Assembly: GCA_014360905.1 (NCBI GenBank)
Contig: JACIWW010000028.1
Coordinates: 1-36,645, forward strand
Direction: 5' to 3'
Length of the DNA: 36,645 nucleotides
Origin: Chloroflexota bacterium
GTDB lineage: Bacteria > Chloroflexota > Anaerolineae > UBA2200
The position numbers and the translations under genes were made by a program. The notes beneath the pieces were generated by a model that made no database searches, had not been told where the DNA came from, and saw nothing but the letters and a program-made list of their open reading frames with translations. How positions within the stretch are numbered: position 1 is the stretch's first letter; each line of letters begins with the position of its first letter. Positions 1 through 36,645 of this stretch are shown here, one piece after another.

Positions 1-1
1 T

Positions 2-115
2 GGGATGCGCTGGAGTCGAGCTGGGCTAGAACGCCTGGCCCCAATTCGAGCTGCTATCCTCAGCAAACGTTTCCATGAAGTGTGGACAGCCGTTTACAAC
101 TCGCCCCTAAACTGA
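2..115 (+). CDS. C-terminal fragment of a possible transposase (cut by window edge)
   Basis: An open frame enters from the left edge and runs 37 codons to a TGA at 113-115. The peptide begins GMRWSRAGLERLAPIR and continues with a charged helix. The short MRW-S-R-x-G-x-E pattern followed by a helix resembles the C-terminus of some insertion-sequence transposases (ISKra4-like proteins come to mind), but this is memory of a motif, not a search. No inverted repeat is visible after the stop. The next 90 bases hold only the promoter of the following operon. Could equally be the end of an unrelated gene. Confidence 0.35.
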   Translation, partial: GMRWSRAGLERLAPIRAAILSKRFHEVWTAVYNSPLN

Positions 116-140
116 AATGCACCCGGGCAGAGGACAGCTC

Positions 141-170
141 CTACTAATCTTGGTCAAAACGCGTTATAAT
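141..170 (+). promoter_or_regulatory. Probable promoter of the glk-pgi-MBL operon
   Basis: A perfect TATAAT hexamer lies at 165-170, 32 bases ahead of the glk start, in the only AT-rich patch of the leader. The -35 position (about 142-147) has no good match to TTGACA, so the call rests on the -10 box and its placement. The Shine-Dalgarno GAGGAGG at 191-197 follows. Confidence 0.45.
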
Positions 171-202
171 ATTGCTAGGACCAAAAACCAGAGGAGGATC
201 CT

Positions 203-1186
203 ATGCTACTCGCTGGCGACATCGGCGCAACCAAAGCCAATTTGGCACTCTTTTCCCCTGAAAACGGACCGCGCGTACCGCTGTTTGAGGCAACTTTCCC
301 TAGTGCTCGCTACCCCAATTTAGAGGCAATCGTTCGGGAGTTCCTATCTCAAGTGGATGTGTCTGTGAGGCGTGCTTGCTTTGGAGTGGCAGGGCCAGTG
401 GTTGGCGGTCGTTCTGAAATCACCAACTTGTCCTGGGTTATTGATGCGAAGGAGCTTCAGACGGCACTCAACTTGCCATCCGTGCAGTTATTGAACGACC
501 TTGAAGCTATTGCCTGGGCAATACCCTTGCTGGAGCCGAAGGATCTACGTACATTAAACGCTGGTCAACCGGTTTCGGGCGGGGCTATCGCCGTAATCGC
601 CCCAGGCACAGGATTGGGAGAGGCTTTTCTTACCTGGGACGGCACTCGCTATCGCCCTCACCCTACTGAGGGTGGCCATGCAGACTTCGCACCAACGGAT
701 GAGCGTCAGCTTGAACTATTGCGGTATCTGTTGCAGCGTTTTGGGCACGTTAGCTACGAGCGAGTTTGCTCCGGGCTTGGTCTCCCGAATATCTATGCCT
801 ATCTACATGATAGCGGTTATGCGCCAGAACCCCCTTGGCTGGCGGAGAAACTGGCTGCTACCGAGGATCCCACTCCAGTCATTGTCACTACCGCCTTATC
901 TGACGAAAAAGGGGCAGATCTCTGCATCGCTACCCTCAACATCTTTGTCTCCATCCTCGGCGCAGAAGCAGGTAACCTGGCGCTCAAGACCTTGGCTACG
1001 GCGGGTGTCTATCTCGGTGGCGGCATTCCACCGCGCATCCTCTCGGCTCTTGAGGGCGGGCGCTTCATGCGGGCTTTCTGCGCCAAGGGGCGACATTCCG
1101 AACTAATGGCGCGTATTCCCGTGCATGTCATCCTGAACCCCAAAGTTGCGCTCATGGGCGCAGTTTGCTGTGGCCTGGAAGCATAG
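203..1186 (+). CDS. glk: Glucokinase (Glk family, PF02685-type)
   Basis: Cytoplasmic kinase converting glucose and ATP to glucose 6-phosphate, the entry to glycolysis. The 327-aa length suits the Glk family. Visible motifs: phosphate-binding loop GDIGATK at residues 5-11 (the usual second Gly is Ala), LLNDLEA at 96-102 with the catalytic Asp at 99, PGTGLGE at 134-140, and EGGHADFAP at 156-164. The ROK-family zinc cysteines are absent, so this is Glk rather than ROK glucokinase. The ATG is preceded by GAGGAGG with 5-base spacing, which fixes the start. It is the first gene of a three-gene operon; the isomerase start follows the stop by 17 bases, so its product passes directly to the next enzyme. 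High confidence in family; preference for glucose over other hexoses is inferred. Confidence 0.93.
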   Translation: MLLAGDIGATKANLALFSPENGPRVPLFEATFPSARYPNLEAIVREFLSQVDVSVRRACFGVAGPVVGGRSEITNLSWVIDAKELQTALNLPSVQLLNDLEAIAWAIPLLEPKDLRTLNAGQPVSGGAIAVIAPGTGLGEAFLTWDGTRYRPHPTEGGHADFAPTDERQLELLRYLLQRFGHVSYERVCSGLGLPNIYAYLHDSGYAPEPPWLAEKLAATEDPTPVIVTTALSDEKGADLCIATLNIFVSILGAEAGNLALKTLATAGVYLGGGIPPRILSALEGGRFMRAFCAKGRHSELMARIPVHVILNPKVALMGAVCCGLEA

Positions 1187-1203
1187 GTAACAAAGGGGGT
1201 CGA

Positions 1204-2868
1204 GTGATCAGCCTGAACGAGGAATATGGCACGGCCAATCTTGGACCGTATCAGGGAGCAGTAGAGACAGCCCTGGCACAGATGGCGCGACAAAGGGTCA
1301 TGTCCCGTATCTGGGCTCATGATCACACCGTCTGGAAGCCAGAGCCAACAGAGATCACGAACCGCTTGGGTTGGCTGCACAGCGCCAAAGCCATGCTCGC
1401 CCAAGTCCCTCAATTAGAGAAATGGGCCGACCAGGTACGGGCTGATGGCTACACTCATGCCATACTGTTGGGCATGGGCGGATCAAGCTTGGCTCCTGAG
1501 GTCTTTCGTCTGACTTTTGGGGTGAAAGAAGGTTGCCTGGATCTATCCGTGTTGGATAGCACGGTGCCGGAAGTTATTTTGGATTATGTAGAACATCTTG
1601 ACCTGGGCCGTACACTCTTCATTGTCAGCACCAAATCTGGCACCACAGTGGAGACGCTCTCCTTGTTCCGCTTCTTCTACAATCAAGTAGCCAAACAAGA
1701 GGATTTCGAGCGAGCTGGGACCCACTTTGTTGCCATCACTGATCCTGGCACGACATTGGCCAGTCTAGCTGAGCATTACAAATTCCGCGCTACCTTCTTT
1801 AGCGACCCAAACATTGGTGGGCGCTTTTCCGCCTTCTCCCATTTCGGGTTGGTGCCTGCTGCACTTATTGGGGTGGACATGCGACTCTTGTTAGAGCGGG
1901 CATCGGAGGCGAGCGCCCACTGCGCACCTTCTATTATAGAAGAGCAGAATCCGGGCGCCTGGTTGGGGGCTATCCTGGGCACTCTGGCCAGGGTGGGGCG
2001 AGACAAGCTGACCTTGGTCATCCCTCCGCCTATTGCTAGTTTGGGCAACTGGTTGGAACAGTTGATTGCGGAAAGCACGGGTAAAGAGGGTCAGGGCATT
2101 CTGCCAGTGGTGGGGGAACTACTCGGGCCACCCGAGGTATACGGGAACGATCGGCTGTTCGTTGCGCTACAACTAGCGGGTTATGAGAGGCATGACGCAA
2201 CCCTGGCGGCATTGGAGGCTGCTGGACATCCTGTAGTGCGGCTGCGTTTGCGCGACCGCTATGATCTGGGCCGACAGATGTTCCTATGGGAGATGGGCAT
2301 CGCTGTGGCTGGCTATCATCTAGGCATTAACCCCTTCGATCAACCCAATGTAGAGAGCGCCAAGCAGCGGGCACGAGAGATGGTCAGAGCGTATATGGAG
2401 ACAGGCACCCTGCCACCCGCTGAATCCGCTCCGCTTAGCGCAGCCACGCTGCTCGCATTCCTGACTCCGGCCCAACCAGGCAACTATGTGGCGCTACAAG
2501 CCTATGTTCCGCCAACGGCTGAGACCGAGGCAGCACTGCAAGCATTGCGCACTAGGCTGCGGGACCGCTTGAAGCTAGCCGTCACAGTCGGTTATGGCCC
2601 GCGCTTTCTGCATTCCACTGGCCAACTGCACAAAGGCGATGCCAGGAATGGCTTCTTCATCCAACTGATTGCCAATGATGCACGGGATGCGCCTATACCC
2701 GGTGAAGCGGGGCAGCTCAAGTCGTCTATCACTTTCGGAGTGCTGAAGGAAGCCCAGGCACGAGGTGATCAACAGGCCCTGTTGGACGCTGGGCGTCGGG
2801 TGATCCGTTTCCATCTGGGCGATGATGTGCCTGGTGCGCTAGAACGCCTCGCAGATTTTCCAGATTGA
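1204..2868 (+). CDS. pgi: Glucose-6-phosphate isomerase (stand-alone, fusion-type)
   Basis: Interconverts glucose 6-phosphate and fructose 6-phosphate in the cytoplasm. The two-SIS-domain signature is clear: LLGMGGSSLAPEV at residues 88-100, STKSGTTVET at 142-151, then DPGTTLA and GGRFSAFSHFGLVP. The frame is open from 1165, inside glk, but GTG at 1204 with AAAGGGGG just ahead is the natural start, giving 554 aa. The N-terminal stretch IWAHDHTVWKPEPTEITNRL (about 36-55) is the type I associate with the isomerase half of bifunctional transaldolase/isomerase proteins. Here there is no transaldolase upstream: the preceding gene is glk. Second gene of the operon. Family assignment is very safe; the link to fusion proteins is from memory. 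Confidence 0.93.
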   Translation: MISLNEEYGTANLGPYQGAVETALAQMARQRVMSRIWAHDHTVWKPEPTEITNRLGWLHSAKAMLAQVPQLEKWADQVRADGYTHAILLGMGGSSLAPEVFRLTFGVKEGCLDLSVLDSTVPEVILDYVEHLDLGRTLFIVSTKSGTTVETLSLFRFFYNQVAKQEDFERAGTHFVAITDPGTTLASLAEHYKFRATFFSDPNIGGRFSAFSHFGLVPAALIGVDMRLLLERASEASAHCAPSIIEEQNPGAWLGAILGTLARVGRDKLTLVIPPPIASLGNWLEQLIAESTGKEGQGILPVVGELLGPPEVYGNDRLFVALQLAGYERHDATLAALEAAGHPVVRLRLRDRYDLGRQMFLWEMGIAVAGYHLGINPFDQPNVESAKQRAREMVRAYMETGTLPPAESAPLSAATLLAFLTPAQPGNYVALQAYVPPTAETEAALQALRTRLRDRLKLAVTVGYGPRFLHSTGQLHKGDARNGFFIQLIANDARDAPIPGEAGQLKSSITFGVLKEAQARGDQQALLDAGRRVIRFHLGDDVPGALERLADFPD

Positions 2869-2945
2869 GGGAATGCATCCCATTTGCTGGCCCATTCAAG
2901 GAGAGCATGCCTTTGCTGTGATTGCTGTTCGGAGGGGGTAAGACG

Positions 2946-4526
2946 ATGAGACCGTCCATTACCTGCTACGGAGGTGTAGGGCAAATCGGTGGCAACAAAA
3001 TCTTGCTGGAAGATGGCGATGTGCGGCTGCTTTTGGATTTTGGCACAGCTTTTGGCCGACGGCAAGAATTTTTCAATGAGTATTTGCGCCCTCGGGCAGC
3101 ACGTGGTTTGCTGGACTTACTGGCATTGGAGTTGATCCCCCCTCTGGAAGGCGCCTATAGGACCGAACTTGCGCCCCCAGGCATGTGGGAACGTTTCCGC
3201 CGTGAACCTCTCTACCGCAACCTGCAGCGGGAGGATGCCCTCGCTGTAGATGCCGTCCTTGTCTCTCACGCCCATCTAGATCACAATGGCGATCTCTTCT
3301 GTCTGGACCCCGTTATCCCTGTCTACACTACCTGCGTTACAGCCTTTGTTGCGCGGGCTATGCAGGTCACTGGGCAAAGTGGCTTTGAGCAAGAGCTGAC
3401 CTTTGTGTGTCCCCGTGGCTGGGATGAGCAGGAGCAAGTATTGAGGACGGTGCGCAACGCGCATTACCTCGCTCGCTGCTATAGCTTCCTGGACGGCCAG
3501 CTCTGTGCGGAGGGCAGGGCTTGGTGGGAATCCACCCCGAGTGTCTCAAAGCGACTCTTGGAGCAGCCTACGAGTGCTTTTACGGGTGAGGTAAGCGGAT
3601 TAGAGGTACGGTGGTGGCCAGTGGATCACTCCGTGCCAGGAGCGGCTGCGTTTGCCGTCCGTACTTCAGTGGGTTGGGTCGGCTACACAGGTGACATCCG
3701 CTTCCATGGGCAAAATGCCTGGTTGATGGAGCGGCTTACCCAGGAGCTTGCCCAACTGGGGCTGACAGCCCTCCTCTGCGAGGGTACCCACTTGTCGGAT
3801 CAGCCTTTGGTTACAGAGCAGCAGGTTGCGGAAAATGCTTTGGATTTGGTACGCCAGGCTGAAGGGCGATTGGTGGTGGCTGACTTTGCTCCGCGCAATG
3901 TAGAGCGTCTGGACACATTCCACAAAGTAGCCAGGGAGACCAACCGTCGGCTGGCCATCCAGCCCAAGGATGCTTACCTGCTGCAAGCCATCACCTTGGC
4001 TGACTCTACCGCTTTCCCCGACCCTCTGACATTGCCGGAAGTGCTTCTCTATGCTGATCCCAAATCAGCACCTCGTGCCTGGGAAACAGAGCTACGGCGT
4101 AAATGGGCAAACCGTACGGTAGGGCCATCAGAGGTGTCAGCTCATCCAGGCGAATACATCCTCTGTTTCAGCCTGTGGGATGCCAATGATCTGCTGGATT
4201 TGCAGGGTATTGAGGGAGGAGTGTACATCTACTCCAACAGCCGGGCCTACGATGAGGAACAGGCGATAGACCTAGAACGGCTGAGGAATTGGATCCGGCA
4301 TTTCGAGTTGCGCATGGAAGGAGACCCCGATGACCCACAGCATCTATCCCTCCATGCCTCTGGCCACGCCACCGGCCCCCAGTTGCGCGACTTTGTCAGG
4401 CAGGTTCGCCCGCACACATTGATCCCCATTCATACCGAACATCCGGAGTGGTGGCAAGAGGCATTGGCAGGAACGAAAATCCAGGTTGTCTTGCCCAAAG
4501 TGGGGCAGCCTATCTTCCTGGATTGA
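2946..4526 (+). CDS. Metallo-beta-lactamase/beta-CASP (RNase J-like) hydrolase
   Basis: Probable metal-dependent nuclease of the MBL/beta-CASP group, the fold of RNase J. From ATG 2946 (residue 9 of the longest frame, chosen because GGAGGGGG at about 2932-2939 precedes it) the protein has 526 aa. The metal motif SHAHLDH lies at residues 107-113. Further on are VDHSVPGA (third metal His), GYTGDIRFHG (metal Asp), and near the C-terminus HASGHATGPQL and IPIHTEHPE, which match the late beta-CASP motifs. About 65 residues separate the first beta-strands from the HxHxDH motif, longer than in typical RNase J. Third gene after glk and pgi, 77 bases downstream. Whether it acts on RNA, DNA or a small molecule cannot be told from sequence. 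Confidence 0.8.
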   Translation: MRPSITCYGGVGQIGGNKILLEDGDVRLLLDFGTAFGRRQEFFNEYLRPRAARGLLDLLALELIPPLEGAYRTELAPPGMWERFRREPLYRNLQREDALAVDAVLVSHAHLDHNGDLFCLDPVIPVYTTCVTAFVARAMQVTGQSGFEQELTFVCPRGWDEQEQVLRTVRNAHYLARCYSFLDGQLCAEGRAWWESTPSVSKRLLEQPTSAFTGEVSGLEVRWWPVDHSVPGAAAFAVRTSVGWVGYTGDIRFHGQNAWLMERLTQELAQLGLTALLCEGTHLSDQPLVTEQQVAENALDLVRQAEGRLVVADFAPRNVERLDTFHKVARETNRRLAIQPKDAYLLQAITLADSTAFPDPLTLPEVLLYADPKSAPRAWETELRRKWANRTVGPSEVSAHPGEYILCFSLWDANDLLDLQGIEGGVYIYSNSRAYDEEQAIDLERLRNWIRHFELRMEGDPDDPQHLSLHASGHATGPQLRDFVRQVRPHTLIPIHTEHPEWWQEALAGTKIQVVLPKVGQPIFLD

Positions 4527-4560
4527 ACGAGCAGAGGTATCTAGATTCTAGGGAGCGAAG

Positions 4561-5754
4561 CTAGCGCTTCCATAGGAGCGATGCATACGCTCCTACAAGC
4601 CGAAATGGCCGGAGCAAATAGTAAAGGGGGAAAAGGGAGGAAGGCAATCGCACGAGAGCCCAATCCCCAGGTGTGGTTGTTACTGCCAGACGAATACAAT
4701 AACGGACTCTGTCCTGCCACCGTTCCTTTGCTTTGAGGTGAAAAAGGCACGATTCCATAACCCTCGGTTCCTCCTTGGTGTCGCGCAAAATCTGCTCTTT
4801 TACCTGCCTGGCAAGCAAAATGGTTGCTCCGTCGCTCTGTATTCCCTTCAGAAGCGCCTTTGGCAATGCCACGCCCAGCAGCTCATGGGCAAGGAAAAGC
4901 CCGAGAAAGAGCATGCGTTTAGCCCCCAGTGCGACAGCTTGTTTGACCACACAGTCCCAATCTAGTTCGTGACGAGCGCCGATCAACCTAGCGAGGTCAC
5001 AGACCCACCCCAACCGCGCCCAACAATGTTTAGTGCCATGAACACATAGGATCAGAAGGAGGTCCTCAGCAGAGAAAGTCTGCACCTCTCTGCCTGCCAA
5101 GGGCACTGATTCGAGGCGTTCCCACAGCCTTTCTGGAGCAAGCGGAAAGGAGAAATAATCCTCGGCAATCCGCCAATGCAGTTCCACGATGCACATTGCT
5201 TCGTGGCGTATGAGTTTGTGGGCAGATTGTGAACGGAGGTAGGCCACCTCTTGAGCACGGTTGAGTTGGAACTCAGGGCGGTATCCCTGTGCTGTGAGGA
5301 GTTCTCTGGCCTTCATAACATCCCACTCGTGCACCAAGAAGTCTAGGTCATCAAACTGTCGTAAGGCAAAATCCCCGTAAACGGAAGCTGCCAACACTGG
5401 GCCTTTGTATGGCACGGCAGGGATACTATGCTCATCGAGCCAATGCAATATCTGAAACAATTCCCCCGTGAGGAAAAAATTGCGTCGGGCATTGTTGCGG
5501 AAATGCTCTTGGAGTTGAGCTAAAGGAGCGGCGGGGATTGCTTCCGGACAGGTAGTGGCGAGGCTTTGGTATAGCAGTGGCATCATACTGTGCCGCAGCG
5601 CCGTCCGGATCAAGTACTCCCAGTCCAGTTTCTTTTGCAGCAGAATTTTGATGCGCTCAGCTCTTTCGAAGCCTTCATTCACGTGCGCACAGCAGAGCAG
5701 CAACGCCCATTCAGGACAAATGCTCACCCCTTGCAGCTCATCGAATGCAGACAA
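4561..5754 (-). CDS. Putative nucleotidyltransferase (NTP_transf_5 / PF14907-like)
   Basis: Resembles the uncharacterised nucleotidyltransferase family often found in exopolysaccharide clusters. In the longest frame (TTG at 5829, 422 aa) the core is PYKGPVLAASVYGD then RQFDDLDFLV (residues 140-166), the usual KG....Y....R..DDxD pattern of a polymerase-beta-like fold with metal-binding Asp residues; ELHWRI follows about 60 residues later. I prefer the TTG at 5754, which has GGAGAGAGG at good spacing and avoids a 38-base overlap with the upstream Wzy-like gene; it gives 397 aa. It is the last gene of a two-gene unit. Its last dozen codons are built from a palindrome (4573-4595). Transferred group and acceptor are unknown for the family. 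Confidence 0.72.
   Translation of the reverse strand: MSAFDELQGVSICPEWALLLCCAHVNEGFERAERIKILLQKKLDWEYLIRTALRHSMMPLLYQSLATTCPEAIPAAPLAQLQEHFRNNARRNFFLTGELFQILHWLDEHSIPAVPYKGPVLAASVYGDFALRQFDDLDFLVHEWDVMKARELLTAQGYRPEFQLNRAQEVAYLRSQSAHKLIRHEAMCIVELHWRIAEDYFSFPLAPERLWERLESVPLAGREVQTFSAEDLLLILCVHGTKHCWARLGWVCDLARLIGARHELDWDCVVKQAVALGAKRMLFLGLFLAHELLGVALPKALLKGIQSDGATILLARQVKEQILRDTKEEPRVMESCLFHLKAKERWQDRVRYCIRLAVTTTPGDWALVRLPSSLFPLYYLLRPFRLVGAYASLLWKR
4573..4595. repeat. REP-like palindrome forming the 3' end of the nucleotidyltransferase gene
   Basis: TAGGAGCG and CGCTCCTA are perfect 8-base inverted arms around a 7-base loop. A second small inverted repeat, GAAGC/GCTTC, lies immediately beside it (4557-4570). 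Together they sit where the plus-strand operon (ending 4526) and the minus-strand unit (ending 4561) converge, so the stems may help stop transcription from either side, although no T-run follows. The arms resemble the widespread GTAGGRGCG-type extragenic palindromes. Confidence 0.6.
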
Positions 5755-5791
5755 GACTGTCCTCTCTCCGGCTGACCACCATGACACAGGT

Positions 5792-7720
5792 TCAAGGCTC
5801 AACGCGCATCTGTGCGTTGAGTCGGTCAAGGTAGTAGAGGAGCAAGCCCTTTGGTTGAGCTCCCTTCTCTATCCCAGATTTCACAACTGCCGCGGCACCT
5901 TTGGGATCATCCTGATGCTGTTCCCGCACCAAAGCAACCAACACGACAGGCTCTGCTCGCTGGGGGAAGCGAGCTACCCAATGGGAATAAACCCAAATGG
6001 CATCCACCCATGGATCGTGCTCTTTCTCCCCCACGAGAAGCCGGCGCAGGTCCTCGAAAGGAGCATAGCGAGCAACGGCATCCCGGCCATCCAGCTCTAC
6101 TACTCTGAGGAAGGCGTCCATGGCATCCTGGTATTTACCTAACCAGCTATAGACACGTCCCAAGAGGCTATATAGGCGGGCGTTATCCGCTTGCATCCGC
6201 ACTGCTTCGCGCAGGTCAGTGGCAACTGTTGCCAGACTTGGCTCATTGTTCCTGCCAGCCTGAGCAAACAACAACAGCCTGTTGGCCTGGATGATAGACC
6301 AATTTACACGCGGGGCGTCCGGAGCAATCAAAAAGCCAGGGTACATGACTAGCAAAATCAGCAGTGCAGGAAGACAGCGGCGAGCATATGCAACCAAAGT
6401 GGATTGAATTGTAGTCCTTGGACGCAGTTCACTGGATACGCACAGTGCAGCAACCAGACCGAGCACGAACCAGATGAGCACCGATGGCTTGGCTGCCCAG
6501 ATGGTGTCCAGAAATCCAGAAGCAACATAGCTCACTATACTACCCATGGCACCTAACAGGATGGCATGTTGCTGTGCCTCCTGTCCTCTCCAGCATGTCC
6601 TAGCGGCGGCAAAGACCAGAGCGATCAGAAGCCACAAGAAAGCAAGCAACCCCGGCAGTCCCAGATCGACGGCAATTTGCAGGAACAATTGATGGGCATG
6701 AGGTTCAGGCCCGATCATGACGCCTGGGTAGAAATTGCTCTGCATCAACGGGAACATGTCCAGTCCTACGCCTGTATAGGGCATGTCGTGAATCATGGCT
6801 AGGGCGCGGCTCCATATGTCCAACCGCAGCGTTATCGCGATGCCCAGGGGGTTGGCTGGGGAGAGGAGCACGTTGGCAACCTGCGGTAGCCCATAGCGCC
6901 ACAAGCCTATGAAGAGCATCCCCAGGATAAGAGGAACGGTCATGAGCAACCAACGGTTCCAGCAGGCGCCCAGGAACAGCAAAGCGGCAGCAACCCCGAC
7001 AGCCGCTTGGAGCGATTGCGTGAGCAAAATGGTCATGCCTATCACGAAAACACTGATGCCCGACCAGAGCCGGTAGCGTTTGCTGGGGAAAAAGAGGAGC
7101 AGCGCAGCAGGCAAGGGGAACATGGTCGCCAGCGCCATGCCCATCACACGTGGATGAAATGGATTCTGATCCTGAAGGTCACGGATCAAACGGGGAAGGT
7201 GCTCGTACACCTGTGGCAAGTGGAACAGTCTGACCGCGTCCCAACCAGTCCCTACCAAAGTGAGCAGTGTCAGTAGCAAGCTGCATAGGATCAAGGCCAC
7301 TGGCAGCCGCAGCAAACGAATCTCGCTCCGTAACCCATTCGCTAGCCCATAGAAGATAGCCACGCCCAGCACGATGCGCCACAGCGCAGCCTGGCTTGAG
7401 GCCGGGTCTGTCGAAACCCAGAGGCCAATGCCAGCCATGAGGAGCAAGAGCAGGATAGGCATATCCACGCCAGTGGCTACGGTGAGCCTGCCCGTGACCA
7501 AGTAGCGGCACAGCCAGGTAAGGGCTATCACGAGCAATGCTCCCCAGGTCCAACGGCTGGGGAAAAGGAGGAAAGGAGCAGTAACTCCCAGAAACCACAA
7601 CTCGTGGTAGGAAATCCAATTGACACTGCGCTGTAGCCATAAAGAGAGGGCTGTTCCGGCGCTCAGGCTGAGTCGGTTGCCCTGACCGTCAGGCGGAGGA
7701 TGGGTATTCCCTGGGCTCAT
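5792..7720 (-). CDS. O-antigen ligase/Wzy-like polymerase with C-terminal TPRs
   Basis: Multi-pass inner-membrane protein of 642 aa with about 12 hydrophobic segments, the Wzy_C/O-antigen ligase organisation. The large periplasmic loop in the middle carries RLDIWSRALAMIHDMPYTGVG and PHAHQLFLQIAVDLGLPGLL, the Arg- and His-containing pattern of that family; family members polymerise or transfer lipid-linked glycans. After the last membrane segment a soluble tail contains TPR-like helices (NARLYSLLGRVYSWLGKYQD, then DAFLRVVELDGRD), as in many Gram-positive and Chloroflexota ligases. The ATG has AAGG about 9 bases ahead. It probably has its own promoter, being separated from the main locus by the plus-strand cassette. 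Polymerase versus protein or surface ligase cannot be decided. Confidence 0.82.
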   Translation of the reverse strand: MSPGNTHPPPDGQGNRLSLSAGTALSLWLQRSVNWISYHELWFLGVTAPFLLFPSRWTWGALLVIALTWLCRYLVTGRLTVATGVDMPILLLLLMAGIGLWVSTDPASSQAALWRIVLGVAIFYGLANGLRSEIRLLRLPVALILCSLLLTLLTLVGTGWDAVRLFHLPQVYEHLPRLIRDLQDQNPFHPRVMGMALATMFPLPAALLLFFPSKRYRLWSGISVFVIGMTILLTQSLQAAVGVAAALLFLGACWNRWLLMTVPLILGMLFIGLWRYGLPQVANVLLSPANPLGIAITLRLDIWSRALAMIHDMPYTGVGLDMFPLMQSNFYPGVMIGPEPHAHQLFLQIAVDLGLPGLLAFLWLLIALVFAAARTCWRGQEAQQHAILLGAMGSIVSYVASGFLDTIWAAKPSVLIWFVLGLVAALCVSSELRPRTTIQSTLVAYARRCLPALLILLVMYPGFLIAPDAPRVNWSIIQANRLLLFAQAGRNNEPSLATVATDLREAVRMQADNARLYSLLGRVYSWLGKYQDAMDAFLRVVELDGRDAVARYAPFEDLRRLLVGEKEHDPWVDAIWVYSHWVARFPQRAEPVVLVALVREQHQDDPKGAAAVVKSGIEKGAQPKGLLLYYLDRLNAQMRVEP

Positions 7721-7779
7721 ATCCGACTACCTTGTAAAACTGTAATCGGGAAAAAGTGAATTTTCATCTAGTTTTCATC

Positions 7780-7807
7780 TTTATCGAGTATTCTGATTTA
7801 GATACAA
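7780..7807 (-). promoter_or_regulatory. Possible promoter of the Wzy-like gene
   Basis: On the minus strand TTGTAT (7807-7802), a 16-base spacer and GATAAA (7785-7780) lie about 60 bases ahead of the ATG at 7720. It is a moderate match only. It would be divergent from the stronger promoter at 7839-7867, with about 30 bases between the two -35 boxes. The AT-rich 7730-7890 region holds no gene. Confidence 0.35.
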
Positions 7808-7838
7808 TTGGTTATGCCGTTCGCGCTGCCAAGCCCAT

Positions 7839-7867
7839 TTGACTTAAATCTTATTCTATGATATAAA
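7839..7867 (+). promoter_or_regulatory. Strong sigma-70-type promoter of the 83-aa cassette
   Basis: TTGACT (7839-7844), a 17-base spacer and TATAAA (7862-7867) form a near-consensus housekeeping promoter. Expected transcription start is near 7874, leaving a leader of only about 20 bases with AAGGAG at 7880-7885 before the ATG at 7894. The -10 box lies inside a perfect palindrome. Confidence 0.72.
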
Positions 7868-7877
7868 TATATCATAG
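7856..7877. promoter_or_regulatory. Perfect 10-bp palindrome, probable operator
   Basis: CTATGATATA and TATATCATAG are exact inverted arms separated by AA. The palindrome covers the -10 box and the predicted transcription start of the small-protein gene, the classic place for a dimeric repressor to block RNA polymerase. An mRNA hairpin role is less likely because the predicted start lies inside the right arm. The regulator is not encoded next to it in this window. Confidence 0.62.
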
Positions 7878-7893
7878 ATAAGGAGATGTTTAC

Positions 7894-8145
7894 ATGGTAT
7901 CCACAGTTACGACCACTACTGTTTCAACTGTTACCACGACGGTTACCACCGTAACTTTTGCTGCTTCACTGGCATTGGCAAGCGTGTTGACGTTATTCGT
8001 GCTCCTGATGCAGAAGGAGCTGACGCTATCTGCCGAGACGCCTCGCTTGAAGGCGTTAGGGCGCGCGCTCGACGTTGCCGTCGTGCCCCTTCTGATGGCT
8101 TTTGGCATGATCGCGGTGGTGAGAATCGCTCAGGTTCTGCGTTAA
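7894..8145 (+). CDS. Small two-helix membrane protein with Thr/Val-rich N-terminus, unknown function
   Basis: I do not recognise a family. The 83-aa product starts MVSTVTTTTVSTVTTTVTTV: the first 21 residues are almost only Thr, Val and Ser, encoded by a tandem-like run of AC-rich codons. A hydrophobic segment (about 20-41, FAASLALASVLTLFVLL) is followed by a charged stretch QKELTLSAETPRLKALGR and a second hydrophobic segment (about 59-80), ending in Arg, so a helical hairpin in the membrane is likely. The ATG has AAGGAG with 8-base spacing. It is the only plus-strand gene between 4526 and 36564, has its own promoter, operator and terminator, and is therefore very likely real despite its size. 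It may sense or affect the envelope; that is a guess. Confidence 0.75.
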   Translation: MVSTVTTTTVSTVTTTVTTVTFAASLALASVLTLFVLLMQKELTLSAETPRLKALGRALDVAVVPLLMAFGMIAVVRIAQVLR

Positions 8146-8171
8146 CTGTAGCCTAAACCTGATCGGGATTC

Positions 8172-8210
8172 AAAGCCGTGCGCTCTTGTGAGCGCATGGC
8201 TTTTTGTTTC
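8172..8210 (+). terminator. Intrinsic terminator of the 83-aa cassette
   Basis: A 14-bp stem (AAAGCCGTGCGCTC with GAGCGCATGGCTTT, one G-T pair) with a 4-base loop is followed by TTTTTGTTT. It lies 26 bases after the stop of the small gene. Read on the minus strand it lacks a long T-run, so it mainly serves the plus-strand transcript, though it could slow transcripts leaving the CPBP gene. Confidence 0.88.
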
Positions 8211-8245
8211 TAGTGGAAAGGGGAGGGTATGAACTTCTGCTGGCG

Positions 8246-9028
8246 CTACCATAAAAATGGCGCTACCAGAAATAGCACGATATTGGTCAAGCCGTGAGCC
8301 AAACTGACGCCCAGGATGCTACCCGTCTTTTTCACTATGTAGCCAAAGAATAGCGCTACGCCAAAGACAAAGGCCACATCCAGTACCGATTTATACCCCA
8401 CGTGGAGCACAGCGAAGAGAGCTGACACATATAGGATGCTGAAGCGATCCAGGGCGTCTATTGCTGCCCGCTGCATCACGCCACGGAAGATGAGCTCCTC
8501 GATAAAGCCAGTGCTGAACATCAGGATGAGAGCTGGCAGCCAGAGCTGCTCCCAAGTGAAAGATTGGGCCAGCGGCTTGGGGTGCAAAATGCGGTACTCC
8601 ATATATCCAAAGAGCAAGCCAACTAGGCCCACTAGAAGCTGCAGCGGTAGAGCACGCAGGTTCACGCCAACCTCATACCGGGAGAAGCGCAACGTGCGCA
8701 TGGTTAGGATCACGGTGACAAAGAGGGGCACGCTAGTAATCAGGTACCAGTACACCAGCGGAAAGTTGACCAGGGGCAGAGAGAGGCTCAACAGGCGGAT
8801 GAGCGGAGCAAAACCTAGGCTCAATAAGAGGTCACGCATGGCGAACTCCCAGGTGAACGCGGTATGCAGCAGCACAACCAACAGGACGCCATGCAGTACC
8901 AATCCCACCCGCGGTTCGAACAGGGTAGTGAGCAACTCCGCTGCCGTGATGGCAATCAAATAACCGAGGGACACCGTTATAACAGCTCTCCGATCTGATG
9001 CGCCCAAGAGCCGCGAAAACACACTCAC
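8246..9028 (-). CDS. CPBP-family intramembrane metalloprotease (CAAX-protease-like)
   Basis: Integral membrane protein related to Rce1-type CAAX proteases. The long frame begins at 9061, but GTG at 9028 overlaps the stop of the DUF1616 gene (GTGA) and has GGAGG nine bases ahead, so a 260-aa product is preferred. Counting from that start, motif 1 EELIFR is at 177-182 (EExxxR), a conserved His follows near 209 (FAVLHVG), and HGLTN at 245-249 gives the third motif HxxxN, so the catalytic set looks complete. About seven or eight membrane segments. Last gene of the long minus-strand locus. Bacterial members are linked to processing or immunity functions; the substrate here is unknown. Confidence 0.85.
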   Translation of the reverse strand: MSVFSRLLGASDRRAVITVSLGYLIAITAAELLTTLFEPRVGLVLHGVLLVVLLHTAFTWEFAMRDLLLSLGFAPLIRLLSLSLPLVNFPLVYWYLITSVPLFVTVILTMRTLRFSRYEVGVNLRALPLQLLVGLVGLLFGYMEYRILHPKPLAQSFTWEQLWLPALILMFSTGFIEELIFRGVMQRAAIDALDRFSILYVSALFAVLHVGYKSVLDVAFVFGVALFFGYIVKKTGSILGVSLAHGLTNIVLFLVAPFLW

Positions 9029-9888
9029 CGTGCGCTTTCCTCCGCTTTGACCTTCAGCCACAGCCGCAGGGAACGGTATGGCTCTGAGCCCCTGTCCCGA
9101 TATAGATAAAAGTCTATGCGCACATTATCCCCTATCTGCCTCGGAACAAAGCCCAGTACCCGTTCATCGCTTTGCCCGGATTCCAGGTGCACTGGTTCGC
9201 TCTGGCCAACGAGGCAGCCATTGCAGTACACACCGACCCAGTAGTCGGCAGGCATGCCTTCGTGGTTGACAATGCCCACGGTAACCGTAACCGGGAAACC
9301 TACGATGGCTTCGCGTGGATAGTTCTCAGCCAACCCTTCAGGTCCGAGGATATAGAACTCGGTGAGCCGTTCGCCGGGCTTGGGTGTTACAATGATGGCC
9401 GTAGCGCCAACGACGAACCCCATCAGCGAGAGGGCGAGCAGGGCGTACAGAAAACGCACGATGGGGCTCTGCGCTGCCCACCATGTTCGCGGGTCTATGC
9501 CCAGTGTCGGAAGAAAGCGTTGCTCTTCGGGCAGCCGGCTGCGACGCCACAATGCCACCCCAGAGCAGAGGGCAATCAGCGTCGCCTCGGACATGACGAT
9601 GGGCCAGAGGCGGATGCCCCAGGGAAGCGCGTCTAGCAACAAGGCGATGAGCGGGATCACCGCCACGCTCAGTCCAAAGGACAGCGCCAACCGCTCTGGA
9701 CCATCCAGGTCGTCCGCACGGGGGAAAAGCGCTGCCTGCAGCGCATAGCCCGGGACGAAGAGCACATAGGCCAGTCCCAGGAGCAAGCGCAACATGGGCA
9801 ATGGCGCGGGCAATCCCTGCACGCCGAGGGCAATGAGCAGAATCAAAACTGCCCCGAAAAATAGGATTAGGGTGAATTCGTTATCCAT
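9025..9888 (-). CDS. DUF1616-like membrane protein
   Basis: The 287-aa product has four hydrophobic segments in the first 130 residues, including LLGLAYVLFVPGYALQAALFPR, which with the following ERLALSFGLSVAV is typical of DUF1616. A fifth segment lies near 145-165 (LYALLALSLMGFVVGATAIIV). The C-terminal ~120 residues are a soluble beta-rich domain (FYILGPEGLAENYPREAIVGF; VTVTVGIVNHEG; later WVGVYCNGCLVGQ), likely outside the membrane and adhesin-like. The start ATG has no Shine-Dalgarno; the bases just upstream belong to the word repeat and include CACCTCC. The stop overlaps the CPBP start by 4 bases. Function is not established for the family. Confidence 0.75.
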   Translation of the reverse strand: MDNEFTLILFFGAVLILLIALGVQGLPAPLPMLRLLLGLAYVLFVPGYALQAALFPRADDLDGPERLALSFGLSVAVIPLIALLLDALPWGIRLWPIVMSEATLIALCSGVALWRRSRLPEEQRFLPTLGIDPRTWWAAQSPIVRFLYALLALSLMGFVVGATAIIVTPKPGERLTEFYILGPEGLAENYPREAIVGFPVTVTVGIVNHEGMPADYWVGVYCNGCLVGQSEPVHLESGQSDERVLGFVPRQIGDNVRIDFYLYRDRGSEPYRSLRLWLKVKAEESAR

Positions 9889-9899
9889 GAGAGTGGGAG

Positions 9900-9966
9900 G
9901 TGACGAATGATAAGTGAGGAGTGGTGTGCATTGTGCGTTGCGTTTTTTCCACTTATCACTCGTTAC
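9900..9966. repeat. Degenerate short-word repeat with imperfect inverted arms
   Basis: GTGACGAATGATAAGTG (9900-9916) and the reverse complement of 9950-9966 match at 15 of 17 positions, with GTGCGTTGCG-type words between. The region 9889-9995 between DUF1616 and the YdcF-like gene holds nothing else. The same words recur at 32828-32880 and 29990-30133. Confidence 0.65.
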
Positions 9967-9995
9967 TTCTTACGTTGTTCGTTAAGTTTTTATCC

Positions 9996-10724
9996 TCACT
10001 TGTACCCGAACACATATAGCGTCAGCTTCAAATATTCCGTCCATGTCTCACGCAGCTCATCCTGGCTCTGCCACCAGGCATCGGCGCGGTACCAGCTTGG
10101 ATTGGCTGGCTGCATGGAGATGGTAATGCCTGCGCCTTGCAAGGCGTCACGGAAGGACATGCGTGCGCGGCGGGTGTGGAAGGGGTCAGTGACGATGATC
10201 AAGGAATGGAATCTCCGCTCCGTGGCTAACTGCCGCACAGCGATGGCTTCTTCATATGTGGTTTTGACGATTTCGGGTGCCATCAGGATGCGCTCTGGCG
10301 GGGCTCCCTGCCAGATTGCCTCCGTGCGCATCAACTCCACGTAGGGAACGCGGATGCCCGGCGTATTAAGCGGCTGGTTGGTAACGATGAGCCAAGGGGC
10401 ATAGCCGGCCTGAAAGAGCTTGGCCCCATGCGCCACGCGCTGTGGGCCACCACCAGCAAGCACGACAATGGCATCGGCTGGCTGCAGCGGGTCCACACAG
10501 ACAAGAAAGCGCCCAATAGCAGGCAGCCAGAAACTGCGCAAGACCAAAAGCAAAGTGCAAGATACCAGCAGGAGACAGGAGGCCAGCGCCAGGAAACGCA
10601 AAAGACGCCCCCGCTTAGCGGGCAGGTGTGGCTTAGGGCATCTAGCCTCCTCTGGCTCGGGATGCAAAAGCGCACCAGATGCGCCAACAGGACAGCAGTC
10701 CCCCATCTTGTGTTCCTGGCTCAT
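9996..10724 (-). CDS. YdcF/SanA-like DUF218 protein, membrane-anchored
   Basis: A 242-aa protein with one membrane segment at about 40-68 (LLRFLALASCLLLVSCTLLL) after a basic, Cys-containing N-terminal tail, then a DUF218 domain. Domain motifs: PADAIVVLAGGGPQRVAHGAKLF, GYAPWLIVTN, ERILMAPEIVKTTYEEA and SLIIVTDPFHTRRARMSF. DUF218 proteins (ElyC, SanA, YdcF) act in envelope or peptidoglycan-precursor homeostasis; the exact reaction is not settled. The ATG has AAGGAGG with 6-base spacing and overlaps the stop of the heptose phosphatase gene (ATGA), so it is translated with the heptose genes. This suggests a role linked to lipid-carrier or envelope maintenance during glycan export, an inference. 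Confidence 0.82.
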   Translation of the reverse strand: MSQEHKMGDCCPVGASGALLHPEPEEARCPKPHLPAKRGRLLRFLALASCLLLVSCTLLLVLRSFWLPAIGRFLVCVDPLQPADAIVVLAGGGPQRVAHGAKLFQAGYAPWLIVTNQPLNTPGIRVPYVELMRTEAIWQGAPPERILMAPEIVKTTYEEAIAVRQLATERRFHSLIIVTDPFHTRRARMSFRDALQGAGITISMQPANPSWYRADAWWQSQDELRETWTEYLKLTLYVFGYK

Positions 10725-11275
10725 GGGCTACCTCCTTGTGCCAAGATCCACTGCACTGCTTCCCACAGGTCAGCCGCTATATAATCGGGCTGGAAATTCA
10801 GATGCTGGAAAGCCTGCTGTGCCTCGGCGCCGTAGCCGGTCAAAACCAGTACCATGCGGCAGCCCACCCGCCACCCTGCTTCCATATCAATAACCTTGTC
10901 ACCGACGACGAAGGAGCGCGTCAAGTCCAGGCTGTGCTCTTTCGCCGCCTGCAGCAGCATGCCTGGATTGGGCTTGCGGCACTCGCAGCCTTCATCCGGG
11001 CGATGGGGGCAGTAGTAAATAGCATCTAGATGCGCTCCCTGTCTGGCCAGCCGCTGCTCCAACACACGGTGGATAGCATGCACGGCGCTTTCCGGGAAAT
11101 AGCCACGCCCCACACCTGCCTGGTTAGTCACCAGGATAGCTGGCACGCCTGCTTGATTCAGGGCACGGATGGCTTCTGCTGCTTTGGGCAAGAGGCGAAG
11201 CTTGGCGGGGTTATCCAGGTATACGGCTTCCCTATTGATCGTACCGTCGCGATCGAGGAACACTGCCCATTTCAT
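10721..11275 (-). CDS. gmhB: D-glycero-D-manno-heptose 1,7-bisphosphate 7-phosphatase
   Basis: HAD-superfamily phosphatase removing the 7-phosphate from heptose 1,7-bisphosphate to give heptose 1-phosphate. The frame is open from 11371, but the true start is the ATG at 11275 overlapping the gmhA stop (ATGA), giving 184 aa, a normal GmhB length. The HAD nucleophile motif FLDRDGTIN is at 6-14, motif II VTNQAG at 49-54, and GDKVIDMEAG at 125-134. The zinc-loop Cys-x-His...Cys-x-Cys (CPH at 89-91, CEC at 97-99, then RKPNPGM) is intact and separates GmhB from HisB-like histidinol phosphatases less well than context does; the neighbours gmhA, hddA and hddC settle it. Alpha-anomer preference is expected from hddA. 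Confidence 0.9.
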   Translation of the reverse strand: MKWAVFLDRDGTINREAVYLDNPAKLRLLPKAAEAIRALNQAGVPAILVTNQAGVGRGYFPESAVHAIHRVLEQRLARQGAHLDAIYYCPHRPDEGCECRKPNPGMLLQAAKEHSLDLTRSFVVGDKVIDMEAGWRVGCRMVLVLTGYGAEAQQAFQHLNFQPDYIAADLWEAVQWILAQGGSP

Positions 11276-11847
11276 GTGCCGAACAGCTCCTGCTCGATGA
11301 GTTCGCAGATGGCGTGCCAGACGGTGATGTGCGTCTCTTGAATGCGCGGGGTGTGGTCGGACGGCACGCAAAAGCAGTGGTCTACCAGCCCCTTGAGTTT
11401 CCCGCCGCTGCGTCCGGTGAACCCCACGGTGATGGCGCCTTTCTCCTTGGCTGCCACGATGCCGTTGAGCACGCTGGGCGAGTTGCCGCTGGTGCTGATG
11501 CCGACCACGACATCGCCTTCCTGTGCCAGTGCTTCTACCTGCCGCGCAAAGACCTGGTCGAAGGAAACGTCGTTGCTCACCGATGTCAGGATGGAGCTAT
11601 TGGTCGTCAGCGCAATAGCGGGCAAGGCAGCGCGATTGATCAGGAAGCGGTTGACCAGTTCAGCCGTCACATGCTGTGCATCGGCAGCGCTGCCGCCATT
11701 GCCAAAAAGGACCACCTTGTGGCCCTCCTGCAAGGCGCGCACCAGCACTGCCGCAATTTGGGCAATGGTCCCTACACATTGCTCCAGCACTTGGCGCTGA
11801 ACCTCCATATTCTCTTGGATCGCACGGGAGATAATTCTATCTTTCAT
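11272..11847 (-). CDS. gmhA: Phosphoheptose isomerase (sedoheptulose 7-phosphate isomerase)
   Basis: SIS-domain isomerase turning sedoheptulose 7-phosphate into D-glycero-D-manno-heptose 7-phosphate, the first step of the pathway. From the ATG at 11847 (residue 12 of the longer frame) it has 191 aa, the usual length. Visible motifs: LFGNGGSAADAQHVTAELVNRF, the phosphate-binding and active-site loop; ALTTNSSILTSVSNDVSFDQVFARQV; and VGISTSGNSPSV. Near the C-terminus QETHITVWHAICELIEQ carries the His and Glu residues typical of GmhA. The 5' non-coding stretch consists of CRCAGAG words rather than a clear Shine-Dalgarno (only GAGGG 9-13 bases ahead). It is translationally coupled to gmhB downstream. 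Confidence 0.92.
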   Translation of the reverse strand: MKDRIISRAIQENMEVQRQVLEQCVGTIAQIAAVLVRALQEGHKVVLFGNGGSAADAQHVTAELVNRFLINRAALPAIALTTNSSILTSVSNDVSFDQVFARQVEALAQEGDVVVGISTSGNSPSVLNGIVAAKEKGAITVGFTGRSGGKLKGLVDHCFCVPSDHTPRIQETHITVWHAICELIEQELFGT

Positions 11848-11881
11848 TTCTCTGTGCCCTCTGCGGCTCTGCGGTTTCAAA
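11848..11881. repeat. CGCAGAG/CACAGAG word repeat before gmhA
   Basis: On the minus strand the space between hddA and gmhA reads AACCGCAGAGCCGCAGAG followed by GGCACAGAG, three copies of a seven-base word. The plus-strand string TCTGTGCCCT here recurs at about 30065-30074. It is one of the dispersed word repeats of this window and provides the ribosome-binding region of gmhA. Confidence 0.55.
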
Positions 11882-11886
11882 AACCT

Positions 11887-12903
11887 TTAGCGTATCTCCC
11901 AGGTCTGCAAACCTGCGAAGTCAAAGCCAAAATTCACCACTTGAGCGCCCATACGCTCCAGTTCCGCCGCTACAATGTGCTTGCGGTCGAATTGGCAGTA
12001 GAAGAACATGTACCCTCCGCCGCCGGCACCGGACATCTTGCCGCCCAAGGCGCCGTGCTTGCGCGCTGTCTCGTACAGTTCGTCAATGTTTGGGTCGCTA
12101 ATCTGCGCCGCCATCTTCTTCTTGTTCATCCAGCCCTCGTGCAATAGGACGCCAAAATCGTTCAGCCGCCCTTGCAGCAAGGCGTTCTTCAAGTCAATGG
12201 CGATACGCTTGAGCTCGTCCATAGCGTGCACCACTTCTTCTTGTCGCTGCACGTACCCTTGCACCTGCGTGTCAATGATGCGTGCCGAGAGGCGCGTCTT
12301 GCCCGTGTAGCACAAGAGCAAATTATAATGCAATTCATTCAGCACGTCAGGTGGCACACGCAATGGATTGACGATAGTGGCGTCGCGGTAGAACTCGATA
12401 AAGTTGAACCCCCCGAAAGTGGCGGCGTACTGGTCTTGCTTGCCGCCCTTGATGCCCAGGTCCAGCCGCTCGATTTGATACGCCAGGTCCGCGATTTCAT
12501 AGTTGGTCAGTGGCAAATGCAGCCAGTGTTTGAATAGGCCGATCAACGCCACGACCACGGCGGATGAGGAGCCCAGTCCCGACCCCGGCGGGGCATCGCT
12601 GTGCAGGAACAAGTCCAGCCCCTGTTCGCTATCCTCACGGTTCAAACGGCGGATGACCGCCTTCACCAGGTCCAAGTTGCCATCATAGATAAGCGGCTCA
12701 TTGAGCTTATAGCGGGCTACCACGTCATAGTCCAGCGAGGTGACGGTAATCTGGCGGTCGGTGCGAAAGCGCAGGGAGCCATAGGCATATTTGTCAATGG
12801 TCGTGCTGAGGACGGCACCGCCCCGCTCCGAAAGGTAGGGTTCGACGTCCGTGCCGCCGCCAGCGAAACTGATGCGCAATGGCGCTTTGCTACGGATGAT
12901 CAT
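11887..12903 (-). CDS. hddA: D-glycero-alpha-D-manno-heptose 7-phosphate kinase
   Basis: GHMP-family kinase making heptose 1,7-bisphosphate. The frame is open to 12966, but MIIRSKAPLRISFAGGGTDV at the ATG 12903 is the canonical GHMP/HddA N-terminus, giving 338 aa. The ATP loop PPGSGLGSSSA lies at 105-115 and the third GHMP motif KMSGAGGGGYMFF at 289-301. It overlaps the 3' end of the nucleotidyltransferase gene by 14 bases, so the two are coupled. The GGGTDV form and GGKQDQYAATFGGFNF segment fit HddA-type heptose kinases better than galactokinase or mevalonate kinase, and the three neighbouring heptose genes support this. Confidence 0.9.
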   Translation of the reverse strand: MIIRSKAPLRISFAGGGTDVEPYLSERGGAVLSTTIDKYAYGSLRFRTDRQITVTSLDYDVVARYKLNEPLIYDGNLDLVKAVIRRLNREDSEQGLDLFLHSDAPPGSGLGSSSAVVVALIGLFKHWLHLPLTNYEIADLAYQIERLDLGIKGGKQDQYAATFGGFNFIEFYRDATIVNPLRVPPDVLNELHYNLLLCYTGKTRLSARIIDTQVQGYVQRQEEVVHAMDELKRIAIDLKNALLQGRLNDFGVLLHEGWMNKKKMAAQISDPNIDELYETARKHGALGGKMSGAGGGGYMFFYCQFDRKHIVAAELERMGAQVVNFGFDFAGLQTWEIR

Positions 12904-13624
12904 GGGAGTTCTCACTTTTCTCTTCCACATAGCGCCGAAATCGTTCGTACCCCTCCGGCGTGCCAATGTCTACGAAAAAGCCCTGCACGGGATAGCCATA
13001 GAGGTGCCAGCTACTTGCCAGGGCAAGCGGGAAGGTTTCTCGCTCCAGGGAGACTGGCCTGCTGGGAGGGATGAGGGTCAGGATGTTTGGCTCTAGCACG
13101 TACACCCCACCGTTGACCCAGCTCGCACCGGCTCCGGATTTCTCGCGGAAGGAAAGGATGCGCCCCGCCTCGTCCAAGTCCAGTGTGCCATAGGCTGCAG
13201 CATTGTCCACTGCGACGGTAGCGATGCTCCCCAAGGTGCGTGGGTCGCTAGAGCAGCGTTGCTCGTGGAAGGCAACCAAAGCTCTCAAATCGGCTTCCAA
13301 ATACGAATCACCGTTACATACCAGGAATGTCCCCGCGAGGAGAGGTGCAGCATTGCGGATGGCGCCGGCAGTCCCCAGCAGTTCGCGCTCCACGGCATAG
13401 GCAATGTGCACACCCCAGCGCTGCCCGTCGCCAAAATAAGCCTGAATCTGCTCCGCGCGGTAGCCAATGCAGAGGACAATCTCTGTAAACCCCTGGCTCC
13501 TTATCCCCTCAATCTGATACTCCAGGAATGGCTTCCCCTTCACCTCGGCCATGGGCTTGGGGCGATCCGACACGACCGATTGCAGCCGCGTGCCCAAACC
13601 ACCAGCAAGAATGAGGGCTTTCAC
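12890..13624 (-). CDS. hddC: D-glycero-alpha-D-manno-heptose 1-phosphate guanylyltransferase
   Basis: Nucleotidyltransferase that should activate heptose 1-phosphate to GDP-heptose. The open frame extends to 13858, but the extra N-terminal sequence is low-complexity Gly/Arg/Ala and is a shadow of the GT4 gene; GTG at 13624 overlaps that gene's stop (GTGA), has AGGGGG upstream, and gives 244 aa beginning [14 protein letters not shown], the nucleotide-binding signature. RPKPMAEVKGKPFLEY (23-38), VCNGDSYLEADL (metal-binding Asp) and WVNGGVYVLEP follow the sugar-nucleotide transferase pattern. Taken alone it could be a mannose- or glucose-1-phosphate transferase; next to hddA, gmhA and gmhB the heptose assignment is well supported. 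GDP rather than ADP is inferred from the HddA-type kinase. Confidence 0.86.
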   Translation of the reverse strand: MKALILAGGLGTRLQSVVSDRPKPMAEVKGKPFLEYQIEGIRSQGFTEIVLCIGYRAEQIQAYFGDGQRWGVHIAYAVERELLGTAGAIRNAAPLLAGTFLVCNGDSYLEADLRALVAFHEQRCSSDPRTLGSIATVAVDNAAAYGTLDLDEAGRILSFREKSGAGASWVNGGVYVLEPNILTLIPPSRPVSLERETFPLALASSWHLYGYPVQGFFVDIGTPEGYERFRRYVEEKSENSHDHP

Positions 13625-14742
13625 CCCAGCACCCCCTCGTACACGGCGAGCGTCTCGAGCGCCGCCTTCTCCCACGTGAACTGTTGGGCGCGCGCTAACC
13701 CCTTCTGGCGCAGCTCCTCGCACAGCGCTGGATCGTGCAGCACACGGTGCATTGCTTCCGCCAATGCCTCCACATCGTAAGGGTCCACCAGCAGGGCGGC
13801 ATCGCCCACCACCTCGGGCAGCGACCCAGCATTGGAGCACACCACGGGCGTGCCGCAAGCCATGGCTTCCAGCGGCGGCAGGCCAAAGCCTTCATAGAGA
13901 GAAGGGAAGACGAACAAATCCGCACCGCTGTAGAGGGCAGGCAAATCTTCATCAGGGATGTAGCCGGTAAAGATGACGCGCTGGCCAATGCCCAGCTCCG
14001 CGACCGTCTGCAGGATGCGCGTGTACTTCCATTTGTGTGGGCCGACTACGACGAGCCTACGCTGTTCACCGCGTTCGCACAAGAGCGCATAGGCCTGCAG
14101 CAGCCGGCGCAGGTTCTTGCGCTCCTCCACGGAGCCGACAAAAAGGATGTAGCCTCGTGGCAGGCCATAGCGGGACGTCATTTGGCCTGTCTCTTCCCAA
14201 GGTATGGGATGATAGGAGGCATCTACACCCTCGTAGATCACATGCACTTTGTCATCTGGTATCCTCAAATAGTTCACGATATCCGTTTTCGAGACCTGGC
14301 TAACCGTAATCACGGCATTCACGCGTGGCAGCACTCTGGGCAGCCAATAGCGATAGATCAAGGTGTCGGGTAGTGCACTGTGTCCAGGGCAACTCCAGGC
14401 GAAGACATCGTGGATCGTGACGACCATGCGTGCTCCACCAACACCAAAGAGAAAAGGCGTCACGCCGGTAGGGTCGTGCACGATATCCACATGCAAGTTG
14501 TGTGCTTTCCGGGGAATAAGCACATTGCCTAGCGTCACCAAGCCCGGCAGCCTGCTGCAGCCGAGCAATGGGATGGATGGGAAAGGGGTTGCTTCTGCCA
14601 ACGGACCTACCCCGCCGGCTGCCAGCAAACGCACCTCAGGACCCTCTGGCAGCGCTGCCAGAGCGCGCGCCAGCTCCACCGTGTAGCGGCTGATGCCGCT
14701 TAAAGGTCGGTCAAGGCCGTATACGAGGATGGCAATCCTCAT
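13621..14742 (-). CDS. GT4-family glycosyltransferase
   Basis: Retaining GT-B transferase of 373 aa, cytoplasmic or membrane-associated. N-terminal [24 protein letters not shown] has the Gly-rich acceptor loop. The C-terminal half shows [18 protein letters not shown] (donor phosphate contact), [19 protein letters not shown] and the E-x7-E motif [18 protein letters not shown]. This layout ([15 protein letters not shown]) is common in mannosyl- and heptosyl-type GT4 enzymes. Being coupled directly to hddC by a 4-base GTGA overlap, it is a reasonable candidate to use GDP-heptose, but donor specificity cannot be read from sequence. Confidence 0.88.
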
Positions 14743-14750
14743 GTTTTCCT

Positions 14751-16340
14751 CTAGCGCTGGTAGGGCGTGCGCGGCCGTAGATGGTACCCAGCCACGCTGC
14801 CATTGTCGTAGACGCAGTGCTCCACACGCACATCAGGAAGCGGGACCATGCGACGCACGCTTACTCCCTTTTCCGTGCTGGACAGAAGCATATCGCGTGT
14901 ATCCACATTCACCGACCACTGATCACGTTCATTGCCAGACTCATCTCCAAACGCTTCTGCTGCTGCATGGGAGCTGAGACGAATGCCGTCCACCCCTAGC
15001 CACACACTGCGGTAGCGGAGGTGGTTATCTACCCATTGGATTGCCCGATCCTCAGGCGTGGTCCAGAACATCCAGTAATTGCTCAACCACGGGTCGTTCG
15101 TAGCCTTCAATAAGGATGCGCTGCTTGCCCAAAGGATGAGGACACAAAGGGCAAGCGCCAGCAATCCCTTCTGCCACGCTATGCTTTTCCGATGCCAGAG
15201 TTGTACGATGGCTTTAGCTACGATAGGGCAAGCGACCAGCATCACCACGGGGAAGAAGCGCTGTTGCAGGTTGCCGCCAAGGGCTCCAACCTGGTCCAAG
15301 CCGATGCCCAACGCTAACTGCACGCCAAAGCCGCCGTAGAGCAGCCACAGGAGGAACTGCGGCGCTTCCAGCAGTGGGCGCTGCCCGCGCCAAAGCTGCC
15401 TGCCCGTTGCCATCCAGAGGACGAAGGAGCAAGCCCCAACGACCCAACTGGGCATCATAAGTCCGAGGTAAGCAGGCAAGCTTACCCATCCCCAGCCCAC
15501 TGTAGCATAGGGGTCGAACTTCGGTTCGCTGCCCAGGGCTACTGCTGCCGCCTTGTCTAGCGCCCTTTCGATGTGGAGGAGAACGTTGAGCGCTGGCCGG
15601 TAGAGGTAAAACAACTCCAGGAACCATACCACCATGGCGGCAGCCACCACGTACAGCAGGCGGCTTACAATGGGTTGAGGCACGTTATTGGCAGAGCGTC
15701 TGCGTGCGACGCGCTGCAACACCAAACCGGCGATCAGGCTCACCATCATGGCGAGGATGAATGAAGAGCCAAAGAAAGCGTTGCTGCTAATAACCGCCAA
15801 GGCAGTGGCATAGAACAGCACGACATACATGGCGAAGGAGGCGGGGTTGCCTAACACACGAAAGCTCCTCGCCAGCAAGAAAATGGCGAGCATTGCCGCC
15901 AGCCACGTCGCCTTCTCGTGGGAACCACGGAAGATGACAAAGAGGAAATCGGGCTGTGCGAAGAGAAAAAGGGTCGCCAATGCCCCAGCTACCCCATCGC
16001 CGGTGAGCTCGCGGTACAGGACAAAAGCCACCAGACTCAATCCCGCTGCGACAATGGGATAAATCCAGAATTGCAGCGGTACCAAGTCCGCCCCACTGAG
16101 GGAAGCGATGAATGCCGAGACAGCCTGATATAGAAAGCCGTGCCCATATCCACCGCTCGTCGGCACCAAGGTTCCTTCCTTGATCACCATAGCCGTAGCC
16201 ACGGTCAGGTTGGCGGTATCGGGATCGGCCCAGTGCCCGGCGTAGCGCAAGACAAAATAGCCAGCAGCTAGGAGGGCGTACAGCGCCACAAATAGTACCC
16301 ACGCCCAAGGAGAACGCCGATTGGATGCAATGCTGGTCAT
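14751..16340 (-). CDS. GT-C-like multi-pass membrane protein
   Basis: A 529-aa protein with a short basic N-terminus and about 10-12 membrane segments. The first loop after segment 1 contains GHWADPDTANLTVATAMVIKEG, a place where GT-C transferases carry acidic catalytic residues, followed by GGYGHGFLYQAVSAFI. The C-terminal ~110 residues after the last segment (TTPEDRAIQWVDNHLRYRSVWLGVDG and on) are soluble and likely extracytoplasmic. I do not recognise a named family; the general design fits polyprenyl-phosphate-sugar-dependent glycosyltransferases. Its ATG overlaps the TGA of the frameshifted gene upstream by 4 bases (ATGA), and it ends 8 bases before the GT4 start. Confidence is moderate for the function, high for the gene. 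Confidence 0.7.
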   Translation of the reverse strand: MTSIASNRRSPWAWVLFVALYALLAAGYFVLRYAGHWADPDTANLTVATAMVIKEGTLVPTSGGYGHGFLYQAVSAFIASLSGADLVPLQFWIYPIVAAGLSLVAFVLYRELTGDGVAGALATLFLFAQPDFLFVIFRGSHEKATWLAAMLAIFLLARSFRVLGNPASFAMYVVLFYATALAVISSNAFFGSSFILAMMVSLIAGLVLQRVARRRSANNVPQPIVSRLLYVVAAAMVVWFLELFYLYRPALNVLLHIERALDKAAAVALGSEPKFDPYATVGWGWVSLPAYLGLMMPSWVVGACSFVLWMATGRQLWRGQRPLLEAPQFLLWLLYGGFGVQLALGIGLDQVGALGGNLQQRFFPVVMLVACPIVAKAIVQLWHRKSIAWQKGLLALALCVLILWASSASLLKATNDPWLSNYWMFWTTPEDRAIQWVDNHLRYRSVWLGVDGIRLSSHAAAEAFGDESGNERDQWSVNVDTRDMLLSSTEKGVSVRRMVPLPDVRVEHCVYDNGSVAGYHLRPRTPYQR

Positions 16341-17594
16341 TTATGGCAGTCTCCATTAACCGATAAGGCTCGGTTTGGAACAATTGCTTTGCGCGTATTC
16401 AATTGGTTATACATCCTGACAAGAGCAACGCTGGCACAGAGTACCAATGTAGGAACCATGGGCAAAGTATAACGGGCATCGCCATAGAAAAGGATTGCCC
16501 CCATGACTACGCGGATGATGAGAGCATGGAAAATGGCTACCTCCTGCCAACGTTGCCGCAGCAGCCAAGCTCCAGCCAGTGCCAAGAAAAGCCATGTACA
16601 TGCCACGCACCAGGGCCGTCAAAGGCAAGGGGTAATCGTGTTCGTAGCTGGCTACTGAGAGGGGCGAGAGAAGCCGTGCCAGCTTGTGCCATGTCAGCCT
16701 GACAAAATCGCCGGGATAGTGCACGATCCATTTTATGCCTAGCCGGTAGTACTCCCGCTCTGCCTGAGGCTCGGTGAAGCCCGGCAGGGCGGGAGGAAAA
16801 CCCTCACGGTGTCCGCCGAAGGCGTCAGGATTGTTGGCGCCATAGAAGGTGTACCCCCCATTGGTGGAGATGGGCACCCAGGCGTGAAAAACTCGGTAGT
16901 TGCGCACTGTCCAGGGCAGGATCACGGCAATAGCAGCGAGGACCACCAAGAGGCATTGCCCAAGCCTGTTGCGCCATGTTCTTCGCGGAGGAGCAATCCA
17001 CACCCACAGCACAACCAGCGGAACGAGCATCAGTGCGGCGGGCTTGGCCAGCGCTCCCAGTTCCAGCAAGGCGCCAAGGGCGACAAAGCCCACGCTGTGT
17101 GCACGCCTCTGCAAGTATGCGGCAACCCACAGAGTCAGCCCCAGCAACGCCATATAAAGTGCTTCCGCAATTAGCCAAGCGCCGAAATAGACCAGATGCG
17201 GATAGAGAGCCATGCCCAGCGCAGTGAGCAGAGCCACGCGTCGTCCAAAGACAATGTGGGCGGCACCTGCAGTAGCTCCAACGGCTATCGTGCCAAGGAC
17301 AGCTTGAGCCAGACGTGCCCATAGAGGGTGATATCCCAAGAGACGATACAATCCTGCCAGGAAAAAGGGATATAATGGCGGCCAAAAGGCGGTGTGATGT
17401 CCAGGAGTGGAAGCAAACCCATATCCCAATAGCAGATTCCGTGCGATGCCGTCGTAGGCGGCGGCATCGCCATGCAATGGATTGGCTTTCAGGAAGGGAT
17501 CAAGCTGGGGCGCCAGAAACGCATACACGATGCGCACGGCAAGCGCCAGCAGGACAATGGCCCAGAGACACTTTCTAACAGTTCTGGTTTGCAT
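16337..17594 (-). pseudogene. Frameshifted GT39-like (GT-C) membrane glycosyltransferase
   Basis: From ATG 17594 the frame encodes MQTRTVRKCLWAIVLLALAVRIVYAF, then the loop LHGDAAAYDGIARNLLLGYGF with the acidic residues of GT39/PMT-like enzymes, and multiple membrane segments. After MYMAFLG (near 16580) this frame turns into non-membrane sequence ending at 16407. The next frame continues LAGAWLLRQRWQEV and then YGDARYTLPMVPTLVL, the normal C-terminal membrane segments of the family, to a TGA at 16337 that overlaps the following ATG by 4 bases. A single extra base near 16580-16590, next to an AAGAAAAG run, explains it; removing it gives 419 codons including the stop. Either a recent mutation or a sequencing error. 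Confidence 0.8.
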
Positions 17595-17670
17595 TCGATT
17601 ATCTTCTTGGCACATTGTCGAGGACATCCTACATCCTGTTGAAAATTTCCAGCTATTCGCAGAGCAAACC

Positions 17671-17735
17671 GTCAACGAATAGAGGAACGAATGCGGCCAG
17701 CGTTTGATTCGTTTATTCGTCGGGCATTCGTTGAT
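17671..17735. repeat. ACGAAT/ATTCGT word repeat at the end of the secreted-protein gene
   Basis: The stretch holds six copies of ACGAAT or its complement ATTCGT, including TCAACGAAT (17672-17680) matched by ATTCGTTGA (17726-17734). The last codons and the TAA of the 855-aa gene (stop 17713-17715) lie inside it. Confidence 0.55.
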
Positions 17736-20280
17736 GGCTTTCCTCTTGTTCCCCTGTCATGCCCCCATTCAGGATCAATCCCAGCACAGCCACAGCCGCT
17801 AAGCCGGCACTGCTCAGCAGGAGTGCCACCGGCCAGGTGAAGCGCACGCCGTCGTAGGCTTCTCTGGCGGCAAACATCTGCGGCATAGGCGCCGGTGCCA
17901 CATCCAACTCCAGGCGCGCCATGGAACCGATTTCGGTTTCGCCTGGCACTGCTCCTGCCGTATTCGCCTCCACCCACACTGTCCATCGCCCGGGCTGGGC
18001 TGGCGGCCAGTGGTGCTCCCACACGTATTCGCTTTCCCCGGGCACGGCGACTCGCTCCTCTGCCAGCAACAGCGGTTTGTCTCCCTCGTGGGCAACGTAC
18101 AGCCGCACAGGCAAGGATTGGCAATCGCGCAGACCGCTATTACGCAACACGGCACGGATGGTGGTCCATTGCAGTTGCTGGGGTGCAGGAGGGTCGCAGG
18201 AGAGCTGCTCAGGAGGCAGGGCGATATGTGGTTGTGTAAGGGGTTGCGCACGAAAGGTGCCGTCATAAGTGATTAGATAGGAGCCAGCCGGCAAATCCGT
18301 CACTCCCAAGCCATGGTTATCGTCCAGGACGCGAAAGCCAGGCCGGAGATGGAGCACAAAGCGGAACCCACCAGCGGTCAAGCGGAAATCCTCTATCCTG
18401 GCCTCTTTGATCTCGGTAGTTGGGCCTTGAAACTGTGCCATCATGCCCAGGAAATCATCTGGGGCGAAATCCTTATGGTGACGCTCCAATTGCTTGCTCA
18501 AGGCGAGCCATTCCTCGTGGTTGCGCGGCGGCAGGGTCTCGAACAGACTGTGCGGCACCTGGCTCTGCACCAGTTTGACTAGCTCCGCATCGCCGTAGAG
18601 CAGATACCCATGGCTCCATTGCAGCGACTTGAGCGGAGTTTCTACCAGGGGCTCTTGTTCGGCGACTTTCTGGTCTGATTCTCCTTCGGCAGGCGTTTCT
18701 GGTTGCGGATGGATGGTGAACATCCACTGGTCGAGATAGCCATCGCCGTCCAAATCCTTGTACCGTATGCGATACGCATCGTCCGTGTTCCATACCCCGC
18801 CCCAAGCGTGGCGCAGATGTAACTTGCGATCAACTGGGCTGAAGTAAAGCCAAGGTTGTTGGTGTAGGTCCGGGGTATACTCCATTCGCAACCCAACGCG
18901 AATGTCTTGCACCTCTTCCATGGGTGGCTGTTCCACGAGGCCAGTTATGTATAAATCACGCCATTCTCTGGAGAACCCTTCGTAAATGCCCTCGGATGAG
19001 GAGTATTGTCTACCTTCCACGGAAACAAACTGCGTGGCATCCCAACTGCGGTTGACCACCCAATCAGAATATTCCGCATAGGGCACAGTCTGAACAGTAA
19101 AATCTGGGAAGGTCACGACGTGTGTAATCTCGTGACGCCCGATAAGCCCAACCTTGTAGTCCCAAAAGTTATCGTTGTCCTGATCCCAGGAATAACGGAT
19201 GCTCTCTATAGGCATGGAGAAACGACCGAAGAGAAAAACAGGATCGTAAGCCCCGGCGTATTCATTGCGAATCGCCAATTCTGGATAACCATCTTGATCG
19301 GCGGCTAGATCATAGAAAGCGAACGGGTTTTCGAAATTGGCGTAGGTGTTACTCTCATTTGGACCAAATCTTGGGAATGAATAAATGAACCAGTTTGATT
19401 CGCCACCTCTGGAGGCTACAAACTCTGCTACTTGAGCGATGCAAGAAGTCTGCCACTTTATTTGCACCGGTGGTGCTGCCTCACCATAGTGCTTGATGTA
19501 ATCAGCCAGATTCCCCAGGTAAGGCCAGAAGATAAAGTGCTCTGGTAGCACTTCGCTGTCGTTAACGTTCACTGCAAGTTCGGTGCGGATATAGTGCTCG
19601 ACTGGCACCGGTATGTAGGCCTGCCTTATTTCATAGTCTGGGCGACCATCATAGTCCAGGTCACGCACCTGAATGATTGAATCCGCTTTCCCATCGGCTA
19701 TCCAAACGAGACTAGGAAAGGCCTGACGAATCCACTCCACATACGAATTGAATATGGTGCGGACAGGACCATCTACCTCGATATCCAAGTTGTAGTTGGT
19801 TTTGCCCTCGCGGACCCACCACCCGTCTGGCGCGATGAGGCGTACTGTAGGATATTTGCTTTCCACGGTGATTATCCTGCCGTTAGTCATAGTGTATTCG
19901 ACTGCCCCACTTCCATCTTGGTCATCGTACAAATCTGCAATTAGCCTGCCGGCGTTTCGCTGAAAATCTATGATCAAATTCGCTTTGCCATCGCTGCCTG
20001 CGTCAAAGACCCAGATCTCGTCCTCAAAACCCACGCTTTCTCTCCAATCCCGAGCGGGATCTAGATTGCCAGCGTGGTCGAATACATAGACGGTATCCCT
20101 CTCCGTGGTAAAGTTACAGCCCTGCAGGACGATCGCATCCGGTTTTCCGTCGCCGTCCACATCCTGGTATGTGCCTTGGCAGATCTCTAGGCGCTGAGCT
20201 GCAACACTCTGTGCCGGCAGAAACAGCGACGCTACAGTCAGGCATAGGGCAAGCATGAGGAAATTGCTGATTTTTCTCAT
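17713..20280 (-). CDS. Secreted, C-terminally anchored protein with Asp-rich Ca-binding-like repeats
   Basis: An 855-aa protein I cannot name. A signal peptide is clear (hydrophobic core FLMLALCLTVASLF, cleavage near QSVAA/QR at 28-29). Several acidic loops resemble EF-hand-like or VCBS/FG-GAP calcium loops: DVDGDGKPDAIVLQG (40-54), DLDYDGRPDYEI, DQDGYPELAI, DQDNDNFWDYKV and DLDGDGYLDQWMF. About residues 700-800 look like an Ig-like/CARDB domain (WTTIRAVLRNSGLRDC; RWTVWVEANTAGAVPGE). A single membrane segment near 817-838 and a short charged tail anchor it. Its start overlaps the upstream methyltransferase stop by one base (TGATG). Set inside the glycan locus, it may be the glycosylated surface protein or an accessory exported factor; that is inference. 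Confidence 0.72.
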   Translation of the reverse strand: MRKISNFLMLALCLTVASLFLPAQSVAAQRLEICQGTYQDVDGDGKPDAIVLQGCNFTTERDTVYVFDHAGNLDPARDWRESVGFEDEIWVFDAGSDGKANLIIDFQRNAGRLIADLYDDQDGSGAVEYTMTNGRIITVESKYPTVRLIAPDGWWVREGKTNYNLDIEVDGPVRTIFNSYVEWIRQAFPSLVWIADGKADSIIQVRDLDYDGRPDYEIRQAYIPVPVEHYIRTELAVNVNDSEVLPEHFIFWPYLGNLADYIKHYGEAAPPVQIKWQTSCIAQVAEFVASRGGESNWFIYSFPRFGPNESNTYANFENPFAFYDLAADQDGYPELAIRNEYAGAYDPVFLFGRFSMPIESIRYSWDQDNDNFWDYKVGLIGRHEITHVVTFPDFTVQTVPYAEYSDWVVNRSWDATQFVSVEGRQYSSSEGIYEGFSREWRDLYITGLVEQPPMEEVQDIRVGLRMEYTPDLHQQPWLYFSPVDRKLHLRHAWGGVWNTDDAYRIRYKDLDGDGYLDQWMFTIHPQPETPAEGESDQKVAEQEPLVETPLKSLQWSHGYLLYGDAELVKLVQSQVPHSLFETLPPRNHEEWLALSKQLERHHKDFAPDDFLGMMAQFQGPTTEIKEARIEDFRLTAGGFRFVLHLRPGFRVLDDNHGLGVTDLPAGSYLITYDGTFRAQPLTQPHIALPPEQLSCDPPAPQQLQWTTIRAVLRNSGLRDCQSLPVRLYVAHEGDKPLLLAEERVAVPGESEYVWEHHWPPAQPGRWTVWVEANTAGAVPGETEIGSMARLELDVAPAPMPQMFAAREAYDGVRFTWPVALLLSSAGLAAVAVLGLILNGGMTGEQEESHQRMPDE

Positions 20281-21026
20281 CAGGACTCGATCCCGTGACC
20301 GTCCGGACCCAATTCCTTGGTGGCTATCACGCCGAAGCCCCCACCGGTTTGATGAGAGAGGAAATCCAATCGTGCCAAGGCGCTGAGCAAAATGGCGGTG
20401 AACAGCCCTACCCCTGGTATCCTGGATAGCCGGCTACGATGTGCCATGTCCGCCAATTCACGCGCTAAGGTAGAGAAGGCGCGATAGAACTCGAAGGTCC
20501 CTATCAGCTTCAGACCTGCTGCTTCCACCAAGCTGGACAATTCACGTCTGGAGTAGTTTCGGATGTGCTCTGGGTAGCAGATAGGCCGCAGATACCATAG
20601 CCTGTCCTTGAGCATAGCTGTCGCTACCAACTTCCCTCCACGATTGAGCACCCGTACCATTTCACAAGCCGCGCGCTGGTCCTCAGGGATATTGTCCAGC
20701 ACGTCAATGGACAAGACTTTGTCGAAGCTGTTGTTGGAGAAAGGCAAAGCTGTCGCAGAGGCGACGACAAAGGCGGTATTTCCGTAGCCCTGTTGTTCAG
20801 AGTGTTTCTTGGCTTCGTGCACCGAACGCAAGCGCAGGTCCAGCCCCACTATGCTGTGAACGCGTGGTGCCATGGCCAGGGTCCACAGGACTGACCCACA
20901 ACCGATGTCTGGCATCCTGTCATCGCGCTTCAAATCTAACCATCTGAACACAGGCGGCGCAGTGTATCTGCCATTCTGGCCACAAAACCCAAAACGGGTT
21001 GTAGAGGTTTCTTCACCGTCATTCAA
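20280..21026 (-). CDS. Class I SAM-dependent methyltransferase
   Basis: A 248-aa protein of the Methyltransf_11 type. Motif I is DIGCGSVLWTLAMA near residues 39-52 (the usual third Gly is Val), then VGLDLRLRSV (acidic residue for SAM ribose), VVASATALPFSNNSFDKVLSIDVLDNI (motifs II-III) and LNRGGKLVATA. It starts with TTG at 21026, overlapping the upstream GT4 stop (TTGA), and has no convincing Shine-Dalgarno, so translation is probably coupled. The C-terminus may hold a membrane-associated helix (GVGLFTAILLSALARL). Substrate unknown; between a GT4 and a secreted protein, methylation of a glycan unit is plausible. Confidence 0.78.
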   Translation of the reverse strand: MNDGEETSTTRFGFCGQNGRYTAPPVFRWLDLKRDDRMPDIGCGSVLWTLAMAPRVHSIVGLDLRLRSVHEAKKHSEQQGYGNTAFVVASATALPFSNNSFDKVLSIDVLDNIPEDQRAACEMVRVLNRGGKLVATAMLKDRLWYLRPICYPEHIRNYSRRELSSLVEAAGLKLIGTFEFYRAFSTLARELADMAHRSRLSRIPGVGLFTAILLSALARLDFLSHQTGGGFGVIATKELGPDGHGIES

Positions 21027-22072
21027 ATCGTCACGATGATCTCGTAGACTTCTGCAAGTCGTTCAACCACTTTTCGAAAGTCAAACTGCAGCGCTTTCTC
21101 CCGTGACTGTTTGCCGAGTTGTTGCCTAAGAGCTGAATCAGAACACAATTGCATAATGGCCTCAGCAATTGCTTGGGCATCTTTTCTTGGAGTTAGCATT
21201 GCACAAGTTTCGTCTACATAATCTCGAATACCACCCACATCGGTGACCACAATGGGCAGGCCACAGGCCATCGCTTCAAGTACTGCGTTGTTTGCCGTGC
21301 AATCCTGTAGAGGGAAGACAGCCAAGTCTGCTTGCTGGTACAATCGCAAAAGATCATCGTCGGATATGTGTGAGTAGACTCTGACATGAGGCAACCCCAC
21401 AAACACATGACCGCGTTCCGGATGTGTCACGACAGCGAAATGAATATCTGATTCCTTTCGCTCTACAGTAGCAGCGGCAAGAGCGAGCGTATCGAAATCC
21501 CGCAGGTGTGTGCCAACGGATAGAACCAACTTGGAATCAATCTTTGACCCTTCGCCTGGCTGGAAGTAATCCGTGTCAACGCCGTGAGGGATAACGAACA
21601 CGCGGTTCGACCCAACAAAACGAGTCAGATAATCAACTTGATTGCTGGCAACAGCAAGGGCCGCGGTTAGCCTTTGTAAAACAGGGCCACTTACTCCTTT
21701 GCACAACTCGTCCGGTGGTTGATGGTATGTGGCAATCACTTTATGCCCTCGGAACCCATTCAGCAACGGTATATAGCGGCAGTCGGTGTCCCCATTCAGA
21801 AAGTGGTACAGTTCGTTTTTCCGCAGCCACATATCCATGAAGGTGGAAAGTTCGAGGCGGAGTGCAGAGAAAGTGTACCAAGGAGATCCTGAGATAAACG
21901 CACAGGCCGTGTTGAGTAGTGCAGGCAGACGGCCATGCGGCCACCGGGGGGTTGTGGGCGCAGACACGCGCCTACCCATGTATCGGAAAATCTGAGCATA
22001 CCCAGAGTGACTACTGTGATGAGCCCCTAACAAGGTGGCATAATTTACCGCAATGTCCAACTTGTTGTTCAA
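21023..22072 (-). CDS. GT4-family glycosyltransferase
   Basis: A 349-aa GT-B protein. The C-terminal domain shows VLSVGTHLRDFDTLALAAA, VRVYSHISDDDLLRLYQQADLAVFPL and ANNAVLEAMACGLPIVVTDVGGI. The first Glu of the E-x7-E motif is Cys (DCTANNAVLEAM), a variant known in some GT4 subgroups. The N-terminal region is shorter and less regular than in the neighbouring GT4 enzymes. The start appears to be TTG at 22072 with AGGAGG only two bases away, or a TTG four codons later (22060); both are possible. Follows the flippase gene by 6 bases. Donor and acceptor unknown. Confidence 0.8.
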   Translation of the reverse strand: MNNKLDIAVNYATLLGAHHSSHSGYAQIFRYMGRRVSAPTTPRWPHGRLPALLNTACAFISGSPWYTFSALRLELSTFMDMWLRKNELYHFLNGDTDCRYIPLLNGFRGHKVIATYHQPPDELCKGVSGPVLQRLTAALAVASNQVDYLTRFVGSNRVFVIPHGVDTDYFQPGEGSKIDSKLVLSVGTHLRDFDTLALAAATVERKESDIHFAVVTHPERGHVFVGLPHVRVYSHISDDDLLRLYQQADLAVFPLQDCTANNAVLEAMACGLPIVVTDVGGIRDYVDETCAMLTPRKDAQAIAEAIMQLCSDSALRQQLGKQSREKALQFDFRKVVERLAEVYEIIVTI

Positions 22073-22078
22073 AACCTC

Positions 22079-23551
22079 CTAATGCAAAATGCTCTCTTTT
22101 ACCGTGGTCCAGACAAAGCACATGAGGCGTCTTGGTTCCAACTGATGATATATCTCGGGATAAAACATCCAAAATATGAGGGCGTACAGCATAACCCCAG
22201 CGGGGACCAAGACGGCCAGCACTGCCAGCGGCGCGGGATGGTATAGCGATAAAATCCTGTGCCCCAGGGCCACACCAAAACCCATGATATTAGCCGCTAC
22301 GAAAGGCGGTCCAGTGGCATTCAATACTAAGTGAAATGACCAATCCATTGCGCGCAAAGCAATCAGCAAGTAAAGCCATGTAGCCACACCGGAGATTGCT
22401 GCCGTTGCAGCCGCGACACCTACTGCGCCATAGCGTGCACTGACCAATAAGCCAGGGAGAAAGATGGGGGTATAGACAAGGTTGAATTTCATTGGGATAT
22501 CTGGTCGTCCAACAGCGTTCAGCAACTGCCCGGCATGTGCACTAATACTGCGTCCCAAGGCGTAGATCGCTAGCAGGCGCAAAGGCATTACTGCAGGTTG
22601 CCAACGCGAGCCAACGAGCGCGATAATCAGTTCATTGGCCAAGATGACCATGCCTACCAAAATAGGGAATCCCAACAGCGCTGAGAGACGCATAGCTGTA
22701 ACAAACGTCCTCTGCAACTCCTCACGCTGGTGTTGCAGTTGGGCAAACACTGGAAAACTGGCTCGACCAACAATTAGGCTGATCGTAGTGACGGGCAACA
22801 TGGCTAGATTATATGCTAGGAGGTATATGCCAAGCACCGCCGGACCAAGCTGCTGACCCAAGATGAGATAGTCAGCATTGTGGTTCAAGTAGGCTAACCC
22901 ATCGCTCACAAACATGTTACGGCCATAAATAATTAACCCGCTGTAGTGACGCTTGCTTGCCCAACCCGATGGACGCCAACGGCATAGCCACCAGTTCATC
23001 AGCGTGCTCACACATTGGGCAGCCAGCCGCCCCAGCACAAGCGACCAGACACCAAACCCAGCAGCAGCCAGTCCCACTGCAACGAGCGCATTGCTCAATG
23101 CCGAACTGACTGCGACCTTCATCACCGGGTCGAACCGCAGCTCCTTAACCAATAGGGTGGTATGTACATTTCCCAATGCAGTAATGCAATAACCAAGGGC
23201 ATAGACCAGCAGGATTGGCTGCACAAGCGGAGCACGGTAGAACTCGGCAGCCCAACCACTGATGAGGGCTTGGAGTACACCTAATCCTACACCCACGCCG
23301 AGCCCTAGCCAGAAAGCAGCGTTGGTGTACTCCTCAGTTTCATCGCGTTTATGGATGAGTGCGCTACCGATGCCCAGATTGCCCAACAAAGTGACTGCTT
23401 CAGAGACTGTCAAAGCCATCGTTACCAAACCAAAGTCCTGGGGAAGGAGCAAACGTGCCAGCAGAATATTGCTGATAAAGGCCGTTGCCCGCTCAGCGAA
23501 CACACCAACCCCTATGGTTATGACACCCCGACGTATGCTTAGTTCGTGCAC
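22079..23551 (-). CDS. wzx: Wzx-type lipid-linked oligosaccharide flippase (MOP superfamily)
   Basis: A 490-aa inner-membrane protein with about 12-14 hydrophobic segments that should flip the undecaprenyl- or polyprenyl-linked unit. The N-terminus GVITIGVGVFAERATAFISN followed by ILLARLLLPQDFGLVTMALTV is typical of the polysaccharide export (RfbX/PST) group, and LGPAVLGIYLLAYNLAMLPV continues the pattern. The open frame extends to 23647, but GTG at 23551 has GAAGG 8 bases ahead and lies 13 bases past the methyltransferase stop, so it is preferred. The presence of this gene and a Wzy-like gene in the same window argues for Wzx/Wzy-dependent assembly rather than an ABC exporter. Confidence 0.88.
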   Translation of the reverse strand: MHELSIRRGVITIGVGVFAERATAFISNILLARLLLPQDFGLVTMALTVSEAVTLLGNLGIGSALIHKRDETEEYTNAAFWLGLGVGVGLGVLQALISGWAAEFYRAPLVQPILLVYALGYCITALGNVHTTLLVKELRFDPVMKVAVSSALSNALVAVGLAAAGFGVWSLVLGRLAAQCVSTLMNWWLCRWRPSGWASKRHYSGLIIYGRNMFVSDGLAYLNHNADYLILGQQLGPAVLGIYLLAYNLAMLPVTTISLIVGRASFPVFAQLQHQREELQRTFVTAMRLSALLGFPILVGMVILANELIIALVGSRWQPAVMPLRLLAIYALGRSISAHAGQLLNAVGRPDIPMKFNLVYTPIFLPGLLVSARYGAVGVAAATAAISGVATWLYLLIALRAMDWSFHLVLNATGPPFVAANIMGFGVALGHRILSLYHPAPLAVLAVLVPAGVMLYALIFWMFYPEIYHQLEPRRLMCFVWTTVKESILH

Positions 23552-23564
23552 GGCGCAACCTTCA

Positions 23565-24281
23565 CTAGAAATTGCAGCGAAAAAACGAGGGGAACCGACG
23601 CGCAAGGCACTTATACCATGAGAGGGGCAACATACGTGGGCGAGCAACGGTCATGGCATCGTAGAAGCGCTGTGAGATGCTGAAACCAGCCAATGTGACC
23701 AAACGCTCGAAGCCACGCAATGTGAAAAAGCGTATATGAACGTAATTCCATTCCTCTGAGGTCTCAGTATGTGCATGCCATGGCAATACAAGGTTGCCAC
23801 CAACCAAAACCCGCAGCCGCATGTACCAGAAAAAATGATTGGGTACTGCTAGGATGGCATAGCCATCTTTTCGAAGGACCCTCCGTATCTCCTGTAGGAC
23901 AAATTTTGGGTCAAACAGATGCTCTAACAGATCAGTGCAGATAACAATGTCGAAATGCTCGTCTGGAAACGGTATCCCTTGCTCTTCCACATTTACTTGA
24001 TGAGTTACCAGTCCTCGCTTAGCAGCGAATTCCAGAGCGGGTCCCGAGATATCAATGCCGTGAACTTCGTTAGATCGGGTCAAAAATTGGACTTGTACCC
24101 CAGGTCCACACCCAACATCCAAGATGCGTTTTCCTGTTAACAATGTAGGAAAACAAAACCTAATCCGATCCTGGGGCCTATTGAGATCATCGAGCAGTGA
24201 GCTCTTGGCATACGCGTTCTCGTAGAAATCTGCCACCCCTGTCCTGGGGCTCTGTTGAGTTGGTGGGGCATTATTGGTCAT
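23565..24281 (-). CDS. Class I SAM-dependent methyltransferase
   Basis: A 238-aa methyltransferase with motif I RILDVGCGPGVQVQFL at about 52-67, VHGIDISGPALEFA, PFPDEHFDIVICTDLLEHLFDPKFVL and LRKDGYAILAVPN, an intact set. The tail carries a short hydrophobic patch (FFWYMRLRVLVGGNLVLPWH). ATG at 24281 has AAGGCG about 12 bases ahead, a rather distant ribosome site. It sits between a GT4 gene (ending 34 bases upstream) and the flippase. A sugar O-methyltransferase role is likely but not provable from sequence. Confidence 0.85.
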   Translation of the reverse strand: MTNNAPPTQQSPRTGVADFYENAYAKSSLLDDLNRPQDRIRFCFPTLLTGKRILDVGCGPGVQVQFLTRSNEVHGIDISGPALEFAAKRGLVTHQVNVEEQGIPFPDEHFDIVICTDLLEHLFDPKFVLQEIRRVLRKDGYAILAVPNHFFWYMRLRVLVGGNLVLPWHAHTETSEEWNYVHIRFFTLRGFERLVTLAGFSISQRFYDAMTVARPRMLPLSWYKCLARRFPSFFRCNF

Positions 24282-24315
24282 AAGCAGTCAACGCCTTAGT
24301 AGTCAGATAGCAGAG

Positions 24316-25458
24316 TTAGACAAAGCGTTGGTAGACCTCTGTACGCATCCTGCGGACTATCACAGACCAATCTAATTCTCGGCATGCGAACTCACGCGCC
24401 GCTTTTCGCATCCTGTTGGCTAATGCTGCGTCACGGAGTATTTGTATAATGCGCTGCGCAATAGCAGAGGGATTGCGGGGGTCTATGGTAAACCCTGTTA
24501 CTCCATCATCCACAAACTCGCCGATGCCCCCAATAGCAGATGTAATAACGGGCACTTGGCACGCCATTGCCTCAAAAAGTACGCGAGGAGTCACGCGGCT
24601 CAACCGGGGTAGGACAAATACGTCCGTGGCAGAGTAGAAAAGAGGAAGCCTCTCTAAAGCCACTGGCCCATGCCACTGCACTTGGTTTGTGAGGTCCGCG
24701 TGTTGTACTACCTCCTGTAATTTATGCAAGTCTGGGCCACTGCCTACTATATGTAATACAACATCCGGTATATCCTTTGCAATGGAACCCATTGCCTCAA
24801 TGAGATACTCAGCACCGTTTTCCTTTTGGAGCCGACCCACGAACAGTACACTGGGAGAATCACCCCAACCCAATTCTGCTCGCGCTCCTGATATGGGCTG
24901 AAATACGTTTGTATCAACTCCTAGAGGTATCTGGACAACACGTTCTGGGCTAGCTCCTGAAATTACCCACCACTTTTGCATCTCCGCGCTTGTAGCAATA
25001 ATACAAGCACAATATTTTGCAGATAGTCGCGCAGCTACCTTATACACCTGAGTCGTAAGCCAATCAAATTCGTTGATGTTTTCAATCCGCTCAAATATGT
25101 TACCCGGTGTGGTCAGTATCACAGGCGTTCCATTGCTAAGGAACGCGAAGATGGCCGTTGCAAGATATTCAGGCACATGGATAATGTCTACTCTGCCCAA
25201 TCTTCTGATATCGAGCCAACCTCGAAGTACAGTAAGCATACGCCCCGCTATATTGCGGTAACCCATGGGAGGGACGGGAAAAAAGTGCATCAGTGCACCT
25301 TTGGGTGGCTTTGCACCCTTTGGGTAAGGTGGAGCAACAATGTGTACCTCATCCCCAAGGGCGACCAAATGCTTTGCCCAGTTCCACACCAGGTCGCTTA
25401 ATCCAGTGATGCCGGGCCGGCCGCGTTCGAAGATGTAGTCAAAGAGCACGATTTTCAT
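24316..25458 (-). CDS. GT4-family glycosyltransferase
   Basis: A 380-aa GT-B enzyme. N-terminal MKIVLFDYIFERGRPGITGLSDLVWNWAKHL; C-terminal PSVLFVGRLQKENGAEYLIEAM, VLHIVGSGPDLHKLQEVV, and LPLFYSATDVFVLPRL. In the E-x7-E motif the first Glu is replaced by Arg (RVTPRVLFEAMACQVPV), which is unusual and may affect donor binding. Start ATG with GAGG 6 bases ahead. To the eye the gene is AT-richer than the heptose genes (not counted), possibly a sign of separate acquisition. Specificity unknown. Confidence 0.85.
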   Translation of the reverse strand: MKIVLFDYIFERGRPGITGLSDLVWNWAKHLVALGDEVHIVAPPYPKGAKPPKGALMHFFPVPPMGYRNIAGRMLTVLRGWLDIRRLGRVDIIHVPEYLATAIFAFLSNGTPVILTTPGNIFERIENINEFDWLTTQVYKVAARLSAKYCACIIATSAEMQKWWVISGASPERVVQIPLGVDTNVFQPISGARAELGWGDSPSVLFVGRLQKENGAEYLIEAMGSIAKDIPDVVLHIVGSGPDLHKLQEVVQHADLTNQVQWHGPVALERLPLFYSATDVFVLPRLSRVTPRVLFEAMACQVPVITSAIGGIGEFVDDGVTGFTIDPRNPSAIAQRIIQILRDAALANRMRKAAREFACRELDWSVIVRRMRTEVYQRFV

Positions 25459-25517
25459 CCTATACCTCGTGGTATCGGCGTCAATTTGCGTCTTGTTCCT
25501 TAAGACGAAACCAGGGT

Positions 25518-26678
25518 TTAGAAAATCTTGTAGTAGAGGAAAAATTTGGCATAGAGCATTATCCAGAAAACACTAAGCAGGGTCATCCCGCTATAAAGAA
25601 GGAGTTGGCCGTATTGAATAGAGAACACGTTGCTATATTTACCCATGTTTCCAGCACAGCCGTCAAAACCGATAGTGGCTAAGCCAGCCAGGAGAAACTG
25701 CCGCCCCAGGCTTGAATTCAGCATGTACTGGTTGCGTCCGAGGAACAGCAGCGGCACAGCCACAATGGCGTTATATAGGAAGAGCTCTCTGTCCAACCGT
25801 CTCAACCGATAAGTCCCTATAGCGGTCGCTAGTAGAAGCCCCACGTTCAGCACCTGGTTCAGCACGTCATACGCCCATGCCACAAGCGGGTTGGCTGAAG
25901 AATGGGTTCCAGTGCGCAACGTCAGGTACATCCACCAGAACCCGGTCTTCCAGGAGAACGAGTTCTCCAACGGGTTCTCTGGCGACTCTTTGAGACACCA
26001 CAGGCAGTCACCCCAGTGCCATCCGTACAGCAGGCAGAAAAGAACGAAGGGCAACAGAGCCACTGCCGCAAAAGCCGACGCCCGCCGCCAGCCATTGCGC
26101 CGCCACAACAGCACGGTCATTGCCAGCACGGGCAGCGCCGCCAACTCCTTGGAGAGCATGGCGAGAGCAAAACAAGCGCTGTATGCCAATAGCTGATCCC
26201 GCAGATAATAGTAAAACCCTGCCAACAGGAAGAGCATCAGCAGCGGCTCGTTTAACCCAAGGTGTGCGGCGAAGAAGAGCCAGGGCAACAGGCTATAGAA
26301 CAACGCCAGTTGGAACGGCTGGCGCGTATACCGGGCAGCAATCTTGTGAAAGTACACGGCAGAGAGCGATGCCGCGCCAATGCCGATGATGAGGAACGCG
26401 ACATGCCTCTCCCATGGGAATACGATATTGGCGAGAAGGGGGAGCAAGATGCGCTTGTGCCAGCTCAATAGCGTGATGGGTTGCGGTGGCCACAGGTTCT
26501 GCGAGATGCGGTAGTACATATTGCCGTCGTGCAGGCTGAGCTCCGAGAAATATGGCAGCGGCATCCAAATCATGGCAAAGAGCTGCACCGCGGCGTGGAC
26601 CGCCAGATTGATGCCGAGGATCTGGAGTTCCTCTTTGCCCCAGAAGCCGCAGACGCGTTGCCAGAAGTTTCTGCTCAT
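25518..26678 (-). CDS. GT-C-like multi-pass membrane protein (mannosyltransferase-type)
   Basis: A membrane protein with about nine or ten hydrophobic segments. The first extracytoplasmic loop reads YFSELSLHDGNMYYRISQNLW, close to the W/H-D-G-x-x-Y-x-x-I pattern of PIG-V and related GT-C transferases that use polyprenyl-phosphate mannose. HLGLNEPLLMLFLLAGFYYYLRD and LSKELAALPVLAMTVLL follow the same family pattern (NEP, SKE). The frame is open to 26834, inside the preceding GT4 gene. ATG 26678 (386 aa) lies just after that gene but has GAGG directly adjacent; an ATT at 26705 with GGAGGG ahead is an alternative, so the start is uncertain. Confidence 0.68.
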   Translation of the reverse strand: MSRNFWQRVCGFWGKEELQILGINLAVHAAVQLFAMIWMPLPYFSELSLHDGNMYYRISQNLWPPQPITLLSWHKRILLPLLANIVFPWERHVAFLIIGIGAASLSAVYFHKIAARYTRQPFQLALFYSLLPWLFFAAHLGLNEPLLMLFLLAGFYYYLRDQLLAYSACFALAMLSKELAALPVLAMTVLLWRRNGWRRASAFAAVALLPFVLFCLLYGWHWGDCLWCLKESPENPLENSFSWKTGFWWMYLTLRTGTHSSANPLVAWAYDVLNQVLNVGLLLATAIGTYRLRRLDRELFLYNAIVAVPLLFLGRNQYMLNSSLGRQFLLAGLATIGFDGCAGNMGKYSNVFSIQYGQLLLYSGMTLLSVFWIMLYAKFFLYYKIF

Positions 26679-26721
26679 CCTCGTCAGTATGTTTTGCTCG
26701 GAAATACCTGTCCCTCCAGAG

Positions 26722-27837
26722 TCAGAACACTGCATGTGCATACACATCCAGGGTCTCACTTGCTTGCCGCTGCAGCGAAAAGCGCTCCGCCTGCTGTAGC
26801 GCAGCTTGCGCTGCAGTGGCATGACGCTCTGCATCGCTCACCAGGGTAGCTATCGCCTGCGCCATAGTTTCCACATCCACAGGATCCACCAGCACGCCGC
26901 CAGCGCCCACTACCTCCGGCAAGGAGGCGCGGTTGGCGGCAATCACCGGCGTGCCGCAGCTCATTGCCTCCAACGCTGGCAAACCGAAGCCTTCGTACAG
27001 CGAGGGCAGCACGAATACATCCGCCACATTGTACAGGAACGGCAGGTCCTCATCCGGCACGTGGTCCAGGAAACGGACTTTGCCTTTCAGCCCCAGTTGG
27101 GCTACCTGTGCCAGCAACTTTTCCCGTTGCGCCCCAAAATGGGCTGCGCCAGCCTTGATCAGCCGCGCAGACGGCACTTGCTGCTGCACGATGTGGAATG
27201 CTTGTAGCAATGTGGCAAGGTTCTTGCGCGGGTCCTCCGAACCCACGTACAGGATGTAACGCAGGCCTTCGTCCAAGCTGTATTTTCGGCGAAAGGCGGC
27301 TGGAACGGTCAGGGATCTGAATTGCTCCCGGTCCACGGCGCGATAGATCACTTGAGTGCGCTCGGAGGGATAGCCTAATGCCTCCACAAGACAGCTTCTG
27401 GTGAACTGGGAAATGGCAATGAGGCGCTCTGCGTGGCGCAGGGCGTACAGCGCCAGGCGGTCGAAAAGACGCTCCAAGGGCGTGTGGTACGTGCTCAAAG
27501 CCGGGTCATTCCGCACCAGGTACGGGATGATATCGTGTACCGTTATCACCGTGCGCGGCAGGCGCTGGAACAAGAGCAGCGTCGCCAGCGTCTGGCTGGC
27601 CAGATGGCAGAGGGAGACGTCATCGATGCGCACCGCAAGCGGATAAGAGGCGAAGAACGCCTCGGCATCCAGGTGTAGCGCCTTGCCCATGCGCACCAGC
27701 GCCTTTGGGAGCGGTGAATGGGGATGGATGAGCGCCACATCCACTCCCCGGTCCTGCAGGCCTTGATAGAGGCTCAGAGCATAACGCCGCAGGCCGGTCA
27801 TTTGCTTGTCAGCTTTGGTCACTAGGGCAACCTTCAT
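26722..27837 (-). CDS. GT4-family glycosyltransferase
   Basis: A 371-aa GT-B enzyme closely similar in layout to the one at 13621: MKVALVTKADKQMTGLRRYALSL, VITVHDIIPYLVRND, YILYVGSEDPRKNLATLLQAF, VRFLDHVPDEDLPFLYNVADVFVLPSLYEGF and E-x7-E in EGFGLPALEAMSCGTPVIA. The donor-site Arg and Lys (PRKN) are present. The ATG sits 9 bases after the stop of the GT2 gene, with GATGGGGA ahead. Mannosyltransferase activity is the commonest in this subgroup, but not provable. Confidence 0.88.
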   Translation of the reverse strand: MKVALVTKADKQMTGLRRYALSLYQGLQDRGVDVALIHPHSPLPKALVRMGKALHLDAEAFFASYPLAVRIDDVSLCHLASQTLATLLLFQRLPRTVITVHDIIPYLVRNDPALSTYHTPLERLFDRLALYALRHAERLIAISQFTRSCLVEALGYPSERTQVIYRAVDREQFRSLTVPAAFRRKYSLDEGLRYILYVGSEDPRKNLATLLQAFHIVQQQVPSARLIKAGAAHFGAQREKLLAQVAQLGLKGKVRFLDHVPDEDLPFLYNVADVFVLPSLYEGFGLPALEAMSCGTPVIAANRASLPEVVGAGGVLVDPVDVETMAQAIATLVSDAERHATAAQAALQQAERFSLQRQASETLDVYAHAVF

Positions 27838-27846
27838 TTCCCCATC

Positions 27847-29013
27847 TCACCACTGGTGTCTGCGCGTGAGCAAATGGAGCAAGGGCAGGCTCCAGGCGAC
27901 GAAATCTACGAACATGTAAAGCGGAAGAAGCCCGTACTGCTTCCAGCCGATGGCAACCCCCTGGTACAGGCTGGTAAAGCGGGCGTAGCGCACCCTTGCC
28001 AGCAGTGCATGGGCGAGCAGCACTGCCCAGAGGGCAAGGAATATTGGCCCTACCACAAGGCCAAGGAAGGGCAACAGGAGCATCGTCCAGCCTGCCAGTG
28101 TGGCGCGCAAAGCCTGCCATGCCTCGTTATAGGCACCAAACTTTGGCCCGTGCAGCAGCAGGTTGCGCACCCAACGCGACTGGCAACGCCAGAGGGAGCG
28201 GAAGGTGGCCGGGTACTCTGTCGCGATAGCGCTCTCTCGCACATAACGGATACGGTGACCCGCATGCAGCAGGAGCTTGGCCATATAATAGTCCGTGCCT
28301 GTTTGTACCTCACCAGGGAACCCGCCTATCTCGTCCAGTGCAGAACGCTTCACTGCCCAGTTACGACCTTCGATACCTGAGATAAACTTGGGCTGCTTAG
28401 CACTTACGAATGAATCTGTGCACCATTGGTAGATGACAAAGGGATTATCTAATTGGCTCCGCAGAGGTCGCGATGTGCCTGTGGCAACGTCCTCTCTTTC
28501 GTGCAATAGCGGTGTCAGCGTCTGTGCGAAGGAGCCGTCATCGAGCAGCGAGTCAGCATCGGTGAGGAAGAGGATTGCGCCGCTTGCGTGCTCCAGACAG
28601 CGCTGCAGCGCCCGCTGCTTCCCCTCGCCAGGCTGCTGCTCCAGCACAATGACCTGCTCTCCGGCGTACCGACGCGCTATTTCGTACGTCACGTCCGGTC
28701 CTCCGGCGCACAAGACCAGTTCCTTGTCGGGATATTGCAACCCCAGGAAGGACTGGATGTGCTGTTCGATCATCTCTGCCTCGTTCCATGCCGCTACTAA
28801 GACGCTGACTTTGGGCAAGGGAACAGAGGGGCTGGGGAGCTGGTAAGCGGAGGAGCTGGGGGGCGAGGAAGCAGGGGGGCGGAGGCGCAGGGCGAGTGCG
28901 CGGTCACAACGCCACTGCCACCAGTTCCAGGCTGTTACAGCCATCAGGCCTACGGCCAATAGCCCAGCGGACTGATAGTTCAGGCTTGCCCACAGAGTAT
29001 ACAGCGGGTTCAT
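27847..29013 (-). CDS. Membrane GT2-family glycosyltransferase
   Basis: A 388-aa processive-type GT2 enzyme with an N-terminal membrane segment (about 15-32), a GT-A domain and a C-terminal pair or trio of membrane helices (about 310-380). Motifs: VSVLVAAWNEAEMIEQHI, ELVLCAGGPD, ILFLTDADSLLDDG (metal DxD), GRNWAVKRSALDEIGGFPGEVQTGTDYYMAKLLL (acceptor ED-like region) and RSLWRCQSRWVRNLL (QxxRW). The linker between segment 1 and the GT domain (residues 41-67, PPASSPPSSSAYQLPSPSVP) is encoded by a low-complexity GGAGCTGGGG word repeat. ATGA overlap with the deacetylase stop shows coupling. Confidence 0.87.
   Translation of the reverse strand: MNPLYTLWASLNYQSAGLLAVGLMAVTAWNWWQWRCDRALALRLRPPASSPPSSSAYQLPSPSVPLPKVSVLVAAWNEAEMIEQHIQSFLGLQYPDKELVLCAGGPDVTYEIARRYAGEQVIVLEQQPGEGKQRALQRCLEHASGAILFLTDADSLLDDGSFAQTLTPLLHEREDVATGTSRPLRSQLDNPFVIYQWCTDSFVSAKQPKFISGIEGRNWAVKRSALDEIGGFPGEVQTGTDYYMAKLLLHAGHRIRYVRESAIATEYPATFRSLWRCQSRWVRNLLLHGPKFGAYNEAWQALRATLAGWTMLLLPFLGLVVGPIFLALWAVLLAHALLARVRYARFTSLYQGVAIGWKQYGLLPLYMFVDFVAWSLPLLHLLTRRHQW
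28815..28892. repeat. GGAGCTGGGG word repeat inside a GT2 gene
   Basis: A purine-rich low-complexity run with repeated GGGGCTGGGGAGCTGG and GGAGGAGCTGGG words and a GGCGGAGGCGCAGGGC tail. The segment 28850-28874 read on the minus strand closely matches 30109-30130 on the plus strand (core CTTCCTCGC then CCCAGCTCCTC). It is read in frame as a Pro/Ser linker. Confidence 0.6.
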
Positions 29014-29840
29014 TCCATAGTCACTCTGCTTCTACCAAACCGACGTATGAAGTCGGACAAGGCTCGCCATAGGTCGAGATAGCCATTCACCAGGGAGATG
29101 AACCTGGCCAGAGAAGTATCGCCGCGCATCACATCGCGTGTCAAGCAGAAGAGATCACTGCCTTTCCCGTTTCCCCACAGCACTCCCGCGAGATAGGCGC
29201 TGGTATACCCCGCTTCCCTGACAGCAGCCTGCTCTCGTTTACCTGCTCGTCCGTAGGGATAGGCAAAGGGAATACTATTCCTTCCTGTAAGCCGCTGGAG
29301 ATAGGCCAAGGATTCCTTCAGTTCATACATTAAAGCTTGCTCAGTGAGCGCAGGAAGTGCGGCATGGGTAACGGTATGGCTACCCAGCTCAAAGCCCATT
29401 TCCACCAATTGAGTGAGTTGTTCTTTGCCCATCAACGGTCTGAGCGGGTGAGTCTTGCTCCAATCACTAACCTGCCCAACCTTTCCTGTGGGTACAAAGA
29501 CCGTAGCGCTAAAGCCGTAACGATGCAACACAGGTAAAGCTGTGTCAAAGAAGTCATGTAAGGCGTCGTCGAAGGTCAAGACAATAGTCTGCGGTAGATC
29601 GAGTCCCTGACTGATCGCCATTCTGAGTTTATCGGTAGAGATAACTCTGAAACGGTTTCTAGCCAGCCATTCTATTTGTTGGACAAACAAGCTCGGTGGA
29701 ACTGCCAGTGGATCAGAGGGCTCATCCGCAATACTGTGATAGAGCAGGGTGCGCGCTCGTCTACCACGCCACCACCCCCATATTATGGCCAGTTTGCGAA
29801 CCATTCTCTCTACCGTTTGGTCCTGTCTCACGTTGGTCAT
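29010..29840 (-). CDS. Polysaccharide deacetylase (NodB-type, CE4)
   Basis: Carbohydrate esterase that should remove N- or O-acetyl groups from a glycan. From ATG 29840 (276 aa; GGAAG 8 bases ahead, 6 bases past the upstream stop) motif 1 TFDDALHDFF puts the Asp pair at 91-92, motif 2 SHTVTH gives metal His 155 and 159, and motif 3 FAYPYGRAGK follows. All metal ligands are present. There is no signal peptide in the preferred frame, only a Trp-rich segment IIWGWWRGRR, so it probably acts in the cytoplasm or at the inner face on lipid-linked intermediates. The long frame to 29903 overlaps the upstream gene. Substrate unknown. Confidence 0.85.
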   Translation of the reverse strand: MTNVRQDQTVERMVRKLAIIWGWWRGRRARTLLYHSIADEPSDPLAVPPSLFVQQIEWLARNRFRVISTDKLRMAISQGLDLPQTIVLTFDDALHDFFDTALPVLHRYGFSATVFVPTGKVGQVSDWSKTHPLRPLMGKEQLTQLVEMGFELGSHTVTHAALPALTEQALMYELKESLAYLQRLTGRNSIPFAYPYGRAGKREQAAVREAGYTSAYLAGVLWGNGKGSDLFCLTRDVMRGDTSLARFISLVNGYLDLWRALSDFIRRFGRSRVTME

Positions 29841-29845
29841 CTGCA

Positions 29846-31294
29846 CTACTTCCATAGCAGTTCCGACGCACATATCTCTGCCCAAGGTGCACCTTTCAGC
29901 CAACGATAAAGGACATCGCTGCCACGCTGCAGTTCAATGGTCCTCTTATCTTCACGGTAATGCATCCGCTGTCCACGCAGGAGGCAGGGAGTTTCGTAAG
30001 GCGTGGTGTGTAGTGCGTGTTCCGTGTTGCGTGTTACCTTTTCCGTTTTGCGCTTTTTTCTTCCTCTGTGCCCTGGCCCCTTGGCTACTTTCCTTCTCTG
30101 CTCCTTCGCTTCCTCGCTTCCCAGCTCCTCTGTTAAGTAGCGGAACGCTTTGTCGTTCCAGCCGCACACGGGCAGGAGGTCGCGGAATTCGGGCAAGGGG
30201 CCTGATGGGCGCTGTGTTATTTGGGATGCAAAGCCCCAGGCAGTGCGGAAGGCTCCGCTGGGTTGTTGCCCTTGTAGCAGCCAGAGGCGGGTGGGTTGTG
30301 GGTCGGCATCGAAGCCGTATGCCTGGAGCAGTGCCATCGCCCGCAAGATGTCGCCTACAGCAGCGATCCATTGCGGATAGCGGTTGACCCGCCCGCCGGA
30401 GTAGATAACCTGCGGGAAGCTGCCATCGTCGTAGCGCCAGCGCAGGACAAAGGCCATTGCTCGCCAGGCGGCATCCAGATAACGCTCGTCCCTTGTCCAT
30501 TCATATCCTACCACTAGTCCTGGCACACAGCGTGCAATGTAGTAAGGGAAGAACTTGGGCACTGGCTTTCCATTCTGGCCGTATTGATAGATGGCTCCAT
30601 CCAAGGGGCCGCCGCACACCTGGTGGGCCAAGATAGCGTCCCATACCGGCTGAGCGTAGGATTCTGCCCACGTGCTGTCTCCGCTGAGTTGTGCCATCTT
30701 GGTCAATACTTCGCTCAGCGTGGCGCTCTTGTTGGGAACGAAGGAGGGGATAGAGGGATGATCGCGAAAGGTACGCCTTTCTTCATCCCACAGCACGCTG
30801 ATGTAATAACTGCGTAGGTTGCGCTCGGCAGTCGCCAAATAAGTCCGCCAAGTTACATCCCCCTCCTCGCGCAATGTCTCTGCCAGGAGCAAGAGGGCAA
30901 GATCGCAGGCCGCCTCGTGGGGTGTCCCACCGCTATAAGGATTCAGCTCGAAACTAGAGTGGCGGAAGTTGCCGTTGGGCAATTGGCCCTGTACTAGGTC
31001 GTCCCCTGCCTGGCGGGCTTTGGCGAGCCAGCTCTCCTCACCGGTCTGATGGTACAGGTTCAGATAGCCGATGATGATGCCCTCGTAGCGCCAGTCCAAT
31101 CCCGCGCCGGTGAACTGCAGGCAATTCTGCCACCAGTGCGCCACAGGCCCGCCATAGCCATCGGGGCCGCGCATCGTTTCCAGCCAGGCATCCAAATTGA
31201 CCACAGCGCTGCCCAGGATTCTCGCCTTGGATTCACCGTTAGGGCAGTTGACGACCACTTGTCTTACAAGCGACTCCCAGCAAGGTAAAGCCAC
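29846..31294 (-). CDS. Alpha/alpha-toroid (six-hairpin-like) protein of unknown activity
   Basis: A 482-aa soluble protein of repeated helix pairs with aromatic-rich loops: GYGGPVAHWWQNCLQF, DWRYEGIIIGYLNLYHQTGE, LPNGNFRHSSFELNPYSGG, NKSATLSEVLTKMAQL, YDDGSFPQVIYSGGRVNRYP. This is the pattern of the six-hairpin glycosidase/epimerase/lyase-like superfamily; I cannot name the reaction. No signal peptide. Start GTG 31294 has GAAGG close by but overlaps the preceding methyltransferase by 56 bases; GTG 31258 is an alternative. Residues about 387-439 (RRKVAKGPGHRGRKKRKTEK region) are encoded by a word repeat and look inserted between the toroid and a normal-looking tail (REDKRTIELQRGSDVLYRWL). Neighbouring deacetylase and methyltransferase suggest a glycan-modifying role. 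Confidence 0.6.
   Translation of the reverse strand: MALPCWESLVRQVVVNCPNGESKARILGSAVVNLDAWLETMRGPDGYGGPVAHWWQNCLQFTGAGLDWRYEGIIIGYLNLYHQTGEESWLAKARQAGDDLVQGQLPNGNFRHSSFELNPYSGGTPHEAACDLALLLLAETLREEGDVTWRTYLATAERNLRSYYISVLWDEERRTFRDHPSIPSFVPNKSATLSEVLTKMAQLSGDSTWAESYAQPVWDAILAHQVCGGPLDGAIYQYGQNGKPVPKFFPYYIARCVPGLVVGYEWTRDERYLDAAWRAMAFVLRWRYDDGSFPQVIYSGGRVNRYPQWIAAVGDILRAMALLQAYGFDADPQPTRLWLLQGQQPSGAFRTAWGFASQITQRPSGPLPEFRDLLPVCGWNDKAFRYLTEELGSEEAKEQRRKVAKGPGHRGRKKRKTEKVTRNTEHALHTTPYETPCLLRGQRMHYREDKRTIELQRGSDVLYRWLKGAPWAEICASELLWK
29990..30133. repeat. Composite short-word repeat inside the toroid-protein gene
   Basis: Two blocks: GTGCGTGTTCCGTGTTGCG-type words (about 30013-30055), then pyrimidine-rich CTTCCTC/CCCAGCTCCTC words (about 30060-30133). 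Both word sets recur at other gene boundaries (9925-9948, 32828-32850, 28850-28874, 11849-11878). It is read in frame as about 50 highly basic residues. Confidence 0.62.
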
Positions 31295-32129
31295 CGGCCT
31301 TCGGTATGACCGACAAGAGGCGCGCTATCAAAGGCATCACGACAAAGTGCCCTGTTGCTCGAAGTGCCATTCCAACGACATCCAGCCTCTGAAGTGCTTT
31401 CCACCTTATACTTGCCTGATGCAACAGGTTATCACCCAAAAGTGGGCTCCGTATGATAGCCACCAGGTTAAGTCCTGCGTTTTTGAAGCACCATTCGAGA
31501 GCAGACCGGGTCCATAGGGTCAGATGGTGAGGGGGCAAGTCCACCTCCGGAGCAAACCACTGCGGCCAGCGTTGATGACCTGGCACAGTGCATACCACAT
31601 GTCCCCCTGGAACAAGCATCTTACCGAGTCCCTGAACTACATTCACTGGATCTTCCAGGTGTTCCAGAACGTCAAACAGACAGATAACATCGAAGCAGAG
31701 ATCCCGGGGATTCGCCAAGAGATCCTCTATAGAGAGAGCCTGTACGTTAGTCACTCTGTAGAGTTCACAGGCTGTCTGCACCGCCGATGGGTCACTGTCA
31801 ATCCCGGTAATCCTGTATCCCTGTGCTGCCGCCAATCTCAGAAACATTCCACTGCCGCATCCCACCTCTAAAAGCTTCCCCCCAGGATTTAGCTTCAGGG
31901 AGAAGAACGACCGGTATCTCCAATCCCGGCGAATGGCGAACATCGGGACGGCTATCTCTCTTTCTCTCCTCTCAGAATACAATGAGGATTGCTCATACCA
32001 CCGAGCGCCGGGGGACTGCATCGGATCACTGAAACGGAGCTGGCACGACGGGCATTTATATAGAGTGTAATCCCCGACTTGTGCCAGCGGTTTTGATGCT
32101 ATTGTTGAACATACCGGGCAATGCATCAC
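31239..32129 (-). CDS. Zinc-ribbon SAM-dependent methyltransferase
   Basis: A 296-aa protein with an N-terminal four-cysteine zinc ribbon (C4, C7, C26, C29: HCPVC and KCPSC) fused to a Methyltransf_23-type domain. SAM motif LLEVGCGSGMF at 86-96, ITGIDSDPSAVQTA, DVICLFDVLEHLEDP and LVPGGHVVCTVPG are all intact. This arrangement is common in C-methyltransferases and other enzymes of sugar and glycan clusters. The C-terminal ~60 residues include a basic, partly hydrophobic helix region. It lies 10 bases after the degenerate methyltransferase-like gene. The exact target (sugar carbon, hydroxyl or other) is unknown. Confidence 0.86.
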   Translation of the reverse strand: MMHCPVCSTIASKPLAQVGDYTLYKCPSCQLRFSDPMQSPGARWYEQSSLYSERREREIAVPMFAIRRDWRYRSFFSLKLNPGGKLLEVGCGSGMFLRLAAAQGYRITGIDSDPSAVQTACELYRVTNVQALSIEDLLANPRDLCFDVICLFDVLEHLEDPVNVVQGLGKMLVPGGHVVCTVPGHQRWPQWFAPEVDLPPHHLTLWTRSALEWCFKNAGLNLVAIIRSPLLGDNLLHQASIRWKALQRLDVVGMALRATGHFVVMPLIARLLSVIPKAGGFTLLGVACKTSGRQLP

Positions 32130-32139
32130 TTCGATGCCT

Positions 32140-32826
32140 CTACTTTCTCCTCGCTACGGCCACCCCAACGGGGGCCCAAAGTGCCTGCCACCCGCTCACC
32201 ACATACCCGGCCCGCATTCTGTGCAGGCAACGGTCCGCCAGGTCGCCCCGGCCCAAGCGCTCCATCAGCCGGAAGGCATAGCCCCAAAGAATGCTACGTG
32301 GGCCATGGAAACCATAGAGGACCTCGATGGCAAAATCGCCGTGTCGTAGCCATTGCATCACCTGCTGCAATCCTAGCGGGTGCTTGTCCGGGCGCTCGCC
32401 ATTGCCCTGCCACTCCGGTAGAAAGCGGGCCAGCCGGCTAGAAAAAATGACGCACAGTTTCCCACCCGGGAGCAGCGCCTGGCGCACGCGCTCCGGCACT
32501 TGCCTGTCATCGGCCAACTCTGGCTCAGCCCAGATAGCGCAATAAGCACAAAGATTAAGGTGCTGGGGGGCTAGGGAGAATGCAGCAGGGTCTACTTCTA
32601 CCCCGAGCCACCTCTGCAGGTCACTTGCCCATAGACCCCATTCCCCTATTGCAACGAGTAGTATCTTGCAACCATGCAGGCGCTTGAGCAATTCGCGTGC
32701 GTAGAAGGGACTGCTGGCAAAGAGCACGATGGGCCCTCCCGTACGATGCGCCTCTACCGCGCAGAGGTCAAAAGCGTATTGATACTCCAAACTAGGCTGC
32801 ATGGGTGCTAGAGTGCAGAGAAGCAC
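32140..32826 (-). CDS. Degenerate methyltransferase-like protein, unknown
   Basis: A 228-aa soluble protein. The centre KLCVIFSSRLARFLPEW preceded by QALLPGG recalls the late beta-strands of a class I methyltransferase (LLxPGGxL), but the glycine-rich SAM motif I is not visible; its place holds KILLVAIGEWGLWASDLQRWLG. It may therefore be a non-catalytic relative or bind another ligand. The reading frame begins with GTG 32826 or ATG 32802; neither has a Shine-Dalgarno and the upstream 50 bases are word repeat. Sits between a broken GT4 gene and the zinc-ribbon methyltransferase. Real gene by codon structure and spacing; function not known. Confidence 0.6.
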   Translation of the reverse strand: MLLCTLAPMQPSLEYQYAFDLCAVEAHRTGGPIVLFASSPFYARELLKRLHGCKILLVAIGEWGLWASDLQRWLGVEVDPAAFSLAPQHLNLCAYCAIWAEPELADDRQVPERVRQALLPGGKLCVIFSSRLARFLPEWQGNGERPDKHPLGLQQVMQWLRHGDFAIEVLYGFHGPRSILWGYAFRLMERLGRGDLADRCLHRMRAGYVVSGWQALWAPVGVAVARRK

Positions 32827-32827
32827 T

Positions 32828-32880
32828 ACGGAAAACGAAAACGGAACACGCTACTTATCACTCGTCACTCCTTACTCACC
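32828..32880. repeat. Short-word repeat between the broken GT4 gene and the next gene
   Basis: On the minus strand it begins in the last codons and stop of the GT4 gene (GTGAGTAAGGAGTGACGAG) and continues into GCGTGTTCCG and TTTTCGTTTTCC words. TACTTATCACTCGTCAC at 32852-32868 matches 9950-9966 at 15 of 17 bases. Confidence 0.62.
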
Positions 32881-34025
32881 CCATGCGAGCACCTCCTCAT
32901 ACACCCGCACCAGCCGCGGAATAATCTTTGGCCAGGCATATTTCTCTACCACCTTGGCACGGCCGCGCTCGCCCATTTCTTGCCGACGGCGAGGATCGTC
33001 TAACAACATGCTGATCTTCTCCGCCAGCTCATGCGCATCCCCTGGCTGAACCAACAGTCCGTCTTCGCCATTGCTCACGACTGAGCGTACACCGGGCAGA
33101 TTGCTGGCAATAACCGGTTTTCCGCATGCCATGGCTTCCAGCAGCACCAAGCCAAAGGCTTCGCCCATCGTTGTAGAGGGGAGCACGAGCACGTCGCACA
33201 GGGCGTAGTGGGCAGGCAATTCTGTATCCGACACCTGACTACAGAAAATGACCTGCTCGTCTAATCCCAAGCGTAAGGCGCGCTGCTGATACGCCGGGCG
33301 CAGATTCCCTTCGCCGACTACCAATAGCCGGACATGTCTATTGCACACATAGATCAGTGATTGCAGCAGTACTGTCATTCCCTTGAAGAAATGGGCGCGG
33401 TCCAATGCAATGCCCCTACGAACAGGATCACGCGTTCATCTGTTGCCAGTCCATAGTGCGTGCGTAATGCCTTGGCATCTATGGCGGGATAGAAGCGGCC
33501 GGCATCCACGCCATTGGGTAGTTCGTCTACGGCTGCCGGCTTTGCCTGCAGCAACTCTCGCAGTCGTGAGGCACGAGCGTAATCCCATGAGGTGGCCAAT
33601 ACTCTGGCCGCTCGCTCCAAAATGTGCTTGCCCAGGATACGATAGTGCAGCTTTTCAAGAAGGCTTAGAAGGCCAGGAAAGAGCACATCCTGATGGTATG
33701 TGATAACATACGGCAAGCTATTTCTCATTGCTTTGTAGAAAATCAGCTCTGCACCAGAGTAAAACGGGTAGTGCAGGTGTATGAGATCAAACCCCTCGAG
33801 TTGCAGCAATCCGGGCAAAAGGGGCGCGTTGCCAATATGCAACCACGGCCGCAGGCGCTGCACCGTGATTTCCTGGGGGTAGACGGGCTGGCATGGTGGG
33901 TAATCGGCGGTGAACACCGTTACCTCATGTCCCAGGCGAGCCAGGCCGAGGGCGTTGTAATAACAAACTATGCCGGTGCCAGCGTAATGCGGGGGAAAGG
34001 TAGCGGTAACATGGGCGATACGCAC
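32872..34025 (-). pseudogene. GT4-family glycosyltransferase interrupted by a 5-bp tandem duplication
   Basis: The N-terminal frame (34025-33375) encodes MRIAHVTATFPPHYAGTGIV and reaches VILFVGAL before running into 10 nonsense residues. The C-terminal frame (to 32872) continues DRAHFFKGMTVLLQSL, VVGEGNLRPAYQ and the E-x7-E motif GEAFGLVLLEAMACGKPVIA. VGALDRAHFFKG is the usual donor-loop sequence of this subgroup. At the junction the plus strand has AATGC twice in tandem (33404-33413). Removing one copy restores one frame of 383 codons including the stop. So the gene is intact apart from this duplication. It could be a fixed mutation, an assembly error or a slippage switch. Confidence 0.88.
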
Positions 34026-34028
34026 GCC

Positions 34029-35141
34029 TTACCACCTAATCAAGGCCAGAGCCAGTTTGTGCAGGATGAAAAACAAAGGGTTCAAGACGAGGCCGGCTAG
34101 GCGTCCAACTAAGCTGGTATCTAACTGCTCATACGGGAGGCGGTATGCACAGTACCTGAGGAGATCGCGATCGGGCACTTTTCTCTGAGCTTGCACCTGC
34201 CTGCGCTTTCTCATCACTTCCTGCCAATGGGCCGCGATCCAGCGGTAGGCCCGGACTTTGTTACGCCAGTGCAGGTGGTCACGCAGCAGTGTAAAGGCCC
34301 AGGTCACCCCTTCGGCCAGAAGCAGCGCCGGCAGGAGGATGAGCAACGTCGCCCAGCGCAGCCCTTTGAGCAACATCAGATAGCGATTGCGCTCCTGATA
34401 GAAAGTCTTCAACGGGCCAAAACGCAGGGTATAGTCATGTAACACGATGGAGGAGGGGACATACAGGCAACGGTAGCCAGCCAGACACGCGCGCCAGGAG
34501 AGGTCCGTGTCCTCCATGTACAGGAAAAAAGCCTCGTCAAATCCGCCCAGCGCGGCGAAAAGATCACGGCGGATGGCGAAAGCTGCACCTGAGACTGCAC
34601 TCACTTCTTCCAAGTGTGGGAAAGCGTCGTACATCATGCCAAAGCCACGGCATAGCGTTAGCCCGGTATAATGCACCTCATTGCCGCAGGTGTTGATGCG
34701 TTCTGGATCAGCCAGCAACAAGATCTTAGGTGTGGCCAACCCAGCCTGGGGGTCCGCCTGTAGAGCTGCGATGAGCGCCTCCAACCATCCAGGCTTCACT
34801 ACCGTATCAGGGTTTAGGAATGCCAGGTATTGTCCCCGTGCGTATCGCGCTGCCGCATTGCAGCCTGGCCCAAATCCCAGGTTGGCTTGGTTGCAGATGA
34901 CCCTTACGCTGGGAAAGGCTCGCTGTGCATAGGACACGCTGTCGTCTGTGGAGGCATTGTCCACTAAAATAATCTCATGCGGAGGGAGGTTATTGCTCAG
35001 CAGCGAACGGAGGCATGCTTCTAAGTAATGCCTTCCGTTGTAGTTGACGATGATCACACTGACAAGGGGGTGTGCTTTTTCCCCGTGGGTTGGCATGAGG
35101 GCGGCATTGTGTTTGTCAGCAGGCATACCCCGGTGAGCCAT
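34029..35141 (-). CDS. GT2-family glycosyltransferase (rhamnosyltransferase-like)
   Basis: A 370-aa GT-A enzyme of the WbbL-like group. Motifs: VSVIIVNYNGRHYLEACLRSLL, HEIILVDNASTDDSV, NLGFGPGCNAAARYARGQYLAFLNPDTVV (metal-binding NPD in place of DxD, common in rhamnosyltransferases), AFAIRRDLFAALGGFDEAFFLYMEDTDLSWRA (ED acceptor-base motif). A hydrophobic segment near 275-300 (LRWATLLILLPALLLAEGVTWAF) gives membrane association. Start ATG 35141 or 35126; no strong ribosome site for either. Ends 3 bases before the broken GT4 gene. Donor dTDP-rhamnose is typical but no rml genes are in the window. Confidence 0.87.
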   Translation of the reverse strand: MAHRGMPADKHNAALMPTHGEKAHPLVSVIIVNYNGRHYLEACLRSLLSNNLPPHEIILVDNASTDDSVSYAQRAFPSVRVICNQANLGFGPGCNAAARYARGQYLAFLNPDTVVKPGWLEALIAALQADPQAGLATPKILLLADPERINTCGNEVHYTGLTLCRGFGMMYDAFPHLEEVSAVSGAAFAIRRDLFAALGGFDEAFFLYMEDTDLSWRACLAGYRCLYVPSSIVLHDYTLRFGPLKTFYQERNRYLMLLKGLRWATLLILLPALLLAEGVTWAFTLLRDHLHWRNKVRAYRWIAAHWQEVMRKRRQVQAQRKVPDRDLLRYCAYRLPYEQLDTSLVGRLAGLVLNPLFFILHKLALALIRW

Positions 35142-35156
35142 TGGTCGTATGCAGTG

Positions 35157-36086
35157 TCACTCTCGCTTTTGAACTAGTTCGAGGAGCAACGCGCGGAGAG
35201 TGTGCAAGGTAATGCCAGTGGAAAGGACCACGCTGCCAACGATGCACAGGAGCACAGCAAGCATGGCATAGCCAATGGCCAGTTCCTGTACTTTGCGATA
35301 GATGTCCACAACTCGATAGCCCCACCAGAGGCCAAAGAGCAGCATCGCCAGGCCAGGCACGCCGAAGAAGAGCAGCGGGCGGTGCTGGCCCATCAACTGG
35401 AGAATGCCGTTCAGTACTTCGAGCCCTTGGACAATGATGTTGCGTTTTGGGGCATCCGTGTAATTGACCGAGATGGGTACTTCCATGATTCTCAGGCCAA
35501 GTTCCTTGGCCAGGAATTGCATCTCTGATTCCACGGAGAAGCCACGAGCCCGGAGAACAATGCTGGCAAGGGCTTCCTCTGAGAAAGCCCGGAACCCGGT
35601 CTGGGAGTCGCTCACCCTCACTCCAGAACCCAGGTTGGAAGCCAGTGTTAGGGCATGCATTCCGAGAACGCGCAGGCGAGGGATATGGCTTCGCACGCCC
35701 AGAAAACGAGAACCCACCGCCATATCCGCTTTCCCTTCAAGCACTGGACGAAGGACCATCGGGATTTCCTTAGCCTGGTGCTGGCCATCGGCGTCTAGGA
35801 TCACTACTGCTTGCGGCAACAGCTTCCGCGCAGCGCGGAAACCGGTGCTCAGAGCAGCGCCCTTCCCCAGGTTCTGGGGGTGGCGGATGACCAGCGCTCC
35901 TGCCGCTTCCGCGATCTCCGCGGTAGCATCGGTCGAACCATCATCAACAACAATGACCACATCCACGTACTTGTGTACTTGCAGCACTACACTGCCAATA
36001 AAGCGCTCTTCGTTATGCGCAGGGATGATGGCTGCAGTCTTGACTTGAGGAATCTGTTCTGAGTCTTTTGCACTAGCTTCAGACAT
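35157..36086 (-). CDS. DPM1/GtrB-like polyprenyl-phosphate glycosyltransferase
   Basis: A 309-aa GT2 protein of the dolichol-phosphate mannose synthase type. GT-A domain: AAIIPAHNEERFIGSVV, VVIVVDDGSTDATAEIA, NLGKGAALSTGFRAA, VVILDADGQHQAKEIP (metal DxD), MAVGSRFLG and SQTGFRAFSEEA. Two membrane segments follow near 237-255 (LLFFGVPGLAMLLFGLWWGY) and 270-293 (AIGYAMLAVLLCIVGSVVL). It should move a sugar from NDP-sugar to polyprenyl phosphate on the inner face; the GT-C proteins of this locus are the likely users. It is the first gene of the long minus-strand locus, preceded by a strong promoter and a 240-base leader; its own ribosome site is weak. Confidence 0.88.
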   Translation of the reverse strand: MSEASAKDSEQIPQVKTAAIIPAHNEERFIGSVVLQVHKYVDVVIVVDDGSTDATAEIAEAAGALVIRHPQNLGKGAALSTGFRAARKLLPQAVVILDADGQHQAKEIPMVLRPVLEGKADMAVGSRFLGVRSHIPRLRVLGMHALTLASNLGSGVRVSDSQTGFRAFSEEALASIVLRARGFSVESEMQFLAKELGLRIMEVPISVNYTDAPKRNIIVQGLEVLNGILQLMGQHRPLLFFGVPGLAMLLFGLWWGYRVVDIYRKVQELAIGYAMLAVLLCIVGSVVLSTGITLHTLRALLLELVQKRE

Positions 36087-36327
36087 CGGCTAACTCTGAA
36101 ATCCTGCTTAATTGGGGTGAATACAAGGCAGGCTCCGCCGTTGTGTGCCTGCGTTGAAAAGCAGCACCGCTACATTTGCTGGGGCGTACTTCGAGGTCGC
36201 GGTGCTCTAAGTTGAGCATGCTCACCATCGTGGGAGCCCAGCCATGTTTTCGTATCCGAGGACAAGCGGCAGTCAGTGGCGGCTTTCTCCGGCACCTTCT
36301 ATTCAGATCTTTTCATCCGCTTGGTTA
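36087..36327 (-). other. Structured 5' leader of the glycan locus (no gene seen)
   Basis: Between the predicted transcription start (about 36327) and the first ATG (36086) are three inverted repeats: TGAGCATGCTCA, a perfect 12-base palindrome (36213-36224); AGCACCGC/GCGGTGCT, 8-base arms with a 28-base loop (36163-36170, 36199-36206); and GCAGGC/GCCTGC (36128-36133, 36147-36152). No open frame with a ribosome site is visible, and no T-run follows any stem on the minus strand. No known ops/JUMPstart sequence was recognised. It may be a regulatory leader. Confidence 0.5.
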
Positions 36328-36333
36328 GTGTAT

Positions 36334-36361
36334 ATTATAAATGGGTTTCATCGCAAGTCAA
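36334..36361 (-). promoter_or_regulatory. Near-consensus promoter of the 28-kb glycan locus
   Basis: On the minus strand TTGACT (36361-36356), a 16-base spacer and a perfect TATAAT (36339-36334) point toward the glycosyltransferase genes. No other signal of similar quality was noticed upstream of the first gene. Its -35 box ends 13 bases from the end of the neighbouring MITE. Confidence 0.72.
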
Positions 36362-36374
36362 AATACGACGCAAG

Positions 36375-36517
36375 GTAAGTGTTCAGATTAGGGCTAGGTT
36401 CAGTGGGTTGTGGATAGCTCGGCTTCTACTATTAGTGCCTAGCTATCGTGGCACTACTACATCTTGTGACATGAGCTTGCTCGCTTAAGATTCTTTACCT
36501 CAAATCTGAACAGTTAC
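36375..36517. mobile_element. 143-bp MITE with terminal inverted repeats and GCAAG flanks
   Basis: The left end GTAAGTGTTCAGATTAG and the reverse complement of the right end, GTAACTGTTCAGATTTG, match at 15 of 17 bases. Identical GCAAG pentamers flank it (36370-36374, 36518-36522), consistent with a target duplication. The interior has further small inverted pairs (GCTAGG/CCTAGC, GTGCC/GGCAC) and no gene of its own. The left terminus is nearly identical to the left end of the insertion sequence starting at 36523, its probable source of transposase. Confidence 0.7.
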
Positions 36518-36522
36518 GCAAG

Positions 36523-36645
36523 GTAATTGTTCAGATTAGGGCTAGCTGTGGTATACTGAGCACATGACACTGGAAGAAGAAGTCGTTGCCCTCCGTGCTG
36601 AGAACAATACTTTGCGCGCACAAGTAGCTGCCTTGCAAGAGGAGC
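36523..36645 (+). mobile_element. Left end of an insertion sequence, possibly IS66-like (cut by window edge)
   Basis: GTAATTGTTCAGATTAGGG at 36523-36541 matches the MITE terminus with one difference. Downstream an extended -10 (TGGTATACT, ending 36557) precedes the transposase-like start. The other end lies outside the window. GTAA-starting termini and a coiled-coil leader are known in the IS66 family, but the family call is tentative; a second GCAAG would be expected at the far end if it duplicated the same target. Confidence 0.6.
36564..36645 (+). CDS. N-terminus of a transposase-like protein (partial)
   Basis: ATG at 36564 opens a frame that leaves the window after 27 codons. The peptide MTLEEEVVALRAENNTLRAQ and onward is a heptad-patterned coiled coil (Leu every seventh position), as at the N-terminus of IS66-type TnpC transposases. 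No clear Shine-Dalgarno; an extended -10 box lies 7 bases ahead, so the mRNA would be nearly leaderless. The adjacent terminal repeat supports a mobile-element gene. Confidence 0.5.
   Translation, partial: MTLEEEVVALRAENNTLRAQVAALQEE

Follow-up and report, generated by a model that had tools for sequence, protein, structure and literature searches.

A family of tiny predicted membrane proteins inherited with a CPBP-type intramembrane protease in Chloroflexota

In a 36,645-nucleotide contig of a Chloroflexota bacterium (the whole stretch of DNA analyzed, here called the window), positions 7839–8210 raise the question of what role is served by an 83-residue protein with a string of threonines and valines at its N-terminus, encoded with signals of its own on the strand opposite to the surrounding genes. 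An initial annotation read the interval as a self-contained repressible cassette for a small envelope protein, perhaps a stress or phage-related effector or a moron-like insertion. The features on which our answer draws are the following.

5792–7720, minus strand: Wzy_C (O-antigen ligase/polymerase) and TPR protein, a neighbor in about seven related loci
7839–7867, plus strand: sigma-70-type promoter, TTGACT-17-TATAAA (from the sequence; aligned promoters in genomes G001 and G002)
7856–7877, no strand: perfect 10+2+10 palindrome, CTATGATATA-AA-TATATCATAG, overlapping the -10 element
7880–7885, plus strand: AAGGAG ribosome-binding site (from the sequence; comparable purine-rich sites 5' of most relatives)
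7894–8145, plus strand: 83-residue protein with two predicted transmembrane segments (TM1, TM2) and a Thr/Val N-terminal tail, of an unnamed CPBP-associated family (open reading frame, profile, alignment)
8172–8203, plus strand: predicted intrinsic terminator between convergent genes (14-pair stem and T-run)
8246–9061, minus strand: CPBP/Rce1-type intramembrane protease, the co-inherited partner (PF02517, E 7e-17; EExxFR, H and HGxxN motifs intact)
9025–9888, minus strand: DUF1616 membrane protein, a third co-occurring component (PF07760, E 7e-65)
10721–13858, minus strand: HAD phosphatase, SIS isomerase, GHMP kinase and nucleotidyltransferase genes in a row (Pfam)

The predicted transcription unit at 7839–8210 and its palindrome

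All parts of the proposed unit, i.e. promoter, palindrome, ribosome-binding site, 83-residue open reading frame and terminator within 372 bases, could be read directly from the sequence, with TTGACT at 7839–7844 and TATAAA at 7862–7867 separated by a 17-nt spacer. The gene is indeed opposed to its flanking genes: those at 4561–5829, 5792–7720, 8246–9061, 9025–9888 and onward to 13858 all lie on the minus strand, and the nearest other plus-strand gene is found at 2922–4526. A generic promoter scan did not list the window promoter because that scan demands a T at the last position. The aligned -35/-10 pair reads TTGACG-17-TATACT in G001, of the same genus, and TTGGCA-17-TATACT in G002; the upstream promoter match beat 95% of shuffles in 14 of 56 family members, and near-consensus promoters were seen in about a dozen members beyond these two. 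Comparable hairpins follow the small gene in G001, G002 and G015, and the alignments thus indicate that promoter and terminator are kept in close relatives. The leader of the gene had no match to any known RNA element. At another locus with a small gene (L022, around 4780–4880), the upstream region carries promoter-like stretches repeated in tandem as near duplicates, TTGACGAGCTTGAGATTC.. and TTGACAAGCTTGAGATTC...

Does the palindrome make this unit repressible? Among dinucleotide shuffles, such a palindrome arose in only 0.18% of those made from the 173-bp intergenic stretch and in 0.26% of those made from the 55-bp promoter stretch, and this local improbability, together with the gathering of promoter, palindrome, ribosome-binding site and terminator within 372 bases, is what speaks for an autonomously repressed small effector, derived from stress functions or phage and controlled by the palindrome. 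When the whole window was shuffled, 29% of the shuffles contained such a palindrome somewhere. Its left arm equals the conserved promoter stretch TATTCTATG, and its right arm is missing in G001, which does retain the promoter and the left arm. The initial annotation had also suggested searching for the palindrome elsewhere, for instance near a regulator gene, and a genome-wide search of the window genome (G000, 2.83 Mb) gave no second copy. Because the palindrome is neither conserved in G001 nor repeated in its own genome, the term 'repressible' lacks support; an operator function was rejected on the same two grounds, and the palindrome is probably incidental or species-specific. A second perfect 10+10 palindrome, CTCTGGCAGCGCTGCCAGAG, lies at 14644–14663, close to where a glycosyltransferase gene begins.

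The proposed phage-related or moron-like origin did not stand either. No relative of the small protein was found in IMG/VR (pattern-seeded search), in phage records (INPHARED) or in plasmid records (PLSDB), and PHROG gave no convincing match, while the family is chromosomal throughout the phylum, being found on many chromosomes in a conserved neighborhood. A phage or plasmid origin of the gene was consequently rejected, and a repressed effector of the kind outlined above appears highly improbable.

The 83-residue protein and its family

Comparison with G001, the same-genus genome used for dN/dS, bears on whether the open reading frame is a gene. The two proteins are 93% identical and third positions take 36 of the 47 nucleotide differences, giving a dN of 0.050, a dS of 0.93 and a ratio of about 0.05, and not the random synonymous to non-synonymous ratio that the initial annotation had named as refuting its reading. 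Within codons 1–21, 11 of the 13 changed codons are synonymous, which argues that the Thr/Val string itself is selected. Judged from these substitutions, the frame is a real coding gene under selection. An antisense open reading frame at 7890–8108 was rejected as a gene, its low dN/dS being due to the overlap and its stop not being kept in G001.

Every one of residues 2–21 is T, V or S, as first described. AlphaFold2 returned two helices only, as a low-confidence hairpin with a pLDDT of 70, and the C-terminus of the small protein is LR or LK and not a CaaX sequence.

Using HMM profiles built first from seven and then from twenty sequences, we found the small-protein family in 32 of 396 genomes of the class and in 30 of 331 genomes of the phylum, many of the sampled genomes being draft assemblies; outside Chloroflexota the coverage consisted of a scan for close relatives. 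The search for homologs in Chloroflexota that had been proposed thus yielded length-conserved relatives of about 70–90 residues across the phylum, and those returned by the protein search came from records titled Chloroflexota, Chloroflexi or Thermoflexia. The distribution is patchy over many families within the phylum, and both the small gene and its protease are missing from three genomes within the window's own family.

Members share their length of about 70–90 residues, two hydrophobic segments, a K-E pair after TM1, and an Asn and a near-invariant Pro in TM2, within a conserved motif LN(V/I)A(I/V)xPLLxxF; position 65 is Pro in 20 of 20 aligned members, and position 60 is Asn in the family and Asp in the window's own group. 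The inter-helix loop contains on average 3.65 Lys+Arg and 2.0 Asp+Glu, and the N-terminal tail 0.05 Lys+Arg. Positively charged loops of membrane proteins are typically cytoplasmic (the positive-inside rule), and by this rule the tail is likely to be outside and the loop in the cytoplasm.

The family had no convincing match in Pfam, NCBIfam or PDB, with scattered sub-threshold matches only. Identities as TM140, holin-X, T4SS pilin or bacteriocin IId were rejected, these matches being sub-threshold, mostly confined to a single member each and taken as noise from membrane composition. The view of a small envelope protein with two transmembrane segments that lacks a described family and whose gene has a promoter and a terminator of its own is borne out, and the profile and alignment evidence points to a family, not named before, of very small membrane proteins with two helices in Chloroflexota. 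The related statement, that no described family has this N-terminus, holds as regards known families, but the tail decays in divergent members: the core group begins M(V/I)STVTTTTV(S/T)TVT, and in the alignments the Thr/Val tail is kept as a hallmark within the core subfamily, becomes degenerate elsewhere and does not serve to define the family as a whole.

The divergent members in G128, G312, G243, G216 and G467 lie in other loci, with no CPBP gene. At loci L071, L076, L078 and L118, divergent members directly follow genes for a polytopic protein of about 616–668 residues and a protein of about 120 residues (PGMAWVRLL-type), again with no CPBP gene nearby; at L139, a similar protein of about 120 residues is instead encoded directly 5' of the CPBP gene. 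G172 (L052, L080) has two small-gene paralogs, one of them on a short contig with no CPBP gene in view.

Co-inheritance with one subfamily of CPBP proteases

When the neighbors of 31 members were clustered, one family, that of the gene at 8246–9061, adjoined most of them. The initial annotation had made no mention of co-inheritance with this convergent CPBP protease or with DUF1616, which was found here. The window protease scored 61.9 bits against PF02517 (cut-off 22.4) and carries EELIFR and HGLTN motifs; E188, E189, R193, H220, H256 and N260 (window numbering) are invariant among nine aligned members, and EExxFR-type and HGxN/HGxxN-type motifs were present in nearly all pairs by simple pattern matching. 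The catalytic motifs of the subfamily are intact by alignment, and its activity is predicted. The CPBP partner often has an extra N-terminal domain, TPR-like by eye (the set L053, L058–L064, L067, L069 and L073), that of L069 appearing response-regulator-like, and the proteases of L061 and L073 seem to have a C-terminal Pro/Thr linker and an SH3-like part. Long frames at G597, G216 and G584 were considered as natural fusions of small protein and protease; they looked like open-frame extensions and none was a CPBP fusion.

A profile for the protease subfamily, for which proteases encoded next to the small gene were the training set and which is thereby biased towards linked copies, matched 28 of the 396 class genomes, 27 of them having the small gene. 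Of these 396, 27 had both genes, five the small gene only and one the protease only; among the 331 phylum genomes the corresponding numbers were 25, five and three. Fisher P values for co-occurrence, with shared ancestry ignored, were 1e-35 (class) and 2e-29 (phylum). The sole class genome with the protease only, G389, has a broken copy with an internal stop, matched over positions 8–174 of 262, and among the protease-only phylum genomes G591 runs into the end of a contig and the assembly of G396 has a completeness of 66%. The tie concerns one CPBP subfamily, since relatives devoid of the module still carry one to five other CPBP genes and G413 has just the subfamily member; six CPBP genes are found in the window genome, and CPBP proteases are very common in prokaryotes, PF02517 being present in 11 of 14 control genomes.

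In 42 of the 45 loci with both genes these were less than 1.5 kb apart, and in 30 less than 300 bp, with 26 pairs convergent, eight in tandem with the small gene first, seven in tandem with the protease first and one divergent. As orientation varies while proximity is kept, we argue for a functional tie rather than for one inherited arrangement. Distance matrices of small protein and protease were correlated (Mantel r 0.82 for 38 pairs, compared with at most 0.36 in 5000 permutations), a result that joint inheritance and co-evolution would both give and that does not separate the two. The small family is inherited with, and usually encoded beside, one CPBP subfamily across Chloroflexota.

Could the linkage reflect the glycan loci in which the pair often resides? 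The genes at 10721–13858 look, from their Pfam matches, like GDP-heptose synthesis and hence a surface-glycan context, and glycan genes surround the pair in the window and in many loci of the class. Of 30 genomes with the module 27 had DUF1616, compared with 0 of 30 without it, the latter being a non-random set of close relatives and listed class members; among the 14 control genomes only Haloferax volcanii and Methanosarcina acetivorans had it. Both observations are compatible with a small protein that is an independent part of a machine assembling surface glycans or surface proteins (DUF1616, Wzy-like), its CPBP linkage stemming from joint transfer of the locus, and some of the linkage could be such hitch-hiking, since in many genomes both genes lie in transferable surface-polysaccharide loci. 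However, in the closed 1.4–1.5 Mb genomes G401 and G413 the coding matches of the pair are 4 nt apart and stand among housekeeping genes that include site-2-protease homologs and one resembling thiC, by eye with no glycan genes, and DUF1616 is unlinked and far away. The pair is thus the minimal unit, and with proximity maintained through changes of orientation we consider an independent assembly component improbable. A link to exosortases was rejected, as PF09721 was above cut-off in only one of ten genomes examined.

A possible client of the protease and comparison with known systems

A functional partnership between small protein and protease, be it as client or as subunit, is likely. Tentatively, and with somewhat less than even confidence, we favor the 83-residue protein as a dedicated client of the convergent CPBP glutamic intramembrane protease in cell-envelope biogenesis, usually together with DUF1616. 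We infer topology, physical interaction, cleavage and envelope role, which would combine as follows. The small protein would be made from its own promoter and inserted in the membrane with the uncharged Thr/Val tail outside, followed by TM1, a positive cytoplasmic loop of about 18 residues, TM2 and an outside C-terminus; the protease would recognize and probably cut it at TM2, where the helix, with its conserved Asn and Pro, would be looser, and the exposed tail would be the working part.

Small membrane adaptors are known to position substrates for proteases or to stabilize them, and it is quite possible, if less probable, that the small protein is such a non-catalytic subunit, with substrates among surface or glycan-machinery proteins encoded elsewhere. 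The near-obligate co-occurrence and the co-variation of distances would suit this, and so would the fact that both helices are conserved along with the K-E pair and the TM2 motif, as in an interface; the high conservation of both helices leans that way. Yet the small gene usually has its own, often near-consensus promoter on the opposite strand and not within one operon, and in some genomes it occurs without the protease. Our narrow lean is to the client, because the small gene is sometimes alone, the protease hardly ever, and the promoter is independent; the separate near-consensus promoters with strong ribosome-binding sites in many members, and P65 (20/20) with N/D60 in TM2, were also counted in its favor, as was the precedent of MrtJ with one JDVT-CTERM target (PMC11980579). 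Weighing against the client are the divergent members in loci devoid of a CPBP gene, the training bias of the protease profile, the possible hitch-hiking in surface-polysaccharide loci and the AlphaFold2 model with no more than two helices at a pLDDT of 70.

It is conceivable, though rather doubtful, that these genes form a new envelope-processing system spread over Chloroflexota, including small genomes in which the pair is separate from glycan genes, and that a CPBP protease, a two-helix client exposing a Thr/Val tail, and DUF1616 would possibly constitute a pathway for substrate-specific sorting or peptide release that differs from C-terminal-tag sortases. With its single small co-inherited partner, one CPBP subfamily can be tested directly by simple co-expression, and the joint profile of small protein, CPBP and DUF1616 offers a first functional handle on DUF1616, a name mentioned in only one of the open-access papers searched. 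No description of the small-protein/CPBP pair was found in open-access papers, and prokaryotic CPBP proteases are, according to the authors of one study, largely unexplored (PMC11980579).

Among known systems, the type II CAAX prenyl endopeptidase Rce1 belongs to the same Pfam family (PF02517) as the window protease, but a prenylated CaaX substrate is not apparent here, the small protein ending in LR or LK. LnsA and LnsB of Staphylococcus form a two-component system for lipoprotein N-acylation (PMC7387801), likewise with a CPBP-like membrane protein that requires a second gene product; however, LnsA belongs to the NlpC/P60 enzymes and the CPBP catalytic residues are missing from LnsB, whereas the motifs are intact in the window protease and its partner is a two-TM peptide. 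The myxosortase MrtX, acting on MYXO-CTERM proteins (PMC11980579), shares the CPBP catalytic motifs and probably an envelope role, but the window protease scored 16.5 bits against a cut-off of 180, no tagged set of surface proteins was identified, and the small protein has no invariant Cys. In the family alignments a target signature of MrtJ or MYXO type was absent, with no Cys signature, two hydrophobic segments and a C-terminus that is not Arg-rich. The closest parallel in layout is MrtJ with its single JDVT-CTERM target, a conserved two-gene neighborhood of sorting enzyme and target (PMC11980579), in which a CPBP-family protease likewise occurs, in a sporadic distribution, together with a single dedicated gene. 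The window module differs in being found in Chloroflexota and mostly convergent, and its small protein has two TM helices in place of the C-terminal tripartite tag of Cys motif, TM and Arg-rich segment. As the protease matches the MrtJ model only weakly and below its cut-off (NF033192; E 1e-8, 35.8 bits, cut-off 75) and no C-terminal tag is present in the small protein, the pair does not belong to MrtJ/JDVT-CTERM, though it may work in a similar manner.
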